DNA from: a bacterium D16-56
GTDB lineage: Bacteria; Bacillota; Clostridia; Lachnospirales; Lachnospiraceae
Reading direction: 5' to 3'
Assembly: GCA_003611875.1 (NCBI GenBank)
Contig: RAYY01000025.1
Coordinates: 1-64,000, forward strand
DNA length: 64,000 nt
Shown here: in pieces, positions 1 through 64,000 of the stretch
How positions within the stretch are numbered: the first letter of the stretch is position 1
Layout of the letters: every line of letters begins with the position of its first letter
Notes under the pieces: model-generated
What the model was told of the DNA's origin: nothing
Seen by the model: only the letters and a program-made list of their open reading frames with translations
The model's database searches: none
Position numbers and translations under genes: made by a program

Positions 1-13
1 TAAAGCAGGATGA

Positions 14-31
14 GGGACTCTCGGGAGTCCC
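14..31. terminator. Perfect 7-bp GC-rich hairpin at the window edge
   Basis: GGGACTC and GAGTCCC arms flank a TCGG tetraloop and are followed by TTGTAA. It lies beyond the 3' end of the acetamidase gene and could terminate that minus-strand gene or a gene entering from the left. The T-run is weak, so termination is inferred from the stem alone. Confidence 0.4.
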
Positions 32-156
32 TTGTAATCATGCCCTATTTCCCCAGGCCGTGAAAAGTAACCTCTTTTGAAAAAGAAACCAACGCAAACA
101 GCAGCATCATGAAACGGTATTGGGTCATGATCGAATGTAAAGCAAACGACAATCGC

Positions 157-1098
157 TCAGCCTTTCCAAAAATCATCCTGAACGGCTGCCCCAGATCCAT
201 GCCCCCTATCCTGCATACAGCGTACCAGCCACTTAGGCACCTCCATCCGCACCGTTTTCATCGGATTGACAATCTGACAAATCATCAGATCTCCGGCCAT
301 GTCCAGCAGCATTCCCGCATCCACTTCACCCAGGCCCATTTTCTTACAAAGAAACTGAAACATCTGCACTGCCGCCTTACCTGACGCCTCATCCAAGGCA
401 GAGCCATAGGCAATGGTAATCCACTGCTCCTTATTTTCCAGCATAGGATAGGTAATACCTGTCTGCTTCAGCACATCCACCTTCAGCTCCACATGCCCCT
501 CAATCTCTACTCCGCAATTAGCCACCTCTCCCTCCCCCATAACAGCATGAAGATCCCCCACAGAAAGCAGGGCCCCCTCTGTACTGACCGGAAGGTACAA
601 GACAGCTCCTTCCTCAACCCTTGTACAATCCATGTTTCCCCCATGATCCATAGGGGTCAAAGTTCCCACCGGTTCCCCGGCCGGAGCCACACCAATCACC
701 CCGATCATGGGCTTTGCCGGCACCAATATCCCCTCATAATCAATCATGCCATCCTTTACAGAAAGCCGTTTTATCACCGGCTCCCTTCCGGCAAATGCCT
801 CCTTTAAAGCGCCGCTGGATCCGCCGATATCCAATATTCCAACCGGCCCCACCTCCAGCTTCTTAATCTCGATCCTTAAGGTATCTCCCGGCATGGCGCC
901 ATTGATATACACCGGCCCTGTGGCCGGATTGCCAAAACAACGGTCAAAATCACGAAAGGTACTGCCCTCAGCCAGCATTACCCCCCGATAACAGTCATAG
1001 GTCTCCAATTCCACACACTGCCCTGGCTCTGCAAATGCCGCCGGTTTATCACTTTTACTGAATGCATAAATCACATGATCTCTTGTAACTTTTACCAT
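157..1098 (-). CDS. Acetamidase/formamidase family protein
   Basis: This 313-residue protein matches the FmdA/AmdA amidohydrolase family, which releases ammonia from small amides such as formamide or acetamide in the cytoplasm. Visible family signatures are the GGNMDC segment near the middle, the GDLHAVMGEGE stretch that contributes metal-site residues, and the C-terminal QIVNPMKTVRMEVPKW segment. Length is normal for the family. The ATG at 1098 has a strong site (GGAGGGGAAG) six or so bases upstream, so the start is secure. It is monocistronic and preceded by the unusual repeat array at about 1166-1548. The actual amide substrate cannot be told from the sequence. Confidence 0.88.
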   Translation of the reverse strand: MVKVTRDHVIYAFSKSDKPAAFAEPGQCVELETYDCYRGVMLAEGSTFRDFDRCFGNPATGPVYINGAMPGDTLRIEIKKLEVGPVGILDIGGSSGALKEAFAGREPVIKRLSVKDGMIDYEGILVPAKPMIGVIGVAPAGEPVGTLTPMDHGGNMDCTRVEEGAVLYLPVSTEGALLSVGDLHAVMGEGEVANCGVEIEGHVELKVDVLKQTGITYPMLENKEQWITIAYGSALDEASGKAAVQMFQFLCKKMGLGEVDAGMLLDMAGDLMICQIVNPMKTVRMEVPKWLVRCMQDRGHGSGAAVQDDFWKG

Positions 1099-1165
1099 TT
1101 TATCTTCCCCTCCGTTCGCTGCTTAATGCACTCTCAGGCTCTTCCCATACTTTATTTTTTGAGAT

Positions 1166-1548
1166 GAGCCTTTGGGATAACCTTTTGAGAGCTACCTTTG
1201 AGGATAACCTTTTGAGTTCTCCTTTGGGGAGCTCTTTTTGAGAGCACCTTTGAGGAGCTCCTTTTGAGTTCTTTTTTGGGGTTCTCCTTTTGAGAGCTCC
1301 TTTTGAGTTCTTCTTTGGGGAGCTCCTTTTGAGTTCTCCTTTGGGGGTCTCCTTTTGAGTTCTCCTTTGGGGAGCTCCTTTCGAGAGTTTCTTTTGAGAA
1401 CTCCTTTCGAGAGTTTCTTTTGAGAGCTCCTTTTGAGTTCTTCTTTGGGGGTCTCCTTTTGAGAGCTCCTTTGAGGAGCTCCTTTCAATTTCTCCTTTGA
1501 GGATCTCCTTTTGAGAGCTCCTTTCGAGATCACCTTTTGGGATAATTT
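1166..1548 (-). repeat. Tandem array of about 29 degenerate 13-bp Shine-Dalgarno-like units
   Basis: Read on the minus strand, the block is a head-to-tail run of 12-, 13- and 14-bp units resembling CAAAAGGAGCTCT, nearly every one containing AAGGAG or a close variant. About 29 units can be counted. The units contain no stop codon in most frames, so long reading frames (127 and 159 residues, Lys/Ser-rich with a 13-residue period) open by chance; neither has a convincing start site of its own. The array ends about 70 bases before the acetamidase start, in the orientation that would put it in that gene's leader. The remaining gap (1549-1715) is AT-rich and shows no further gene; no clear promoter is visible. 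Confidence 0.85.
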
Positions 1549-1715
1549 TTTGTCCGACATGCACAAATTCATCAAGCATACACGGAATGTATCTTCATTA
1601 GACTTGGATGCATCCAGCCAAAAATCAGCCGCAAAGGCAAGTGTTGGGAGACTCTGAGAGTACAGCCTTGATATTTTAATTTCTAAACATTTTAATGTTT
1701 TAATACTTTAAAACC

Positions 1716-2663
1716 TTAATTTTTTAATTCTTTTTTCTCCCTGTTCACCACATAAATTCCCAAACAAACCAAAATCAAAGCCACCAATGTATTCCAGGTC
1801 AGAGCCTGCGCTGTCTCCCCCAAGAAAATTGCTGATAAAATCACGCCAAACATAGGATTCATAAACCCAAAAACCGTCACACGGCTTACCGGATTATATT
1901 TCAGCAATACCCCCCACAAAGTATAGGCAACTGCCGACAAAATCCCCATATACAAAAGCAGCACAAACGCAGAAGGTCCCACTGCCCCGGACAAAGTGCC
2001 TCCACAGGCAGCGCCAATAACAAGCAGCGCCATACCACCTGCCATAAACTGATATCCGGACAATGTAACCACGTCAAACATCCCTGCATACTTCTTGATT
2101 AAGGATCCGGAAACTGCATAAAAAATCTGTGCCAGCAGCACAAATCCTTCCCCCAAAAAAGAAACAGAAAACATGTTATCCGAACCATCGCCTGCCAGAT
2201 TCACAATCGCAATTCCCAAAAATCCCAAAACACATCCCGTAATCTTATGCATGTCCAGCTTTTCATAACGAAAAACCAAGCTGGCACACAACATAGAAAA
2301 AAACACATTGGTTCCCGTAATAATCGCACTATGGACTCCACTGGCATGAGATAATCCCACATAATAAAACAAATACTGCAAAACCGTCTGCGATAAAGCC
2401 AGACTGCCAATAGCAGAACCAGAGCCTTTCGGCGGACAGATCCAGTGTCCGCTCATTATGCTGTGATACAAAATCACCAGAAAACCAGCCAGCACAAAAC
2501 GGATTCCGGCAAACATCAAAATCGAAGCCGCATCCGCCGAATCAATCTGAAACAGCCGGTATCCGATCTTTATGGACGGCGCTGCACTCCCCCACAAAAA
2601 ACAGCAGAGGCCTGCTGCCAAAAGCACTGTCTTCATATCTGTTAAGTCAATCTTTTTCCTCAT
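1716..2663 (-). CDS. EamA/DMT-family transporter
   Basis: The 315-residue product is a hydrophobic protein with about ten predicted membrane helices arranged as two repeated EamA halves, the hallmark of the drug/metabolite transporter superfamily that exports amino acids, metabolites or drugs. The N-terminus (short charged stretch then LLAAGLCCFLWGSAAPSIK) carries the typical FxWG-S/N motif of the family, and the C-terminus has the conserved late-helix GETAQALTWNT segment followed by a basic tail. It stands alone, transcribed away from the defence island. The substrate is unknown. A second, only distantly similar EamA protein lies on the other side of the island (19698-20591). Confidence 0.85.
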   Translation of the reverse strand: MRKKIDLTDMKTVLLAAGLCCFLWGSAAPSIKIGYRLFQIDSADAASILMFAGIRFVLAGFLVILYHSIMSGHWICPPKGSGSAIGSLALSQTVLQYLFYYVGLSHASGVHSAIITGTNVFFSMLCASLVFRYEKLDMHKITGCVLGFLGIAIVNLAGDGSDNMFSVSFLGEGFVLLAQIFYAVSGSLIKKYAGMFDVVTLSGYQFMAGGMALLVIGAACGGTLSGAVGPSAFVLLLYMGILSAVAYTLWGVLLKYNPVSRVTVFGFMNPMFGVILSAIFLGETAQALTWNTLVALILVCLGIYVVNREKKELKN

Positions 2664-2733
2664 CTTTTGCTTGGTTCCTCTCCTATAATCTCCTTTACCT
2701 TACACAGTGCCTGCAGGTCTGCAGGCAGCCATG

Positions 2734-2880
2734 CTATATCTTCCATATTTGCTGCGGAGTTTCTCCTGGCTCAATAATTTTCCGCCTAGGAACTCCCACC
2801 TGCCTTTGTACACCCCCATATCCTCGCTGGTTTGCAAGGATGGAATGCTTGTATTTTATGATGGCGGCGGATACTTGGAT
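2734..2880 (-). pseudogene. Frameshifted, truncated Nudix (MutT-like) hydrolase remnant
   Basis: One minus-strand frame reads VSAAIIK...ILANQRGYG, the next frame reads YKGRWEFLGGK, and the first frame resumes with IIEPGETPQQ before stopping. Joined, these reproduce the start of a MutT/8-oxo-dGTP diphosphatase: the AAII strand, QRGYG, KGxWEFPGGK and the first part of the Nudix box (E-PGET). The catalytic REUxEE half of the box and everything after it are missing. This implies one frameshift out, one back in, and a 3' truncation. The rest of the gap up to 3165 is AT-rich and I see nothing in it beyond the end of the defence operon. Confidence 0.6.
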
Positions 2881-3165
2881 ATAAAATAAGGCAATCGCGT
2901 TATCTTCTAAAACATGCCTATTATAAATCAATAGTTTCTAAAATTCAAAATAAGTTTTGATTTAAGATGAATATTATTATGTTTTCTCTATAAACTCTTT
3001 TCTATAATCAAAATACATAGACATATTATCTGATACAATTCTGATTTTGTATCGTTATATAATATATCATTTTGTTTGTATTCTCTCCAAATTATTAGAT
3101 CGAAATGTCGATATATACTCCAATATCTCTCACTTCACAATTTAAAACTTCCAGTCCAATTCAAT

Positions 3166-4440
3166 CTAATAAATAACTCCTCCTATTATATCATCAAGTT
3201 TTTCCATAACATCACTTTCATGATAATCCCATATACTTATTAATTCCTTTTCAATTTTACTCATTTCAAAATCTTTAAGCAAACTTTCATCATATACATA
3301 AACCAATAATAATTCAATCAGTTTTGAATGTCCAATTACCATTCCTTTTTTGTCATTATCCCATATGATTTTTCTCCATAATCTGTGTTGAATCCATCTA
3401 ATTGGCTCTGGTATTTCATTGATAATTTCAATAAAAGTAGTCTCTTTGTTTTCTTTTACTCGAACTGCCATTTTCGTGAATGGAATCAAAGAAGCTGGTC
3501 TCAAAAAAATATGTCCACCATTTTTGTCTCTATATTTTCCTACTGTACCATCATCGCTTTTCATCGCTTCCTCACAAGATTTTATAATAGCTTCCCAAAA
3601 GCTTCTACAATCTTCTGTGAATTTTGTTATTGTATTTTCTTCTGGTCGGTGCCTGATATACTCATTGATCTTATTACGCCCCTTTATTACTTTTTCATCT
3701 AATCCTCTTACCTCTGTTTCTTTTATGGAAAGCCATAACAGTTCTTTATTACATTCGTAATAAGTAATAATGGAAGTCAATGCAGTATTATTTCCATCTG
3801 GAATTGCTTTCGTTTTAGCATCTAAAATCCGTTCACCTACAAATAAATCTGTTTTATCTATCAAATTTCTTGATGCAATTGCAACAATATCGTCTTCATC
3901 CAATGCAATAATATCTCTCAATGAAACTGGTTTCGCATAACGATTAAGTGTGCTGAACATCCTACGGGTTTTCTGCATTCCCTCATCATCCTTGCTATGC
4001 CCTACAAAAATAACTGCTACCCGTTCATTTTCCAAATTCTTATCAATTTCTAAAGCTTTCTTTATTCCTGCAACCCGATGCTGTCCATCAACAGGAAATA
4101 TTTTCTCTTTATCACTCAGAGTTAACATACCTAAATTATAATTGTCTTCTCCCTCATAATCCTCTAACCGTATTTCATTCCATACCGGTTTTCCATCGTA
4201 TACTGCCAACACCAATGCATTAAAAAATCTTTCTTCCTGTGTTTTCAGATAATTAGCAATGCTTTTATAATTATTAGTAATACTTCTTTGTATCATTCCA
4301 CTCAAAAGTTCCGATTTATGTAATTCGTCATCGATTGGTTTAACAAATTCCAAAATTTCGCGAAAAGTTAAAGTGCTTACATAATAAATCCATATCCCCA
4401 TTTGTGACCGGATGGCCGGTATTTTTATTATTCTTTTCAT
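3166..4440 (-). CDS. DndB-like DGQHR-domain protein
   Basis: The 424-residue protein carries the signature VDGQHRVAGI at about residues 117-126, which defines the DGQHR family that includes DndB, the DNA-binding regulator of phosphorothioation loci. A second conserved patch, MFSTLNRYAKPVS at about 162-174, resembles the FxxINxxxKPL motif of the same family (ParB/sulfiredoxin-like fold). The start has a good site (AGAAGGGA) and follows the nuclease gene by 12 bases, so it is the last gene of the defence operon. In Dnd systems DndB represses the modification genes; the same or a modification-directing role is inferred here. It is somewhat longer than typical DndB, so a direct equivalence is not certain. 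Confidence 0.8.
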   Translation of the reverse strand: MKRIIKIPAIRSQMGIWIYYVSTLTFREILEFVKPIDDELHKSELLSGMIQRSITNNYKSIANYLKTQEERFFNALVLAVYDGKPVWNEIRLEDYEGEDNYNLGMLTLSDKEKIFPVDGQHRVAGIKKALEIDKNLENERVAVIFVGHSKDDEGMQKTRRMFSTLNRYAKPVSLRDIIALDEDDIVAIASRNLIDKTDLFVGERILDAKTKAIPDGNNTALTSIITYYECNKELLWLSIKETEVRGLDEKVIKGRNKINEYIRHRPEENTITKFTEDCRSFWEAIIKSCEEAMKSDDGTVGKYRDKNGGHIFLRPASLIPFTKMAVRVKENKETTFIEIINEIPEPIRWIQHRLWRKIIWDNDKKGMVIGHSKLIELLLVYVYDESLLKDFEMSKIEKELISIWDYHESDVMEKLDDIIGGVIY

Positions 4441-4452
4441 ATAAATTCCCTT

Positions 4453-4962
4453 CTAAAAAGCATCTTGATCTGGCATAATCTGAACATATCGATCTGGTAT
4501 CTGCGAATTGCAAGGTGGAATAATAACCCGGATCAATTCATTCTCCACCTTTTCAACAATTTTATCATCTTTAATTGGAAGATAATAAAAATACAAGTCC
4601 TTTCCCCATACTTCCCTCATGTACATGATTTTAGGGCGCGTATCCTTTAAATAATCTCTACATCGCTTTCTTAAACTGAATTCTTTTTTACGCATTACCC
4701 GGCCAATATACATAATATATAGATGGAGATCTGGTATTATATTCGGTTTTAGCAAAAAAATATACACACCGCCTACATCATCTGGTACTTTTGATATTTC
4801 CTCATTAATCCCATTTCCTTCTTCATTTAGAAATTTAATACAAAACCACTCTTTTGAAACTATATTTTTCACCTCGTCATTAATCGTTGCCCATTTATCT
4901 ATATTTAGTTGAAAATCAAGTGTTAGTTCTTTCTCCCTTTTGCACATATCAACTATATTCAT
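4453..4962 (-). CDS. GIY-YIG domain nuclease
   Basis: This 169-residue protein has the hallmarks of a GIY-YIG endonuclease: GVY at residues 65-67, YIG at 85-87, arginines at 98 and 100 in the following helix, glutamates at 140 and 142 in an ENELI segment, and PPCN at 149-152. That is essentially the full catalytic signature in the right order and spacing. The N-terminal 60 residues match nothing I recognise and may give specificity. It lies between the cysteine desulfurase (60 bases upstream) and the DGQHR gene (12 bases downstream). GIY-YIG enzymes cut DNA in restriction, repair and homing; as a lone domain inside a defence operon it is a candidate cleavage effector, which is inference. The start has only a weak site. 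Confidence 0.75.
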   Translation of the reverse strand: MNIVDMCKREKELTLDFQLNIDKWATINDEVKNIVSKEWFCIKFLNEEGNGINEEISKVPDDVGGVYIFLLKPNIIPDLHLYIMYIGRVMRKKEFSLRKRCRDYLKDTRPKIMYMREVWGKDLYFYYLPIKDDKIVEKVENELIRVIIPPCNSQIPDRYVQIMPDQDAF

Positions 4963-5022
4963 CTTTTTGCATACCCCTCAAAACAATCGCATATAATACT
5001 TATCGTATTCTTTATCATATCC

Positions 5023-6141
5023 CTATCGCGAGTCCAATATTTCTATCAATGTATTGACAATCGTTATCACTTCCTGCTCTGTATTATCTTTACTTAGGCT
5101 GATCCTGATCGTGCCTTTTTCATATTCTTCAGGCACTCCAATCGCTTTGATTACATGAGATACTTGGGTGTTTTTTGAATTACATGCCGATCCTGTTGAA
5201 ATGCATATTCCTTTTAAATCCAAACGATGTAATAACATCTCTCCTTCTGCATCTTTGATGGAAATACTGATATTCCCTGGAATATGGTTCCTGCCTCCAT
5301 TTGGAATATAATCAATCTCTGCTTTTTGTAATTGACAGAAAAACATTTTTTCTAACTTTTCCAGGATCTCCCTGTTCTTTTTCATTCCATCACAATTATT
5401 TTTCAACGCTACCGCCATAGCCACGATAGAGGCAATATTTTCTGTTCCTGACCGCATGCCAGACTCCTGATTCCCACCATCCAGAAATGCGTTTATTTTT
5501 ACTCCCTTTTTTACATACAAAAAGCCAATTCCTTTCGGCCCGTTAAATTTATGAGCGGAAGCTGAGAGCATATCTATATCCAATTCATGAACATTGATTG
5601 AAAGATGTCCCACTGCCTGTACTGCATCTGTATGGAACAAAGCTCCATGTTCATGTGTAATCCTGCATAAAGCCGCAATTGGTTCAATCGTTCCTATCTC
5701 GTTATTCACCATCATCACAGACACCAATTTTGTCTGAGAGGTAATAACTTCTTCCAATGTTTGGGGCAATACCACCCCTTTTTTATCAACTGGCATATAA
5801 ATAACCGGGACTTCTAATCGTTCCATGCTATTACAGGCATGCAAAACAGCATGGTGCTCAACAGAAGACGTAATTATAACTTGTCTGCTATCAAAGGATG
5901 GCACCCCTTTTATTACCCAATTATTGCTTTCCGTCCCACCAGAAGTAAAATAAATTTCTTCCGGAAATGCGCCAATACAGGCAGCAATGATCTTTCTGGA
6001 TTGTCTCAATGCCTTCTTTGCCGGCCTGGAAAAAGAATATGCCTGGGATGCATTCCCATAATTATTCAAAAGATAAGGTTTCATTGCTTCAAATGCCTCA
6101 AAATCAAGCATTGTTGTGGCAGCATTGTCTGCATAAATCAA
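5023..6141 (-). CDS. IscS/DndA-like cysteine desulfurase
   Basis: A PLP enzyme that takes sulfur from L-cysteine as a persulfide. Visible motifs are the N-terminal IYADNAATT, SGGTESNN, EHHAVLH, HTDAVQAVGH, the PLP-lysine in SAHKFNGPKG (about residue 198) and the catalytic loop cysteine in STGSACNSK (about residue 320), so it appears fully active. I place the start at a TTG (6141), giving 372 residues beginning MIYADNAATT like other family members and spaced 8-9 bases from GGAGG; an upstream GTG at 6156 is the alternative. It sits inside the BREX operon rather than with isc or suf genes, as DndA and SspA do beside phosphorothioation genes, so its sulfur is probably destined for BrxP. Confidence 0.88.
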   Translation of the reverse strand: MIYADNAATTMLDFEAFEAMKPYLLNNYGNASQAYSFSRPAKKALRQSRKIIAACIGAFPEEIYFTSGGTESNNWVIKGVPSFDSRQVIITSSVEHHAVLHACNSMERLEVPVIYMPVDKKGVVLPQTLEEVITSQTKLVSVMMVNNEIGTIEPIAALCRITHEHGALFHTDAVQAVGHLSINVHELDIDMLSASAHKFNGPKGIGFLYVKKGVKINAFLDGGNQESGMRSGTENIASIVAMAVALKNNCDGMKKNREILEKLEKMFFCQLQKAEIDYIPNGGRNHIPGNISISIKDAEGEMLLHRLDLKGICISTGSACNSKNTQVSHVIKAIGVPEEYEKGTIRISLSKDNTEQEVITIVNTLIEILDSR

Positions 6142-6159
6142 TGGTAATTCCTCCACTCA

Positions 6160-6372
6160 TTACTCAAAAAGTTTGCATCCTTCCTCTTTAAATTCTTCTA
6201 TTTTATCAAGAATATCCTCTGGCGAAACTTCTAAGAAAGCAGCAAGACAATTCAAACAATAAAAATTTTCCACATCTTCCCCCAGAAGTTTAATATTGAT
6301 ACCTATTTCATTTTTTAAAAGATATTTCTTTCCACATGCTATGCATGATTCAGCTTTTTGCCTTTTTTTCAC
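6160..6372 (-). CDS. Small zinc-ribbon protein
   Basis: A 70-residue protein with two CxxC pairs (CIAC near residue 10 and CLNC near residue 39) that should bind one zinc ion, followed by an acidic helical tail ending in EEGCKLFE. I recall similar stand-alone small proteins in clostridia but know no function. It begins with GTG overlapping the TGA of brxL (GTGA) and is followed 18 bases later by the desulfurase, so translation is coupled to the BREX genes. An adaptor or sulfur-relay role is only a guess from position. Confidence 0.7.
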   Translation of the reverse strand: MKKRQKAESCIACGKKYLLKNEIGINIKLLGEDVENFYCLNCLAAFLEVSPEDILDKIEEFKEEGCKLFE

Positions 6373-7841
6373 TGATTTTCAAGCTCCTTTACTGTAAAAT
6401 CCGGAACTGGCACCCCTGCATATTTATCATCTGCATACCCCATTTGAAGCCGAATAATAGCACGCATATCCTTGGCTGGACGCAGGCAATAATTCTTAAA
6501 ATCATTTACTGAAATGTCCTCAGACTTTCTGACATTAGGAAACAACAGCTTCAAATATGCCGTGCTGATTCTTTTGATCGCCTCTGTATCTCTGGTATCT
6601 GCGCCTTTTGGCAAAACAATCAGCTCATCCACAATTGCACGATATGTAGGGTCTTCCCTCAACTCATGCATGACAGTTGCAAAATATTCCGAATTGAGGG
6701 CCCAGCCACATACCTTCAAATCATCAGTCATTCTGGGCAACTCCCACCCTTTAATAAAGCCATGAATACGATCAAGGAATTGCGGTTGATGAAATGGCCT
6801 GGGAAGCTCTACAAACATATTCTGATATTCACTCATCATTTCTGAAGAAATGTTTCCCAAAAAAACAATCCCCGCATCAACGTTCACTTCATGATTGTCT
6901 GGCGCACGATATTTTCCATTTTCCATGATTGCCTGCAATGCGGATTGTATCTCGGTATCCTTCATATATTCCGCCTCCCGAATTTCATCAAGTGCAACAT
7001 AATCACGGAAAGCCACAACACCATCCTTCTTTTTTCCGATATCATATATCAGTTTTGCTCTGGTGACCTTGCCTGAGACCAACCATCCATGTCTGCTTAC
7101 CTGACCAAAAAGATAAGATTTCCCCGTTCCCGCAGGTGCTAGTTCCAAAAGATTAAGCCTTTTTTCCACAAATGGAAGAAGCCTCTGAATGACTGCCAGT
7201 TTTTTCCCTATTCCCTCATAGCCTGCTGCGTTATAATCCACTGCTCCGAGAAGAATGTCTATCCACTCAGTAAGTGAAAATTCCTCTCTTGCGTACTTAA
7301 ACTCATCAATATCCACGATATATGGGCAAAAATCACGAAAACTCACCAATTTAACTTTGCCAGGTTCCTTTTTTGATTCGGGATACTGATATCCCAATTC
7401 TACAATTCCCCAGTTTTCTTCTGATTTTAAAAGAGCAGTGCTGCATGTTTCCCAAACATCTGGCGGAATAATGGTTTCCTTATAACTAAGCCCAAAATCA
7501 GGAAGTTCAAATGAAGTTACCTGTGTTTTTATATCAATATTTACAGCTATTTTTGCAAGAAATTTCACCCTTTCCTGATAATTAACAATGCGATTGATAA
7601 TTCCTTTCCAATTTTCCTTTTTAGGAATAAAATCTTTTATAAAATCAGTAGCGCCCTCTACATCGATCTCACCGTTTTCATCCTGGAACCGTTTTAATAC
7701 CCAGTCCCGCATAAAAGATGGCAATTTAAAAGAAGAAATGAAATTACTCTTTTTTAAATCTTTATAAACAACCATCTCATCATAAGCGTCCTTTAACCGC
7801 TCAACAAAGTCTTCCATTTGCGCTGTCACTACTTCTTCCAT
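6369..7841 (-). CDS. brxL: BrxL-type AAA+ ATPase, lacking the Lon protease domain
   Basis: The 490-residue protein matches the N-terminal and AAA+ regions of BrxL, the Lon-like BREX component that forms DNA-encircling rings. Visible elements are the P-loop APAGTGKS (235-242), the Walker B VALDEI (282-287), the sensor segment FLGNIS (327-332) and a downstream DRIHGF arginine-finger region. Type 1 BrxL proteins are nearly 700 residues and end in a Lon S16-like domain; here the protein stops after the AAA+ lid and no serine-lysine protease motif follows. The start has a clean GGGAGG site. It lies 19 bases after pglZ. Whether the short form is normal for type 4 systems or a loss in this lineage I cannot tell. 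Confidence 0.82.
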   Translation of the reverse strand: MEEVVTAQMEDFVERLKDAYDEMVVYKDLKKSNFISSFKLPSFMRDWVLKRFQDENGEIDVEGATDFIKDFIPKKENWKGIINRIVNYQERVKFLAKIAVNIDIKTQVTSFELPDFGLSYKETIIPPDVWETCSTALLKSEENWGIVELGYQYPESKKEPGKVKLVSFRDFCPYIVDIDEFKYAREEFSLTEWIDILLGAVDYNAAGYEGIGKKLAVIQRLLPFVEKRLNLLELAPAGTGKSYLFGQVSRHGWLVSGKVTRAKLIYDIGKKKDGVVAFRDYVALDEIREAEYMKDTEIQSALQAIMENGKYRAPDNHEVNVDAGIVFLGNISSEMMSEYQNMFVELPRPFHQPQFLDRIHGFIKGWELPRMTDDLKVCGWALNSEYFATVMHELREDPTYRAIVDELIVLPKGADTRDTEAIKRISTAYLKLLFPNVRKSEDISVNDFKNYCLRPAKDMRAIIRLQMGYADDKYAGVPVPDFTVKELENQ

Positions 7842-7860
7842 TCATATCCCTCCCATTGCA

Positions 7861-10206
7861 TTAGATCAAATCCACTTCCTGTCCAGTTACTTTTTGTACT
7901 CGGAATGATAGATTTGAGCCTATCCTCTTGTCCCCTTCATATATATCTGCATTCCAGGTTTTGCTACGCTTTAACTCAGGCATAACGAATTTTGCATGAT
8001 ACAAGTCCCCACTATGCTCACCTTCATAAAATTTTCCATTTACCAACAGCCTTGGTTTCTGAATGGGGATATTAGAAAACAAAGTGATTGCGGCAGTTTC
8101 TTTTGCATGCAATTCAACAAGAGGATTTGTAAAACAAAGCATGATATCGTCTGGCCGTTTTGAGATCACGATAACTGGCACCACAACTTCTTCTAAGGTT
8201 GCACCCCCATGTACTTCAACATTTGCTTTGCGTCCACCTCGAAACCTGTCATAGTTTGCCAAAATAGAATATCCATTTTCAAATGCTGCAAATGAAATAT
8301 CCGGATCCTTATTTGCCAGGCAACAACGTCCGCTGTGTCCCGCCTTTTCATCTAGAGAAAGCTTTGTATCTGCCTCCTGTTCTTTAATTACAGCAAGCCT
8401 GCTTGCCCCATGGTCAGCGATAAGAATTGCCCTTTGTTCCGGTTCTCTTGTAAGCTGTGCCTGGATTCTTCTCAACTGATCATCAATAATATCCAGTTCT
8501 TTAAATATATGAATCGGGAGTTTACATTTCTGATAGTCAATCACCTGGCTATGATGTTTCAGTTCATCTAACTCTCCTATTTTCAGACACTCCTGTGAAA
8601 AATATGGAACAAATTCTTTATTATTTTCTGTAATAGAAGGCAACATACAACTACCAATTTGCGTCTCTGATACCAATCCATATTCTTGACATTTTGCTTC
8701 TATATAAGCCAGATACTCCACACCAAGAGCATCGAAAAAATACACCTGTATGTTTTCTTTTGGCAATCGGTTTACAATTGTGCTGCGTGGCTGTAATTTA
8801 TTATAAAGCCTTTCCAAAGCAAACGATTCTACTTGTGACAGAAATTCTGGCCAGATACGATTTGTCAGCTTCTGTAATTTATACTGAGAAAAATATTCGG
8901 TTAATATGCCCCAAAGTTCCTTATCCTTTTCCCTGAGTTTCATATTGCTTTCGGTAAATTCATATTTATGCAGGTACAATTTTAATTCCGCAAATGCCAA
9001 AGAAAAAATATCTTCTAACTCCTGATTTGTATATTCATAGATACTGAGACATCTCATCAATTCATATTGTTCTTTTTCACTTGCATCTGTCAGATAATAA
9101 ACTGCATTTTTTTCACGAATTCCTACTGCCTTGCAATATTGATCTACCAATATTATATTTTCCGGAAATGCATCAATTAAGCGTTTCCTTTCATAATACT
9201 TCTGTTTAAATTCCTCCTCCCGCCAATCCATTTCGAGAATATCCATATAAATATGTCGTTCAAAATCCAAAACCGATTGACTGTTTTCCAGTACTTTCGT
9301 CAAGTATAAATTCCCTTTGTTTCCATATACCTTCAAAGCCAGCCATAAATACCACATCTTATTTTCATCTGGTTCTTCTGCTGCTTCACTTAAATGGGAT
9401 ACCAAATTTACTGTGGAGCCAAAAACTTTATGGACAACTGCAGAAAAAGTATGTTGCTTTTTCATGCGGTTTGCCAATATCCTCCACTGTTCTTCACTTC
9501 CAAAATTCTTTTCTGTCGCAGCTGCTAAATCTCTGTATTTTTTGATTAAGGCATCATAAATATTATCTATAGCAGCAATCGAATATACAGACTTACAAAA
9601 TAATGAGATAGGATGGTCTGTTATCACTGTTACTTCTGGGTTATCTCTCAGTGTTTTGTTATTCATACCTTCAAAATACTGAAAAAGATGCTTCATGTTT
9701 TTTTGTAATCTGCTATCATCAATAATTACACAATCCTCAAGACATTTTGCCATCTTGATTTTGGGAAGCGGAGAAGACTCCCCCTCAACGATCACAACCT
9801 TTCGTCCTACCCGCTGATCTCGGTTTATATAGCTTTTGAGATATTGCCGCGAATGATCTAACAGAATAATTGCATGACCGCTTATTGGCAATTCTAAAAG
9901 ATCTCTGAGCAGTTCATTTACGTAATCTGCACTCCTTAACATTGCCACCTGTGAAACTCCAACTAACACATGGTTTTCCTTTTTTGTTTCTTTGCGACAA
10001 ATCTCATATAAATCGGGCAACTCATCTTTTCGGCAATATTCAGAAATGTAAACACATTTTTTACTACTATCTGCCTGAATCCGGCCTAAAATATCTTGAT
10101 AAATATCATAGTTTTCCGTATTCACAAGCAAAGGATATCCTGTAGATTCTCCTCTGCAATAAGCATTGATTTCCCCAAAACAAGATAGGACATCTTTACA
10201 ATCCAT
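7861..10206 (-). CDS. pglZ: PglZ-domain BREX protein
   Basis: A 781-residue protein with the PglZ alkaline-phosphatase-superfamily domain in its middle to C-terminal part. Seen directly are the metal-site strand VYFFDALG (near residue 490) and LIADHGASRL (near 600), followed by a GHSGRCC segment and VEVHGGATLEEVVVPV, which are typical of PglZ C-termini. The N-terminal third shows no recognisable domain. PglZ is the one component present in every BREX type and is required for defence and modification. Start: ATG at 10206 with AAGGAG upstream, overlapping the end of brxC by 11 bases; a GTG seven codons earlier is less likely. Confidence 0.9.
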   Translation of the reverse strand: MDCKDVLSCFGEINAYCRGESTGYPLLVNTENYDIYQDILGRIQADSSKKCVYISEYCRKDELPDLYEICRKETKKENHVLVGVSQVAMLRSADYVNELLRDLLELPISGHAIILLDHSRQYLKSYINRDQRVGRKVVIVEGESSPLPKIKMAKCLEDCVIIDDSRLQKNMKHLFQYFEGMNNKTLRDNPEVTVITDHPISLFCKSVYSIAAIDNIYDALIKKYRDLAAATEKNFGSEEQWRILANRMKKQHTFSAVVHKVFGSTVNLVSHLSEAAEEPDENKMWYLWLALKVYGNKGNLYLTKVLENSQSVLDFERHIYMDILEMDWREEEFKQKYYERKRLIDAFPENIILVDQYCKAVGIREKNAVYYLTDASEKEQYELMRCLSIYEYTNQELEDIFSLAFAELKLYLHKYEFTESNMKLREKDKELWGILTEYFSQYKLQKLTNRIWPEFLSQVESFALERLYNKLQPRSTIVNRLPKENIQVYFFDALGVEYLAYIEAKCQEYGLVSETQIGSCMLPSITENNKEFVPYFSQECLKIGELDELKHHSQVIDYQKCKLPIHIFKELDIIDDQLRRIQAQLTREPEQRAILIADHGASRLAVIKEQEADTKLSLDEKAGHSGRCCLANKDPDISFAAFENGYSILANYDRFRGGRKANVEVHGGATLEEVVVPVIVISKRPDDIMLCFTNPLVELHAKETAAITLFSNIPIQKPRLLVNGKFYEGEHSGDLYHAKFVMPELKRSKTWNADIYEGDKRIGSNLSFRVQKVTGQEVDLI

Positions 10207-13200
10207 ACTCGCTATCTCCTTGTCCACCTTTCAAAATCTGCATTCCAAAATCAACATCATCCATAATTCTTGCGCATAAATACTCACGTAATACTTTTGT
10301 ATCCATGGTATTGATTATTTCCATTGCCCGGTCACAGCCATTTAGCTTATATTGCTTATCAGCCAGGCCTTTTAAACAATTTTGTACAGCACGGTTGTCC
10401 ATCCAATCATAGGGTTGATCATAAATCTTATTTGTAAGTTCTTCCCGGATATTGGTCAAATCCTGTAGCAAAACAGAGTAACTTCCCACAATGCATCGCA
10501 AAAAACAGTCATCACGTTCTTCTTCCTTCTCCAGCCTTTCATAAAAATCTGCACGTTTTAGATAATCCATCGCCTTTTTTGCATCAGACTCAGAAGGATT
10601 AGAACTTGCAATAATACGAAACATCTCTCTTGCCACACTTCTTTCCGAATCATCAAACATGCACAGAATCGGAGTCCTATACTTTTCTGACCAACGATAG
10701 GGATCTTTTGTCTTTGTTTTTTCATGCCATAAATCTTTCAGCTTTTTCTTCCACTGGCTTTGTACAAACCGGTTCACCTCATTCTGGACAAATCTGTAAT
10801 AGTCCGATTTTGATTTTGTAAATTGTCCGGAAGGGAATCCCTGATATAACCTGTCAATTTCTTCTTCATCCAAATCATTTAAAAAGGCATTTGCATCTTG
10901 CTTAAAATAAAAAACCTGGTCTTTATAAAAAGTATCAAAGCTTTCCCTCTGATTTAATAACAGCTCATGAAACTTCTTTTTATTCTGTTCCAGCAATTCA
11001 TCACTTTGCTTCATAATGCATAACTGCTTTAAAAACAATCCCAGATCTCCTGTCAATTTCGCCGCTACTTCACAAGGCAGCTTTATATGATTTGTCTTTG
11101 CGTTCCATGCAGACACAGTTTCCCGTATAGATGTACATTTTTGCAAGCTTTTATTACTTTCCAATATGATCTGGTATTCCAGAATAACATCTGAAATTTT
11201 ATTGTCTGCCGTAGAAGGATTCCACACCCAGTTAGCATCATTGGCATTGAACTTTTTCTTGATTTCTTCCAGATAATTACCTCCATCACCAATTTCAGCT
11301 GCAAGCCCAGGTAAAATTCCTTCCTGGTATGCTTCAATATAGGCAAGCATACCGCTTCGGCAATAGGCATTTGTCATTAACTTTTCCATATCGGAAACCG
11401 CTTTTGGATTCTCCATAAAAATTCGGCCGATTTCTTCTGCAAGACTGCTTTCTGTAGCTTTATTTCCATTTGCTGTATTCGCAATCCCTAAATAATCATC
11501 AATAATTTTTTCTATAATGCCAATCGGACTTTCCAGTTTTTCATTTTTCAGAATATTTTTTACTGACCAGATAGGAAACACCAACTCCCTCATCTTGATA
11601 CGCATCTGGTCTCTAGTATTCTCAAGTGACATGCATTGATCTGAGGGGATTTTAAAAATCGCGGCAGTTTGATTCAGAAAATTCCGCATTTCCTGACTCA
11701 TAGTTACAATATATTCTTCCCGATATTTCTTGTCTGGACTATTACGAAAATTAATAGCATTTGCTATCATAATTGCCATCTTACTAAAAGACATTACTTC
11801 ACTGGCCGAACCATTGCTCCAGAAAAAATCTGGTTTTGCATATTCCTTTAATACAAATCCCATTACCAAAGATGTCAAAGCAGAAGGCATAAAACCAAAT
11901 GGCTCTTTTTCTAATTCTTCTAATATGGAAACTACACTCACCCGACCTGCCTCGCTATGAAATCCCTGTTCTACAATTTCCATGACTTTCTTCTTTATCT
12001 GAACAATTGTTAAACTCTGTTTTTCCTGTTTTTCCCAATAGTGTTCTGTTTTCCATGCTCCTTCCAATGCTTTCTCAAAGCTTTTATTTTTATTTTTCTT
12101 ATTGTCAAAAGCCCGGGAAAGTTCTTCTTTTATCCCGCACTCTGCACCTTCACGTAAATTGTATATCGTGTACATGGTATCATTTAATTCATATTGTTCT
12201 AATCCATAATAATACTTCTTATGATTAATACTCTGTAATATGTCCTGTAGTTCAGCCAAATTAGCTATGCGCCGACCACTTTTATTTTCCTTATCATAAA
12301 GCTTAAATGCACCGTTTGAAATACGATCCTGCCATTCCTTTAATATTGTTTCCGCCTGTTCATTATAATATGTTGCCTGGTTTCTATCCTTATTCCGGTT
12401 ATATTTACTAAAAGCAATATTGTCAATATATTGATCATACAAATCTTTCCCCATTGGTGTCAGCGTTTCAATAAAATATAAATCATTATCAGGCATATTG
12501 ATATTTTTCATTATCGCCTGATGTATCTGTTCAGCCTCTCTTTCATTCACCGAAAATGTCACAACAACATAAAAACGTTCTGGATGCTGGCCTTTTTTCT
12601 GTTCTCCAATTATGGAAAGCAAATGATCATAAGAAGTACTCTTTATTACAAAACGATTTCGGATTACTGGCGGCAGTAATACTGCATCTATCAGTTTTCC
12701 ATTATCAATCAAATTTTGTGTTTTTGTCTCCTTTATCGCCTCCTCCCGGTATTCCTGAATATCTTCACTGCTCCCCAGATTTGCTGCACAATATTCATAT
12801 TTCCCACCACCAACCAGCTTTTTTAATAAGATCTTTTTTTCCATCAAACCATTGGCAATCGCAACAGCTTTTCCTTTATTCCAGTCTGTTCCGGCAAATG
12901 CCAGATCAATATTCTGATCATTTGGAATCAGTAATTCATTTCCTGTAGCGCGAAGAGCAATCGCCTGAAGAAGCAGAACAGTTTTCATAACCCGCTGCTC
13001 ATCAGGGAGAAGCTTGTCTGCCTGCAGCATGCGATAGCTGTCCAAGACTCCCCGCACATCATCATTTAATCCTTTTTGTTCTTTGCCATAGAAAAAATCC
13101 CACAGAAGATCTATGGTCAATAAATTGATTTCATCCATTGGCCCATATTCATTTATAAACCATTTAAATCCTTTAGCTTCTGTCATATCATTACTGATTA

Positions 13201-14431
13201 TAAAATCAAACATGCTTCTCTGATTGGAATTAAAAAGAGTCGCAATATGTTTTAATATCAGAGCAGCATAAGGATGAATGGGGACAATGTCCTGTAGTTC
13301 CTTATCGGAAATCTGTGTTTTTTCTCCCAAACGGGATTGCTTTTTAGCTGTTGTCCTAATTACATCCCTGACGCTGACAAGCTGTTCATTTAAATCATTA
13401 TAATACTCTGCCCACTTCTTTTTTAAAAGTTCATCTGAAGTTTCCTTCATTGCCTGTTTCATCAGATGAAATGCCATATTTTCAGGAAGTTCAATTTTTA
13501 CAGGATGTTCAAAACGATCTGTTATCTTTTTTGCTGTATCTGCATCTGCAAATAAATTCTTGCTCTCATGTGCCACAATCATAAAATAAAATGGATGGGA
13601 CTCACTAATCTGAATCAGATTCTGAAACCCTGTCAACCCAATCGGATGTGTCAGGAAATACTCTGAAAATTCATCCCATACAAACAAAATAGCAGTAATA
13701 TGATTTTCTTCAATAATACTTTTTATCCAATTCGCCATGTCATTGGTATCTTTAAACAAACCATATTGTCCGGATTCTTTCAATACCGTCATGACTTCCC
13801 GCATCATCCGTTCAATCTGTTCATTTGTACCAGATTTCAAACGTTCCATAACTTCATCTGCCTGCATACCATGAAAATTCCAGGCATATTTTTCTTCTGA
13901 AATCAAATCACTGAAATAATTATAATTTGCCTTTTTTTCCACCCATTCTAAAAAGGCATCCCGCATAGAGGCATCCCCCTGATTTTCTATCCCATATTCC
14001 TTCAAGGCTGCCATAATACTCTGTTGCACAGCAAAAATCAAATCGAAATCCGTGTTGATTCCCGCAGAGCCAATACGATGGATCGTGATTATTTTACCAG
14101 TGTTTTTTACCGAAATGTATTTATTGCACAAATCTCTGCTAAGCTTATATTCCTTAAAGTAACTTTCTACCTCCTCGTCAGTAGCATCAATCAGGGATTT
14201 TATTGTCAAGGCAGCATGAGATTTTCCTGTTCCGTAAGCACCTTCTACCCAGATTGAACGTGTCGCAGCTCCTGATAACACCCGGTATGTAGTTTCCAAC
14301 AATTTTATAAATGTTTCATGTGGAAAAAAACTTTTCCAGCTAACTTTTCCCTGCTCAATCAGATCAGCTGTGACTGCTGCATAATATTTCGGATCGATAT
14401 TAAAATAATCCCGGTATAATCTTTTTTCCAT
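10196..14431 (-). CDS. brxC: BrxC/PglY-type large ATPase
   Basis: A 1411-residue P-loop protein. The N-terminus LYRDYFNIDPKYYAAV followed by the Walker A GAYGTGKS (about residues 64-71) and the Walker B AILFVWDE (about 247-254) match BrxC/PglY, the large BREX ATPase. Length is in the range expected for the family. The remainder is mostly helical with no further recognised domain. The chosen ATG has GAGGAGG six bases upstream; it follows brxP by 14 bases and overlaps pglZ, so brxP-brxC-pglZ are a tightly coupled transcript. BrxC is thought to be an essential ATP-driven part of the modification/defence complex. Confidence 0.9.
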   Translation of the reverse strand: MEKRLYRDYFNIDPKYYAAVTADLIEQGKVSWKSFFPHETFIKLLETTYRVLSGAATRSIWVEGAYGTGKSHAALTIKSLIDATDEEVESYFKEYKLSRDLCNKYISVKNTGKIITIHRIGSAGINTDFDLIFAVQQSIMAALKEYGIENQGDASMRDAFLEWVEKKANYNYFSDLISEEKYAWNFHGMQADEVMERLKSGTNEQIERMMREVMTVLKESGQYGLFKDTNDMANWIKSIIEENHITAILFVWDEFSEYFLTHPIGLTGFQNLIQISESHPFYFMIVAHESKNLFADADTAKKITDRFEHPVKIELPENMAFHLMKQAMKETSDELLKKKWAEYYNDLNEQLVSVRDVIRTTAKKQSRLGEKTQISDKELQDIVPIHPYAALILKHIATLFNSNQRSMFDFIISNDMTEAKGFKWFINEYGPMDEINLLTIDLLWDFFYGKEQKGLNDDVRGVLDSYRMLQADKLLPDEQRVMKTVLLLQAIALRATGNELLIPNDQNIDLAFAGTDWNKGKAVAIANGLMEKKILLKKLVGGGKYEYCAANLGSSEDIQEYREEAIKETKTQNLIDNGKLIDAVLLPPVIRNRFVIKSTSYDHLLSIIGEQKKGQHPERFYVVVTFSVNEREAEQIHQAIMKNINMPDNDLYFIETLTPMGKDLYDQYIDNIAFSKYNRNKDRNQATYYNEQAETILKEWQDRISNGAFKLYDKENKSGRRIANLAELQDILQSINHKKYYYGLEQYELNDTMYTIYNLREGAECGIKEELSRAFDNKKNKNKSFEKALEGAWKTEHYWEKQEKQSLTIVQIKKKVMEIVEQGFHSEAGRVSVVSILEELEKEPFGFMPSALTSLVMGFVLKEYAKPDFFWSNGSASEVMSFSKMAIMIANAINFRNSPDKKYREEYIVTMSQEMRNFLNQTAAIFKIPSDQCMSLENTRDQMRIKMRELVFPIWSVKNILKNEKLESPIGIIEKIIDDYLGIANTANGNKATESSLAEEIGRIFMENPKAVSDMEKLMTNAYCRSGMLAYIEAYQEGILPGLAAEIGDGGNYLEEIKKKFNANDANWVWNPSTADNKISDVILEYQIILESNKSLQKCTSIRETVSAWNAKTNHIKLPCEVAAKLTGDLGLFLKQLCIMKQSDELLEQNKKKFHELLLNQRESFDTFYKDQVFYFKQDANAFLNDLDEEEIDRLYQGFPSGQFTKSKSDYYRFVQNEVNRFVQSQWKKKLKDLWHEKTKTKDPYRWSEKYRTPILCMFDDSERSVAREMFRIIASSNPSESDAKKAMDYLKRADFYERLEKEEERDDCFLRCIVGSYSVLLQDLTNIREELTNKIYDQPYDWMDNRAVQNCLKGLADKQYKLNGCDRAMEIINTMDTKVLREYLCARIMDDVDFGMQILKGGQGDSEYGL

Positions 14432-14445
14432 CTTTGGCCTCCTCA

Positions 14446-16773
14446 TCAAAGCAATGTCAATACTTCTTTCGCTGCTTTTTCTTCCCGCAATGTAATGTTA
14501 TCTAAATCCAACGTAAAAGACACAGAAATAAAATCAGGATAATTTATGCTCAATCCATTTAAAATGCGTACCATCATCTCTTTATCAAGTCCAAAAATCC
14601 TGGTTGGGCTAACTCCAAGCCTTGCTATGGAATCATCTAACAATGTTTTTAAGGAAAATTGGTAATAACCATCACATTCCTCTGCAAATTTATATAGAGC
14701 ATAAAGGATTATTTCTGGTATCGGATCACTCCAGGATTTACGGATAATGCCAACCGCTTTCTCCTTTTCTTTTATTATTTTTCCAAATCCAATCCGTCCC
14801 ATTGGAAGTTCGGAAAGACGGTTAAGAGAAGCAAATATGTCATTTGTCCAAGATTCTTTTGCTCCCTCATTCACCATCATGGAAGCCAGCAATGGCTTTG
14901 AATATTCCGCATCAAAATCAACATTTTTCACATACCAATTCACCTGAGGGGAGTAACATAAATTGGTAAATATAATTCCCCAGCTTTGGTCTTTTTCGTA
15001 CCCCAGTTGTTCAATTAACCTTGCTGTCTCTGAAAATCCCTCTTTATCCAGCAGACCGGCATCTCGTAAAAAACTCCTGAAAAAATTATACATCTGAGAA
15101 CCAAGAGTGTGATTTTCATTAAATTCATTTTTATATTTAAAATATTGTTTTATCCAATCCCATTTTGGTGCATGATGGGAATAAGTATTCAGACTCCGTT
15201 TTTTTCCAGTCACCATAATTCCTCCTTTTGGCTGTTCCAGTGATTTGTATACCAAACATCCTTTCTCAACTTTATGACATTTTGCACAATGATAACAGTT
15301 ATCACTAATCTTTACCTGCCCATCCTCAAAATCCATATTTCCATAAGGACAATCTGCCTGGCATTCCTGGCATCCAATACAACATGCTGCTCTCCGAAAC
15401 ACATTTTTCAAAAGCTTTACAAATTCAGGCTCCTTCCTTCCTGTTTCGTAATCAATAAAAACATGGAGCCCTTTTTCATCTTCTTCCACAGAAAAATGGA
15501 GAAGCTTTCCTTGAAAATCTATCACATACGGCGAATAGTCATTGGCAACCATGCCTACCGTTTTTATCCATTCGCGCCAATCCGTCCTTGGATTTTCCAA
15601 GTAAATATTCGTGCCATTTGATTTGGTATCCATTTCTTTATATCCGATTGGAATATCAATATCTCTGCCATTTTTTCGTGCCTTCCATCCACCACTTCCA
15701 ATAAATTCCTCTAAACGATCTTCCGATAAAAATGCTCTTTTATAGGCATTGCGGATGGAATCCACAAACGGTTCTGCCTCATCTGCATAACAAAAATAAT
15801 TCATAAAATCATTCCTATCTGCTGCACGTGGACATATCAGACAGCCTGCTCTTCGGTTTCCTTTTTTGTATGTCTCATTAAACACAAGATTTTGGGAATA
15901 TAAATACAAAAAAATCTCTGCCGAATTCCATTCTAAAATCACATTACAACTATACTGTCCTTTGTGCTTCCCACCATATGTAATATAATCATATTTGCCA
16001 CGTGCCAGACTTTCATCTGCCCTGACCCCAACAAATGCCATTCCGGTAAAGTCTGACTTATCCAACAAATCACGCAAGAATAAAATCTGTGGCACTGTCT
16101 TATGAACGCTGCAACACCACCTGGTTACCGTACAGGGCGGGCCAAATTTTGACCATGAGACTAAAGGTTTAAATTTAGAACTGGATTCGTAAAACTCAAT
16201 ATTTTGTTCTTCACATATTTTCCGCACCTTTTCTACGGTATCATAAGTATCGCTGAATTCCATCCCTGTATCCCCAAACAACACTTTAAAGCTGTCATGG
16301 GGAAGCGCTCTCTGCACAATATCCAACGCAACAATGCTATCTTTTCCTCCACTAAAAGCCACATAAAAAACATCTACTTTCTTTTGGTATTGCCGATATG
16401 TATTATAAACATCTTTTACGCTTTCCTGTGCCAGTGTTTCCATCAAATCCCGATTTTTCTGGCACATTGCATCAATATCAACAAACTGAAGCTGCTCCCC
16501 GTCTGCTTCTGGCTCCTCCATTAAAATCAGTTCAGGTTTTGTAAATAAAGAACCTCCTTTTGTTTTCGCAACCGTCCTTCCTTTATATATGTAATTATTT
16601 GCTTCTGCCCACATAAATGGCGCTCTGTCATCCTTCAAATAATTCCAGTGCCGGTCAAATCCCAGCGCATCCAACTCCTTATAGTAAACAGGACGTGGTT
16701 CTTTACTAAATTTGGATTGTTCTGTCGTTAAAAGTAATCCACCTGTTTCCACATCCCAAATATATTGGTACAT
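14446..16773 (-). CDS. brxP: BrxP: PAPS-reductase-like ATP pyrophosphatase with ferredoxin motifs
   Basis: A 775-residue multidomain protein. Residues 141-146 (SGGKDS) form the PP-loop of the PAPS reductase/ATP pyrophosphatase family that includes DndC and SspD. Cysteines at 214, 220/221 and 311, 314 fit the Fe-S cluster positions of those enzymes. A bacterial ferredoxin-like block follows at 464-506 (CCxxC-xx-C-xxx-CP and CxxCxxC...C). The region from about 530 to the end resembles DUF4007, often joined to such reductases. This gene replaces the PglX methyltransferase in type 4 BREX, so the system probably marks DNA by sulfur chemistry rather than methylation (inference). It lies 9 bases after the lead gene, with a GAGGAC site. 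Confidence 0.88.
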   Translation of the reverse strand: MYQYIWDVETGGLLLTTEQSKFSKEPRPVYYKELDALGFDRHWNYLKDDRAPFMWAEANNYIYKGRTVAKTKGGSLFTKPELILMEEPEADGEQLQFVDIDAMCQKNRDLMETLAQESVKDVYNTYRQYQKKVDVFYVAFSGGKDSIVALDIVQRALPHDSFKVLFGDTGMEFSDTYDTVEKVRKICEEQNIEFYESSSKFKPLVSWSKFGPPCTVTRWCCSVHKTVPQILFLRDLLDKSDFTGMAFVGVRADESLARGKYDYITYGGKHKGQYSCNVILEWNSAEIFLYLYSQNLVFNETYKKGNRRAGCLICPRAADRNDFMNYFCYADEAEPFVDSIRNAYKRAFLSEDRLEEFIGSGGWKARKNGRDIDIPIGYKEMDTKSNGTNIYLENPRTDWREWIKTVGMVANDYSPYVIDFQGKLLHFSVEEDEKGLHVFIDYETGRKEPEFVKLLKNVFRRAACCIGCQECQADCPYGNMDFEDGQVKISDNCYHCAKCHKVEKGCLVYKSLEQPKGGIMVTGKKRSLNTYSHHAPKWDWIKQYFKYKNEFNENHTLGSQMYNFFRSFLRDAGLLDKEGFSETARLIEQLGYEKDQSWGIIFTNLCYSPQVNWYVKNVDFDAEYSKPLLASMMVNEGAKESWTNDIFASLNRLSELPMGRIGFGKIIKEKEKAVGIIRKSWSDPIPEIILYALYKFAEECDGYYQFSLKTLLDDSIARLGVSPTRIFGLDKEMMVRILNGLSINYPDFISVSFTLDLDNITLREEKAAKEVLTLL

Positions 16774-16782
16774 ATGCTGTCC

Positions 16783-18630
16783 TCATTCCTTTTCGTCTTT
16801 TTTCTGCATGCGCCGGAGAGCAACTTCCTTTAAAATCTTATCAAAACCACTCCAACGTTTCCTTGCCTGATATCCGTTTTGGACAATCCATGCCAATGCT
16901 GTTTTTTCATCCTCCCACTCGTTTGAATGTGCAAGTGCATCAATTACCACATCTTGATAAGATTGATATTCAGACCCTTTACGAACCATGACTCCATAAT
17001 ATCCCCCCTCTGCAATACCCGCTTGCAACAACTGAAATCGTTTGCTGAAATTCATCAGGTAAGATTCTAAAACAAATCCATTCCATGGTATCCCTATTCC
17101 AGGAAATTGCAAAAACATACCAATTTCATGAATCGGTATGTATGAACGAGTTCCACATATAGAGTCTAAAATCATATCTGTAGTTTCAATATTGAATACA
17201 ATCTGATCTTTTCTCATAAAATCAGATTTTGAAACACGAATCATTTCATGCATAACAACCTTCCAGACTATAGCAGTTCCTGTTTTCTCAGAGATTTCCT
17301 TCAATTCTCTTAAACTAATACTTTTCCTCTTTTTACAGAAATCAAGATAAATCTGTTGTACACTGCTTTTCGTCCCCTTTTTACAAAGAAGAGCCCCATT
17401 AACATCAAATTGATCACACAAAAGGTAACCTATGATATTCCTTAAGCCCCAATCAGTAAATCCATCTATATCAATTGCCACTGCAGGACAGTTCTTTTCA
17501 ATAAGTTTTCTCAAATCCTCCCCTGATAAAAAATCTACATCTTCAATCTCCTTTTGCATAGCGTTTTGAAGTGTATGCAGTTCTTCCTCATTTATTGGGA
17601 AATTTGGTGCATAAAAATAGGCTTCTTTTCCAACATTTACCAATGCAGGATCTGCCAAAAGTGCATCTTTAATCTTATCTAATGGGATATACCACAATTC
17701 TTGTTGTATTCTATCGTATGTTATTGGCAGAAAACTATTTTTTAATACTGATAAAACATCTTCCTTATAATCTCCATCGCTATTAGCTTTTTTTAAATAA
17801 CCATGGCCATAGCTATATCTTTTTTCTTCATTGGCTTTCAGTAAATCTGCCAGGGCTTCTTCATTGTAAATCCTTAATTTTAATGCCAATTCCTGCTGAT
17901 AGCGTTCCCATAATTTTTCGACATAAACACAGTGTGCGCCAGAATCAAACGCAGCCTCTATGTCCTCTGTCATTCTGTTAATTATATCATTCTGAACCTG
18001 TGGCTTTTTAGCATAAATACGATTCTCCCGAAGTGTACCTATTGTTCTTAATTCTTTCTGAAGTCTGTCCCCATCTGCCCTTATCTCTTCACCATACTTT
18101 TGAAAAAAACACCACCTGAACTTGTCAAGATGAATGGTTCGTAACTGTAAACCGTCTGGAAAATATTCAGCCAAAACAGCACTGTATTTTTTTCCCATAT
18201 CATCAGTAAATTCTTCATTTACAGCCATTGTTCCAGATGCTTTATCTTCATTATCCACATTGGACAAAATTTCATCTTTTTCTATTTTATTTGCAGCAAC
18301 CTTTTGCAGCACTTCCTGTAAAACTTTCTTATAGTTATCAGAATGATTTCGATATAAATCGACCACATCAAAAAACCATCCTGACTCTGTTGGAAATCCT
18401 GATTTTTTATCTGTGTATATGTACTCTAATTTCGATAGCTGCATGGCTATTCCGTTTTCATTTCGATATTTATCATCAATCTCTAATCCTGCCTGGATTG
18501 CTAATTCTCTCAATTCTCCAGAAATATCCTTGATTGCTTGCTTTCTATCTAATTGGCCAATTAAAATTTTCTGAAGCATATCAAGCAAAAACACCTGTTC
18601 ATAAATACTCCAAGATATTCTTATCCCCAT
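16783..18630 (-). CDS. Unrecognised helix-turn-helix-rich protein leading the BREX operon
   Basis: A 615-residue protein of unknown function. Its first 75 residues (WSIYEQVFLLDML... with RNENGI near residues 56-61) resemble a SANT/Myb-like N-terminal domain that I recall from various clostridial phage and defence proteins. A segment near residues 280-340 (SFLPITYDRIQQEL...ALVNVGKEAYFYAP) looks like a winged helix found in multi-HTH proteins. No nuclease, ATPase or methyltransferase motif is visible. It directly follows the operon promoter and ends 9 bases before brxP. A DNA-recognition or regulatory role for the modification system is plausible. It does not correspond to BrxA, BrxB or PglX. 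Confidence 0.8.
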   Translation of the reverse strand: MGIRISWSIYEQVFLLDMLQKILIGQLDRKQAIKDISGELRELAIQAGLEIDDKYRNENGIAMQLSKLEYIYTDKKSGFPTESGWFFDVVDLYRNHSDNYKKVLQEVLQKVAANKIEKDEILSNVDNEDKASGTMAVNEEFTDDMGKKYSAVLAEYFPDGLQLRTIHLDKFRWCFFQKYGEEIRADGDRLQKELRTIGTLRENRIYAKKPQVQNDIINRMTEDIEAAFDSGAHCVYVEKLWERYQQELALKLRIYNEEALADLLKANEEKRYSYGHGYLKKANSDGDYKEDVLSVLKNSFLPITYDRIQQELWYIPLDKIKDALLADPALVNVGKEAYFYAPNFPINEEELHTLQNAMQKEIEDVDFLSGEDLRKLIEKNCPAVAIDIDGFTDWGLRNIIGYLLCDQFDVNGALLCKKGTKSSVQQIYLDFCKKRKSISLRELKEISEKTGTAIVWKVVMHEMIRVSKSDFMRKDQIVFNIETTDMILDSICGTRSYIPIHEIGMFLQFPGIGIPWNGFVLESYLMNFSKRFQLLQAGIAEGGYYGVMVRKGSEYQSYQDVVIDALAHSNEWEDEKTALAWIVQNGYQARKRWSGFDKILKEVALRRMQKKDEKE

Positions 18631-18719
18631 CTTCTCGTCAGGTAAACAATGTCTTTGTTTTCCTGCCTTTCATTTGTTTTTCTATAATTTTCCAAAAATT
18701 TATCCATAACTCTTTTTGT

Positions 18720-18748
18720 ATTATAGGGGATTTTTCTACAAAATACAA
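18720..18748 (-). promoter_or_regulatory. Probable promoter of the BREX operon
   Basis: On the minus strand a perfect TATAAT (18725-18720) lies 17 bases after TTGTAT (18748-18743), about 90 bases before the first start codon. It is the best sigma-A-type promoter in the gap and is correctly oriented for the whole island. Confidence 0.65.
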
Positions 18749-18802
18749 GCAAGTGTTAATAGTACAAAAAATCTCCTTATTTTCAATGGTTTTATTTTTC
18801 TA

Positions 18803-18818
18803 CTATTTCACTAAATAG
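18803..18818. promoter_or_regulatory. Inverted repeat upstream of the BREX promoter
   Basis: CTATTT and AAATAG arms separated by CACT lie about 55 bases upstream of the -35 hexamer. It could be an operator for a regulator such as the DGQHR protein or the helix-turn-helix lead protein, but in such AT-rich DNA a chance palindrome is possible. Confidence 0.25.
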
Positions 18819-19026
18819 CACTTATATTTTTACAATATATATAAATCCATGTTAAGTTTCATTCAATTCATGTACGTCTTAAAACAATTCATAGAATAAT
18901 AAATGTATGGTTAGCGTTTTTATAACACTGATAATCAGAAAATTAAATTTATGCAATCCAACTTTTTCTTTTACAATCCAAAAACCTGCCATATCTAATT
19001 CCTATTTTTGAGATTTAATCGTTGAT

Positions 19027-19195
19027 TCATTTCATCCCCTGAGTTTCCTCCATCAGCCATCTCAACCTATTCTCCGTCTTATCCGTAAAATAGCTCCCAT
19101 TCCTCTCCCATTCGAACTCAATAAACATATCCCGCCATAATTTTATTTTTCTCACCTGATAAAACCCCAACACAATCCGATAAATTCAAGTCAAT
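19027..19195 (-). pseudogene. Short C-terminal gene remnant at the right edge of the island
   Basis: One minus-strand frame reads as plausible protein for about 52 residues (IYRIVLGFYQ...FIEFEWERNG...LRWLMEETQGMK) and ends in TGA, but an in-frame TGA precedes it and no start codon with a ribosome binding site exists. It looks like the tail of a lost gene. I do not recognise the family. The rest of 18631-19309, apart from the promoter, is AT-rich and shows nothing else. Confidence 0.35.
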
Positions 19196-19309
19196 ACAAT
19201 CTCCCCTCAATAAAATCCCCCACAAATTTTCCCATACATATTTCCCCTACAAACTACACATCCTATCCTCAAAGTAATAAAATATACCCAATAAAAGAGG
19301 TGATAAAAA

Positions 19310-19486
19310 ATGCTTGACAACCAAGAGCTTCCTATCGGATTTACCATGGAGCTTGCTCAGCATTCTGATATTTTAAACCAATTTGCCAAACTTCCGGAAT
19401 CAGAACAAAACAACATTGTAAACGGCGCCAGAGATATTTCTTCCAAAAATGAAATGCGCAATTATGTGGAAAACATGTTTCAGTAA
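19310..19486 (+). CDS. Conserved-looking 58-residue protein
   Basis: ATG at 19310 is preceded by AAGAGGTGAT and opens a 58-residue frame ending in TAA. The sequence (MLDNQELPIGFTMELAQHS, then LNQFAKLPESEQ, then NGARDISSKNEMRNYVENMF) resembles small clostridial hypothetical proteins I remember with the same ELPIGFTMELAQ opening. It is acidic to neutral, soluble, probably helical, with no cysteines. Function is unknown. It stands alone between the island and the second EamA gene. Confidence 0.7.
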   Translation: MLDNQELPIGFTMELAQHSDILNQFAKLPESEQNNIVNGARDISSKNEMRNYVENMFQ

Positions 19487-19697
19487 ATGCTTTAGCTAAT
19501 AGGCATGTTATCTGCCTATCTAAAAAAGGAATTGTCATGAAATTTTAAATTTACTTTCTTCTAAACAACAAGATCACTAAACAGCAAGAGCACTAAATAA
19601 CAAGATTCGTTTATTTCCCCTGTCACTTCTCCTGTCCGTCCAGAAAGCAGCATGTATATTTTTATTTCATGGCAGCTTCTTTCCTGGGAAAACTTTC

Positions 19698-20591
19698 TCA
19701 CCCAATTCTCTCATTCCTGCAGTTATAGACAAACATCACCAAAGAAGCCGCCACAATCAAACCATACCCCACAAAACTATACAAATCTGGTATCTCACCG
19801 AATATTACATACCCCAGCACCGTGGCAAAAATAATCTGTGAATAATCATATATGGAAATCTTCTTTGCCGGTGCATAGGTATAGGCCATTGTAATGGTAA
19901 ACTGGCCTCCTGCCGCGCATACTCCTGCCAGCAGTAAAATAAAAAGCTGCCTAAAAGACATTGGAGCGAAATGCAGCAAAATCCATGGCGTTACAATCAA
20001 ACAAGAAGACAAAGAGAAATAAAACACAATGACAGGTCCCTTTATCCCCATAGCTCCTAACTTCCGAACCATAGTATACGCTATTCCGGCTCCAAGTCCT
20101 CCGCCTACTCCAATCATTGCCGGCAGTAATGCCGTATTCTCAAACCCTGGCTTTACGATAAACAGACATCCGGCAAAGGCTGTTCCCACACAAGCTGCCT
20201 GAAAAACAGTAATCCGCTCCTTTAAAAGCAGGTATGAAAAAATAATGGCAAAAAACGGAGACAGCTTATTCAGGATTGAGGCATCTGCCACCAGCAGATG
20301 ATCCACTGCATAAAAATTGCAGAGAATGCCAATGGTTCCAAAGATACACCGGGCAGCCATAGACACTCCTGCCTCTTTTTTTACATGCAGGGATACCTGC
20401 TTTCTCCATATAATCATTCCGGCAAAAACTGCTGCCACTAAATTCCGAAAAAAGCTTTTCTGGACAGAAGGTATCTCTCCTGCCAGGCGAACCATCACAT
20501 TCATACAGGCAAAGCAAAAAGCTGACAAAATGATCATCAACACCCCATATAAATAATGTTCCTGTTTATAATCATTATTTTTTCGTTCCAC
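19698..20591 (-). CDS. EamA/DMT-family transporter
   Basis: A 297-residue membrane protein with about ten helices in two EamA repeats. The N-terminal ILSAFCFACMNVMVRLAG and the VADASILNKLSPFFAIIFSYLLLKERIT segment (conserved end of the first repeat with the LKE turn) are characteristic of the drug/metabolite transporter superfamily; the second repeat ends with YVIFGEIPDLYSFVGYGLIV. It is a probable exporter of an unknown small metabolite. It is monocistronic, and the 748-bp gap upstream holds structured DNA but no convincing gene. Confidence 0.85.
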   Translation of the reverse strand: MERKNNDYKQEHYLYGVLMIILSAFCFACMNVMVRLAGEIPSVQKSFFRNLVAAVFAGMIIWRKQVSLHVKKEAGVSMAARCIFGTIGILCNFYAVDHLLVADASILNKLSPFFAIIFSYLLLKERITVFQAACVGTAFAGCLFIVKPGFENTALLPAMIGVGGGLGAGIAYTMVRKLGAMGIKGPVIVFYFSLSSCLIVTPWILLHFAPMSFRQLFILLLAGVCAAGGQFTITMAYTYAPAKKISIYDYSQIIFATVLGYVIFGEIPDLYSFVGYGLIVAASLVMFVYNCRNERIG

Positions 20592-20952
20592 TTGACTAAA
20601 ACTCCTTAAATTTCATTTTATTAGTTCTCCGCAAAGGATACTATGTAAAGATTTTCATGTGATTTTCATTCCCCCATGGTGCATGGTGCAAGATCTCCAT
20701 GGTGTATAGTATAGCACAAACCGCAGTTTTTGGCTATCTTAACCATCTGTCTTAAAACAGCACATAAAACTAGTGTTCCATCCGTCCAGTAATCAGAGTG
20801 TCAGTGCCGAATATTTTGTCAGCCTGCAAAGCGGAGGAAAGAGACGATGCGATGGCATCCCTGACTGATGACAACGCAGTACCGGTACGCCTTTCTCTCT
20901 CATCTTACCGCTCCTAATAAACCTGCAAAATTGCCTGCAGGGTATTTGATTC

Positions 20953-21159
20953 CCGCGGCATTCGCCAAATGCCCGTGCAGACACGGCACTTGGCTCATTG
21001 CCCGCGGAAATAAAAATCTGGTTACCGTTCACGGGGCGGGAAAAACCAGATGAAAACAGACGTCAAGCTCGCTTGTAAGACTATTTTTGTCCCGTTTTCT
21101 ACATCTTCTACATCGGGTGGACACCCGATGCTTCTTGCCCGGCAGAGCCGGGCAAGAAG
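20953..21159. other. Highly structured intergenic block with four hairpins
   Basis: Four inverted repeats lie within about 207 bp: an imperfect long hairpin closed by CCGCGG/CCGCGG (20953-21007) with an inner GCCAA...TTGGC and CGTG/CACG stem; ATCTGGTT/AACCAGAT (21016-21051); CATCGGGTG/CACCCGATG with a two-base loop (21111-21130); and a perfect 13-bp stem CTTCTTGCCCGGC/GCCGGGCAAGAAG with loop AGA (21131-21159). No T-run follows, so these are not ordinary terminators. It may be a dispersed palindromic repeat or a structured RNA. A 79-residue minus-strand reading frame over 20793-21032 has no ribosome binding site and is not convincing. The rest of 20592-21339 shows nothing else. Confidence 0.55.
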
Positions 21160-21339
21160 ATGCCCCCCTGAACAGTAACAAAATCTACAAATAGAAGGCA
21201 ACTTTCCTCTGTCAACTTGAAAAAATCTTTTGTTTGTGATATGCTAACCCACAGAAATTCAAGCTTTACAAATATCCGACAATACCGTTCCGTACAGGAT
21301 CACCATGCACGGACGATCTTAGAGACGGCGAGGTAAACG

Positions 21340-21987
21340 ATGAAGGCGAAAAAAACATTAAAGGAAAAAGCAGTGGAAGGCATCTATCATGATATTGAGG
21401 AAGGCTTCTACAAGGCAAACGCGATTATCACAGAGGGGGAGATCGTGGAACGCTATGCTATGAGTAAATCCCCGGTTCGGGAGGCATTGATTGAGCTGTG
21501 TAAGGACGGCGTTCTCAAAAGCATTCCCCGCGTAGGCTATCAGGTGGTTCAAATCTCCATCAAAGAAATCCTGGATCTTTTGGAAGTGCGGATTGACTTA
21601 GAATCTGCCAATTTAAGAAGGCTGGCTCCCCGGATCACAGATGAAAACCTGCAGATGCTTAAGAATCTGGAATCCATCGCCAATATAGAGGAAAACCGAA
21701 AGGTTGCCGTCAACTGGGACCGAAATACGGATTTTCATATTAAATTGTGTGAACTTGGCGGAAATGCCTATCTGTGTGATACGATTGAACGGGCATTGAT
21801 GAAATCCCGCCAGTATATTGCGCAGTATTTCCATAATGCCTGGAACCAGAATGCAGAATCTAACGGTTATTTTCACCGGGCTACCATTGATGCTCTGGAG
21901 GAGCGGGACGTAGAAAAGGCAGTTTTAATGCTTCAAAAGGACATATTGAATGTAAAAAATCAGATCCAGGAAAGTTTTTTCCTTTGA
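21340..21987 (+). CDS. GntR-family (FadR/FCD-type) transcriptional regulator
   Basis: A 215-residue regulator. The N-terminal winged helix-turn-helix includes EIVERYAMSKSPVREALIEL, the standard GntR recognition-helix pattern, followed by the wing GYQVVQIS. From about residue 75 an all-helical FCD ligand-binding domain follows (RIDLESANLRRLAP, then NTDFHIKLCELGGN, where Asp/His residues normally hold a metal, and a later FHRATIDALEERD). FCD regulators sense small carboxylic acids or sugar acids. It precedes the ABC transporter operon by about 400 bp, and a palindrome overlaps that operon's promoter, so local control is likely but inferred. Confidence 0.88.
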   Translation: MKAKKTLKEKAVEGIYHDIEEGFYKANAIITEGEIVERYAMSKSPVREALIELCKDGVLKSIPRVGYQVVQISIKEILDLLEVRIDLESANLRRLAPRITDENLQMLKNLESIANIEENRKVAVNWDRNTDFHIKLCELGGNAYLCDTIERALMKSRQYIAQYFHNAWNQNAESNGYFHRATIDALEERDVEKAVLMLQKDILNVKNQIQESFFL

Positions 21988-22131
21988 TCTTTTCATCTTT
22001 TATGTTCCATGCCCTGTCCACTTACTCTAATTCATACCCATTTAAACCAAATAAAAACCGGATGTACCAAATTCCGAAGCATAAGAACACAAACAGAATT
22101 TTACGCTTTTCTGTCTTTTGTGTTCTTTTTA

Positions 22132-22177
22132 GCCTGCTCAAAAGCACTTGGCTTTTGTAAGCAGGTTTTTAGTTTTA
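22132..22177 (+). terminator. Intrinsic terminator after the GntR gene
   Basis: CCTGCT-AAAAGC pairs with GCTTTTG-AGCAGG around a short loop (22133-22165, one bulge) and is followed by TTTTTAGTTTT. It separates the regulator gene from the downstream operon. The stretch 21988-22392 otherwise holds only this and the next promoter. Confidence 0.65.
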
Positions 22178-22298
22178 AAATCACTTTCCGCAGCCCCCAT
22201 CTCCAACCGCAGCTCTGTATTTTCTTCCCTTTTCTGCAATATTCACGAAAATCTCCTGCTCTCCCAAAACAAAATAACAAATTCTCACAAAAAACTTA

Positions 22299-22327
22299 TT
22301 GACAAACATAGAAAATATGATTATAAT
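22299..22327 (+). promoter_or_regulatory. Consensus sigma-A promoter of the URO-D/ABC operon
   Basis: TTGACA (22299-22304) and TATAAT (22322-22327) are separated by exactly 17 bases, a perfect match to the housekeeping consensus. Such a strong promoter normally needs repression, which fits the palindrome lying at its start point. Confidence 0.85.
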
Positions 22328-22331
22328 CAAC

Positions 22332-22349
22332 ATTAATAAGATTATTAAT
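22332..22349. promoter_or_regulatory. Candidate operator overlapping the transcription start
   Basis: ATTAATAA and TTATTAAT arms separated by GA form a perfect inverted repeat immediately after the -10 box. Its position would let a bound regulator, most simply the GntR-family protein encoded just upstream, block transcription. The very high AT content lowers confidence. Confidence 0.4.
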
Positions 22350-22392
22350 ATTATTACAGATATTACTAATCAAGCAAAAAAGGAGGTTCATT

Positions 22393-23358
22393 ATGACAAA
22401 GAAAGAACGTGTGATTGCTGCGATTGAAGGAAGGGAGCCGGATAAGATTCCCAGTGGTTTTTCCCTGCATTTTCCCAAAGAGATTGCTTTCGGTGATGCT
22501 GCCGTGGATGCCCATATCCGCTTTTTTGAGGAGAGTGATACGGATATTCTGAAGATCATGAATGAGAATCTGGTTCCCTATATGGGAGAGATCCATCATG
22601 GCTCTGACTATCAGATGGTGCGGGAGATGTCACTGGATGATTCCTTTATGCAGGATCAGCTTCTTCTGGTAAAAAAGATCCTTACGCGCTGTGACAGAAG
22701 CGCTTTTACCCTGGGCACGCTTCATGGCATCACTGCTTCTGCCATTCATCCTTTAGAAAAGATGGATCCCAACTATACCTATGACGGTGTGCGTAATATG
22801 CTCTGCCGCCTGCTGCGGGAGGACAAGGATACGGTTCTCTCTGGTATGGATCGGATTGCCAATGTGATGTGTGATTTGGCAAAGGAGTATATCCGTCTGG
22901 GTGTTGACGGTATCTATTATGCTGCTTTGGGTGGGGAGACGAGGTTTTTTACAGATGAAGAATTTGAACAATATATTAAGCCTTTTGACCTTAAAATCAT
23001 GAAAAGCATCAAGGACGCGGGCGGTTACTGCTTCCTGCATATCTGCAAGGACGGGCTGAATATGAATCGTTATCGGGATTACGGAATCTATACAGATGTG
23101 GTCAACTGGGGAGTCTATGAAGCGCCGTTTTCTCTGGAAGAAGGCAGAAAGCTGTTCCCTGGCAAGACTATTATGGGAGGTCTTCCCAACCGTCACGGCG
23201 TACTGGCAGACGGACCAAAGGAGGCAGTCCGCCAGGAAGTACATAAAGTAATTTCGGAATTTGGCAGAACCGGATTTATCCTGGGTGCAGATTGTACCCT
23301 GGCTACAGAACAGAATATGGAACTGTTAAGAGCTGCCGTGGATGCTGCCCGTGAATAA
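22393..23358 (+). CDS. Uroporphyrinogen decarboxylase (URO-D) family protein
   Basis: A 321-residue TIM-barrel protein of the URO-D/corrinoid-methyltransferase superfamily. Seen are the opening TKKERVIAAIEGREPDKIP, the central GVDGIYYAALGGE, and the C-terminal MGGLPNRHGVLADGP and GFILGADCTLATE, where His/Cys residues bind zinc in methyltransferase members. It is not with other haem genes, so it is unlikely to be HemE. Members in such operons usually transfer methyl groups to or from corrinoids or act on unknown substrates. It heads an operon with ABC transporter genes and has AAAGGAGG upstream of its ATG. Precise reaction unknown. Confidence 0.82.
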   Translation: MTKKERVIAAIEGREPDKIPSGFSLHFPKEIAFGDAAVDAHIRFFEESDTDILKIMNENLVPYMGEIHHGSDYQMVREMSLDDSFMQDQLLLVKKILTRCDRSAFTLGTLHGITASAIHPLEKMDPNYTYDGVRNMLCRLLREDKDTVLSGMDRIANVMCDLAKEYIRLGVDGIYYAALGGETRFFTDEEFEQYIKPFDLKIMKSIKDAGGYCFLHICKDGLNMNRYRDYGIYTDVVNWGVYEAPFSLEEGRKLFPGKTIMGGLPNRHGVLADGPKEAVRQEVHKVISEFGRTGFILGADCTLATEQNMELLRAAVDAARE

Positions 23359-23412
23359 CTCATATCATTTAAAAATCAAAGTAATCATTTTTAGAAGGAG
23401 GGTTTTACTATT

Positions 23413-24837
23413 ATGAAGAAAAAGATCGCATTATTACTGGCTGCAGCATTAACCGCCGGAAGCCTGTCTGCCTGTGGAGGAGGCAATGAAAGCGCCCCGT
23501 CAGCCACAGCCGCCAAAGGCGGGGACAATGGTTCCGCCGCTCAAGGCGGCGATGGCGGACAGCCTGCTGCGTCCGGCACAGTCTATCCGGCAGGCACTCT
23601 TACGGTTTATGCCATGGGCAATCCTCAGTACCGCCAGCAGTATTTTGAGACCTGGCTGGAGAACCACCGGGATATTGCGCCGGATGTAAAGATTGAATTT
23701 GTTCAGACTGAGGGAACTGCTGACATCCGCGAAAAGATCACCATGACCGCCCTGTCCGGCGCAACCGAGGATCTTCCGGATGCCGCCATGTTAGACCCGG
23801 TTACGATTATGGATCTGGCAAATGCCGGGCTCTTAAAGGATGAGACAGAGTATCTGACGCCGCTTCTGGATAAAATGGTTGACGGAGCTGCCAAGGATGC
23901 TACCATTGACGGAAAAATCTATGCACTTCCAGATTCTGTCCGTCCCCAGGTCCTGTTTTATAATAAAGAAATCTTTGATCAGTATGGTATAGATCCGGAG
24001 ATGATGAAGACCATGGACGGCTATATTGAGGCCGGACGCCAGCTTAAGGAAAAAAGCGGCGGCGAGGTATTCCTCTCTTACATTGACCCCACCAGCAAGA
24101 CCTGGAGATACTGGGGCCGCCGGGGCCTGATGCCCTCTGCTGATGCAAAGATCTGGGATGACAGCGGGGAAGTTATTATCGGCAGCGACGAAGGGACCAA
24201 GAAAGCTTTGGGCGCACTGGATACCATGAACAGCGAAGGTCTTTTGATGAAGACCACCATCATGGAGCCGGCTCTTTATGACGCTATCAACAATCAAAAG
24301 GTTGCCACCTTCTGCATCGGCGCTTTCTGGGATGAATTTATGAGACAGAACTGCGATGCTGTTAAGGGCCAGTGGAGAGTCATGTCAGCCCCGGAATTTG
24401 AGGGCGTGCAGAAAGCCGGAGCGCCTGTTTCCCAGTACATGGGCATTATTGAAAAGGGAGATAATCCCTACTCTGAGCTGTTCCGCATGATGTGGTATGA
24501 CTTTACCTTTGACATTGATGCAAAGGAAGAATGGGTCAATTCCATGGAAGCACAGAACGCCCCCTACTCCAATCCGGTTTCCATTGAAATGCTGGAGGAT
24601 CCGTTCTGGAAAGAGCCTTCTGAGTTTTATGGCGGCATGTCCTTCCGCGAGATGGAAGGCAAATGCCTGCAAAACGGCGCAGACAATCTGATTGTGACCC
24701 CCCAGGATGCAGAAGCCGACGAGATCATTTCTGCTGAACTGGAAAAATATGTTGCCGGCAATCAGTCCATGGAGGAGGCCATTGCCAATATGGATAAGAA
24801 CTTAAAAGCCAAGATCGGAAAAGCCCAGGTAAATTAA
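23413..24837 (+). CDS. ABC transporter solute-binding lipoprotein (carbohydrate family)
   Basis: A 474-residue exported lipoprotein. The signal peptide ends in the lipobox LSAC with the modified cysteine at residue 21, followed by a Gly/Ala/Ser-rich linker to about residue 57. The mature part follows the extracellular solute-binding family 1 pattern (TLTVYAMGNPQYRQQYFETW; DGKIYALPDSVRPQVLFYNKEIFDQYGI), typical of sugar importers. It binds the ligand outside the membrane and delivers it to the two permeases that follow. No ATPase gene is present in the operon, so a shared MsmX-type ATPase is probably used. A strong hairpin follows the gene. Confidence 0.88.
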   Translation: MKKKIALLLAAALTAGSLSACGGGNESAPSATAAKGGDNGSAAQGGDGGQPAASGTVYPAGTLTVYAMGNPQYRQQYFETWLENHRDIAPDVKIEFVQTEGTADIREKITMTALSGATEDLPDAAMLDPVTIMDLANAGLLKDETEYLTPLLDKMVDGAAKDATIDGKIYALPDSVRPQVLFYNKEIFDQYGIDPEMMKTMDGYIEAGRQLKEKSGGEVFLSYIDPTSKTWRYWGRRGLMPSADAKIWDDSGEVIIGSDEGTKKALGALDTMNSEGLLMKTTIMEPALYDAINNQKVATFCIGAFWDEFMRQNCDAVKGQWRVMSAPEFEGVQKAGAPVSQYMGIIEKGDNPYSELFRMMWYDFTFDIDAKEEWVNSMEAQNAPYSNPVSIEMLEDPFWKEPSEFYGGMSFREMEGKCLQNGADNLIVTPQDAEADEIISAELEKYVAGNQSMEEAIANMDKNLKAKIGKAQVN

Positions 24838-24849
24838 CAAAGTAAATCT

Positions 24850-24883
24850 CGGCAGCCGTCAGATAATCTCCGGACGGCTGCCG
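24850..24883 (+). terminator. Hairpin between binding-protein and permease genes
   Basis: An 11-bp perfect stem (CGGCAGCCGTC with GACGGCTGCCG) lies 12 bases after the binding-protein stop codon. There is no T-run, so it more likely stabilises the upstream mRNA or partly attenuates transcription, giving more binding protein than permease. Confidence 0.6.
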
Positions 24884-24970
24884 ACGGTTACCTTCATGTT
24901 TCCCATTCATGTACACTTAAGAGTCTCTTTGTACCTGAATTTATCAGATGATTCCATGAGGAGGGATATC

Positions 24971-25849
24971 ATGCTACAGACATTAAAAAAATATCGGGCT
25001 CCCTATTTATTCATACTGCCGTTTTTTATCCTGTTTTTCATTTTTCAGCTCATTCCAACCATCTGGACCATTTATATCAGCCTTACGGACTGGAAAGGGA
25101 TCGGTTCTCCAAAATTCTGCGGCTTAAGCAATTACCGGAAAATGATGGTGGACAATATGTTCTGGGAATCTCTGGGAAACACGGTTGTCTACTGGATCTC
25201 CGGCCTGATTTTGATCATTTGCTGCGCTCTTTTAATTGCCTGCCTGCTGAACAGCCGTTTTCTCAGTAATGATTCGGCCCGGGCATTTTTCAAGACTGCC
25301 ACCTTTCTGCCCAATATCTGCGCAGCCATTGCCATGGGACTGATCTTTCGGATGCTGTTTGATGAAAATGTAGGGCTGGTCAATGAAGTGATTGCTATGA
25401 CCGGAGGCGCAAAGGTTCCCTGGCTCACCAGCACAACCTTTTCCAAAATTCCGGTTATTATTCTGAACGTGTGGCGGTATACTCCGTGGTTTACCATGAT
25501 TTTGCTGTCCGGCCTTTTAAACATTTCCAAGGATTACTATGAGGCCGCTACAGTGGACGGCGCTAATTCTGCGCAGCAGTTCTGGTTTATCACCCTGCCC
25601 TCTCTGAAAAACATCCTGTTTTTCTGCTCCGTAACTTTAACGGTAGACATGTGGAAGCTGTTTAATGAATCCTACATTCTTCCAGGACCGGGAACCTCCA
25701 ATTCTTCCCTGTTCCAATATATGTATGAATCTGGCTTTAATGTATTTAACATGGGGTATGCTTCAGCCATCGGCGTTGTGCTGATTCTGATTCTGATGGT
25801 GATTTCGGTCATTCAGTTTGCGGTGCGCCGCAGACAGGGTGAGCTGTAG
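24971..25849 (+). CDS. ABC transporter permease, MalF-type
   Basis: About 292 residues with six predicted membrane helices. The N-terminal KYRAPYLFILPFFILFFIF is the usual first helix of sugar-type permeases, and EAATVDGANSAQQFWFITLPSL is the EAA loop that contacts the ATPase. I start at 24971 because AGGAGGGA lies five bases before that ATG; longer frames begin at 24896 or 24956 but place the ribosome site inside the coding region. It forms the membrane channel with the next gene. Confidence 0.88.
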   Translation: MLQTLKKYRAPYLFILPFFILFFIFQLIPTIWTIYISLTDWKGIGSPKFCGLSNYRKMMVDNMFWESLGNTVVYWISGLILIICCALLIACLLNSRFLSNDSARAFFKTATFLPNICAAIAMGLIFRMLFDENVGLVNEVIAMTGGAKVPWLTSTTFSKIPVIILNVWRYTPWFTMILLSGLLNISKDYYEAATVDGANSAQQFWFITLPSLKNILFFCSVTLTVDMWKLFNESYILPGPGTSNSSLFQYMYESGFNVFNMGYASAIGVVLILILMVISVIQFAVRRRQGEL

Positions 25850-25864
25850 GAAAGGAGAAGATTT

Positions 25865-26698
25865 ATGAACCGAAATAAAATGATTTCTTCTGCGGCTGTC
25901 TACGGACTGCTGGCTTTTATCACCCTGATCTGCCTGTTTCCCATTGTCTGGATGTGCCTCATTTCCATTAAAAGCACTTCTGAGAGTATTACTGGTTTTC
26001 ACTCCATTATTGTGGAGCATCCCACATTGGCCAATTTTAAACGTCTGTTTGAGATGATTCCGGTTTGGCAGAATACCTATAACAGTGTATTTACTACTAT
26101 TATGGGTACTATCACCTCTCTGTTTTTCTGTGCACTGGCTGGATTTGCCTTTGCCAAATACCGCTTTCCGGGCAGAACCTTCTTGTTTTATTTTGTCATT
26201 GCCACCATGCTGGTCCCTCCGGAGGTTGGTTCTGTGCCGCTGTTCATTATTATGAAAAAGGTCGGGCTAATCAACAGCCTGTGGTCACTGGTAGTTCCCA
26301 GAATCGCCACTGCCGTAGGAATCTTTTACATGAATCAGTACATTACGGATGTGCCGGACGAGCTGGTGGAGGCAGCCAGAATCGATGGATGCACAGACTT
26401 CGGAATTTTTATGAAGATTATTTTGCCGGTAATCAAGCCTGCCATGGCTTCCTGGGGCGCTATCACCCTGATTGCCCGGTGGAATGATTTCTTCTGGCCG
26501 CTCTTGTATCTGAGAAAACAGGCAAAGTATACGCTGATGGTCACGATTTCCCTGCTTCCGGTCAGTGAAGGGCTTTCTACTCCATGGCCTGTGATCCTGG
26601 CAGGAACGACCTTGGTTATCATCCCGATTATTGTACTTTACCTGATTCTGGAAAAATTCCAGAAGGCCGGTATTATGGAAGGGGCTGTCAAAGGCTGA
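25865..26698 (+). CDS. ABC transporter permease, MalG-type
   Basis: A 277-residue inner-membrane protein with six helices; the EAA loop reads LVEAARIDGCTDFGIFMKIILP, and the segment preceding it (SLWSLVVPRIATAVGIFYMNQY) is typical of MalG/LacG proteins. It starts 15 bases after the partner permease with AAAGGAGAAG upstream. Together with the binding protein and MalF-type partner it should import a sugar or related solute of unknown identity. Confidence 0.88.
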   Translation: MNRNKMISSAAVYGLLAFITLICLFPIVWMCLISIKSTSESITGFHSIIVEHPTLANFKRLFEMIPVWQNTYNSVFTTIMGTITSLFFCALAGFAFAKYRFPGRTFLFYFVIATMLVPPEVGSVPLFIIMKKVGLINSLWSLVVPRIATAVGIFYMNQYITDVPDELVEAARIDGCTDFGIFMKIILPVIKPAMASWGAITLIARWNDFFWPLLYLRKQAKYTLMVTISLLPVSEGLSTPWPVILAGTTLVIIPIIVLYLILEKFQKAGIMEGAVKG

Positions 26699-26748
26699 AC
26701 CCAGATCGGTCTGCACAGGAGAACATCATACACAAAATGGAGGAAATT

Positions 26749-28035
26749 ATGGACAAAACGGATATTCGCTACCAGGCATACATTGATATCTTAAAGGAAG
26801 AACTGATTCCCGCTATGGGATGTACAGAGCCCATTGCCCTGGCATATGCTGCCGCCACGGCAAGAGAACTGCTGGGAGCCATGCCAGAACGGGTTGAGGT
26901 CAGCGCCAGCGGCAGTATTATTAAAAATGTAAAATCTGTGATTGTTCCCAACACAGGACATCTAAAAGGGATCCCTGCTGCCGCGGCTGCCGGCATTGTA
27001 GCCGGGGACGCCGAAAAACAGTTGGAGGTCATTTCCTGTGTCACACCAGAACAGGAAACCCAGATCCGTGAATTTCTGGAACAGGTTCCTATCACCGTGG
27101 AACATATAGATCATCACATTACCTTTGACATTTTCGTAACTCTGTACCGCGGAGAGGAAAGTAGCAGGGTAAGGATCGCCAATTATCATACAAATCTTGT
27201 ATATAAGGAAAAAAACGGACAGATTCTTCTGGATCTGCCTGTAGAAGAAGAAAGTGAAAAGGGACTTACCGACCGTTCTCTGCTTGACATGGAAGGAATC
27301 TGGGATTTCATCAACACAGCAGATGTGTCTGACATAAAAGAAACTCTGGATCGTCAGGCTCAGTTCAACATGAAAATCGCCCAGGAAGGAATGAACGGAG
27401 ATTATGGCGCAAACATTGGAAAGGTTCTTTTAGACTCCTGTGGACAAGATGTACAGACAAGGGCAAAGGCTATGGCTGCCGCTGGATCCGACGCCCGCAT
27501 GAACGGCTGTGAGCTGCCTGTCATCATCAACTCCGGCAGTGGCAATCAGGGCATCACGGTCTCGGTTCCTGTCCTGGTATATGCCAAAGAGTTAGGAGCC
27601 AGTGAAGAAAAAACCCTGCGTGCTCTTGCTCTCTCCAATCTGTGCGCCATTCATCAAAAAACCCGGATAGGGCGGCTTTCTGCCTACTGCGGCGCTGTCA
27701 ACGCCGGCTCAGGAGCCGGAGCCGGTATTGCCTATCTGTGCGGCGGAGGTTTCAAAGAGATCGTCCATACGGTTGTCAATTCCCTTGCCATTGTTTCCGG
27801 AATTGTCTGTGACGGGGCCAAAGCCTCCTGCGCCGCCAAAATCGCCGCCGCTGTAGATGCCGGGCTTTTAGGATACAACATGTACCTGCGGGGCCAGCAG
27901 TTCTACGGTGGAGACGGGATCGTGACCAAAGGTGTGGAAGAAACCATCAAAAATGTAGGAAGGCTTGGCAAAGACGGAATGCAGCAGACCAATGAGGAAA
28001 TTATCCGGATTATGGTAGGAACTGCTTATAAATAA
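26749..28035 (+). CDS. UPF0597 / L-cysteine desulfidase-like protein (serine dehydratase alpha-type)
   Basis: A 428-residue protein of the family that includes CyuA/YhaM and CdsB, Fe-S enzymes related to the alpha chain of L-serine dehydratase that cleave L-cysteine to sulfide, ammonia and pyruvate. Diagnostic are PAMGCTEPIALAYAAA with the first cluster cysteine, SGSGNQGITVSVPVLVYA, LAYLCGGG and VCDGAKASCAAKIAAA with further conserved cysteines. I start at 26749 where GGAGG precedes the ATG; the frame extends 165 bases further into the permease gene but without a better start. It ends the operon. Serine or cysteine deamination, or a related amino acid, is possible. Confidence 0.82.
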   Translation: MDKTDIRYQAYIDILKEELIPAMGCTEPIALAYAAATARELLGAMPERVEVSASGSIIKNVKSVIVPNTGHLKGIPAAAAAGIVAGDAEKQLEVISCVTPEQETQIREFLEQVPITVEHIDHHITFDIFVTLYRGEESSRVRIANYHTNLVYKEKNGQILLDLPVEEESEKGLTDRSLLDMEGIWDFINTADVSDIKETLDRQAQFNMKIAQEGMNGDYGANIGKVLLDSCGQDVQTRAKAMAAAGSDARMNGCELPVIINSGSGNQGITVSVPVLVYAKELGASEEKTLRALALSNLCAIHQKTRIGRLSAYCGAVNAGSGAGAGIAYLCGGGFKEIVHTVVNSLAIVSGIVCDGAKASCAAKIAAAVDAGLLGYNMYLRGQQFYGGDGIVTKGVEETIKNVGRLGKDGMQQTNEEIIRIMVGTAYK

Positions 28036-28068
28036 CCTGTAAGACATCGCAGACGCCTCTTGTAGGAA

Positions 28069-28117
28069 TTTGTGCCAAATAAAGGCAGCTCAGCAGGCTG
28101 CCTTTATTTGGTACAAA
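28069..28117 (+). terminator. Long hairpin ending the transporter operon
   Basis: A 15-bp perfect stem (CCAAATAAAGGCAGC with GCTGCCTTTATTTGG) around a 7-base loop, extended by TTTGT/ACAAA arms with one mismatch. It lies 34 bases after the desulfidase stop codon. The T-run is short, but it is the obvious operon end. Confidence 0.7.
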
Positions 28118-28360
28118 TATTCTGTAAAAGGGATGCAGGATTTCTTTCCCCATGTCCACAAACAGGATCTCAGCACACCTCCCCAACCAGGGTATTTCCT
28201 TTTCAGACATTCATTCGACGCTTTTCTTACATTTTCTTTAACCCCGTTCCCTTTTTCTCCAAAATCCGCTATAATATTTCCGCATACAGCATATTCCGCA
28301 AATGAAGATTATCCAAGTGCTTTTGGAATATTTGCTTCGAATTGCCTTTCCGTAATAGGG

Positions 28361-28584
28361 CTTTCATTGTCAGCCTGCATGCGCCATATACAGCGCATCA
28401 CCATGAATGAAAGTATCCCGGCGTATTTGGCATCCCTGATTTTAAATCGCCTCCGGCGATGAGATTTTCATTGTAAACCTCCATGCGCCCGGCTGCGGAC
28501 GCACCACCGTCCCATGAAAGTCCGGCGGGCGCACTTGGAATACCTGATTTTAAATCGCCTCCGGCGATGAGATTTTCATTGTAA
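28361..28584. repeat. Two-unit tandem repeat of 104/108 bp in an intergenic gap
   Basis: Units at 28361-28464 and 28465-28572 share their layout, with a partial third unit to 28584. Forty-two bases at 28435-28476 recur identically at 28543-28584; the rest is diverged but alignable (TTCATTGT..CCTCCATGCGCC, then ATGAAAGT..CCGGCG). Each contains the small palindrome ATCGCC-TCC-GGCGAT. No reading frame is supported. The remainder of the 28036-28616 gap holds only the operon terminator. Confidence 0.75.
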
Positions 28585-28616
28585 TTACATTACAAAATAC
28601 CAGAACAGGAGTACCT

Positions 28617-30383
28617 ATGATCATGAACACACACTGCAAACCCCTGAAATTTCTGACCTTCCTTTTTTTCTGCGCCTCTGTTCCTGCTTTTCTTTCCTCT
28701 CCTGCCCATGCTTCCCAGGAAACGGTTTCCGAAGGCACCCAGGAAGCAGCCAATACCACAGGACATGCTGCAGAATCCACTGCGGGAAACAGCACGGCCG
28801 ATACAGGCAGTCACTATGCTGACGAAAACACTGCCGGCACAGGCGACAGCTCCTCCTATGGGGACATTGCCGACACAAATGACGGCTCCTCCCAAAACAC
28901 TGCCGCAGACTCCCGTATTCCCGTTTTGTGGGTGATCGGAGATTCTACTGCTGCTGAATTTGACGACACTGCTTACTATTATCCCCGCTACGGCTGGGGA
29001 ACTCAGCTTTACCGGTATTTTCAGGGCGTTACCATAGAAAACCTGGCTGTATCCGGCACCAGCTCCCAAAGCTATCTTCAGACTGCCCAGTATCAGAGAC
29101 TCCTTCAGGAAATGCAGTCCGGGGACTTTCTGCTGATCGGCTTCGGACACAATGACGAAAGGCCGGAAAGCCTGCGCTATACGAACCCCAACACCTCCAT
29201 CTCCACCCCTGGCTCCATCCAGAATTACCTGTATGAATATTATATCCGCCCGGCACAGGAGGCCGGGGTATCCCCGGTACTGTGTACCCCCATTGTCCGC
29301 CGGGACTTAGGAAACAATTATACCGGTGCAAGCGGCCACATCACCACCTCCCAGAATACAGTCCAGGGAATCTTTGAAGGCGGCGACTACGCCAAAGCCA
29401 TCCAGAAAGCAGGAGTGGCCAAAAGCATTCCTGTCCTGGATCTTACCAAACGCACCAGGGAAATCTATAAGCAGCTTGGCGCCCAAGGGGTAAAGAACCG
29501 CCACGCCCATAGTTCTTCCCGGGAAGCCAGCATCGATAACACTCATACCAACCTTTACGGCGCTGCCTGCAACGCATGGCTGATTGCAGATGAGCTTTCC
29601 AAAACCACCAGCCCATTAAAGAACCACCTGGTTGATAATCCAGAACAGCCAGACCCGTCCATTCTGACAATCAATCCGCTGTACCAGGAACGCTTCTTTA
29701 ACCGCCCAGAATCAGAAAGCGCCCAGTGGGCCACTGTGGGAGACTGGAAGGGTACGGTGTTCGGGGACATTGATGCCTACGAGTATCTGAACAATGTTTA
29801 CTTTAATCTGTCTCCCTATGGAGACGGGGTACTCTGGATAAAAGCCGGACGATTTAAAGAAAATGACAGCTCCGCTGCAGAGGATAGAGTAGGGAAAATC
29901 TCTGCCAGCACAGACGGCATTGCCATGTACTATCAGGCCATCCCTGCTGACCGCAATTTTGTCCTGTCAGCAGACGTAACCATCTATCACTTAGACCCTA
30001 ACAATCAGGCATCTTTTGGGTTGATGGTCCGGGATGACATATACTTAGACACCGTAACCAGCGACACCTTGGGAGACTATGTTGCTGCAGGTCCTCTCAT
30101 GCTAGGCTCCGACCAGCCCTGGAACTGCTTTGCCAGAAAAAGCGGCATTCTGACCTCCGGCGGCATTGCTGACCATACCTATAAGCCTGGAGACACCCTG
30201 CACATGGAAATCCGCAAATCCTCTGACGGCTATACCTGCACCTTTGGAGACAATTCCCCTGTATCTGCCGGTTTTGATTTTCCTCTGACTGCCATTGATT
30301 CGGAATATGTCTATGCAGGCATGTTTGCCGCCAGAAGCGCTGACGTCACATTCCAGAATATTCGTCTGCAGTTTACAGAATAG
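28617..30383 (+). CDS. Secreted SGNH/GDSL hydrolase (rhamnogalacturonan acetylesterase-like)
   Basis: A 588-residue exported enzyme. A signal peptide covers about residues 1-31 (cleavage after PAHA), followed by a Ser/Thr/Gly-rich linker to about residue 98. The SGNH core then shows block I VIGDSTAAEF, block III GFGHNDERP and block V with DNTHTN, giving the catalytic Ser and Asp/His. After about residue 330 lies a second domain of about 250 residues with beta-sandwich character (FVLSADVTIYHLDPNNQASF), resembling the laminin-G/DUF1349-type modules that often bind polysaccharide. It probably deacetylates pectic or other glycans outside the cell. ATG at 28617 is spaced correctly from CAGGAG. Confidence 0.82.
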   Translation: MIMNTHCKPLKFLTFLFFCASVPAFLSSPAHASQETVSEGTQEAANTTGHAAESTAGNSTADTGSHYADENTAGTGDSSSYGDIADTNDGSSQNTAADSRIPVLWVIGDSTAAEFDDTAYYYPRYGWGTQLYRYFQGVTIENLAVSGTSSQSYLQTAQYQRLLQEMQSGDFLLIGFGHNDERPESLRYTNPNTSISTPGSIQNYLYEYYIRPAQEAGVSPVLCTPIVRRDLGNNYTGASGHITTSQNTVQGIFEGGDYAKAIQKAGVAKSIPVLDLTKRTREIYKQLGAQGVKNRHAHSSSREASIDNTHTNLYGAACNAWLIADELSKTTSPLKNHLVDNPEQPDPSILTINPLYQERFFNRPESESAQWATVGDWKGTVFGDIDAYEYLNNVYFNLSPYGDGVLWIKAGRFKENDSSAAEDRVGKISASTDGIAMYYQAIPADRNFVLSADVTIYHLDPNNQASFGLMVRDDIYLDTVTSDTLGDYVAAGPLMLGSDQPWNCFARKSGILTSGGIADHTYKPGDTLHMEIRKSSDGYTCTFGDNSPVSAGFDFPLTAIDSEYVYAGMFAARSADVTFQNIRLQFTE

Positions 30384-30410
30384 TATACCGCAAAATAGAA
30401 ACACTTTGAC

Positions 30411-30430
30411 TCTGGCTTGTCCAAGTCAGA
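30411..30430. repeat. Dispersed 20-bp element, copy 1
   Basis: TCTGGCTTGTCCAAGTCAGA is the diverged plus-strand copy of a short element whose near-identical minus-strand copies are at 40031-40050 and 43701-43720. Its core CTGG-CTTGT-CCAG is palindromic. Confidence 0.45.
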
Positions 30431-30452
30431 TTGATATACCGGAGGTTCTCCC

Positions 30453-30902
30453 ATGAAAAATCACAAGGAACTGGCAAGATCCTATTTTCTGGAAGGCTAC
30501 AACTGTTCTCAGTCTGTCCTTTTAGCCTTCCACGAGGAACTTGGCTTAGACAAGGAAACGGCTGCCCGCATGGCTTCTCCTTTTGGCGGAGGCATGGGGC
30601 GGCTCCGGGAAGTCTGCGGCACGGTCAGCGGAATGCTCCTGGTCTTAGGTCTGCTTCGGGGATATGATGATCCTAAAGATCAGGAGGGCAAAAGGTCCCT
30701 CTACCAGCAGGTTCAAAATTTGGCCCATACTTTCCAGGAACACAACGGAAGTATCATCTGCCGGGAGCTTCTGGGGCTTGACCACCCCTCTGACTCCCCC
30801 ACTCCTTCCGCACGCACCCCGGAATACTATAAAAAACGCCCCTGCGCCGACTTAGCCGCCGACGCCGCCCAAATCCTGGAACAATTTTTACAACAGAGCT
30901 GA
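30453..30902 (+). CDS. C_GCAxxG_C_C family protein
   Basis: A 149-residue cytoplasmic protein matching the C_GCAxxG_C_C family: a first cysteine in GYNCSQSV, then SPFGGGMGRLREVCGTVSGM (the GC-rich central motif), a cysteine in IICRELLG and a final one in KRPCADL. These conserved cysteines suggest a redox or metal-binding role; family members often sit beside oxidoreductases. Here it stands between the esterase and a terminator. ATG with GGAGG upstream. Confidence 0.85.
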   Translation: MKNHKELARSYFLEGYNCSQSVLLAFHEELGLDKETAARMASPFGGGMGRLREVCGTVSGMLLVLGLLRGYDDPKDQEGKRSLYQQVQNLAHTFQEHNGSIICRELLGLDHPSDSPTPSARTPEYYKKRPCADLAADAAQILEQFLQQS

Positions 30903-30953
30903 ACCCCTTCGGATGACATGTCAGAATGGTTTCTGCCTGTGTATCCTACTTAG

Positions 30954-30981
30954 GGCAGGATGATCCATCCTGTCTTTTTTT
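30954..30981 (+). terminator. Intrinsic terminator after the C_GCAxxG_C_C gene
   Basis: GGCAGGATG pairs with CATCCTGTC around ATC and is followed by seven T residues. It is a textbook rho-independent terminator. Confidence 0.9.
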
Positions 30982-31156
30982 ATACCCAAAACCAGCTTCT
31001 GAAGGTTTTCTTAATTTTTTCTGATAATCAATATTAATTTATCGTTTTTCAATAAATATTTGTTGATTTTAAATATGTTCCATGATATACTCCTCCATGA
31101 AAACCGAAACATTTCAACGCAAAATCATTTTCCAAATTTTCCAAAAGGAGTCTGCC

Positions 31157-31606
31157 ATGAAACAACCATCCCTGGTCCTCTTTACAAAACGAATGCTGGA
31201 CTTAATGTTCTATTTGGGAATCCTGCTTACACTGTCCATCCCCTATTTATTCCGGTGGGCAGGCGTCTATGCAGAAAGCTTCCGCCGCTTTTATCTGCCC
31301 CAGACCATCCTCTACATGATGTCAGGAATTCTTTGCCTGCGGATCGTACAGAAGCTGCGTCAGATGCTTTCCACGGTTCTGGCCGATGATGCTTTTGTAG
31401 ACGAGAATGCAGATGCCTTAAAATGTATGGGCAAATGCTCTTTTCTTATTGCCCTGCTGTCCCTGGTGCGGATTTTTTATGCTCCCTCCCCTGCCACGGC
31501 AGTGGTCATCATTGTATTTGCCATTGCAGGACTGTTCAGCATTGTACTCTGCCAGGTATTTGAAAAAGCAATCCAGTACAAAAAGGAGAATGACCTGACC
31601 ATTTAA
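31157..31606 (+). CDS. DUF2975 family membrane protein
   Basis: About 149 residues with four predicted membrane helices (around LMFYLGILLTLSIPYLF, QTILYMMSGILCLRI, CSFLIALLSLVRIFY and VVIIVFAIAGLFSIVL). The pattern and the partner gene match DUF2975 proteins, which are almost always encoded beside a very small HTH regulator, as here. ATG at 31157 follows AAAAGGAG; an upstream in-frame ATG at 31082 lacks a site. Function unknown; probably senses or responds to membrane state together with the regulator. Confidence 0.82.
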   Translation: MKQPSLVLFTKRMLDLMFYLGILLTLSIPYLFRWAGVYAESFRRFYLPQTILYMMSGILCLRIVQKLRQMLSTVLADDAFVDENADALKCMGKCSFLIALLSLVRIFYAPSPATAVVIIVFAIAGLFSIVLCQVFEKAIQYKKENDLTI

Positions 31607-31658
31607 AACCGGTTTACAGCAGTTCCTGACTCCTGCACCGGTTCCAAAGGAGGAATCT

Positions 31659-31877
31659 ATGGGAATTATCATCAATCTGGACGTGGTTATGGCACAGAGG
31701 AAAATGGGACTTACAGAGCTTTCCAGGGAAGTGGACATTACCATGGCAAATCTGTCCATTTTAAAAAACAACAAGGCAAAGGCAATCCGTTTTTCTACCC
31801 TGGAAGCCATCTGCAAAGCTCTCGGCTGCCAGCCGGGAGACATTATCACCTATGTTCGGGAGGAGGAAGAACCATGA
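31659..31877 (+). CDS. Small XRE/Cro-type HTH regulator (YozG-like)
   Basis: A 72-residue protein that is almost entirely a helix-turn-helix: DVVMAQRKMGLTELSREVDITMANLSILKN followed by FSTLEAICKALGCQPGDII. It matches the small regulators partnered with DUF2975 proteins. It starts after AAAGGAGG and its stop overlaps the start of the DUF4153 gene by 4 bases, so the three genes form one operon. Confidence 0.88.
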   Translation: MGIIINLDVVMAQRKMGLTELSREVDITMANLSILKNNKAKAIRFSTLEAICKALGCQPGDIITYVREEEEP

Positions 31878-33385
31878 CACCACAAGCAAACGAAGAAGCG
31901 AAACAAAATGCCGCTCTGCGGCTGCTGCCCATAACCCGGAATTTTCCGTTCTTTGCAGGAATCAGCCTTCTGTTCGGGCTGGTATACACCTTCTGCCTGT
32001 ATGAAAATCCCTGCGGAATTACCTATCCGCTGTTTACGCTCTTTGCCGGCGGATGCGGCGTACACATCTGCCGGCGGCTTGCCATTCCCATCAAGAAGGG
32101 AAGCTGGTTTTTGCTGACTGCTGCCTTGCTGATCGGCATTTCCACCTGGCATACGGCAGACTACCGCCTTCATCTCATGAACAGCTTTGCCCTGCTTCTC
32201 CTGGGCATTGTGTTTGCCCTGCATCAGTTCTATGAGGAGGATAGCTGGAATATTGGAAAATACTGCAACGCCATCCTTTTGTACCTTCTTCAGGCCGCTG
32301 CTGCCCTTCCTTTTCCCTTTGAGCACGCGGCTGGCTACAAAAAAGAATCTGGGGCGAAAGGCTTCCGGCTTTTGCTGCTTCTTCTGACCGGCTTAACGGC
32401 AGCCATCCCGGTATCTGCCATGTTGATCGGGCTACTGTGCCAGGCTGACGTGGTTTTTGCTTCTGTGGTAAGATGGCTGGCTGTCCATCTCTTTTCACCG
32501 GCTAGCCTCATCAAAATAACCCTGCAGTTTCTTTTCGGCTCCTTTTCCCTGTACTGCCTGATCTGCAGCGGGTGCCTGCAGGGTATTTCAAAGACTGTAC
32601 CTAACCGGCAGCGGATCCACCCTGCCATTGCGGTCACTTGTATGGCAAGCATCTCCCTGGTCTATGTGCTGTTCTGCCTGATTCAGGTCTTTTACCTGTT
32701 TTTGGGAAAAGGCACTCTGCCAGAGGGGTATACCTATGCTTCCTATGCCAGGCAAGGTTTCTTTCAGCTTCTTTGGGTGGCATTTTTCAACCTGATTATG
32801 GTGCTTTGCTGCTTAAAATATGTCCGTCCCCATATTTGGCTGCGGTTTTTTCTGACAGTCATATGCGGCTGTACCTATGTTATGATCGCCTCTGCGGCCT
32901 ACCGCATGGTACTCTATGTGCAGCAGTACCATCTGACCTGGCTGCGGATTCTGGTCCTCTGGTTTCTGGCCATGCTTTTTGTGTTGATGGCGGGAGTTTC
33001 CCTGATTGTATGGAAGCCGGATTTTCGTCTTTTTCCTTACTGTCTCTTGATTGTCACTGTGTTTTACACCGGGCTGGCCTGGGCCCGGCCTGATACCATT
33101 GCAGCCTGGGATTATGTAAGCCGCCTTACTCCGGAGACTGTAACCGACTTGGAACTGGCCTGGCTGTCCACAGACTTCAGTGCTGACGCTGCCCCTGCTG
33201 CCGCTTCCCTAGGTCTAAGTCTGGAGGAATTAAAAACACGCTCCCAGTCTGCCAATGACTATGCCAGACTCTTTGGCTGGTTTTGGTATATATCCTCCAG
33301 TGAGGAAGACTGCCGCCAATATCCTAACGGACTGAGAGCCTACAATTTCTCTATTGACCAGGCCCGGAAGCTGTTTCATCAGTAG
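31874..33385 (+). CDS. DUF4153-type polytopic membrane protein
   Basis: A 503-residue protein with about ten or more membrane helices in the first 390 residues and a soluble C-terminal part of about 100 residues (YVSRLTPETVTDLELAWLSTD...). The layout matches DUF4153 proteins of Firmicutes. Function is unknown; the linked HTH and DUF2975 genes suggest a regulated envelope unit. Start overlaps the regulator gene in an ATGA junction with GGAGGAGG upstream. Confidence 0.78.
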   Translation: MTPQANEEAKQNAALRLLPITRNFPFFAGISLLFGLVYTFCLYENPCGITYPLFTLFAGGCGVHICRRLAIPIKKGSWFLLTAALLIGISTWHTADYRLHLMNSFALLLLGIVFALHQFYEEDSWNIGKYCNAILLYLLQAAAALPFPFEHAAGYKKESGAKGFRLLLLLLTGLTAAIPVSAMLIGLLCQADVVFASVVRWLAVHLFSPASLIKITLQFLFGSFSLYCLICSGCLQGISKTVPNRQRIHPAIAVTCMASISLVYVLFCLIQVFYLFLGKGTLPEGYTYASYARQGFFQLLWVAFFNLIMVLCCLKYVRPHIWLRFFLTVICGCTYVMIASAAYRMVLYVQQYHLTWLRILVLWFLAMLFVLMAGVSLIVWKPDFRLFPYCLLIVTVFYTGLAWARPDTIAAWDYVSRLTPETVTDLELAWLSTDFSADAAPAAASLGLSLEELKTRSQSANDYARLFGWFWYISSSEEDCRQYPNGLRAYNFSIDQARKLFHQ

Positions 33386-33392
33386 GGAACTG

Positions 33393-33506
33393 TCCTGTTG
33401 CTGGCCTGCTGCGATCCTTCTGGCCTGCTGCCTTGTTGCTGCCCTGCTGCGATCCTTCTGGCCTGCTGCCTTGTTGCTGCCCTGCTGCGATCCTTCTATT
33501 CTGCTG
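33393..33506. repeat. Three tandem 38-bp repeats
   Basis: Units at 33393-33430, 33431-33468 and 33469-33506 are nearly identical (core GCCCTGCTGCGATCCTTCT). They immediately follow the DUF4153 stop codon. The unit length is not a multiple of three and there is no spacer, so it is neither coding nor CRISPR. The rest of the 33386-33870 gap shows no gene; glgC's leader has a T-rich stretch ending in a TACAAT-like box near 33733-33738, a weak promoter candidate. Confidence 0.85.
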
Positions 33507-33870
33507 GTCTGCAGAAACAGCGGCGAATATCCGTGTCTCATATTTGTTTCAGGAAACATTCGCCGTTGCTTCTGCAAGACAGTACCGGCAGAACGCAGAT
33601 GCAGCTCTGTCATGTATGAAAAGAATATTGTGGTCCAGACAGATCTCCGCACTTGCTATGCTGACAAAAGGATTTTCTGCTAAAATTTGGATTTTTTTAC
33701 AGAAAACCCTACCCGTTTTTTTCTTTTTGTGGTACAATTTTAATATCAGCTCAGGGGAGCCTGCCCTACAGGCTTCCCTGGCCGGTGGAAAGAAAAGAAT
33801 CAGACTGACATCCATGCCTGACTGATCCTTTTACCGTTTCGCCAATCAAATATTTCAGGGGGACATTAAT

Positions 33871-35079
33871 ATGGCAAAAGAAATGATTGCAATGCTTCTT
33901 GCCGGCGGACAGGGCTCACGTCTCTATGCACTGACCCAGAAGCTGGCAAAACCTGCAGTTCCTTTCGGCGGCAAATATCGTATCATCGATTTTCCGCTGT
34001 CAAACTGCGTCAACTCCGGCATTGATACCGTGGGGATCCTTACCCAGTATCAGCCGCTGGTCCTGAACGAATACATCGGCAATGGTCAGCCGTGGGATCT
34101 GGATCGTCTACATGGCGGCGTTCATGTGCTTCCGCCCTATCAGCAGGCTTCTGGCTCGGACTGGTATAAGGGAACCGCCAATGCCATCTACCAGAACATT
34201 TCGTTCATTGAGCGTTACAATCCGCAGTATGTGATCATCCTTTCCGGTGATCAGATCTGCAAACAGGACTACAGCGATTTCCTGCGTTTCCATAAGGAGA
34301 AAGGCGCTGAGTTCAGTGTGGCCGTCATGGAAGTTCCGTGGGATGAGGCTTCCCGCTTCGGCCTGATGGTGGCAGACGAGAACGACAAGATCACCGAATT
34401 CCAGGAAAAGCCGAAGAATCCTAAGTCTAACCTGGCTTCCATGGGTATCTACATCTTTAACTGGGATGTACTGAAAAAATACTTAATCGAGGATGAGGCT
34501 GATCCTAATTCTGAGAATGACTTCGGCAACAACATTATCCCCAACCTGCTTCGTGACGAGCGTCAGATGTATGCCTATCATTTCAGCGGCTACTGGAAGG
34601 ATGTGGGAACCATCTCCTCTCTCTGGGAGGCCAATATGGAGGTTCTGGACCCAGAGCACAGCGGCATTAACCTGTTTGATGAGAACTGGAAGATCTACAG
34701 CCGCAACAGCGGTATGACCGGCCACCGGATCAGCAGCGACGCCATAGTGGAGAACTGCATGATCACTGACGGCTGCCGGATTTCCGGCTCTGTGAAGCAT
34801 TCCATCCTGTTTGCCGGCGTTACCGTAGAGCCAGGCGCCGAGGTAGAGGATGCGGTTATTATGGGCGGCACCACCATCAAGGCGGGCGCATCTGTTAAGC
34901 ACTGCATTGTAGCAGAAAATGTAGTCATTGGCGAGAATGCCGTAGTAGGCGCCATGCCTACGGAGGGCGAAAAGGGTGTGGCCACTGTAGGATCCGGCAT
35001 CTATGTAGGCGACGGCGCCAAGATCGGCCCCAATGCTATGGTCAACAGCAATGTGAAAGGCGGTGAAGAACAATGGTAA
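33871..35079 (+). CDS. glgC: Glucose-1-phosphate adenylyltransferase (catalytic subunit)
   Basis: A 402-residue enzyme making ADP-glucose from glucose-1-phosphate and ATP, the committed step of glycogen synthesis. The nucleotide-binding [14 protein letters not shown], substrate motifs [19 protein letters not shown] and the later YWKDVGT are intact, and the C-terminus carries the left-handed beta-helix repeats ([20 protein letters not shown]). A GGGGGAC site precedes the ATG. Its end overlaps glgD by 7 bases. As in other Firmicutes it probably pairs with GlgD in a mixed tetramer. Confidence 0.96.
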
Positions 35080-36215
35080 ATTCCAACGCAGATGCTCTGG
35101 GCATCATTTTCCCAAACACCTATGACAGTCTGATTCCGGAATTGGTCAGTGAGCGCCTGATGGCCTCCATCCCCTTTGCGGGACGTTACCGGATGGTAGA
35201 TTTCATCCTGTCCAGTATGGTCAACAGCGGTATTGGCAATGTATCCTTAATCGTCCGTAAGAATTATCACTCCCTTATGGACCATTTAGGTTCTGGGCGT
35301 GAGTGGGATCTGACCCGTAAGAACGGCGGCTTAAACATTGTTCCTCCGTTTGCACAGAAAAATATCAAAATGTATACCGGACGGGTGGAGGCTCTTGCCA
35401 GCATCTTGGAATTTTTAAAAACCCAGAAGGAAAAATATGTGGTAATGTCTGATGCCAATATTGCCGTAAATTTTGACTTTAAGAAATTTATGGACGCTCA
35501 CATTTCCAGCGGTGCTGACGTGACTGTTGCCTACAGCGAGCAGGAGCTTCCGACAGGCACCATGAACCGGAATGAGATCGGCACCAACATGTATTATTCC
35601 TTTAATATTGATAACGGACGGGTGGTAAAGCTGGATATCTGTTCCAAAGATAGCGGTGTCCAGAATTTCTCCATGAACATTTACATAATGGACCGCGAAC
35701 TGCTGATTGAACAGATCAGCAATGCTTACCTCCATGGTCATTCTTACTTTGAAAGGGATATTCTGGCTCCCCAGCTTGACAAGCTGAATGTACAGGCTTA
35801 TAAGTTTGACGGCTATCTGGCAAGAATCTGTGATCTCAAGAGCTATTTTGATGAGAACATGAAGCTGCTGGATGAGGATAATTTGGACGGCCTGTTTTCC
35901 AGAGATTCCATCTACACCAAAATTCGTGACGACAACCCGACCCGTTATATTGGCGACGCCAAGGTAAAGAATACGATGGCTGCTGACGGCTGTGTCATTG
36001 AAGGTGAGGTGGAGAACTGCGTTCTGTTCCGTGGTGTCCGGGTTGCAAAGGGCGCAAAGGTAAAGAATTGTGTGCTGATGCAGGATACCGTGGTAGAAGA
36101 AGGAGCCAGCCTGGAGTATATTATATCAGATAAGAATGTTTCCTTTACAGCCGGCAAGGAATTAAGAGGCAGCGACAGCTTCCCGGTATATGTTGCAAAG
36201 CATCAGACCGTATAA
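35073..36215 (+). CDS. glgD: GlgD, regulatory-type ADP-glucose pyrophosphorylase subunit
   Basis: A 380-residue paralogue of GlgC. The N-terminus ([19 protein letters not shown]) lacks the GGxGxRL nucleotide loop present in GlgC, which is the defining difference of GlgD, whereas RPxxxFGG is replaced by [17 protein letters not shown]. The beta-helix C-terminus is kept ([18 protein letters not shown]). GlgD alone is thought to be poorly active but to raise the activity of GlgC. Translation is coupled to glgC through the overlap; no glgA or glgP follows in this window. Confidence 0.94.
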
Positions 36216-36251
36216 GGGACAGCCGTTGATCATATTATTCGAATATACTAT

Positions 36252-36380
36252 ATGGTGCCAAGTAACCCTGCTTTGAAGGAGCATGTATTAAGAGATTCTC
36301 TTTGGGGTAAACCTTGTGACGCTAAGTGCCCTGCTCCGAAGAAGCATGTATATAAGGGATGCCCTCTGGGTATATCTATC
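36252..36380. repeat. Imperfect tandem duplication of about 64 bp after glgD
   Basis: Two alignable segments, AAGTAACCCTGCTTTGAAGG onward and AAGTGCCCTGCTCCGAAGAA onward, each continue with GCATGTAT..., AAG-G-GAT and a CTCT-TGGGTA ending. No gene is visible in 36216-36504 apart from this and the following hairpin. Confidence 0.5.
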
Positions 36381-36428
36381 TGAACGATTATGCAAGATCG
36401 GTCATAACCTATTAACACAGATTGTTAA

Positions 36429-36473
36429 CAGGCTGCTGCAGGATTACCTTTTCACAATCCATGCGGCAGCCTG
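36429..36473. terminator. Hairpin upstream of the SprA-type gene
   Basis: CAGGCTGC and GCAGCCTG arms, reinforced by inner GGATT/AATCC pairing, form a long stem-loop. It probably ends glgD transcription; the T-run is poor. Confidence 0.45.
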
Positions 36474-36504
36474 CTGAAATGTCTTCTATATGGAGGAAAA
36501 TTTT

Positions 36505-37077
36505 ATGAATATATCCTTCGCCCTTAACAATTTGTCCCTGTATTCCCCCACCTCCTTTGGCGGCGGATATCATACCCCTTCCATGTCCTCCGGCAATGTT
36601 CAGCTTTCCGGACAAACAGGGATGCCCGAACAAGCAGACGCAGCCGGACAAGTGGGAATACCCGGTCAGATGGGGATGCCTGGCCAGGCAGCGCCTCAAA
36701 GCGCCAAAGACAGCCGGCCGGTTCCCGGACAGCGCGATCTTGACTCCTACGAGTGCCAGACCTGTAAAAACAGAAAATATCAGGATGGCTCCAATGATCC
36801 AGGCGTTTCCTTTAAGACTCCTACCCGGATCAGTCCGGAAAGAGCAGCATTTGCCATCCGATCCCATGAGATGGAGCATGTGGCCCATGCCAAAGCAAAA
36901 GCATTAAAAGAAGACCAGGAAATCGTCTCCCAGTCTGTCTCCTATCACACCGGCATTTGCCCGGAATGCGGCAGAACCTATATGGCCGGCGGCACTACCC
37001 GGACTACCTTCCGAAGCAAACCAGTGGTGGAGGAAAAGCCAGTAGAAGTAGGCAATAATGTGGACGCTGTGGCTTAG
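36505..37077 (+). CDS. SprA-related putative metalloprotease
   Basis: About 190 residues. The first 75 are low-complexity, rich in Gly, Pro, Gln and Met. The rest carries CQTCKNRKYQDGSND, an HEMEH metalloprotease-type HExxH motif (SHEMEHVAHA), and CPECGRTYMAGGTTRT, a second CxxC pair. This combination is the SprA-related family seen in many bacteria. Activity has not been demonstrated to my knowledge. ATG at 36505 follows GGAGGAAAAT; an upstream ATG at 36490 overlaps the ribosome site. Confidence 0.78.
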   Translation: MNISFALNNLSLYSPTSFGGGYHTPSMSSGNVQLSGQTGMPEQADAAGQVGIPGQMGMPGQAAPQSAKDSRPVPGQRDLDSYECQTCKNRKYQDGSNDPGVSFKTPTRISPERAAFAIRSHEMEHVAHAKAKALKEDQEIVSQSVSYHTGICPECGRTYMAGGTTRTTFRSKPVVEEKPVEVGNNVDAVA

Positions 37078-37118
37078 GCCGGGTGGATTCCTTCAAGTAC
37101 AAGAGTTTTACATGCTTT

Positions 37119-37155
37119 CAGGCTGCTTTTGAGAATGAATTTCAAAAGCAGCCTG
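37119..37155. terminator. Bidirectional terminator between convergent genes
   Basis: A perfect 14-bp stem (CAGGCTGCTTTTGA with TCAAAAGCAGCCTG) and a 9-base loop lie between the plus-strand SprA-type gene and the minus-strand ABC ATPase gene. Confidence 0.8.
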
Positions 37156-37194
37156 TATGTTATTTTGTGTCCTGATTCCACAATCAGAAAATAA

Positions 37195-38271
37195 TTACAA
37201 AATATAAACCCCTCTGGAGTCAAAATCCAAAAACGCCTTCTCTCCCACCTCGTAGATCCGGCGGTTCACCGGATTATAATCTGTAATCTGAATCTCCATA
37301 TTCCCTACCATTACCTGATAATATTGATAAGAGCCCATAAAGGTTGAAAGCATCACCGTGGCCTCCAGATACCCCTTCTCTGCCAGAGCAGCCGCCTCGG
37401 GGCGAATCACCAGAGCCGCTGTTTCCCCTGCTTTTGCCTTTCCAAAATTATTGACCTCCAGATGCTCTCCTGCCACCTGGATCTGCGCCTTTTCACCCTC
37501 TGCGGAAAGAACCTTGGCCTCCAGGAAATTGGCCTCCCCGATGAAATCTGCCACAAAGCGGGAATTGGGATGATAATAGATCTCCCTGGGTGTGCCGATC
37601 TGCTCCACCTTTCCCTTGCTCATGATAATAATCTTATCGGAAATACTCATTGCCTCCGATTGATCGTGGGTCACATAGATTGCCGTGATTCCTACCTTTT
37701 GCTGGATTTTGCGGATCTCGGTTCTCATGGATACCCGAAGCTTGGCATCCAGATTACTTAACGGCTCGTCAAACAGAAGCACTCCTGGCTCCAGCACCAG
37801 GGCTCTTGCCAAAGCCACCCTCTGCTGCTGCCCTCCTGAAAGCTGATTGGTCATCCGGGACTCCATGCCGTCCATTTCCACAAGCTTTAAGATATTTAGT
37901 ACCCGCTCCTGAATCTGATCCTTGGGAATCTTGCGGATCTTTAGCCCATATGCCACATTGTCAAACACATTATAATGGGGAAGCAGCGCATAGCTCTGAA
38001 ATACCATGGCAGTGTCACGCTTATTGGGTGTCAGGTGGTTAATCGGCTCACCGCCAAGATAAATCTCTCCCTCATCCGGGCTTTCAAATCCGGCAATCAT
38101 CCGCAGGGTCGTGGTCTTACCGCAGCCTGACGGCCCAAGAAGGGTTACAAAGGTTCCTGCCTCAATATCCAGAGTCGTATCCTGCACGGCATAAAATTCC
38201 TTTCCTGTCTTGGGGTCTTTGTAGATCTTTGAAATATGCTCCAGACGAACGCCTTTTTTCTCTTTCTCCAT
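37195..38271 (-). CDS. ABC transporter ATPase, iron(III)/polyamine type
   Basis: A 358-residue ATPase of the PotA/FbpC group. Walker A GPSGCGKTT, signature LSGGQQQRVALARAL, Walker B VLLFDEPLSNLD and the H-loop THDQSEAM are all present, followed by a C-terminal TOBE regulatory domain from about residue 280. It powers import with the fused permease encoded 2 bases upstream. The substrate class is suggested by the fused permease, not by the ATPase itself. Confidence 0.92.
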   Translation of the reverse strand: MEKEKKGVRLEHISKIYKDPKTGKEFYAVQDTTLDIEAGTFVTLLGPSGCGKTTTLRMIAGFESPDEGEIYLGGEPINHLTPNKRDTAMVFQSYALLPHYNVFDNVAYGLKIRKIPKDQIQERVLNILKLVEMDGMESRMTNQLSGGQQQRVALARALVLEPGVLLFDEPLSNLDAKLRVSMRTEIRKIQQKVGITAIYVTHDQSEAMSISDKIIIMSKGKVEQIGTPREIYYHPNSRFVADFIGEANFLEAKVLSAEGEKAQIQVAGEHLEVNNFGKAKAGETAALVIRPEAAALAEKGYLEATVMLSTFMGSYQYYQVMVGNMEIQITDYNPVNRRIYEVGEKAFLDFDSRGVYIL

Positions 38272-38273
38272 CT

Positions 38274-39989
38274 TTATGTCTCCTCCTTTGCCCTAATGCT
38301 TCTGCTGACGCCAAAGAATCGAATCAGGGTATTCATAATCAGCACAGCTCCATAAGTGATGGCAATCAGCACGGTTGCATAAGCACAGGCCACACCATAA
38401 TTGCCCTTTTCCGCCTGCTCATTGATCTGGCAGGTGATTAACAAGAAGTCCGGCGTCACCAGAAGTATAATCGCCGAAATCGCCGTAATGCTCCGCACAA
38501 AAGCAGTTACCAGGCCGCTGAAAAAGGAATCCTTAATGAGAGGCAGCGTCACGGTCATAAATACTCTGGCTGAATTGGCGCCCATATCGTAGGCTGACTC
38601 CTCTATGGATTTGTCGATCTGGCGCAAAGCCGAGATCCCGCTTCTGGTCCCTGTAGGAAGGCTCCGGACAATAAACACAATGATCAAAATCAATCCCGTC
38701 CCATAAAGTCCGCTCATAACCCCTGTGCGGAACAAGCCGTTAGCATAGCCCCGGATATACCCGATCCCCAGTACCGTGCCAGGCACTGCCATGGCCAGCA
38801 TGGACACAAATTCAATAAAATCCTTGCCTCTGAACCGTTTCTTTACCACCAGATAGGCGATAACCATGGATAAGAATGCAGTAAGAGGTGATGCGATCAG
38901 AGACAGAACAAACGAATCCTTAAATGCCTTCAGTCCGCTGGTCCGCAGCATATACTGGAACCATTTCAAAGACAGGCTGTAATCCCTGCCCCACAAGGTA
39001 AACAGCGCTCCGAAGGGCACCATCACATACATCAGCACCACAAAAGCAGCCACTAATGTGCAGAACAAGGTCAGGGGTATGGTTACGCTCTTATCCTCAA
39101 TCAGCATCCGCATCCGGGACGCCTTTCCCGTCAAGGTAGCCGCAGTCTTCTTTTCCAGATAATACTTTTGAATCAGGAAAAGAACCACAGTCAGAGAAAG
39201 CAGCACCACGGACATGGCAGCCGCGCCTGTGGAATCATAAGCGCCTGTCACCTGAAGGTAGATCGTAGTGGCAAGGGTATCATAAGAACCGCCGATCAGC
39301 ATGGGATTGGCAAAATCCGCCACAGATTCAATAAAGGTCACTAAAAAAGCATTGCCCAATCCAGGCAGAAGAAGGGGGAACGTCACACTGGTAAATACCT
39401 TCCACCGGCTGGCGCCCATGTCGCGGGTAGCTTCTTCTAAAGACGGGTCAATATTCTTCAAAAGTCCCTTGAGCATCAGATAGCACACCGGAAAGAATGT
39501 CAGAGTCTGAACAATGGCAATCCCCTTCAGTCCGTAAACATTAGAATCATAAATCTTTAAAAGAGAACGGGTAATAATGCCGCTTCGTCCAAACAGCATG
39601 ATCATAGATAATGATAATACAAACGGCGGCGACACCACCGGCAGCATGGATACCACTGCAAACAGCTTTTCCAATACCTTTGTCCTCAGCTTCACATACA
39701 CCTCCACATAGGCAAATAAAAGCCCGATCGCTGTGGAAGCAAGCCCTGTAATCATTCCCAATACCAGGGTGTTTTTAAATGCCACCTGAAACCGTTCCAG
39801 GCTCAGAACCCGCTTAAACACTGCCAAGGTAACGTGCCCCTCCTCCAAAAAGCTGTCAACCAGCAGCATCAGCAGCGGATATAAAATAAACAGCGCCAGA
39901 AATACCAGCAGCACAACGATCATACTGATCAATATCGGATCTGAAAAAAACTTTCTGCGCTCCAGCTCGGCACTTTGTCTCCCTGACAT
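38274..39989 (-). CDS. Fused double-domain ABC permease, FbpB-like
   Basis: About 571 residues with two permease units in one chain and about twelve membrane helices. Two EAA loops are visible: SLEEATRDMGASRWKVFTSV and SIEESAYDMGANSARVFMTV. The fused arrangement is typical of iron(III), 2-aminoethylphosphonate or hexose-phosphate importers. I start at 39989 (ATG after AAAGGGGG); the longer frame to 40085 runs into the upstream hairpin. Confidence 0.88.
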   Translation of the reverse strand: MSGRQSAELERRKFFSDPILISMIVVLLVFLALFILYPLLMLLVDSFLEEGHVTLAVFKRVLSLERFQVAFKNTLVLGMITGLASTAIGLLFAYVEVYVKLRTKVLEKLFAVVSMLPVVSPPFVLSLSMIMLFGRSGIITRSLLKIYDSNVYGLKGIAIVQTLTFFPVCYLMLKGLLKNIDPSLEEATRDMGASRWKVFTSVTFPLLLPGLGNAFLVTFIESVADFANPMLIGGSYDTLATTIYLQVTGAYDSTGAAAMSVVLLSLTVVLFLIQKYYLEKKTAATLTGKASRMRMLIEDKSVTIPLTLFCTLVAAFVVLMYVMVPFGALFTLWGRDYSLSLKWFQYMLRTSGLKAFKDSFVLSLIASPLTAFLSMVIAYLVVKKRFRGKDFIEFVSMLAMAVPGTVLGIGYIRGYANGLFRTGVMSGLYGTGLILIIVFIVRSLPTGTRSGISALRQIDKSIEESAYDMGANSARVFMTVTLPLIKDSFFSGLVTAFVRSITAISAIILLVTPDFLLITCQINEQAEKGNYGVACAYATVLIAITYGAVLIMNTLIRFFGVSRSIRAKEET

Positions 39990-40030
39990 AAGCTGCGCCC
40001 CCTTTCTTTTCCCTTTCTTTTTTACATAAC

Positions 40031-40050
40031 CTAACCTGAACAAGCCAGAA
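40031..40050. repeat. Dispersed 20-bp element, copy 2
   Basis: CTAACCTGAACAAGCCAGAA differs at one base from the copy at 43701-43720 and is related to the inverted copy at 30411-30430. It abuts the hairpin that follows. Confidence 0.5.
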
Positions 40051-40101
40051 ACAAAATGCTGCGTAACGCCAATACATCGTTGCATTACACAGCATTTGTT
40101 T
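40049..40101 (-). terminator. Hairpin between binding-protein and permease genes
   Basis: AACAAAATGCTG pairs with CAGCATTTGTT (one bulge), with inner GTAA/TTAC pairing. It lies between the binding-protein stop and the permease start, and probably acts as a partial attenuator or mRNA stabiliser as in the other ABC operon of this window. Confidence 0.55.
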
Positions 40102-40241
40102 ACCGGCCGCTCTGTTTAACCCCACTTTCACAGCCACATAAAAACTATGTCTGCCATGGTCTTTCTCACATACCCTGAAGGTTTACTTTCAGTGAGACGG
40201 CCTATTTGATTGAGTTTGACACCATAATCTGTTGTCCGGTT

Positions 40242-41429
40242 TTACTCTGTCATAAAACGGCTGTCATTGGCGCTTCCCAGTGCATTAAAGAAATCCTCCA
40301 CATACTTTGCGCTGTTCTCTTTCGCATCCTCAAAGTCATAGTCAATCGTATTGTTCATATCCAGTCCGAACCGGGCAGCTTCCTCAGGCTGTGCCGCGTT
40401 GGAAAGTACCAGGAACTGATAGGAACCGGCTTCCTTTGCATGGTCCACACACTCCGGAGACAGAGCATACTCAATCCAGAGCTTTGCAGCGTTAGGATGA
40501 GTACAGCCATTGAAAATAGCGGTAGCGCCTACCTCAAAGGACGTTCCGTCCTCGGGAACAATCAGCTCAATATTGTCATATCCCTGGAGAATCTGGTAAA
40601 TACCGTCATGCAAAAAGCCAATGCCGATCACACACTCGCCGGGACCTACCATCTTGGACGGACCGGAACCGGACTTGGTGTACTGATTAATGTTCTGATC
40701 CAGCTTCTTGAAATACTCCATGGCATCATCGTGGCCTCTCATCTGGATCATGGTATTGATCACCAGCTTGGCTGTGCCGGCAGTATTAGGATTGGACAGC
40801 ATGATCAGTCCTTTATACTCTTCCTTGGTCAGATCATCCCAGGTCTTGGGAGCTTCCAGGTTCAAACGCTCTAACTCCTCCGTATTTACCATGAAACCCA
40901 GGATTCCCTTATAAATCCCATACCAGCAGTTGGTGGGATCTTTATAATCCTCACTGATTAAGTTCTTGGCATTCACAGCCTCATATTCCATCAAAAGCCC
41001 GTCTGCCACAGCCTCATTATAAGGATCTGTGGTGCCTCCGAACCATACGTCCGCAGAAGGCTTTCCCGCTTCCTCAGAAATCTTTGTGTATACCTCAGAG
41101 GTAGAAAGTCTCTGAAACTTGGTCTTAATTCCGTATAAATCTTCAAAATTCTTACAAGCCAATGACAGATACTCTTCTTCACAGGAACCATACACGGTCA
41201 GTTCGCCCTCCGCCTTGGCGGCCTCGATGAGAGCTTCCATATCCCCTGCTCCCTCTGCAGGCGCTTCTGCACCTTCTCCCTTGTCTCCCTCTGCTGCAGC
41301 CGGCGTCTCGGCAGGCGCCTGTGTGGCTGCTTCTGTTGCCGCCGCAGTTGTCTCTGTGCCGCCTCCTCCGCAGGCAGTCAGTCCCAGCATCATAGAGCAT
41401 GCCAACAACAATGCCAGATTTTTCCTCAT
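40242..41429 (-). CDS. Iron(III)-type ABC solute-binding lipoprotein
   Basis: A 395-residue exported lipoprotein with lipobox LTAC (cysteine 20) and a long Ala/Glu/Thr/Pro linker to about residue 65. The mature part opens with ELTVYGSCEEEYLSLACKNFEDLYGIKTKF and contains SADVWFGGTTDPYNEAVADGLL, which fit the FbpA/FutA/PhnS-type binding proteins. It is the first gene of a three-gene importer. Candidate ligands are ferric iron, a phosphonate or a sugar phosphate; I cannot decide from motifs. Confidence 0.85.
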   Translation of the reverse strand: MRKNLALLLACSMMLGLTACGGGGTETTAAATEAATQAPAETPAAAEGDKGEGAEAPAEGAGDMEALIEAAKAEGELTVYGSCEEEYLSLACKNFEDLYGIKTKFQRLSTSEVYTKISEEAGKPSADVWFGGTTDPYNEAVADGLLMEYEAVNAKNLISEDYKDPTNCWYGIYKGILGFMVNTEELERLNLEAPKTWDDLTKEEYKGLIMLSNPNTAGTAKLVINTMIQMRGHDDAMEYFKKLDQNINQYTKSGSGPSKMVGPGECVIGIGFLHDGIYQILQGYDNIELIVPEDGTSFEVGATAIFNGCTHPNAAKLWIEYALSPECVDHAKEAGSYQFLVLSNAAQPEEAARFGLDMNNTIDYDFEDAKENSAKYVEDFFNALGSANDSRFMTE

Positions 41430-41543
41430 AATCCTATCCTCCTTATATTTTTACTGCAGCAGATTTCTTTTCCTCTGCTGCCCTTTTTCACGGCCTTGGA
41501 TCAGGTATAACTACCTGCTTCTATCCTCCCAGCCGATAGGCAA

Positions 41544-41549
41544 ATTATA
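41544..41549 (-). promoter_or_regulatory. Extended -10 promoter of the iron-type ABC operon
   Basis: On the minus strand TATAAT is preceded by TGG, giving an extended -10 element; the -35 region (TTTCTA, 17 bases upstream) is weak. It lies about 115 bases before the binding-protein start. Confidence 0.55.
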
Positions 41550-41641
41550 CCATATTTTCCGAAAAATAGAAACCCTTTTCTGTAAATTGTACACTAGAAA
41601 TCTAGGATAAAACTCTCTTGCATTTGAAACAAAATTATGTA

Positions 41642-42301
41642 TTACACCATGGAAGAAATCCTTCTAAAAATGCCGGTAGATCGCGAATGTTTAACAACCA
41701 GCAAAATCCTGTATATACTGCTGCTGCCGATGTTTTGCAATATAGAGGATGAAAAGGTTATCCCTCCTACGAAAGCCAAAACAATCGATGCAAAAATACC
41801 TAATATGGATATATATTCCTTCTCTATCCCCTTTACCTCTTGCTTCAAATTTGTCTTTGCTTCTTCAATTCCATCAGCAAAAATATTATTAATATTTTCT
41901 ATTTGATATAAGACTAATTGAAAATGATCATATATTTTTATTGACATTTTCCTACAATCAGGGGATATTTCATTTTCATTATTCAAAACATATAATAACA
42001 ATGTCTCAATATTGGAGGCAAAGGTAGCGCGCTCCTTCACTTCCCGCGAAAATACATAATTGCTTATTTCTGAATAAAGCATCCTGTCAATCTTTTTCGT
42101 TTCATTCAGATAGCTTTGGATAGATCTTGCAGAGATCTCCGGTTTATATTGGTCTGTCTCCAAACATAATCCTCTGCATACGGCACTGATTTTTCGCTTT
42201 GCCAGGCGGAATTCTTTCGAGGTTTCCAAGGAAATCGCTTTTTCGGCTTCCTTCTTATCCCTACCCTCTAATTTTAATAATTGATCAATATCCCTACTCA
42301 T
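41642..42301 (-). CDS. Membrane-anchored protein paired with a Panacea antitoxin-like gene
   Basis: A 219-residue protein: a charged, mostly helical soluble part to about residue 160, then hydrophobic segments around EYISILGIFASIVLAFVGGI and LQNIGSSSIYRILLVV, and an abrupt basic tail (KHSRSTGIFRR). Related proteins I recall usually continue with a second full hydrophobic helix here, so the C-terminus may have been replaced or frameshifted. Its start overlaps the Panacea-domain gene by 8 bases. In such pairs the second gene is often the toxin, and a membrane-targeting toxin is plausible but unproven. Confidence 0.6.
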   Translation of the reverse strand: MSRDIDQLLKLEGRDKKEAEKAISLETSKEFRLAKRKISAVCRGLCLETDQYKPEISARSIQSYLNETKKIDRMLYSEISNYVFSREVKERATFASNIETLLLYVLNNENEISPDCRKMSIKIYDHFQLVLYQIENINNIFADGIEEAKTNLKQEVKGIEKEYISILGIFASIVLAFVGGITFSSSILQNIGSSSIYRILLVVKHSRSTGIFRRISSMV

Positions 42302-42776
42302 TGAAATACCTTCTTATGGCTTCTATTGTGATCTCATTATTTCTATTTGGAACATATGCTTCCTTCCACGGGGTCTGACGATGGGTGAGCCATACCAAAT
42401 CTGCAGCAGCATAGTCGGCAAATCGATCTACTACCTGGTCAATCAGCAAACGATCTTTTTTTTCTATCATCACATCTTTATATTCAATCCTCTCCGAATC
42501 CCATATATTATCCTCATCTAAATTAAAATAAGAAGTAATGGTTGGAATATCACCGCTTCCATATTGCTTGTATTCATGGTATGCTTCCGGAACTACCGGT
42601 CCCAAATCCCATGCTTCAATCCTTTCGGCAAAACAAGGCTTCTTTGACTCAGAACTAATCAGAAAATATGCCTGTACAAAATACAATATCTTCTGAAATT
42701 TCAGGTTCGATATGCCATAGTCATGTTCATTGCTGTAATTAATGATATACCTGCACACATCTAATACATGATACAT
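42294..42776 (-). CDS. Panacea/SocA-like (DUF4065) domain protein
   Basis: About 160 residues. ISNLKFQKILYFVQAYFLIS, FAERIEAWDLGPVVPEAYHEYKQYG and the late DLVWLTHRQTPWKEAY are the diagnostic segments of the Panacea (DUF4065) domain, the antitoxin or adaptor in SocAB and PanAT toxin-antitoxin systems. I place the start at 42776, where GAGGTGAG precedes ATG; a longer frame to 42836 has no site. Expected role: neutralising the protein encoded next. Confidence 0.8.
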   Translation of the reverse strand: MYHVLDVCRYIINYSNEHDYGISNLKFQKILYFVQAYFLISSESKKPCFAERIEAWDLGPVVPEAYHEYKQYGSGDIPTITSYFNLDEDNIWDSERIEYKDVMIEKKDRLLIDQVVDRFADYAAADLVWLTHRQTPWKEAYVPNRNNEITIEAIRRYFNE

Positions 42777-42923
42777 AAATCTCACCTCTTGTTCTATGTC
42801 CAAAGTCTGTCGAGTTTTCTGACTCAATACTAACATACTTTTTTATTTGCGTCAATGTTTTTCGAACATCAGTTCTATTTCTTGATACACTGACACCCTT
42901 ATACAAAATTATTCCTGAATGTC

Positions 42924-43679
42924 CTAACAGGTTCCTGCCTTCCGCAAAAACACCCACTCTCTTTCCCCAGAATATTCCTCTGCATATCCATACCCCAAAA
43001 CGTTAAACTCCCGCAGCCGCTCAAGCTTCCCTATCTGATTCTCTGCCATATAGCGCACCATCTCTCCCCTGGCCATTTTGGCAAAGGTGCCCTTCTGTTT
43101 TACTGCGCCATCCTGCAGCTCCCCGAACACAATTGTTATAAACCGGTCCTCTGGCTGCAGATATTTTTCCACTGCCCTGGAATATTCCTTTGATGCCAGA
43201 TTCACAATGGTCCTGTCCTCATCCAGCACAGCCTGATACAGCTTCTCCCCCCAAAATTCATACAGATTTCTTTTGTCCCCCACCTGCAAAGCTGCCTGCA
43301 TTTCCAGCCGATAGGGCGTCACCCTGTCAAACGGGCGCAGGACTCCATAAAAGCCTGACAGGATACGCAGATGACTCTCTGCATAGGCTGCTGCCTCCCT
43401 GGTAAATACAACCGGCGCCATATGTTGGTACTGCAGTCCTTCATAAGCCAGAAGCGCAGGCGCTGCAGCCCTTTTTAATTCCATCTGGGCAAACCGGTTA
43501 AAATTCAGCCTTGCCAGCTTTTCATTACATTTCCACAAAGCTCTGGCTTCCTCAAACGACAGCTTTCGAATCTCCTCACAAAGCTTCTCGGCCTCCTCCC
43601 AAAATTGCGGAAGCTTGTCTGCCGGAAAATCATCCGTATTCTCTTTCATTTTCTTTGCCGGTGAAATAATAATTTTCAT
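42924..43679 (-). CDS. yaaA: Peroxide stress protein YaaA
   Basis: A 251-residue DUF328 protein. The opening MKIIISPAKKM, the middle LLAYEGLQYQHM and LSGFYGVLRPFDRVTPYRLEM, the NLASKEYSR segment and the late KMARGEMVRYM are the conserved YaaA blocks. In Escherichia coli YaaA limits intracellular iron under hydrogen peroxide and binds DNA. It stands alone between addA and the Panacea gene. Confidence 0.93.
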   Translation of the reverse strand: MKIIISPAKKMKENTDDFPADKLPQFWEEAEKLCEEIRKLSFEEARALWKCNEKLARLNFNRFAQMELKRAAAPALLAYEGLQYQHMAPVVFTREAAAYAESHLRILSGFYGVLRPFDRVTPYRLEMQAALQVGDKRNLYEFWGEKLYQAVLDEDRTIVNLASKEYSRAVEKYLQPEDRFITIVFGELQDGAVKQKGTFAKMARGEMVRYMAENQIGKLERLREFNVLGYGYAEEYSGEREWVFLRKAGTC

Positions 43680-43700
43680 CTGAAATGTGTTCCTGCCTTC

Positions 43701-43720
43701 CTAACCTGGACAAGCCAGAA
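43701..43720. repeat. Dispersed 20-bp element, copy 3
   Basis: CTAACCTGGACAAGCCAGAA lies in the gap between yaaA and addA and matches 19 of 20 bases of the copy at 40031-40050. Confidence 0.5.
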
Positions 43721-43740
43721 TCAAAATTTCCCTTTCCCTG

Positions 43741-46700
43741 TCACATCACGATTTCCCTCTGCATGGTCAAAGAATAAAGGATCCTTGCCCTGACCTTTTT
43801 CCCGGTCATCTGCTCTAGGGCCCGCCCATAGTAATCAAGCTGCTCTCTGTAACGTTCTAAAAGAATCCGGACGCCCGACACCTTGTCCGTTTTATAATCC
43901 ACTACGACCAGTCCTTCGTCTTCCTCTATGTATGCATCAATAATTCCCTGAACCACCACCAGCTCGTCACTGTCTCCGGCTTTCATATCTCTGGCAGGTA
44001 TCCCCACCACAAACTGCTGCTCCTTATGAAGCCTGCCCTCTTTCTCAGCCAGGCTCATCCTTCTTCCCAGCTTTGACTGGAGAAATCTCCAAATCACACT
44101 GCAGTCAATCAAATCCAGGCTTTCCCTGCCGAATCGCCCTTTCTCTGTCAGCTCTGAAAGATACCGGACTACATCCTCCTGGCTTTCCATCCGGGAAAAA
44201 GGAAGCAGCTCCATAGCCCGATGATATGCCGTTCCCCGTGTGGCCCCATAACCGTCAGAGCGGGAGATTTCCTGCAGATAATGAGTAACATCCTGTTGTT
44301 TCTCCCTGACTTCCTTTCCTTCCTGAAAAAGCACCGCACTTTCTGATTCATCCTCCATCTGCCCCTGCTTTTTCAGCTCTGAGACAGACATCTTTGTGTG
44401 CAGCCGAATATCTGGCCTATAAGGATATTCATAGTCCAAATGATCCTCCAGCAGCTCTCGATACTCCTTCTGGTACTCCCTTTGAAGATCCAGGTTCAGC
44501 AAAGTCTCTTTGGAACGCTGGTCCCTTACCTGACGGATCAGCTCCTCCCCTACCACGTCTGCCAAGGGTATTTCCACAAACCGGATCTTTGCCTTCCCGT
44601 CGCTTAAGCTCATCAGCACCCAGTCCAGATAAGAATTGGCTGCAGCAAGGATCGTATAGGGAACCTGACCATTTACCAGCGGAATCTGGGCATATTTTTC
44701 CAGAGCTTTTGTCAGGTGCCGGTCTGTTCCGGTCATAATCAGCTTTTCCTTTGCCCGGGTCATGGCCACATACAGCACCCGCAGCTCCTCCCCCAGATTG
44801 TCCAGCTCCATCTTTCGGCGAAGAACATTTTTCTTTAAAGTCGTAGTCTTCAGACGACGCTCTAAATCCAGATAATCTGTCGCAATCCCCAGCTCGGGGT
44901 CGATCAAAACCTTTCCATAGGCATCCTGCTTATTAAACTTTTTTCCCATTCCTGCCAGAAAAACCACGGGAAATTCAAGGCCCTTGCTTTTATGAATACT
45001 CATAATGCGAACCGTGTCCTCCTCTTCCCCCATGGTGGAAGCCTCTCCAAAATCCGTGTTATACTTTTTCAGATTTTCGATATAGCGAATAAAATGGAAC
45101 AATCCTTTATAGCTGGTCCTCTCATAATCAGCTGCCTTTTCCACCAGCATATCCAGGTTTGCCCTGCGGGTTTCCCCTGCAGGCATGGCAGACACATAGT
45201 GGTAATATCCTGTTTGCTCATAGACCTTATAGATCAGCTCATGAATAGGAAGATAGGTACTTTGAGCCCGGAAACGCCGCAGCAAGGAACGAAAAGAGTA
45301 CAGCTTTCTGTATAGCCTTCTTGTCCTTTCCTCTGGAATTTGTTTATCCTGGTCTGTTTGTTCTCCCTCCCCACTCATATCCTCCAAGAACCGTGATACG
45401 GCCGCAAAGACTCCCCGATCCTGCCCTTTGTCCGCACAGCTCCGGTAATATGCCGTCAGCTCTGCAAGCTCCAGATCCGTCACTCCCACCATGGGGGACT
45501 TGAGGACTGCCGCCAGGGGTATATCCTGCATAGGATTATCGATCACTGCCAGCATACTGAGTACAATTTCTACCTCCACAGCCGCAAAATATCCCATCCG
45601 GGACTCTGCACAGGCCGGAATTCCCTCATTCATCAGAACGGATAAAAGATTCTCTGTCCACCCTGCAGTGCTCCGCAGAAGAACCACCATATCCCGGTAC
45701 CGGGCAGTCCGATATCCGCCTGTATTGTTCAGATTTTTGTCCCATACCAAAAGCCCGGTGTCCGGATTGGTCATCTCCCGAATCTTTCCGGCAATCAGCT
45801 TTGCCTCCAGCTCCCTGGCCGTAAAATCCGCAGCGTCCTCCTCCAGCCCGGCAAAAGCTTCTGCCCCTGTGTCCATCACCAGAAGCTCCACCCTGCTCAC
45901 GCCCTGATCGTTCTTCAAAAGCTCCGGACTGCCCGCACCCCGATCGGTTTCCAAAACCTCCGGACCGTCCACACTCCGATCGGTTTCCAAAAGCTCTCCC
46001 CTGCTCTCACCCTGACCGGTCTCCGGAAATACGGCTCCCGGATGAAGAGCCGTGTCCTCTGTATACCGGATTCCCCCCAGCTCCTCGGTCATAATCCGGT
46101 AAAACACATCATTGATTCCCTCTAATACCTCCGCCCTGCTCCGAAAATTCTGATGAAGCTCAATCTTCTTATTTGTGCCGGACGCCTGGTCATAATCCTC
46201 ATATGTGTGATATTTTTCCAAAAACAGCTCCGGCCTTGCCAGACGAAATTTATAGATACTCTGCTTTACATCCCCCACCATGAACACATTCGGATTCCCG
46301 AAACGCTCCTGAGACACTGCATGAAGCAGTGTTTCCTGCACCAGATTGCTGTCCTGATATTCATCCACCAGTACCTCCGCAAACTGACGGCTCAGCTCAT
46401 CCGCTGCCTCCGTATACGCCGTCTGCTCATACACCTCATGCCCCTCTTTCCCTGCATTGGACAACCCGTCTGCAGCCTCTGCCGCCTCCTTCTTCGGCAA
46501 GATCAGCACCTTTAAAGCCTCATGCTCCAGATCATTAAAATCCACCAGGTTTTTCTCCCGCTTCTTCTCCTGATACCGCCTGGCAAATTCCTCAGCCAGC
46601 TCCAAAAGCATTCCCACCGGCTCCCGGACTGCCGCCAGATCCTGAAGCATTTCCCCAGGCTCTGCAAAGCATACCTGCTCCCGCATTTTAGAGACTGCCT

Positions 46701-47664
46701 TTTTCACCCGGTCTCTGCACCCTGTCACATAAGCTTTTTTCTCACTGTCCACATTTTTGTTGCGCACAGCAGCCAGACGGGTCCAGGAAATGCCGGACAG
46801 CACTCTGTGGATGTCTTCAAAATCCTCTGCTGAACCAATCCCCGCTAATTGCCGCATATCCAGCTCCAGCATTGGGCTGTATGCCTCCAGAATCTCATCC
46901 TGCCGGCATATCTCAAGGGCTGACCCAAGCTGCTGTATCAGCTCCCCAGCCTGCTTTTTCAGATCCTCTGTCAAGAACCTTACCCAGGAAAAATCATGAA
47001 AGCTGCCGAAATTCTTCGGATCCTGCTCCGAAGAAGCATCTTCTTCGGGCTGGCTTCTGTTCCCCTCCAGCTCCCTCCGGCACCTGGCAAACCATTCCCC
47101 CGGGTAAGGGTTACTCTGGGAAAATGTATACACCTGCATGATCAAATCCTCAATACCCGCATCATTTTTCCCTCTGGCATAGGTTTCCACAAATGCCACA
47201 AACCGCTCTCCGCCGTCTGTATAATAATCCTCCAGCATTTCCTGCATTACATCTGCCCTAAGTAAAATCAGCTCCCCCTCGTCCCCGATTCGAAATGACG
47301 GGTCCAGATCCAGCATATTGAAATGATTCCGTATCAAATCCAGGCAAAAGCTGTCAATAGTGGTAATCCTGGCATGGTGGACTAAAGCCGCCTGCATCTG
47401 AAGATGTTCATTCTCCGGCATTTCCTCCAGCTTTTTCTCAATGGCTGCACCAATTCTCTCCCTCATCTCCGAAGCCGCCGCATTGGTAAAGGTCATAACC
47501 AGCAGACGGTCAATGTCTAAAGGATGTTCTCCCTCTGTCACCATCCGGATAATCCGCTCCACCAGCACCGCTGTCTTTCCGCTTCCGGCTGCCGCACTGA
47601 CTAACAGATTACTGTCACGGCTCTCGATCACCTGCATTTGTTCTCTTGTCCAGTTCACTGACAT
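43741..47664 (-). CDS. addA: AddA helicase-nuclease subunit
   Basis: About 1307 residues, normal for AddA, the UvrD-like helicase and nuclease of the AddAB enzyme that processes double-strand breaks for recombination. Visible are Walker A SAAAGSGKTAVLVERI, the Walker B-like VDEYQDSN, HQNFRSR, motif V/VI region IMSIHKSKGLEFPVVFLAGM and VAMTRAKEKL, and a RecB-family nuclease domain at the C-terminus with GTAYHRAME and VVVDYKTDK. Start at 47664 with GGGAGGAG; it overlaps the end of addB by 10 bases, so the two are translationally coupled. Confidence 0.97.
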   Translation of the reverse strand: MSVNWTREQMQVIESRDSNLLVSAAAGSGKTAVLVERIIRMVTEGEHPLDIDRLLVMTFTNAAASEMRERIGAAIEKKLEEMPENEHLQMQAALVHHARITTIDSFCLDLIRNHFNMLDLDPSFRIGDEGELILLRADVMQEMLEDYYTDGGERFVAFVETYARGKNDAGIEDLIMQVYTFSQSNPYPGEWFARCRRELEGNRSQPEEDASSEQDPKNFGSFHDFSWVRFLTEDLKKQAGELIQQLGSALEICRQDEILEAYSPMLELDMRQLAGIGSAEDFEDIHRVLSGISWTRLAAVRNKNVDSEKKAYVTGCRDRVKKAVSKMREQVCFAEPGEMLQDLAAVREPVGMLLELAEEFARRYQEKKREKNLVDFNDLEHEALKVLILPKKEAAEAADGLSNAGKEGHEVYEQTAYTEAADELSRQFAEVLVDEYQDSNLVQETLLHAVSQERFGNPNVFMVGDVKQSIYKFRLARPELFLEKYHTYEDYDQASGTNKKIELHQNFRSRAEVLEGINDVFYRIMTEELGGIRYTEDTALHPGAVFPETGQGESRGELLETDRSVDGPEVLETDRGAGSPELLKNDQGVSRVELLVMDTGAEAFAGLEEDAADFTARELEAKLIAGKIREMTNPDTGLLVWDKNLNNTGGYRTARYRDMVVLLRSTAGWTENLLSVLMNEGIPACAESRMGYFAAVEVEIVLSMLAVIDNPMQDIPLAAVLKSPMVGVTDLELAELTAYYRSCADKGQDRGVFAAVSRFLEDMSGEGEQTDQDKQIPEERTRRLYRKLYSFRSLLRRFRAQSTYLPIHELIYKVYEQTGYYHYVSAMPAGETRRANLDMLVEKAADYERTSYKGLFHFIRYIENLKKYNTDFGEASTMGEEEDTVRIMSIHKSKGLEFPVVFLAGMGKKFNKQDAYGKVLIDPELGIATDYLDLERRLKTTTLKKNVLRRKMELDNLGEELRVLYVAMTRAKEKLIMTGTDRHLTKALEKYAQIPLVNGQVPYTILAAANSYLDWVLMSLSDGKAKIRFVEIPLADVVGEELIRQVRDQRSKETLLNLDLQREYQKEYRELLEDHLDYEYPYRPDIRLHTKMSVSELKKQGQMEDESESAVLFQEGKEVREKQQDVTHYLQEISRSDGYGATRGTAYHRAMELLPFSRMESQEDVVRYLSELTEKGRFGRESLDLIDCSVIWRFLQSKLGRRMSLAEKEGRLHKEQQFVVGIPARDMKAGDSDELVVVQGIIDAYIEEDEGLVVVDYKTDKVSGVRILLERYREQLDYYGRALEQMTGKKVRARILYSLTMQREIVM

Positions 47665-50600
47665 AGCTCCTCCCAAATCTCCTCTGCCTTTTTTCCCTTC
47701 AGCCTGCGATATTCGAACCCCGAAGTCTTTTTGTCAAAGCCGCACACTGCATGGTAGGGGCAATAATCACACGCTGTCCGCTGTCCGCTCTTATAAGGTT
47801 CTACCCCGATCTCCCCGTCTAGGATTTCCTTTCCCGCACCCTTTACCCTTTCATGGACAAAACGGCGCAAACGGTCAAACCGCTCCCGGTTGGCCACAGA
47901 GGATCTGCCCTCCTGCACCTCCCCATCCTTTAAGACCACCGGAATAATATCAGATTCCTTTTCGATAGTATTGTCCAGATGGTGAATCGCCTCCAGCTCA
48001 CTGTTAATCAGCCCGTTCATCCTCAGTTGACGCAGAATCTCCTCCTTCACCTGCTGCTCATCCGGCTTCCCGGTTTTCTCCACCATGGGATCTGAGATAT
48101 TATAATAGAGGATTCCTGCCGGAATCACCTCTTTGCCAGGAAATTTCCTCTCCGTCATCTCCACCGCTGCATCCATGTATACCACAAGCTGAAGCTGAAG
48201 GCCATAATAGATTGCTGCCAGATCAAAGCTGGTGCTGCCGGATTTGTAATCAATGATCTTTACATACACCTGCTGTCCGTCCTCACACAGATCCAGCCGG
48301 TCTATACGCCCCCTCAAATGCAGGGCCTCATCGGCTGACAGCGGAATCTTCATGGCCTCCAGATTATCTGCCGCTGAAAATGACACCTCAAAGCCTGCAG
48401 GAGAAAAATCTCCCTTCTTGATCTGCTGCTGCAAAGCCCATACCGTCCTCTGGGTAATGTGCTCCACCCTTCGGGCCAGATAAGCGTTGCGGGAGCTGCT
48501 TCCCATAATGGTATTGCCGTATTCTGCCGTCACCTCTCCCACACAGTCTCTCACCAGGCTATCCCGGTCAGTATCCGATATGGTACGCCAATCCCGCCCT
48601 TGCTCCTTCATTCTCTGAAAACACAGGTCAATGGAAGCATGGAACAGATTTCCCATATCCGCAGCTGCCAGCTCATACCGCCGCCGCTCCAGCAGCTCCA
48701 GCCCATATTGAAGAAAATGGGCATATGCGCAGGCCGCATACTGCTCCAGCCTGGTCACACTTCCGCTGATAATATTCCCGTAAAGCGCCCTGGCTACTGC
48801 ATGCCCGATTCCCTGGTTCTCATAGGAAGTAAAGGCTGCCTCTGCCAGCCGTATCGCCTCCTCGTGATACTCCTCTGAACATAAAAACCAGCGAAACAGC
48901 TCCAGAAGCTTCAGAAGCTCCTTCTGAGATGGATCTTCATTCATGCTTTCTTCTACCCTCTCCCCATTCTCATTCTGCCCCTTCACGGATATCCACTCAT
49001 GCTGACGCTTGCCATCTTCTGCACTGTCTGTTTTCTTCCCTTGTCCCGGCATATCCCGGAATCTTCTCAGCCCTGCCACCAGCTGCTGCCTGGCCCTTTC
49101 CACCGAATAGATCTCCTCAAAATTCCCCCCTGCATCTTCACTGCACACAAGCCTGGGAAACATTTTCCGAAGCTCCCCGATCAGATACGAGGGCCGTCTG
49201 CTTTTTCCGTCCCCTCCCACACCGGCATAGGAGACCACCAGCTTTTGAGAAGGCTTTGTCATCATCAGATACAGATAAAACCGCTGCCGAAAGCTGTCCT
49301 CCCTTGCCGTGGGGGCCAGCTCCAGACTATGTCTTCCGAAAAACTCCCGCTCCTGGTCTGAAAGCAGGCTTCCCCGATCCTTTTTCATGGGCACGATTCC
49401 GTCGTTAACCCCCACAAAAAACAACACCTTCACATGGGCCAATCTGGTTCTGGTAATATCTCCCACCACCACCCGGTCCACAGCAGCCGGAATCACTCCC
49501 ACAGAAATCTCTCCAAATCCTGCATCCAAAATCTCTATAAATTCCTTCCGGCTTATCTGTTCCTCCCCCAAAAGCTCAGAAAGTCTCTGCAGAAGCTCTG
49601 TCACCAGTCCATAGACCTGCCCATACTCCTTGGCCAGCCGGTATTCCCCTGCTGCCAGAAAATATTCCTGATATGCACCAAGTTTCTCCTCCACACAACA
49701 CTCCTCTAAAAGCCCGATGACAGCTTGTACCATTCCTGCTACCGTAACAGGTTTGATGCCAAAAGCCTCCCGCATCCTAAGAAGAGGCGCCATGACCTGA
49801 TCCCGAAACTCATTAAGCTCTGTCAGATTAATGTCTGCCGCCTCCCGATACGTCCGATCCCACTGCTGGCTCCACCGCCTGGCTCCGCGGATTCCCATGG
49901 CAATCACATAATTCTCCATCCGGTCTGTCATTTTCTGGTCTGCAGTCACCAGCCCGGTTCTCAGATACCGGAAAACACTTTCATAAGAAAGGTCCCTGCG
50001 CACTGCCTCCAATGCCCCTCGGATCAGCTCCACCATAGGATTATCCAGCACGCTTTTTTTATCATCCATAAAAAACGGTATCTGGTTCTGCTCAAACTGA
50101 TGGGCGATCTCCCTTCCATATCCTGCCAGATCCCCGGTTACTACTGCCATGTCCCGGTAGCGAAGCCCCTTCTCCCGGATCAAAGCCTGAATCCTTTTCA
50201 CCGCATGTGTCACTTCCCCAGAGGGATTTTCCCCCGAAAACAGCTCCAGGCCCCCTTTCATTTCTTCCTCATAGCACCCGCGCCGATAGCGAAACAGGCT
50301 TTTTTCCAGCCACTGAAGCTCCGGGCTGTCCACAAAACGAGGCAACGCCTTTTTCCCATCCCCCTTTCCTGATCCTGCCTCATTCCCCAGCCAGATATCA
50401 GGAAGCCTGGATACATGGTTATGTTCTGCCAGCTCTATGCACCGCCTGACCATCTGACGGCTCATATAGAACAAGCTATGCATCCCTGACCCTTGATAAA
50501 CCGATGCCTCCCCGTCTGCCGTCACGGTGACGATCACCTGTCTTGCATGAATCAGGCACAGCTCTAACAGCCGATACTGAACCGGCGTAAATCCTGTATA

Positions 50601-51206
50601 CCCGTCCAAAGCAATCACACTGTTTTTCACAATCTCCGACTGAGGAAGAACCCGGCACAGCACATCCAGCACTTCCTCTGTAGTAATATAATGTCCGGCA
50701 ATATACTCCTGAAACCCCTCAAAAACCACTGCAAAATCCAGAAGCTTCTGACGAAACAGCGGTGTCCCTGCCAGCTCTGCCATCTCCCGCAGGATCTGAG
50801 GCGATATTCCATATTGATAAAACTCCGACAACATGGATTTTAACTGATTCACAAATCCTGCCTGGTTTAAATGGCCCTGAAACAGAATCAGCTCCTTTCG
50901 TTTATTGCCTGCTACCTTCCGCAGTACCATGGATTTGCCCATGTCGTCCAGCACCCTTAAATTCTCCACTGCCAATTCCTCAAATACCCGATAAGCCAGC
51001 CGCTGAAAGCTGACAATATCAATGTTCATGGTACCGTGATTGGGATGGCGGACCACAATATCCTTCTGGGTCTGCATGGTAAACTGCTCTGGTACGATCA
51101 TAAAGAAAAGCTGCTTTGGACGTTCCATGGACTCCTGAATGATCTTATCATAAAGGCGTCTGGTTTTTCCTGACCCGGAGCCCCCTAGTATTAGCTGTAA
51201 AGACAT
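47655..51206 (-). CDS. addB: AddB nuclease subunit
   Basis: About 1183 residues. The N-terminal GGSGSGKTRRLYDKI is an intact Walker A; the C-terminal nuclease domain shows IKIIDYKSG, and the four cysteines that bind an Fe-S cluster are seen as CAYAHF (after EQYAAC) and CDYCPYHAVC. This is the AddB partner of AddA. The ATG at 51206 follows GGGAGGAG and gives the family N-terminus MSLQLILGG; the longer frame to 51326 is unlikely. Confidence 0.97.
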   Translation of the reverse strand: MSLQLILGGSGSGKTRRLYDKIIQESMERPKQLFFMIVPEQFTMQTQKDIVVRHPNHGTMNIDIVSFQRLAYRVFEELAVENLRVLDDMGKSMVLRKVAGNKRKELILFQGHLNQAGFVNQLKSMLSEFYQYGISPQILREMAELAGTPLFRQKLLDFAVVFEGFQEYIAGHYITTEEVLDVLCRVLPQSEIVKNSVIALDGYTGFTPVQYRLLELCLIHARQVIVTVTADGEASVYQGSGMHSLFYMSRQMVRRCIELAEHNHVSRLPDIWLGNEAGSGKGDGKKALPRFVDSPELQWLEKSLFRYRRGCYEEEMKGGLELFSGENPSGEVTHAVKRIQALIREKGLRYRDMAVVTGDLAGYGREIAHQFEQNQIPFFMDDKKSVLDNPMVELIRGALEAVRRDLSYESVFRYLRTGLVTADQKMTDRMENYVIAMGIRGARRWSQQWDRTYREAADINLTELNEFRDQVMAPLLRMREAFGIKPVTVAGMVQAVIGLLEECCVEEKLGAYQEYFLAAGEYRLAKEYGQVYGLVTELLQRLSELLGEEQISRKEFIEILDAGFGEISVGVIPAAVDRVVVGDITRTRLAHVKVLFFVGVNDGIVPMKKDRGSLLSDQEREFFGRHSLELAPTAREDSFRQRFYLYLMMTKPSQKLVVSYAGVGGDGKSRRPSYLIGELRKMFPRLVCSEDAGGNFEEIYSVERARQQLVAGLRRFRDMPGQGKKTDSAEDGKRQHEWISVKGQNENGERVEESMNEDPSQKELLKLLELFRWFLCSEEYHEEAIRLAEAAFTSYENQGIGHAVARALYGNIISGSVTRLEQYAACAYAHFLQYGLELLERRRYELAAADMGNLFHASIDLCFQRMKEQGRDWRTISDTDRDSLVRDCVGEVTAEYGNTIMGSSSRNAYLARRVEHITQRTVWALQQQIKKGDFSPAGFEVSFSAADNLEAMKIPLSADEALHLRGRIDRLDLCEDGQQVYVKIIDYKSGSTSFDLAAIYYGLQLQLVVYMDAAVEMTERKFPGKEVIPAGILYYNISDPMVEKTGKPDEQQVKEEILRQLRMNGLINSELEAIHHLDNTIEKESDIIPVVLKDGEVQEGRSSVANRERFDRLRRFVHERVKGAGKEILDGEIGVEPYKSGQRTACDYCPYHAVCGFDKKTSGFEYRRLKGKKAEEIWEELCQ

Positions 51207-51330
51207 GAATTTCTCCTCCCATATCATAGAATTGGCACCCGCTGCTTTGCTCCCTGCCAAAAAGTTCCCTTGCCTGCTGTTCCTTGGAAGGTATTTGATG
51301 CCATATAAAAAGCCCTGACCTGACACAGCT

Positions 51331-51336
51331 ATTGTA
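51331..51336 (-). promoter_or_regulatory. Possible -10 element for addBA
   Basis: TACAAT preceded by TGA on the minus strand, about 125 bases before the addB start. No good -35 is visible. Confidence 0.3.
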
Positions 51337-51465
51337 TCACATCAAGGCTAAGTTTTACATCACTTCTTATACCCGTGAGTATAAAAAACCAGACAAACAG
51401 AAAAAATAACATAAATCCCCCCTGCCCGGAATAGATTATACCAAACATCCCCCGGAGGGCTACCC

Positions 51466-51906
51466 ATGAGTTCAAGAACAAAAATCGTCGTCCTGCGAAT
51501 GAAAGAAATCATATACACTGCAATCTTCATTGGCCTGGGCATTTTACTGGTAATGCTGCTGTTCATCATGTTCCGGCCAGGAAAAGAAAGCGGCACACCT
51601 GCGTCATCCGACCAGGTTCTCTACATACCCGGCGTCTATTCCGCCTCTCTAAAACTGGGTTCCCAGGAAGTCAATGTGGAGGTGGCAGTGGATGCTGACA
51701 AGATCAATTCCATCTCCATGGTACACCTGAGCGACTCTGTGGCTACCATGTACCCATTAGTACAGCCGTCCCTGCAGAATCTCACCGACCAGATCTGCGA
51801 CACCCAGTCCACAGAGAACCTGACCTACCCGGAAGAAAGCCGATACACCTCCCAGGCACTGCTAAACGCCATCCAGAAGGCATTGGACAAAGCAACCGCC
51901 CGGTAA
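51466..51906 (+). CDS. Membrane-anchored FMN-binding-domain-like protein
   Basis: A 146-residue protein with one N-terminal membrane helix (IYTAIFIGLGILLVMLLFIMF) and an extracytoplasmic domain. YIPGVYSASLKLGSQEVNVEVAVDADKI and the ending YTSQALLNAIQKALDKA follow the FMN_bind fold, but the usual SGAT flavinylation motif is replaced by a PEESRYTS stretch, so covalent flavin attachment is doubtful. It is divergently placed from addB. A GGAGGG site precedes the ATG. Confidence 0.65.
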   Translation: MSSRTKIVVLRMKEIIYTAIFIGLGILLVMLLFIMFRPGKESGTPASSDQVLYIPGVYSASLKLGSQEVNVEVAVDADKINSISMVHLSDSVATMYPLVQPSLQNLTDQICDTQSTENLTYPEESRYTSQALLNAIQKALDKATAR

Positions 51907-51969
51907 TCCCGTTTGCCGAAAAAACTGCTGAACCTTATCCATCAATCACCACACGGATTCCAAATCAAC

Positions 51970-52003
51970 CCCCGCTGCAGGCAATGCTGTGCCGGCAGCG
52001 GGG
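51970..52003. terminator. Hairpin between convergent genes
   Basis: CCCCGCTGC and GCAGCGGGG arms with an inner GGCA/TGCC stem lie between the FMN-binding-like gene and the ECF S-component gene, probably terminating both. Confidence 0.7.
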
Positions 52004-52026
52004 TATTTGACTCACGCGCCCACCTT

Positions 52027-52620
52027 CTATATCTTAAAAAACATCCCTGACTTCTTCAGCACGGGCCTTACTGCCATATACACTGCCACTACCACAAGGG
52101 TTCCTGCCACTGCATTGATAAAAGTCACCCCTGCAGCCCAGGTAGACATGATCTTTGCCGCATCGGACTGAACCCCCAACACAAAGTTTTTATAAAAATA
52201 TCCCACAATGGGATCCATAATCACATTGAAGCCCAGCCCTGCAACAGAAGCCGCCAAAGTCCACTTGAATACATATTTGGCATCATGATCCTGGGTAATA
52301 TGTCCAAGCCGATGAGCCACAAAGCCTGCAATCAGTCCGATACAAAGCTTCAGCACAAAAGTCTTTGGAGCGCTGGTAATATATACCGGATCTAAAAGAT
52401 CCGCAATGGTCATCCCCAGAGAGCCGGCCAGTCCTCCATACACACCGCCCAGCAGCAGGGCTGCCAGAACACAGAACGCATTCCCAATATGAAGCGCCAC
52501 ATAATCCCCGCCAAAAGTAGGAATCGGTATCTTCAAAAAAGTAAACGCCACATAGCACAGCGCTGCCATAAGTGCAGTCAGTACAACCTTATACACCTTA
52601 TCATTTTTCTGTTCCGTCAT
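52027..52620 (-). CDS. ECF transporter S component
   Basis: About 197 residues with six membrane helices. The opening VVLTALMAALCYVAFTFLKIPIP, then GNAFCVLAALLLGGVYGGLAG and DLLDPVYITSAPKTFVLKLCIGLIAG are the pattern of substrate-binding (S) subunits of energy-coupling factor vitamin importers. The shared EcfAA'T module is not in this window. Substrate unknown; I see no riboswitch upstream to identify it. The thiN gene 275 bp away is suggestive of thiamine but proves nothing. ATG at 52620 follows GGAGGA. Confidence 0.82.
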   Translation of the reverse strand: MTEQKNDKVYKVVLTALMAALCYVAFTFLKIPIPTFGGDYVALHIGNAFCVLAALLLGGVYGGLAGSLGMTIADLLDPVYITSAPKTFVLKLCIGLIAGFVAHRLGHITQDHDAKYVFKWTLAASVAGLGFNVIMDPIVGYFYKNFVLGVQSDAAKIMSTWAAGVTFINAVAGTLVVVAVYMAVRPVLKKSGMFFKI

Positions 52621-52894
52621 CGCCAAGTCCTCCTCTTACTATCACAAAATTTTCCGGAACCCTTTTTATCAAAGTGTCCCCTTTATCATCAGCAGTATAC
52701 GCTCCTCCTTAAAGTCACTGCCTTCATTGCTCCTCATCATAGCATGTAACCTGACGATCATAAATAACCAGTTCCCTACTTTTTCACCATACCAGTTTCC
52801 CTTTGGCATCTTCCTGCTCTCTAACCATTCCCTGCCTCACAGCCCTCCTTTGCAAACGCCAATCCTCTCCCATACCCCTTAAAATCGTTTTCCT

Positions 52895-53551
52895 CTAATC
52901 CCGTGACTCCACACACACCAGCACTCCCTCCTCAAATTCCAAGGTTCCCACCTCATCCTCCACCTCATTGCTGATACAAAGCCCGGCCTCCTCACCCCTT
53001 TTGATATTCTTCTTATTCAATGGATACTTAAACCCCTTTAAAGTAATTCCGGTCACCTTTTCCGTATAAGGCAGAAAAGACACATACTTCCCCCAAAGCT
53101 GATCCCTGACAAAAGTCCGGTTCTGATCAACCAGATAAATCTTGTTCCAGGCATCCACGATCCATGCCTCCACCTCCCTCTCCATACACCCATACAGTAA
53201 ATGAAGATTTCCCAGCAAATGATCCACCCGCCCCCCGGTAGCCCCCAGAAAAACAATCCGGTCACAGGCCAGAGTCAGTGCGCGATTGCGGGCCAGTTCC
53301 GTGTCAGTTTCGTTTTTTTCAGGCTTGTGGCTCTCCCACACAATGTATGAAGCCTTCCGAAATTCCTCAATCACGTCCTCCTCCACCGTATCAAAATCCC
53401 CTACCACGTAATCCGGAGTCAGCCCCAAAGCCCTCACAGCCTCCAGCCCTCCATCCACCGCAATCACCTTATGAAATGTCTCCCTTTCCAAAAAAGACCG
53501 GGCGAAAGCCAAATCCAGCTTACCGCCCGTAATAATCAAACAGACTCTCAT
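52895..53551 (-). CDS. thiN: Thiamine diphosphokinase
   Basis: About 218 residues. Converts thiamine to thiamine diphosphate with ATP. VIAVDGGLEAVRALGLTPDYVVGDFDTV, the KNETDTELA segment and FLGATGGRVDHLLGNLHLL are the conserved ThiN active-site blocks. ATG at 53551 has GAGGGGAG at a good distance; the GTG two codons earlier is too close to that site. It is the last gene of the long priA-to-thiN cluster. Confidence 0.95.
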   Translation of the reverse strand: MRVCLIITGGKLDLAFARSFLERETFHKVIAVDGGLEAVRALGLTPDYVVGDFDTVEEDVIEEFRKASYIVWESHKPEKNETDTELARNRALTLACDRIVFLGATGGRVDHLLGNLHLLYGCMEREVEAWIVDAWNKIYLVDQNRTFVRDQLWGKYVSFLPYTEKVTGITLKGFKYPLNKKNIKRGEEAGLCISNEVEDEVGTLEFEEGVLVCVESRD

Positions 53552-53568
53552 GTCCACGCTCCCCTCAC

Positions 53569-54243
53569 TTACCTCTCCAAGAATGCGTCCATTTTCTTCA
53601 AAAACCTCTCTGCATTTCCCCCCGCATCCCCGCCAAACACTGCCGAACCAGCCACAATCACATTAGCCCCTGCATCCAGCACAGCCTCCACATTCTCCAG
53701 ATTCACCCCTCCGTCTACCTGAATGCGTACCTTCTCCTCCAGCCCCAGAACACCAAGTCTCTCCCTGACCTGTCTGACCTTTTCCAGCGTATAGGGAATC
53801 AGCTTTTGTCCCCCAAATCCCGGATTGACTGACATAAGCAGCACCATATCCACCTTCTCTAAAATACAGTCCAGTGTAAAAACCGGGGTGGCAGGATTCA
53901 GCGCTGCCCCTGCCATCATGCCCAGCTCCCGGATTTGACTGATGGTCCTGTCTAAATGGCGGCATGCCTCCTGATGGACACACAGCAGATCCGCCCCGGC
54001 CTTCTTCATAGCCTCCGCATAGCGCCCCGGCTCCTCCACCATCATATGCACATCAAACACCTTATCCGTCAAAGGGCGAATGCTCTGAATCACCGGCATC
54101 CCAAAAGAAATGCTGGGCACAAACATCCCGTCCATCACATCAATGTGGATATACTCTGCCCCTGCATCCGAAACCTCTTTTACCTGCTGTCCCAGCCTTC
54201 CAAAATCCGCCGACAAAATGGACGGCGCCAGTATTGCCCTCAT
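53569..54243 (-). CDS. rpe: Ribulose-phosphate 3-epimerase
   Basis: A 224-residue TIM-barrel enzyme interconverting ribulose-5-phosphate and xylulose-5-phosphate. APSILSADFGRLGQQV, the metal histidine in IHIDVMDGMFVP, VHMMVEEP, SVNPGFGGQKLIP and the phosphate-binding VDGGVN and VAGSAVFGG are intact. It begins one base after the rsgA stop. Confidence 0.97.
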   Translation of the reverse strand: MRAILAPSILSADFGRLGQQVKEVSDAGAEYIHIDVMDGMFVPSISFGMPVIQSIRPLTDKVFDVHMMVEEPGRYAEAMKKAGADLLCVHQEACRHLDRTISQIRELGMMAGAALNPATPVFTLDCILEKVDMVLLMSVNPGFGGQKLIPYTLEKVRQVRERLGVLGLEEKVRIQVDGGVNLENVEAVLDAGANVIVAGSAVFGGDAGGNAERFLKKMDAFLER

Positions 54244-54244
54244 A

Positions 54245-55126
54245 TCAGTATCTCCTTTTTTCCTTCAGTTCTTCATACAGAAGCCGATAATTGTCATAAC
54301 GGCTCTGGCTGATCCTGCTTTCCCGAACCGCCTTCTTTACGCCGCATTCCGGTTCCCCCACATGAACACAGTCGTCGCCAAACCGGCACTCTGCCTCATA
54401 AGAGGAAAATTCCGGAAAATGGTATTTCAGCTCCCGTGCCTTTAGCTCTCCCAAATGCAGAGAGCTAAAGCCCGGCGTATCCATCAGATACGTATCCCCT
54501 TCCACGCAGAACAGCTCCGCATGGCGGGTAGTATGCTTTCCTCTCTGAATCTTTTTGCTGATCTGCCCGGTCTCCATCTCTGCCTTAGGCTGCAAAAGAT
54601 TAGTCAGAGAAGACTTTCCCACACCGGAGGATCCCGCCAGAATGGTGGTCTTCCCCTCCAACAGCTTCCGGATCTCCCCAATACCCCTTCCATCATAGGT
54701 ACTGATAAAATACACCCTGGAGCCGCTGTTTTTGTAGATTTCTTCATAACACTTCTGGTCCTGCTCCTGTCCCAGATCCATCTTGTTAAAGCAAATAGCT
54801 GCCGGCACCTGCTGCTGATCCATCATAACCAGAAACCGATCCAAGAGATTCAGATTAGGCGCCGGCTCCGTGACGGCAAACACCACCAACGCCTGATCAA
54901 TATTGGCGCTGGCCGGGCGAATCAGCTCATTTCTCCTGGGCAGGATCTCCTCAATATTTCCCTCGGAATCTGCCTCATCCAAAATGGTAAACTCCACGTC
55001 ATCCCCCACTAACGGCTTGATCCCCCGCTTGCGGAACACTCCCTTTGCCTTGCAGGCATAGACCCTTCCATGCCTGTCATGAACATAATAAAAGCCTGCA
55101 ATTCCTTTAATAATCTTGCCTGTCAT
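54245..55126 (-). CDS. rsgA: Ribosome small-subunit biogenesis GTPase RsgA
   Basis: About 293 residues. An OB-fold N-terminus (GIAGFYYVHD) is followed by the circularly permuted GTPase motifs (FNKMDLG, then GSSGVGKSSLTN, then DTPGFSS) and the C-terminal zinc knuckle CRFGDDCVHVGEPECGV. RsgA checks late 30S assembly. Start at 55126 with AGAGGAAG. It sits between rpe and prkC as in most Firmicutes. Confidence 0.97.
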   Translation of the reverse strand: MTGKIIKGIAGFYYVHDRHGRVYACKAKGVFRKRGIKPLVGDDVEFTILDEADSEGNIEEILPRRNELIRPASANIDQALVVFAVTEPAPNLNLLDRFLVMMDQQQVPAAICFNKMDLGQEQDQKCYEEIYKNSGSRVYFISTYDGRGIGEIRKLLEGKTTILAGSSGVGKSSLTNLLQPKAEMETGQISKKIQRGKHTTRHAELFCVEGDTYLMDTPGFSSLHLGELKARELKYHFPEFSSYEAECRFGDDCVHVGEPECGVKKAVRESRISQSRYDNYRLLYEELKEKRRY

Positions 55127-55153
55127 ACTTCCTCTCACTGCTGCCGCCTGTCA

Positions 55154-57331
55154 TCAATCCATAGGGAAAAAGGTCAGGGGATAAGACTTAAGCACTGCTC
55201 CTGATTCCACATCCACAACCTCTACCTCTCCCCGGTCCGTGCCGTTCATGCTTTCAATGCTGGTATAGCTGATTGGCAGCAAGGTAGAACCTGTAATGGT
55301 CTTCTCATCGGTCAGGGTCCGGTATATGGGGGTTCCGTCCGGCTCCTGCTGATGAAGCCTTACCAATATGGTAACACTGGCTCCCACAGCCCCAGGCCCG
55401 ATCAGGGCGCTTAAATCATACACATCGTTAATGGACGCCACATACCGCTGCTGCCGGGCCTCCGGTCCGCTGCTGACCACATAGCTGATCTGCCCGCCTT
55501 CCTGAATCTGCCCGTTTTCACCGCCCTCCTGACGGATAATCGTTCCCTGGGGAACCGTATCGCTGGACTCTGTAGAAGTATTGCCGGGTACAAGCCCTGC
55601 CTCTCCTAAAAGCGCTAAAGCCTCCGCTTCGGACTTTCCCACCAGTTCCGGCACCGGCACCATTTTAATATGAGGCCCTGTGCTCACATAAAGGGTAACT
55701 GTGCTTCCCTCCATGGCCTTTTCCGGCTCATACCGGATCAGATTCCCCTCCTCTACCGTATCACTTTCCTCCTCCAGAATCTGGACAATCAATCCGCTGT
55801 CCTCCAATAGCCTGCGGGCTGAAGCCACGCTCATGGTATCCAGATCCAAGGCAGCCAGGTCGACCTTTTCAGAACCTAAGCTGACCACCACATTGACATG
55901 AGAATATTTTGACACAATGGACCCGCGCTCCGGACTTTGGGAAATAACACAGCCCTTTTCCACTACCTCTGAGGTTTGGTATGTGGGCTTCATGCTGAGA
56001 AAATTCTCCTTCAGCTTCGCCTCCGCCAGATCCTCCGGAAGATCCAGCACATCCGGCATATAGACCTCGCTGTCCTTTAACGACTCTCCGTTTTCGTTGG
56101 TCTGCACTGCCAATGGCTCCTGGCTCTCAGAGGAGCTTTCCTGCCGCAAAATGCCGGAGCCTGGCTGAAACAGACCTCCCAGCTTGGAAAATACCACAAT
56201 CAGCACTGCCACGATCAGAATGGCCACCACGATCCCCCCGGCAGCCAGAAGCCGCTCAATATGGGAATCCGCTTCCTCCTCCCGGGGATAATCCCGCTTT
56301 GGCTGCCGCGGCCTCTGAGGTCTTGGCTTTTCCTCCTGATACCGGGTCACTGCTGTCTCCCCTGCCGGCCGGCGCACATATTCCCGCACCGGATCCTCCC
56401 TTACAGGGACCTGGAGCTCTTTAATTTTCGCCAGCTCTCTCCCGTTAAACTTCACGGTCTGCCCATTTAAAGCTCGCTGCTCGTCTTCACTCTGGACAAA
56501 TTCCCCGTCAGGCTGGACCAGGGCCTTGCGCAGATCCGCGATCAGCTCATTGGCGCTGCCATAACGCAGCTCCGGCTTCTTTGCCGTACATTTCAAAATA
56601 ATCCGCTCTAAGCCGGACGGAATCTCCGGGTTGTATACACTAGGAGGCACCAGGGCTTCCTCTAAATGGGCCAAAGCAATGGCCACCGTATTATCCCCCT
56701 CAAAGGGCACTCGCCCAGTCACCATCTCATATATGGTAATGCCCAGAGAATAAATATCACTGCGGGCATCGCTGTACCCGCCTCTGGCCTGTTCCGGAGA
56801 AATATAGTGGACGGAACCCATGGCAGCAGAGGTAAGGGTCTGGGCTGACACGCCCCTGGCAATGCCGAAATCCGCTACCTTCACCTTTCCGTCACGGGAA
56901 ATAATCATGTTCTGAGGCTTAATATCCCGATGGATAATATTCTGTTCATGGGCAGCGCCGATTCCCTGCGCCACCTGAATGGCAATGCCAATGGTCTCCT
57001 TGGTCTCCAGCCTGCCCTTTCTGGCAATGTATGCCTTCAAGGTAACGCCCTCAATCAGCTCCATGACAATATAATGAAGCTTTTCCTCATCGATTACATC
57101 ATACACATTGACAATGTTTGGATGGGAAAGCCTGGCTGCTGCCTGAGCCTCCATCTTAAATTTGCTGACAAAGGTACTATCATTGCTGAATTCCTCCTTC
57201 AGCAGCTTAATGGCTACCAGCCGGTTCAGCTTATGGCACCTGGCCTTGTACACCACAGACATTCCGCCGGAGCCCACCTGCTCCAGAATCTCATAACGAT
57301 CCTGCAGATACACTCCGGGCCTTAAGATCAT
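55154..57331 (-). CDS. prkC: PASTA-domain serine/threonine protein kinase
   Basis: A 725-residue membrane kinase that senses muropeptides or lipid II. The cytoplasmic kinase domain (about 1-270) has GSGGMSVVYKA, VAIKLL, HRDIKPQN and VADFGIARG, so it is catalytically intact. A basic, Arg/Pro-rich juxtamembrane stretch leads to a membrane helix near residues 365-385, then three extracellular PASTA repeats (about 405-480, 480-545, 545-620) and a C-terminal domain of about 90 residues. It overlaps prpC by 4 bases (ATGA), pairing kinase with phosphatase. Confidence 0.96.
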   Translation of the reverse strand: MILRPGVYLQDRYEILEQVGSGGMSVVYKARCHKLNRLVAIKLLKEEFSNDSTFVSKFKMEAQAAARLSHPNIVNVYDVIDEEKLHYIVMELIEGVTLKAYIARKGRLETKETIGIAIQVAQGIGAAHEQNIIHRDIKPQNMIISRDGKVKVADFGIARGVSAQTLTSAAMGSVHYISPEQARGGYSDARSDIYSLGITIYEMVTGRVPFEGDNTVAIALAHLEEALVPPSVYNPEIPSGLERIILKCTAKKPELRYGSANELIADLRKALVQPDGEFVQSEDEQRALNGQTVKFNGRELAKIKELQVPVREDPVREYVRRPAGETAVTRYQEEKPRPQRPRQPKRDYPREEEADSHIERLLAAGGIVVAILIVAVLIVVFSKLGGLFQPGSGILRQESSSESQEPLAVQTNENGESLKDSEVYMPDVLDLPEDLAEAKLKENFLSMKPTYQTSEVVEKGCVISQSPERGSIVSKYSHVNVVVSLGSEKVDLAALDLDTMSVASARRLLEDSGLIVQILEEESDTVEEGNLIRYEPEKAMEGSTVTLYVSTGPHIKMVPVPELVGKSEAEALALLGEAGLVPGNTSTESSDTVPQGTIIRQEGGENGQIQEGGQISYVVSSGPEARQQRYVASINDVYDLSALIGPGAVGASVTILVRLHQQEPDGTPIYRTLTDEKTITGSTLLPISYTSIESMNGTDRGEVEVVDVESGAVLKSYPLTFFPMD

Positions 57332-58071
57332 AGTGACACCTCACGAATCTGAGGCTCTATGAGAATCACAGAAATATTATCCTTTCCGCCGCCCCGGTTG
57401 GCAGCCTTCACCAGGTCCTCTACCTTGCATTTTAAGCTTCCCTCCGAGCGGATAATATATTCTATTTCAAACTCATCCACCATATTGCTTAAGCCGTCGG
57501 AACACATCAGTATCTGATCGCCGGGCTTCAGCTTTAAGGCAAACAAATCCGTCTCCACGGTCTCCGCTGTTCCCACTGCCCGTGTAATAATATTCTTATG
57601 CTCCAGATAGCTTCTGCTCCCCCGCTTCATCTTTCCCCTGGCAACCAGCTCCTCCACATAAGAATGGTCCCTGGTCACCTGCTCTAGCTCCCTCCGGAGC
57701 AGATAAAGACGGCTGTCGCCGATATTGGCCACATACAGCACATTCCCCTTTATGGTAGCTGCCACTAAGGTGCTTCCCATGCCGGACAGCTCCGGGTCAT
57801 GGCTGGCCCGGTAGTACAGCTCTCGGTTCATCTGCCGGATTCCGTCTCTTAGGATTCCATGAACATCCTTTTCCGGGGTCTTGATTCCAAAATATCCGAC
57901 CAGATTTTCCACGGCAAAACGAGACGCATAATCTCCTGCCTGATGACCTCCCATCCCGTCCGCCACCATAAACAGGTTATCTAAAGAACCCACAGGGACT
58001 GTTGAGGCATAGATATAATCCTGATTCATGCTGCGGTATTTTCCCACATCTGTAAGCGCATAAGCCTGCAC
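57328..58071 (-). CDS. prpC: PP2C-type serine/threonine phosphatase
   Basis: About 247 residues. TDVGKYRSMNQDYI, VADGMGGHQAGDYAS, NIGDSRLYLLR, MCSDGLSNMV and KDNISVI are the metal-binding PP2C motifs in order. It reverses PrkC phosphorylation. I favour a GTG start at 58071 (after AGGAGG); a TTG at 58089 would overlap the rlmN stop. Confidence 0.95.
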   Translation of the reverse strand: MQAYALTDVGKYRSMNQDYIYASTVPVGSLDNLFMVADGMGGHQAGDYASRFAVENLVGYFGIKTPEKDVHGILRDGIRQMNRELYYRASHDPELSGMGSTLVAATIKGNVLYVANIGDSRLYLLRRELEQVTRDHSYVEELVARGKMKRGSRSYLEHKNIITRAVGTAETVETDLFALKLKPGDQILMCSDGLSNMVDEFEIEYIIRSEGSLKCKVEDLVKAANRGGGKDNISVILIEPQIREVSL

Positions 58072-58085
58072 CGCATCCACCTCCT

Positions 58086-59123
58086 TCAATTTCCTGACAG
58101 GAAGCCTCTGCGAAGCTGCCCGCAGGCCCCATCAATATCCCTTCCCATCTCCCGTCTTACGGTAACGGCGATCCCCGCTTTTTCCAAAAACTCCTTAAAC
58201 TCCCGAATCGCCTTTTGATCCGACCTGGCAAAATTCCGTTCCCTGACAGGATTTACCGGAATCAGGTTCACATGCCCATGGACTCCCCTAAGCAGCCGCG
58301 CAAGCTGTTCTGCCTCCTGCAGATTATCATTGACTCCTTTTACCAGGCTGTATTCAAAGGTCAGCCGCCTTCCGGTGTTTTGAAAATATTCCTGGCACGC
58401 CTTCAGTACCTGTGACAAGGGATATGCCTTTGCTATGGGCATAAGCCTCTGCCTGACCTGGTCATTAGGTGCATGGAGAGACAAAGCCAAGGTCACAGGC
58501 AGTCCCTCCCGGGCAAATCGTTGAATCCCCGGAACAATCCCACAGGTAGATACCGTAATATTCCGCAGGCTTATGTTCAGCCCGCGCTCATCCGAGATCA
58601 GACGAAGGAAACGAACCACCCCGTCATAGTTGTCAAAGGGCTCTCCTGATCCCATCATGACAATGTGGGAGACCCGCTTTTTTGTCAGCGCCTGGATCCG
58701 GTATACCTGCCCCAACATCTCCGATGGGGTCAGGTTCCTTTCCAGGCCGTCTAAAGTAGAAGCACAGAAGCAGCATCCCATCCGACATCCCACCTGAGAA
58801 GAAATACACACGGAATTTCCATGACGGTACTGCATCCATACGCTTTCAATCACATTCCCGTCCGCCAAGCGAAACAAATATTTGCGGGTCCCGTCTATCC
58901 GGGATACCCGTTCCTCCACCAGCTCCGGCACAGTCAGCTCAAACCTCTCCTCAAGAGCCTGCCGAAGCTTTACCGGCAGATTGGTCATCTGTCCAAAGTC
59001 CTCTGCCGTCTTTTCATGAAGCCATCCGTACACCTGGCCGGCACGAAAGGATTTCTCCCCCATTTCCTTTAAAATAATCTCCAGTTCAGAAAAATAAAGG
59101 GACCTGATATCGATTTTTTCCAT
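58086..59123 (-). CDS. rlmN: 23S rRNA (adenine2503-C2)-methyltransferase RlmN
   Basis: About 345 residues. A radical SAM enzyme that methylates A2503 of 23S rRNA and A37 of some tRNAs. The cluster motif CRMGCCFC, GSGEPFDNYD, LSLHAPND and the C-terminal RREMGRDIDGACGQL with the catalytic cysteine are present. ATG at 59123 follows GGAGGGAG; the longer frame (59195) has no site. Confidence 0.96.
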   Translation of the reverse strand: MEKIDIRSLYFSELEIILKEMGEKSFRAGQVYGWLHEKTAEDFGQMTNLPVKLRQALEERFELTVPELVEERVSRIDGTRKYLFRLADGNVIESVWMQYRHGNSVCISSQVGCRMGCCFCASTLDGLERNLTPSEMLGQVYRIQALTKKRVSHIVMMGSGEPFDNYDGVVRFLRLISDERGLNISLRNITVSTCGIVPGIQRFAREGLPVTLALSLHAPNDQVRQRLMPIAKAYPLSQVLKACQEYFQNTGRRLTFEYSLVKGVNDNLQEAEQLARLLRGVHGHVNLIPVNPVRERNFARSDQKAIREFKEFLEKAGIAVTVRREMGRDIDGACGQLRRGFLSGN

Positions 59124-59210
59124 TCTCCCTCCGTCAAAAACCCTTCCCTTTTGCGGCAGCCTATGCTGTGATTCCAGACAAGCCATGGCTGGCAAAAGCC
59201 TGCAGCAGCA

Positions 59211-60530
59211 TCAGCCGTGTTTTTTCTCAAACGCCGCAATAAAAAATCCGTCGCAAGGATGGACTCCCGGCAAAAGCTGCACATAACCATCCCTCATGGT
59301 TCCTTCCTCTGTTTCCAATCCGCCCAAAGGGCCAATCCCTTTTGGCGAGAAGGGAAAATGGTCCAGAAACCATTGACGCTGTTCCTGATTCTCCTGCCTG
59401 CTGACCGTGCAGGTACTGTAGATCAAGGTGCCGCCCGGCCTTACATACCTGGATACCACCTTTAGAATCTCTCTTTGCAGCAAAACAAGACTTTCGATCT
59501 GGTCTCTCGTCATCCGGTATTTAATATCCGGCTTTTTCCCGATTACGCCCAGTCCGGAACAGGGAAGGTCAGCCAAAACAATATCTGCCTGTTCTTCCCA
59601 CCTGTCGTCAAGCTCCAGGGCATCCCACATCTCTGCCTTCATATTCTTAAACCCGGTGCGCATCAGATTCTCCTGGACCAGGGCAATCTTTCTCTCTGTC
59701 AGGTCACGGCACACCACCATCCCTGTTCCCTTCAGCTTATCCGCCATATGTAGGCTCTTTCCCCCCGGTGCGCCGCACACATCCAGCACCCGGCTTCCCG
59801 GACAAGGGGATGCTGCCTCCGCCGCCAGGGCCGAGGCAGCATCCTGTACCTGTATCCAGCCCTTCCTAAACGCATCCAGCCGCTCCAGATAATCATACTG
59901 CTCCAGGATCAGCACCTCTGCAGACAGAGGACTGACAACCGCCTTCACCCCCTGGCCCTTCAGACTGTCCCTAATCTCCTCAGCCGATGCCAGACTTAGA
60001 TTGCACCGTACCGTCATCGGACTGTCCTCCAAGGATGCCAAAAGCATCCTTTCCGTCACATCCCGTCCATACTGCTCCTCCCACATCTCCAGAATCCATT
60101 CCGGCATGGAATAGCGCAGGGACCAGTCTTCAAAGACAAATTCCTCTTTCCTCCGTGCCACGCTGCGCAGCACCCCGTTGACAAAGCCCCCAAGACCGCC
60201 GAAGTGATGCTTCTTGGCCAGCTTTACAGCCTCATTGCACACTGCCCGGTCCGGCACCCGGTCCATCCACAGAATCTGATATACAGACATCCGCAGGATG
60301 GTGCGGATCACCGGCTTCATATTTTTGGTCTTAACCTTAGAACAGAGATCCAGGACTGCGTCTATGGTCAAAAGCCGCTCTACGGTTCCCTCTCCCATAC
60401 GGGTGATAAAAGCCCGATCCTGCTTTTTCAGATATTGGTATTTATTTAAGGCATTCTGCATGGCGCCGTGAATCATCCCATCCCGTTCCAGCACCTCCAA
60501 AAGAATCTCCAGGACGATCTCTCTAGTCAT
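59211..60530 (-). CDS. rsmB: 16S rRNA (cytosine967-C5)-methyltransferase RsmB
   Basis: About 439 residues: an N-terminal NusB-like RNA-binding domain (to about 150) and a SAM methyltransferase domain with DVCGAPGGKSLHMADKL, DLPCSGLGVIGKKPDIKYR (catalytic PC motif) and TLIYSTCTVSRQENQEQ (second cysteine). ATG at 60530 is preceded by GGAGG at long spacing and overlaps the metallopeptidase gene by 8 bases. Confidence 0.95.
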   Translation of the reverse strand: MTREIVLEILLEVLERDGMIHGAMQNALNKYQYLKKQDRAFITRMGEGTVERLLTIDAVLDLCSKVKTKNMKPVIRTILRMSVYQILWMDRVPDRAVCNEAVKLAKKHHFGGLGGFVNGVLRSVARRKEEFVFEDWSLRYSMPEWILEMWEEQYGRDVTERMLLASLEDSPMTVRCNLSLASAEEIRDSLKGQGVKAVVSPLSAEVLILEQYDYLERLDAFRKGWIQVQDAASALAAEAASPCPGSRVLDVCGAPGGKSLHMADKLKGTGMVVCRDLTERKIALVQENLMRTGFKNMKAEMWDALELDDRWEEQADIVLADLPCSGLGVIGKKPDIKYRMTRDQIESLVLLQREILKVVSRYVRPGGTLIYSTCTVSRQENQEQRQWFLDHFPFSPKGIGPLGGLETEEGTMRDGYVQLLPGVHPCDGFFIAAFEKKHG

Positions 60531-61233
60531 TGCTTCTGCGTCCTCCAAACAGGATCAAAAGCCGCAGAAGCTGCAGAACAGACGCTGCCACTGCCGCCAC
60601 GTAGGTAAGTGCCGCTGCCCCCAGCACCTTTTTCGTATAATCCACCTCCTGCCCCTGAAGGATGCCGATCTGTCCTAACAGACGTACCGCCCTGCCGGAA
60701 GCATTGAACTCCACGGGCAGTGTGATCACCTGAAACATAAGCGCCAGCACAAACATCCAGATTCCCACCTGGATAAAAGGAGTCAGCCCGATCACCAATC
60801 CTAAAAGAATCAGCGGCCAGGACAAGGTACTGCCCAGATTTGCCACCGGCACAAAGGCTGCCCGAAGGCGAAGGGGAGCATATCCCACATGGTCCTGGAT
60901 GGCATGGCCGCACTCATGGGCAGCCACCCCGATAGCAGACACGGAACTCTGCCCATAAACGGATTCCGACAGATTCACGGTCTTGGTCCTGGGGTCGTAG
61001 TGATCCGTAAGCTGCCCCTTCACTCCGCGAACCGTCACATCGTAGATTCCCTGAGAATGCAGAATCTGCCTGGCCGCATCTGCCCCGGTCATTCCGGTCC
61101 GGCTGCGTACCTGAGAATACTTTTGGAATGTACCATTGACCCGCGCAGACGCCCACATGGAAAGCAATGCGCCTGCTATGACCAAAAGATAGGTGGGATC
61201 AAACCCAAAATAACCTCTGTAAAAAGGCATCAT
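60523..61233 (-). CDS. YugP-type membrane zinc metallopeptidase
   Basis: A 236-residue membrane protein with HECGHA (HExxH zinc motif, GVAAHECGHAIQDHVGY) and three or four hydrophobic helices: one at the N-terminus, two around LSWPLILLGLVIGLTPF and VGIWMFVLALMFQVITL, and one near the C-terminus. It matches the YugP family found in this gene cluster across clostridia. Function is unproven; probably membrane-protein quality control. Confidence 0.9.
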   Translation of the reverse strand: MMPFYRGYFGFDPTYLLVIAGALLSMWASARVNGTFQKYSQVRSRTGMTGADAARQILHSQGIYDVTVRGVKGQLTDHYDPRTKTVNLSESVYGQSSVSAIGVAAHECGHAIQDHVGYAPLRLRAAFVPVANLGSTLSWPLILLGLVIGLTPFIQVGIWMFVLALMFQVITLPVEFNASGRAVRLLGQIGILQGQEVDYTKKVLGAAALTYVAAVAASVLQLLRLLILFGGRRSND

Positions 61234-61238
61234 TCAAC

Positions 61239-62282
61239 TCAACTCCTTCCAAGTCTCTGCCCCGATTCCACAGGAAATCCCCGAAGAAAGGCTCCTGTGT
61301 CCATCCGTCTCTTTCCTTCTATCTGAAGGCTGGTAATATTCAAAATACCGCTTCCGGTCCTGACCTTCAGCCCGTCCTCTGACGCGGACAGAACCACGCC
61401 GCATTCTTCCCTCCTGCTCTCATCTGCCTCCGGCACACCGGCACCCTCTGACACAATACCGGCTCCGGACACATTCTCATCCTCTGCCTTATGCCTAGGG
61501 GTCTCTCCTGTATCCTCCTGCTTCCCCGGTAAAATCACATCTGCTGCCCACAGCTTCAGCAGCTTTCCGTTCAGCCAGGTATAAGCGCTGGGCCAGGGAT
61601 TCAGTCCCCTTATCAGCCGCTCAATGGATCCTGCATCCTTTGTCCAGTCGATCTCCCCAAATGATTTGGGAATCTTTTTTACATAGGTAGCTGCCTCATG
61701 ATCCTGGGGTGTCCTTACCAAGGTCCCCTTTTCCAGCTTATCCAGGGTGGACAAAATCAGCTCCCCGCCTAACAGGCTCAGCCGGTCAAACAGGCTTCCC
61801 CCTGTCTCCTTTTCTGCTAAAGCGATCGCCCGTTTTTCCAGAATATCTCCTGTATCCATTCCCTCGTCCATCATCATGGTGGTAATGCCGGTCTCCCTCT
61901 CGCCGTTGATCACAGCCCACTGAATAGGAGAAGCCCCCCGATACTTGGGAAGCAGGGATGCATGAATGTTCACACAGCCATAGGCAGGCACACAAAGGAG
62001 CTCCTTTGACAGAATCTGGCCAAAGGCAATCACCACCATCACGTCCGGAGACAGCTTTTTCATTTCTTCTATAAAAGAAGCATCCCTGGCCCGATCCGGC
62101 TGGTATACCGGAATCCGGCGGCTAAGAGCCGCCTCCTTAACCGGGGATATACAGATCCCGTTGCCCCTTCCTTTTGGCCTGTCAGGCTGAGTCACCACAG
62201 CGGTCACCTGATGACGGGAATCTGCCAGAGCCTCAAGCACCGGAACGGAAAAATCAGGGGTTCCCATAAATACAATTCTCAT
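61239..62282 (-). CDS. fmt: Methionyl-tRNA formyltransferase
   Basis: A 347-residue enzyme that formylates initiator methionyl-tRNA. MRIVFMGTPDFSVPVLEAL, VTQPDRPKGRG, NIHASLLPKYRGASPIQWA (catalytic Asn/His) and MDEGMDTGDIL are intact. It is slightly long because of a low-complexity Glu/Gly-rich insertion at about residues 255-290 in the C-terminal domain. Confidence 0.97.
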   Translation of the reverse strand: MRIVFMGTPDFSVPVLEALADSRHQVTAVVTQPDRPKGRGNGICISPVKEAALSRRIPVYQPDRARDASFIEEMKKLSPDVMVVIAFGQILSKELLCVPAYGCVNIHASLLPKYRGASPIQWAVINGERETGITTMMMDEGMDTGDILEKRAIALAEKETGGSLFDRLSLLGGELILSTLDKLEKGTLVRTPQDHEAATYVKKIPKSFGEIDWTKDAGSIERLIRGLNPWPSAYTWLNGKLLKLWAADVILPGKQEDTGETPRHKAEDENVSGAGIVSEGAGVPEADESRREECGVVLSASEDGLKVRTGSGILNITSLQIEGKRRMDTGAFLRGFPVESGQRLGRS

Positions 62283-62334
62283 TCTCGCCTCTTTCCTGAC
62301 GCATATACCGCGTCATTCAGACCGACTTGGAAGC

Positions 62335-62808
62335 TTATTCATCTTCCTCATCATTATCCATCAGCTCCCCCTCTACCAGATCCACGTACAGCTCCCCCCG
62401 AAGGTGGTCGCACTCATGGCAGATGGCCCGGGCCAGCATTTCCTCTGCCTCCAGCTCGAACTCTTTCATATCCTCATCCATGGCACGTACCTTTACATGA
62501 TTGGGGCGAGTCACCATACCGTGCTTTCCCGGTACGCTCAGGCATCCCTCCCGGTCCGTCTGGCTGCCGCTCTGCTCAATGATCTCCGGATTAATCAGCA
62601 CATACTGATTCCCGTCCTCTACGTCAATCACCACGATCTGCTTTAATATTCCTACCTGAGATGCTGCCAGCCCTACTCCGTTGTGCTCATACATGGTATC
62701 GAACATGTCTTCAATCAACTGCCTTGTCCGCCGGTTCATCTCCTTTACCCTCTTACACTGCTTTTTTAAAATATCATCGCCAATCGTTCTGATCTGTCTG
62801 ATCGCCAT
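62335..62808 (-). CDS. def: Peptide deformylase
   Basis: A 157-residue iron/zinc enzyme removing the N-formyl group from new proteins. The three catalytic motifs are seen: GVGLAASQVG, EGCLSVPG with the metal cysteine, and HECDHL. The sequence ends in an acidic tail. It lies directly upstream of fmt, so formylation and deformylation genes are co-transcribed. Confidence 0.97.
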   Translation of the reverse strand: MAIRQIRTIGDDILKKQCKRVKEMNRRTRQLIEDMFDTMYEHNGVGLAASQVGILKQIVVIDVEDGNQYVLINPEIIEQSGSQTDREGCLSVPGKHGMVTRPNHVKVRAMDEDMKEFELEAEEMLARAICHECDHLRGELYVDLVEGELMDNDEEDE

Positions 62809-62858
62809 ATGCTTTTTGTTCTCCTTTTCCCCTGTTCTGAAACTCCATAATCAGCTTT

Positions 62859-64000
62859 TCAGCCAAAATCATATTGCACTGCAAGCTTCTTACAATCCTC
62901 TGTCTCGTCCCAACGATCCTGAATATATTTCCGGATTCTTATTAGTATATCATAATTTTCCTGTTTCATATATAAAATTTTTCTATAAATATCATTAACT
63001 TTATATACAGGAGCCGGAACCGGCCCAATCACCTCCAGACAGGCTCCAAAATGCCGCACCACAGAGTCCCGGATCAAATCTATCATATGGCTTGTCAGCT
63101 CCTCGTCCCGCCCTGATACCTGCAGCCCCAGCATATGATTGACAGGAGGATAATGCATCAGCCGACGATAGCCCATTTCCTGCCTGTAAAAAGCCTGATA
63201 GTCCTGCGCTGCTGCTGCCTGAATCCCATAATGCTCCGGAATATAGGTCTGAATCACCGCAGTTCCCGGCCTCATTCCCCTTCCGGCCCGTCCGGCCGCC
63301 TGTACCAGAAGCTGAAAGGTCCGCTCCGCACATCGATAATCCGGTGCATACAAGGATACATCTGCAGCCAATCCCCCTACCAGAGTCACCCCCGGAAAAT
63401 CATGGCCCTTTACGATCATCTGAGTCCCGATCAGGATATCCGCCTCTCCCTTGGCAAATGCCGCCAGAATGGCTTCATGACCCCCCTTCCGCGATGTGGT
63501 ATCCAGATCCATCCTGAGCACCCGCGCCCCTGCAAACATCTGCTTTGCCATCTCCTCAATCTTCTGCGTACCCACCCCAAAGCCTGCCAAATACTCAGAG
63601 CCGCAGAACGGGCATGTCCCTGGCAGGGGGATGGTATAGCCGCAGTAATGGCAGGTCAGACGGCGGTTATTATGCAGGGTCAGGGAAACGTCACAGTGAG
63701 GACATTTGATGGCCTTCCCGCAGCTTCTGCAGGACACAAAGCTGGAATATCCGCGCCGGTTGATGAACAGCATGACCTGCTCCTTCTTCTCCAGACGGTC
63801 CTTTATCAGCTCCTGCAGCCGCCTGCTGAAGATGGATTTATTTCCCTCTCTCAGCTCCCCGCGCATATCCACAATCTCGGTTGATGCCAAAGCACTGCCC
63901 TTTCCTGCCCGAAGCTTCAGAGAAAACAGGCGGTAAAGACCTGCCTCTGCCTTGGAATACGCCTCCACGGACGGAGTGGCGGACCCCATCACAAAATGAG
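62859..64000 (-). CDS. priA: Primosomal protein N' (PriA helicase), C-terminal half
   Basis: About 380 residues of the C-terminal half; the reading frame stays open to the window end, where GSATPSVEAY marks helicase motif III, so the N-terminal half lies outside. The two zinc-binding clusters CRSCGKAIKCPHC and CHYCGYTIPLPGTCPFC are present, followed by ILIGTQMIVKGHDFPGVTLVG and QAAGRAGRG, the last helicase motifs. PriA restarts stalled replication forks. Confidence 0.96.
   Translation of the reverse strand, partial: HFVMGSATPSVEAYSKAEAGLYRLFSLKLRAGKGSALASTEIVDMRGELREGNKSIFSRRLQELIKDRLEKKEQVMLFINRRGYSSFVSCRSCGKAIKCPHCDVSLTLHNNRRLTCHYCGYTIPLPGTCPFCGSEYLAGFGVGTQKIEEMAKQMFAGARVLRMDLDTTSRKGGHEAILAAFAKGEADILIGTQMIVKGHDFPGVTLVGGLAADVSLYAPDYRCAERTFQLLVQAAGRAGRGMRPGTAVIQTYIPEHYGIQAAAAQDYQAFYRQEMGYRRLMHYPPVNHMLGLQVSGRDEELTSHMIDLIRDSVVRHFGACLEVIGPVPAPVYKVNDIYRKILYMKQENYDILIRIRKYIQDRWDETEDCKKLAVQYDFG

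Follow-up and report, generated by a model that had tools for sequence, protein, structure and literature searches.

A species-specific 13-bp tandem array with Shine–Dalgarno-like units in the presumed 5′ leader of a Lachnospiraceae acetamidase gene

Direct repeats of the heptamer TAACTGA lie upstream of start codons in Beggiatoaceae, Cyanobacteria and Bacteroidetes, reaching up to 43 copies, with 169 sets in the main genome described; a role in translation or rearrangement has been proposed for them, with no proven function (MacGregor 2015, PMC4679880). The heptamer has little Shine–Dalgarno (SD) character. A second precedent is uspA2 of Moraxella catarrhalis, whose 5′ untranslated region contains AGAT repeats; their number affects expression (Attia and Hansen 2006, as cited in PMC4679880). 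The array described here, found in a 64,000-nucleotide stretch of a genome of the Lachnospiraceae bacterium D16-56 (the window; contig RAYY01000025.1), shares features with both. Like the TAACTGA sets, it is tandem, intergenic and start-facing, and the long Bacteroidetes arrays are likewise stated to be absent from close relatives (PMC4679880); the heptamer, by contrast, has a 7-nt unit and many sets, whereas here a 13-nt SD-like unit is confined to a single locus and the array stops 63 nt short of a gene with an SD of its own. With uspA2 it has in common tandem repeats in a leader (a presumed leader in our case), but the uspA2 unit is 4 nt long and present in 6–23 copies, with strain variation and an expression effect on record (PMC4679880). 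Judged by these likenesses, the array is of the same general kind as leader tandem repeats, with a longer, SD-like unit. A search of the open-access literature, with most subscription papers outside its reach, returned no description of tandem SD arrays.

The array is 391 bp long and reads, on the minus strand, from 1552 to 1162, its edge lying 63 nt from the ATG of an acetamidase gene at 1098 (Table 1). A preliminary description of the locus had put it at about 29 tandem units over roughly 380 bp; the array stands, with the figures corrected to 30 units and 391 bp. The same description gave a repeat of 12–14 bp, which we revise: the period is 13 and the register is constant over 27 units, the impression of a varying length arising from CAAAA and CAAA variants inside that constant register. 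Tandem Repeats Finder (TRF) reports the array at 1157–1543 with a period of 26, accompanied by overlapping rows at periods 13 (partial), 39, 52 and 65; no other TRF array in the rest of the window exceeds about five copies. Exact AAGGAG occurs in 17 of the 30 units on the minus strand and in none on the plus strand, and all 17 copies point toward the acetamidase start, so that the direction reported earlier is right and the claim that nearly all units carry the motif is too generous. First-order Markov sequences of the array's composition (n = 2000) contain 1.2 copies of AAGGAG on average and 5 at most, against the 17 observed, and across the whole window no 392-nt stretch begun at an AAGGAG outside the array holds more than 3. 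The array is real, and far beyond chance.

Table 1. Positions of the array, its parts, neighbouring features and the two SD-like arrays compared with it; coordinates refer to the window unless a locus or accession is named.
Feature	Coordinates	Strand	Basis or detail
Tandem array, 30 units (29 of 13 nt, one of 14), consensus CAAAAGGAGATCT	1162..1552	-	TRF and fixed-register alignment
27 units in exact 13-nt register, without indel	1202..1552	-	
Degenerate units at the edge (three; the first is the 14-nt unit)	1162..1201	-	
Acetamidase/formamidase gene, 313 aa	157..1098	-	Pfam FmdA_AmdA, E 8e-30
SD-like sequence of the acetamidase gene, CGGAGGGG	1107..1114	-	Stretch around it predicted to pair at -12.1 kcal/mol
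EamA-family transporter gene, next upstream, same strand as acetamidase	1716..2663	-	
Open frame, 159 aa, through the whole array, ending one base short of the acetamidase ATG	1100..1579	-	Putative
Second open frame, 127 aa, TTG start, through most of the array, stop at 1192	1192..1575	-	Putative
Short SD-like array of congener G004: some 4.6 units, each 13-14 nt, AAAAAGGAGTGCTT and variants	L003 1471-1548		Contig C11
L016 array, about 8.5 units of CGAAAGGATAGCT	237-346	-	Gammaproteobacterial MAG JABIZD010000173.1

The internal order of the units carries a record of how the array may have grown. Adjacent units alternate between two forms in 20 of 25 steps, compared with a shuffle mean of 13.0 (p 0.0045), which amounts to a 26-bp alternation, and unit identity is 0.69 at a lag of 13, 0.78 at 26 and 0.71 at 39. 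The alternation, together with an identity at lag 26 that exceeds those at lags 13 and 39, is what would be expected if whole-unit blocks had been duplicated. Both edges end in degenerate units that resemble each other (CAAAAAATTATCC at 1552; CAAAAGGTTATCC at 1214 and 1187), CAAAAGGTTATCC or a relative of it recurring in edge units −1, 25 and 27, and the interior is dominated by AAGGAG. The locus displays the head-to-tail units of roughly 10–100 bp that define minisatellites, as well as the higher-order periodicity and degenerate edges that go with growth by unit-block duplication; alternation with degenerate edges is the usual minisatellite look.

We favour, with moderate confidence, the reading that this is a minisatellite of 13-bp units, specific to the species, which occupies what is presumably the acetamidase 5′ leader and is probably passive. 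It would have expanded by slipped-strand or unequal-recombination duplication, in blocks of whole units, and would be tolerated because it is intergenic and spares the SD and start codon of the gene. A transcript through it would have a long leader, A-rich and SD-like, that is partly folded; any effect on acetamidase translation, as standby or decoy, would be passive and mild at most. A dedicated function is not needed to explain the array. Its origin is ordinary; its content is unusual, being SD-like and directional, with no start at SD spacing. Three observations speak against a passive minisatellite: the invariance of the AAA columns of the unit and a folding signal in the order of the units (both from tests chosen post hoc), and the short SD-like leader array that a congener, G004, has of its own.

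The distribution of the array is narrow. It is present at one place in its own genome, and our genus sample comprised 24 genomes, 23 besides that of the window species, with one genome per species. Acetamidase homologues 82–85% identical to the window gene are found in 5 of the 23 other congeners, and neither TRF nor the upstream sequence (some 350 nt of it in G011) revealed an array before the gene at any of these five loci. A three-unit pattern with two mismatches allowed matched none of 396 other sampled genomes of the family, one of them a congener; we reject a dispersed element on this result and on the single place in the own genome. The two-unit pattern gave single matches in 5 of the 23 other genus genomes, and TRF, run on all five, recognized an array only in G004.

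The genomic setting of the acetamidase gene also differs between relatives. In G017 a kptA homologue is its upstream neighbour, as it is, on inspection by eye, in G021, G012 and G011, but G003 has another gene there; in the window species the kptA homologue is on another contig, with the EamA gene upstream of the acetamidase gene instead. Five congeners have close homologues of both the EamA and the acetamidase gene, and in all of them the two are on different contigs; the junction that contains the array is thus absent from what was seen of these relatives. In G017 the kptA homologue (Pfam PTS_2-RNA) beside the acetamidase gene has an in-frame 9/36-bp repeat near its start (L020 163–265), encoding an Asn-His-Gly/Arg stretch, and TRF lists a 2.2-copy 13-bp AT-rich repeat downstream.

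Whether ribosomes might bind such a leader depends on the strength of its units. Calculated against a generic 16S tail, which may not be the host's own anti-SD, the AAGGAG units are predicted to pair at −8.4 to −12.4 kcal/mol, a range that includes the −12.1 kcal/mol of the stretch around the acetamidase SD; the host's 16S 3′ end was searched for in the draft genome and not found, and seems to be missing from the assembly. Windows of 10 nt reaching −6 kcal/mol make up 33% of the array and 18% of the background. The array contains three NTG triplets, against 1.0 expected from its composition, so NTG is not depleted; none of the three falls 5–9 nt behind an AAGGAG, and one GTG stands 10 nt behind. 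The preliminary description had suggested that the array binds 30S subunits non-productively. This is possible because the AAGGAG units are of SD strength and no NTG follows them at 5–9 nt, and on this model 30S binding without initiation is chemically plausible; the predominantly paired state predicted for GGAG, the undepleted NTG and the modest share of array windows (33%) that reach −6 kcal/mol run the other way.

These numbers bear on an alternative to the passive minisatellite, namely a functional array whose start-less SD sites capture 30S subunits as a standby reservoir or decoy, with copy number, changed through slippage, tuning the output of the gene. The predicted energies and the absence of a start 5–9 nt behind any AAGGAG fit such an array, although the energies were computed with a generic anti-SD, the host's 16S end not having been found in the draft, NTG is not depleted, and one AAGGAG is followed by a GTG at 10 nt. 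In synthetic leaders a single distant standby module can serve, and can support high translation, but two to four such modules gave no cooperative gain (PMC3936740). The gene-facing orientation of all 17 AAGGAG copies, the invariant AAA columns, SD cores whose mean openness exceeds that of shuffled unit orders, and the separate SD-like leader arrays of G004 and L016 would all suit the capture of 30S subunits; set against them are GGAG cores that are mostly paired (unpaired 0.19), the most open one being matched by 43 of 120 shuffles, an acetamidase SD predicted to be as strong as the array's own units, and the lack of an array at the five congener acetamidase loci. A promoter scan of 900–3000 yielded one promoter-like site, against 3.2 in shuffles, and placed no promoter, so that it lends this alternative no support. 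On balance we consider a functional SD array unlikely.

Folding predictions give a divided picture of the presumed leader. On the sense strand, columns 2–5 of the unit (AAAA) are predicted to be open (unpaired 0.85–0.99), and the two GG columns have unpaired values of 0.39 and 0.17. The acetamidase SD is predicted unpaired at 0.30 in a leader beginning at 1600, 0.46 in one beginning at 1552 and 0.63 with the array removed (from 1165); since other truncations scatter between 0.38 and 0.80, an effect of the array on this SD is not firmly predicted. The leader folds better than its dinucleotide shuffles (z −3.77) because the repeated unit is self-complementary. By contrast, all 150 unit-order shuffles fold more stably than the real order of the units (on the opposite strand, 132 of 150 do), as do 149 of 150 in each of two dimer shuffles and 139 of 150 shuffles of five-unit blocks, and 57 of 60 column-wise shuffles fold more stably than the real array. 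A selected stable RNA structure in the form of a hairpin chain is not supported, the real order folding worse than shuffled orders.

The SD cores are predicted to be more open in the real order: AAGGAG exceeds all 120 shuffles (0.436 versus 0.400) and GGAG is unpaired at 0.189 versus 0.121, but 43 of the 120 shuffles contain a GGAG that reaches the most open one of the real order. Simulations of neutral array growth reached a z of at least 3.2 in 1 of 100 runs, the real array scoring 3.05 in the same analysis. Three adjacent columns (AAA) are invariant in 29 of 29 units; an invariant run of three appeared in 1.8% of 513 accepted neutral simulations and in 5.7% of the 87 matched for variant number, and three invariant columns anywhere appeared in 20%. 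The folding-order and AAA-core tests were both chosen after the data had been seen. The AAA core, and a unit order predicted to leave the SD cores less paired than shuffled orders do, are weak hints of some constraint on the RNA.

Comparable arrays exist elsewhere. That of G004 directly precedes GGCGGTGAAAAAATG of a capsule-type gene, which we take from its sequence to encode an epimerase. In G003 the frame upstream of the homologous junction carries GGCGGTGAAAAAGTG at its end, and there is no array; nor did TRF find one before the gene at five loci homologous to that of G004 (L080–L083 and L085); L081 has an unrelated two-copy repeat elsewhere. Homologues of the capsule-type gene (G000:C110, G003:C61, G019:C4, C11, C23) align as two halves separated by additional bases, apparently within one open frame, perhaps with a variable linker. 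A three-unit pattern, applied to the genome collection, met five distant loci (L012–L016). Of their arrays, that of L016 is in a leader, that of L014 is flanked by convergent frames, that of L015 follows a frame, and those of L012 and L013 are at contig ends. The L016 array ends at GGGAGGATAAGCTATG, which belongs to a 64-aa frame and includes its SD and ATG; the frame has no Pfam match, and the array unit resembles its SD region. L013, in the Chitinophagales MAG CALBCY010000368.1, has at 6440–6720 about 20 units of CACCAAAGGAAAGC with a Lys-rich open frame, in the style of the window array.

The G004 and L016 arrays share with ours A-rich, SD-like units of 13–14 nt that face a start codon, but they have 4.6 and 8.5 units, stand before other genes and are built of other unit sequences, as would befit separate origins. 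The two suggest that SD-like leader arrays arise independently, and more than once. Scans with reversed cores temper any wider claim. Three AAGGAG copies occur in 14 of 391 genomes of the class (7 places in the own genome, one or two in each of the 13 others), against about 50 genomes for the reversed control; TRF on 4 of those 13 found arrays of 2.9–3.8 units in three and none in one. Among viral contigs the three-unit TCCTTT pattern was found in none, and four AAAGGA at a period of 13 in 1, compared with 5 for the reversed control. Within the genus, AAAARRAG triplets occur in 5 of 24 genomes (the place in G004 was examined) and the reversed control in 7 of 24; the reversed two-unit control hits 20 places in 15 of the 24 genomes, versus 5 forward places outside the window species. 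TRF on all 20 of these control places put one in a 2.2-copy repeat and none in an array of at least four units, and an array was present at 1 of the 5 forward places, too small a difference to count as evidence. The class, viral and genus scans thus found no general excess of SD-like arrays over reversed cores. We hold it quite improbable that the locus is a natural, evolvable ribosome-landing array. In that case amplification of A-rich, SD-like units of 13–14 nt ahead of the true start would be a recurrent event in leaders of this genus, gain and loss of units would set the local 30S supply and so the translation of the gene behind, and the A-rich core and unit order would be kept so that the SD cores stay partly open.

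The GGA in each AAGGAG raises a different prospect, in which CsrA or another GGA-binding protein occupies 17 A(A/G)GGA sites in the leader and represses the acetamidase gene, or is itself titrated in the manner of CsrB. The 17 ARGGA compare with 2.1 expected from the window and are spaced by 13, 26 or 39 nt, whereas GGA alone, at 17 versus 12.2, is hardly above expectation. CsrB is of similar size, about 350 nt, and repeats SD-mimicking GGA motifs (PMC9037510); the window array differs from sponges of the CsrB/RsmZ type in its presumed leader position, in having been found in one species and in its GG bases, which are predicted to be mostly paired (unpaired 0.39 and 0.17 on average) where such an RNA would expose GGA in loops or single strands. 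A search of 1000–1800 against Rfam gave three matches, the best at 17.5 bits with 74 needed, and so no hit to a known structured RNA family. A csrA gene is present in the own genome (G000:C128, 77 bits), but 11 of the 24 genus genomes have one and the array was found in a single genome. A CsrA-binding leader seems to us very unlikely.

An explanation at the level of DNA would have the array bind a regulator, or be phosphorothioated at GAAC/GTTC by neighbouring dnd/BREX-type genes. On the minus strand at 3166–10227, near the EamA gene and the array, matches to DndB-like, DndA/SspA-like, BrxL and PglZ proteins follow in a row, and from sequence they look like a BREX system with phosphorothioation-type genes, presumably type 4-like. 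GAAC/GTTC is a phosphorothioation motif, and the array contains GAAC 7 times, where 1.45 are expected, and GAGCTC 9 times, where 0.07 are expected; yet repeats multiply any word inside them, GAAC/GTTC may not be the modification motif of this host, and 13 bp is not a helical multiple. We regard a DNA-level role as extremely unlikely. On its plus strand the array also holds, at 1214–1481, 7 of the 10 terminator-like matches of 900–3000 (2.3 expected, both strands of the region), and no plus-strand gene that would use them was seen.

The array can also be read as codons. Lys-rich frames in several registers had been proposed for it, and the frames are indeed rich in Lys and Arg, one of them fully open and another open as far as 1192, while the third minus-strand frame is closed by two stops inside the array. 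We shuffled the order of the 26 strict-register units (1539–1202) 2000 times and scored the amino-acid repeat similarity of each frame. Shuffles did as well or better in 16% of cases for the 1579–1100 frame and in 45% and 98.5% for the others, so this test detected no frame-specific constraint; identity at lag 39 (0.71) is not above that at lag 26 (0.78). Openness itself comes cheaply, with 0.65–0.70 stops per frame on average in unit-order shuffles, because the unit contains no stops. A protein-coding repeat is therefore unsupported, the conservation of the frames equalling that of shuffled units (p 0.16, 0.45 and 0.985). One might still imagine the 159-aa frame as a translated leader coupled to the acetamidase gene, its stop falling one base before the ATG at 1098, with gain or loss of units switching the coupling on and off by shifting the frame, since 13 is not a multiple of 3. 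Neither the constraint test (p 0.16) nor the cheapness of an open frame favours this, and by eye no SD-like sequence precedes the ATG at 1579; we judge it highly unlikely.

Should translation respond to the array, synthetic multi-SD and standby leaders would have a counterpart in nature, one with copy number as its mutational dial. If it is passive, it is a minisatellite that mimics a regulatory device, its unit happening to contain an SD core. Either way, the locus offers a ready construct for asking whether many start-less SD sites help or hinder initiation.
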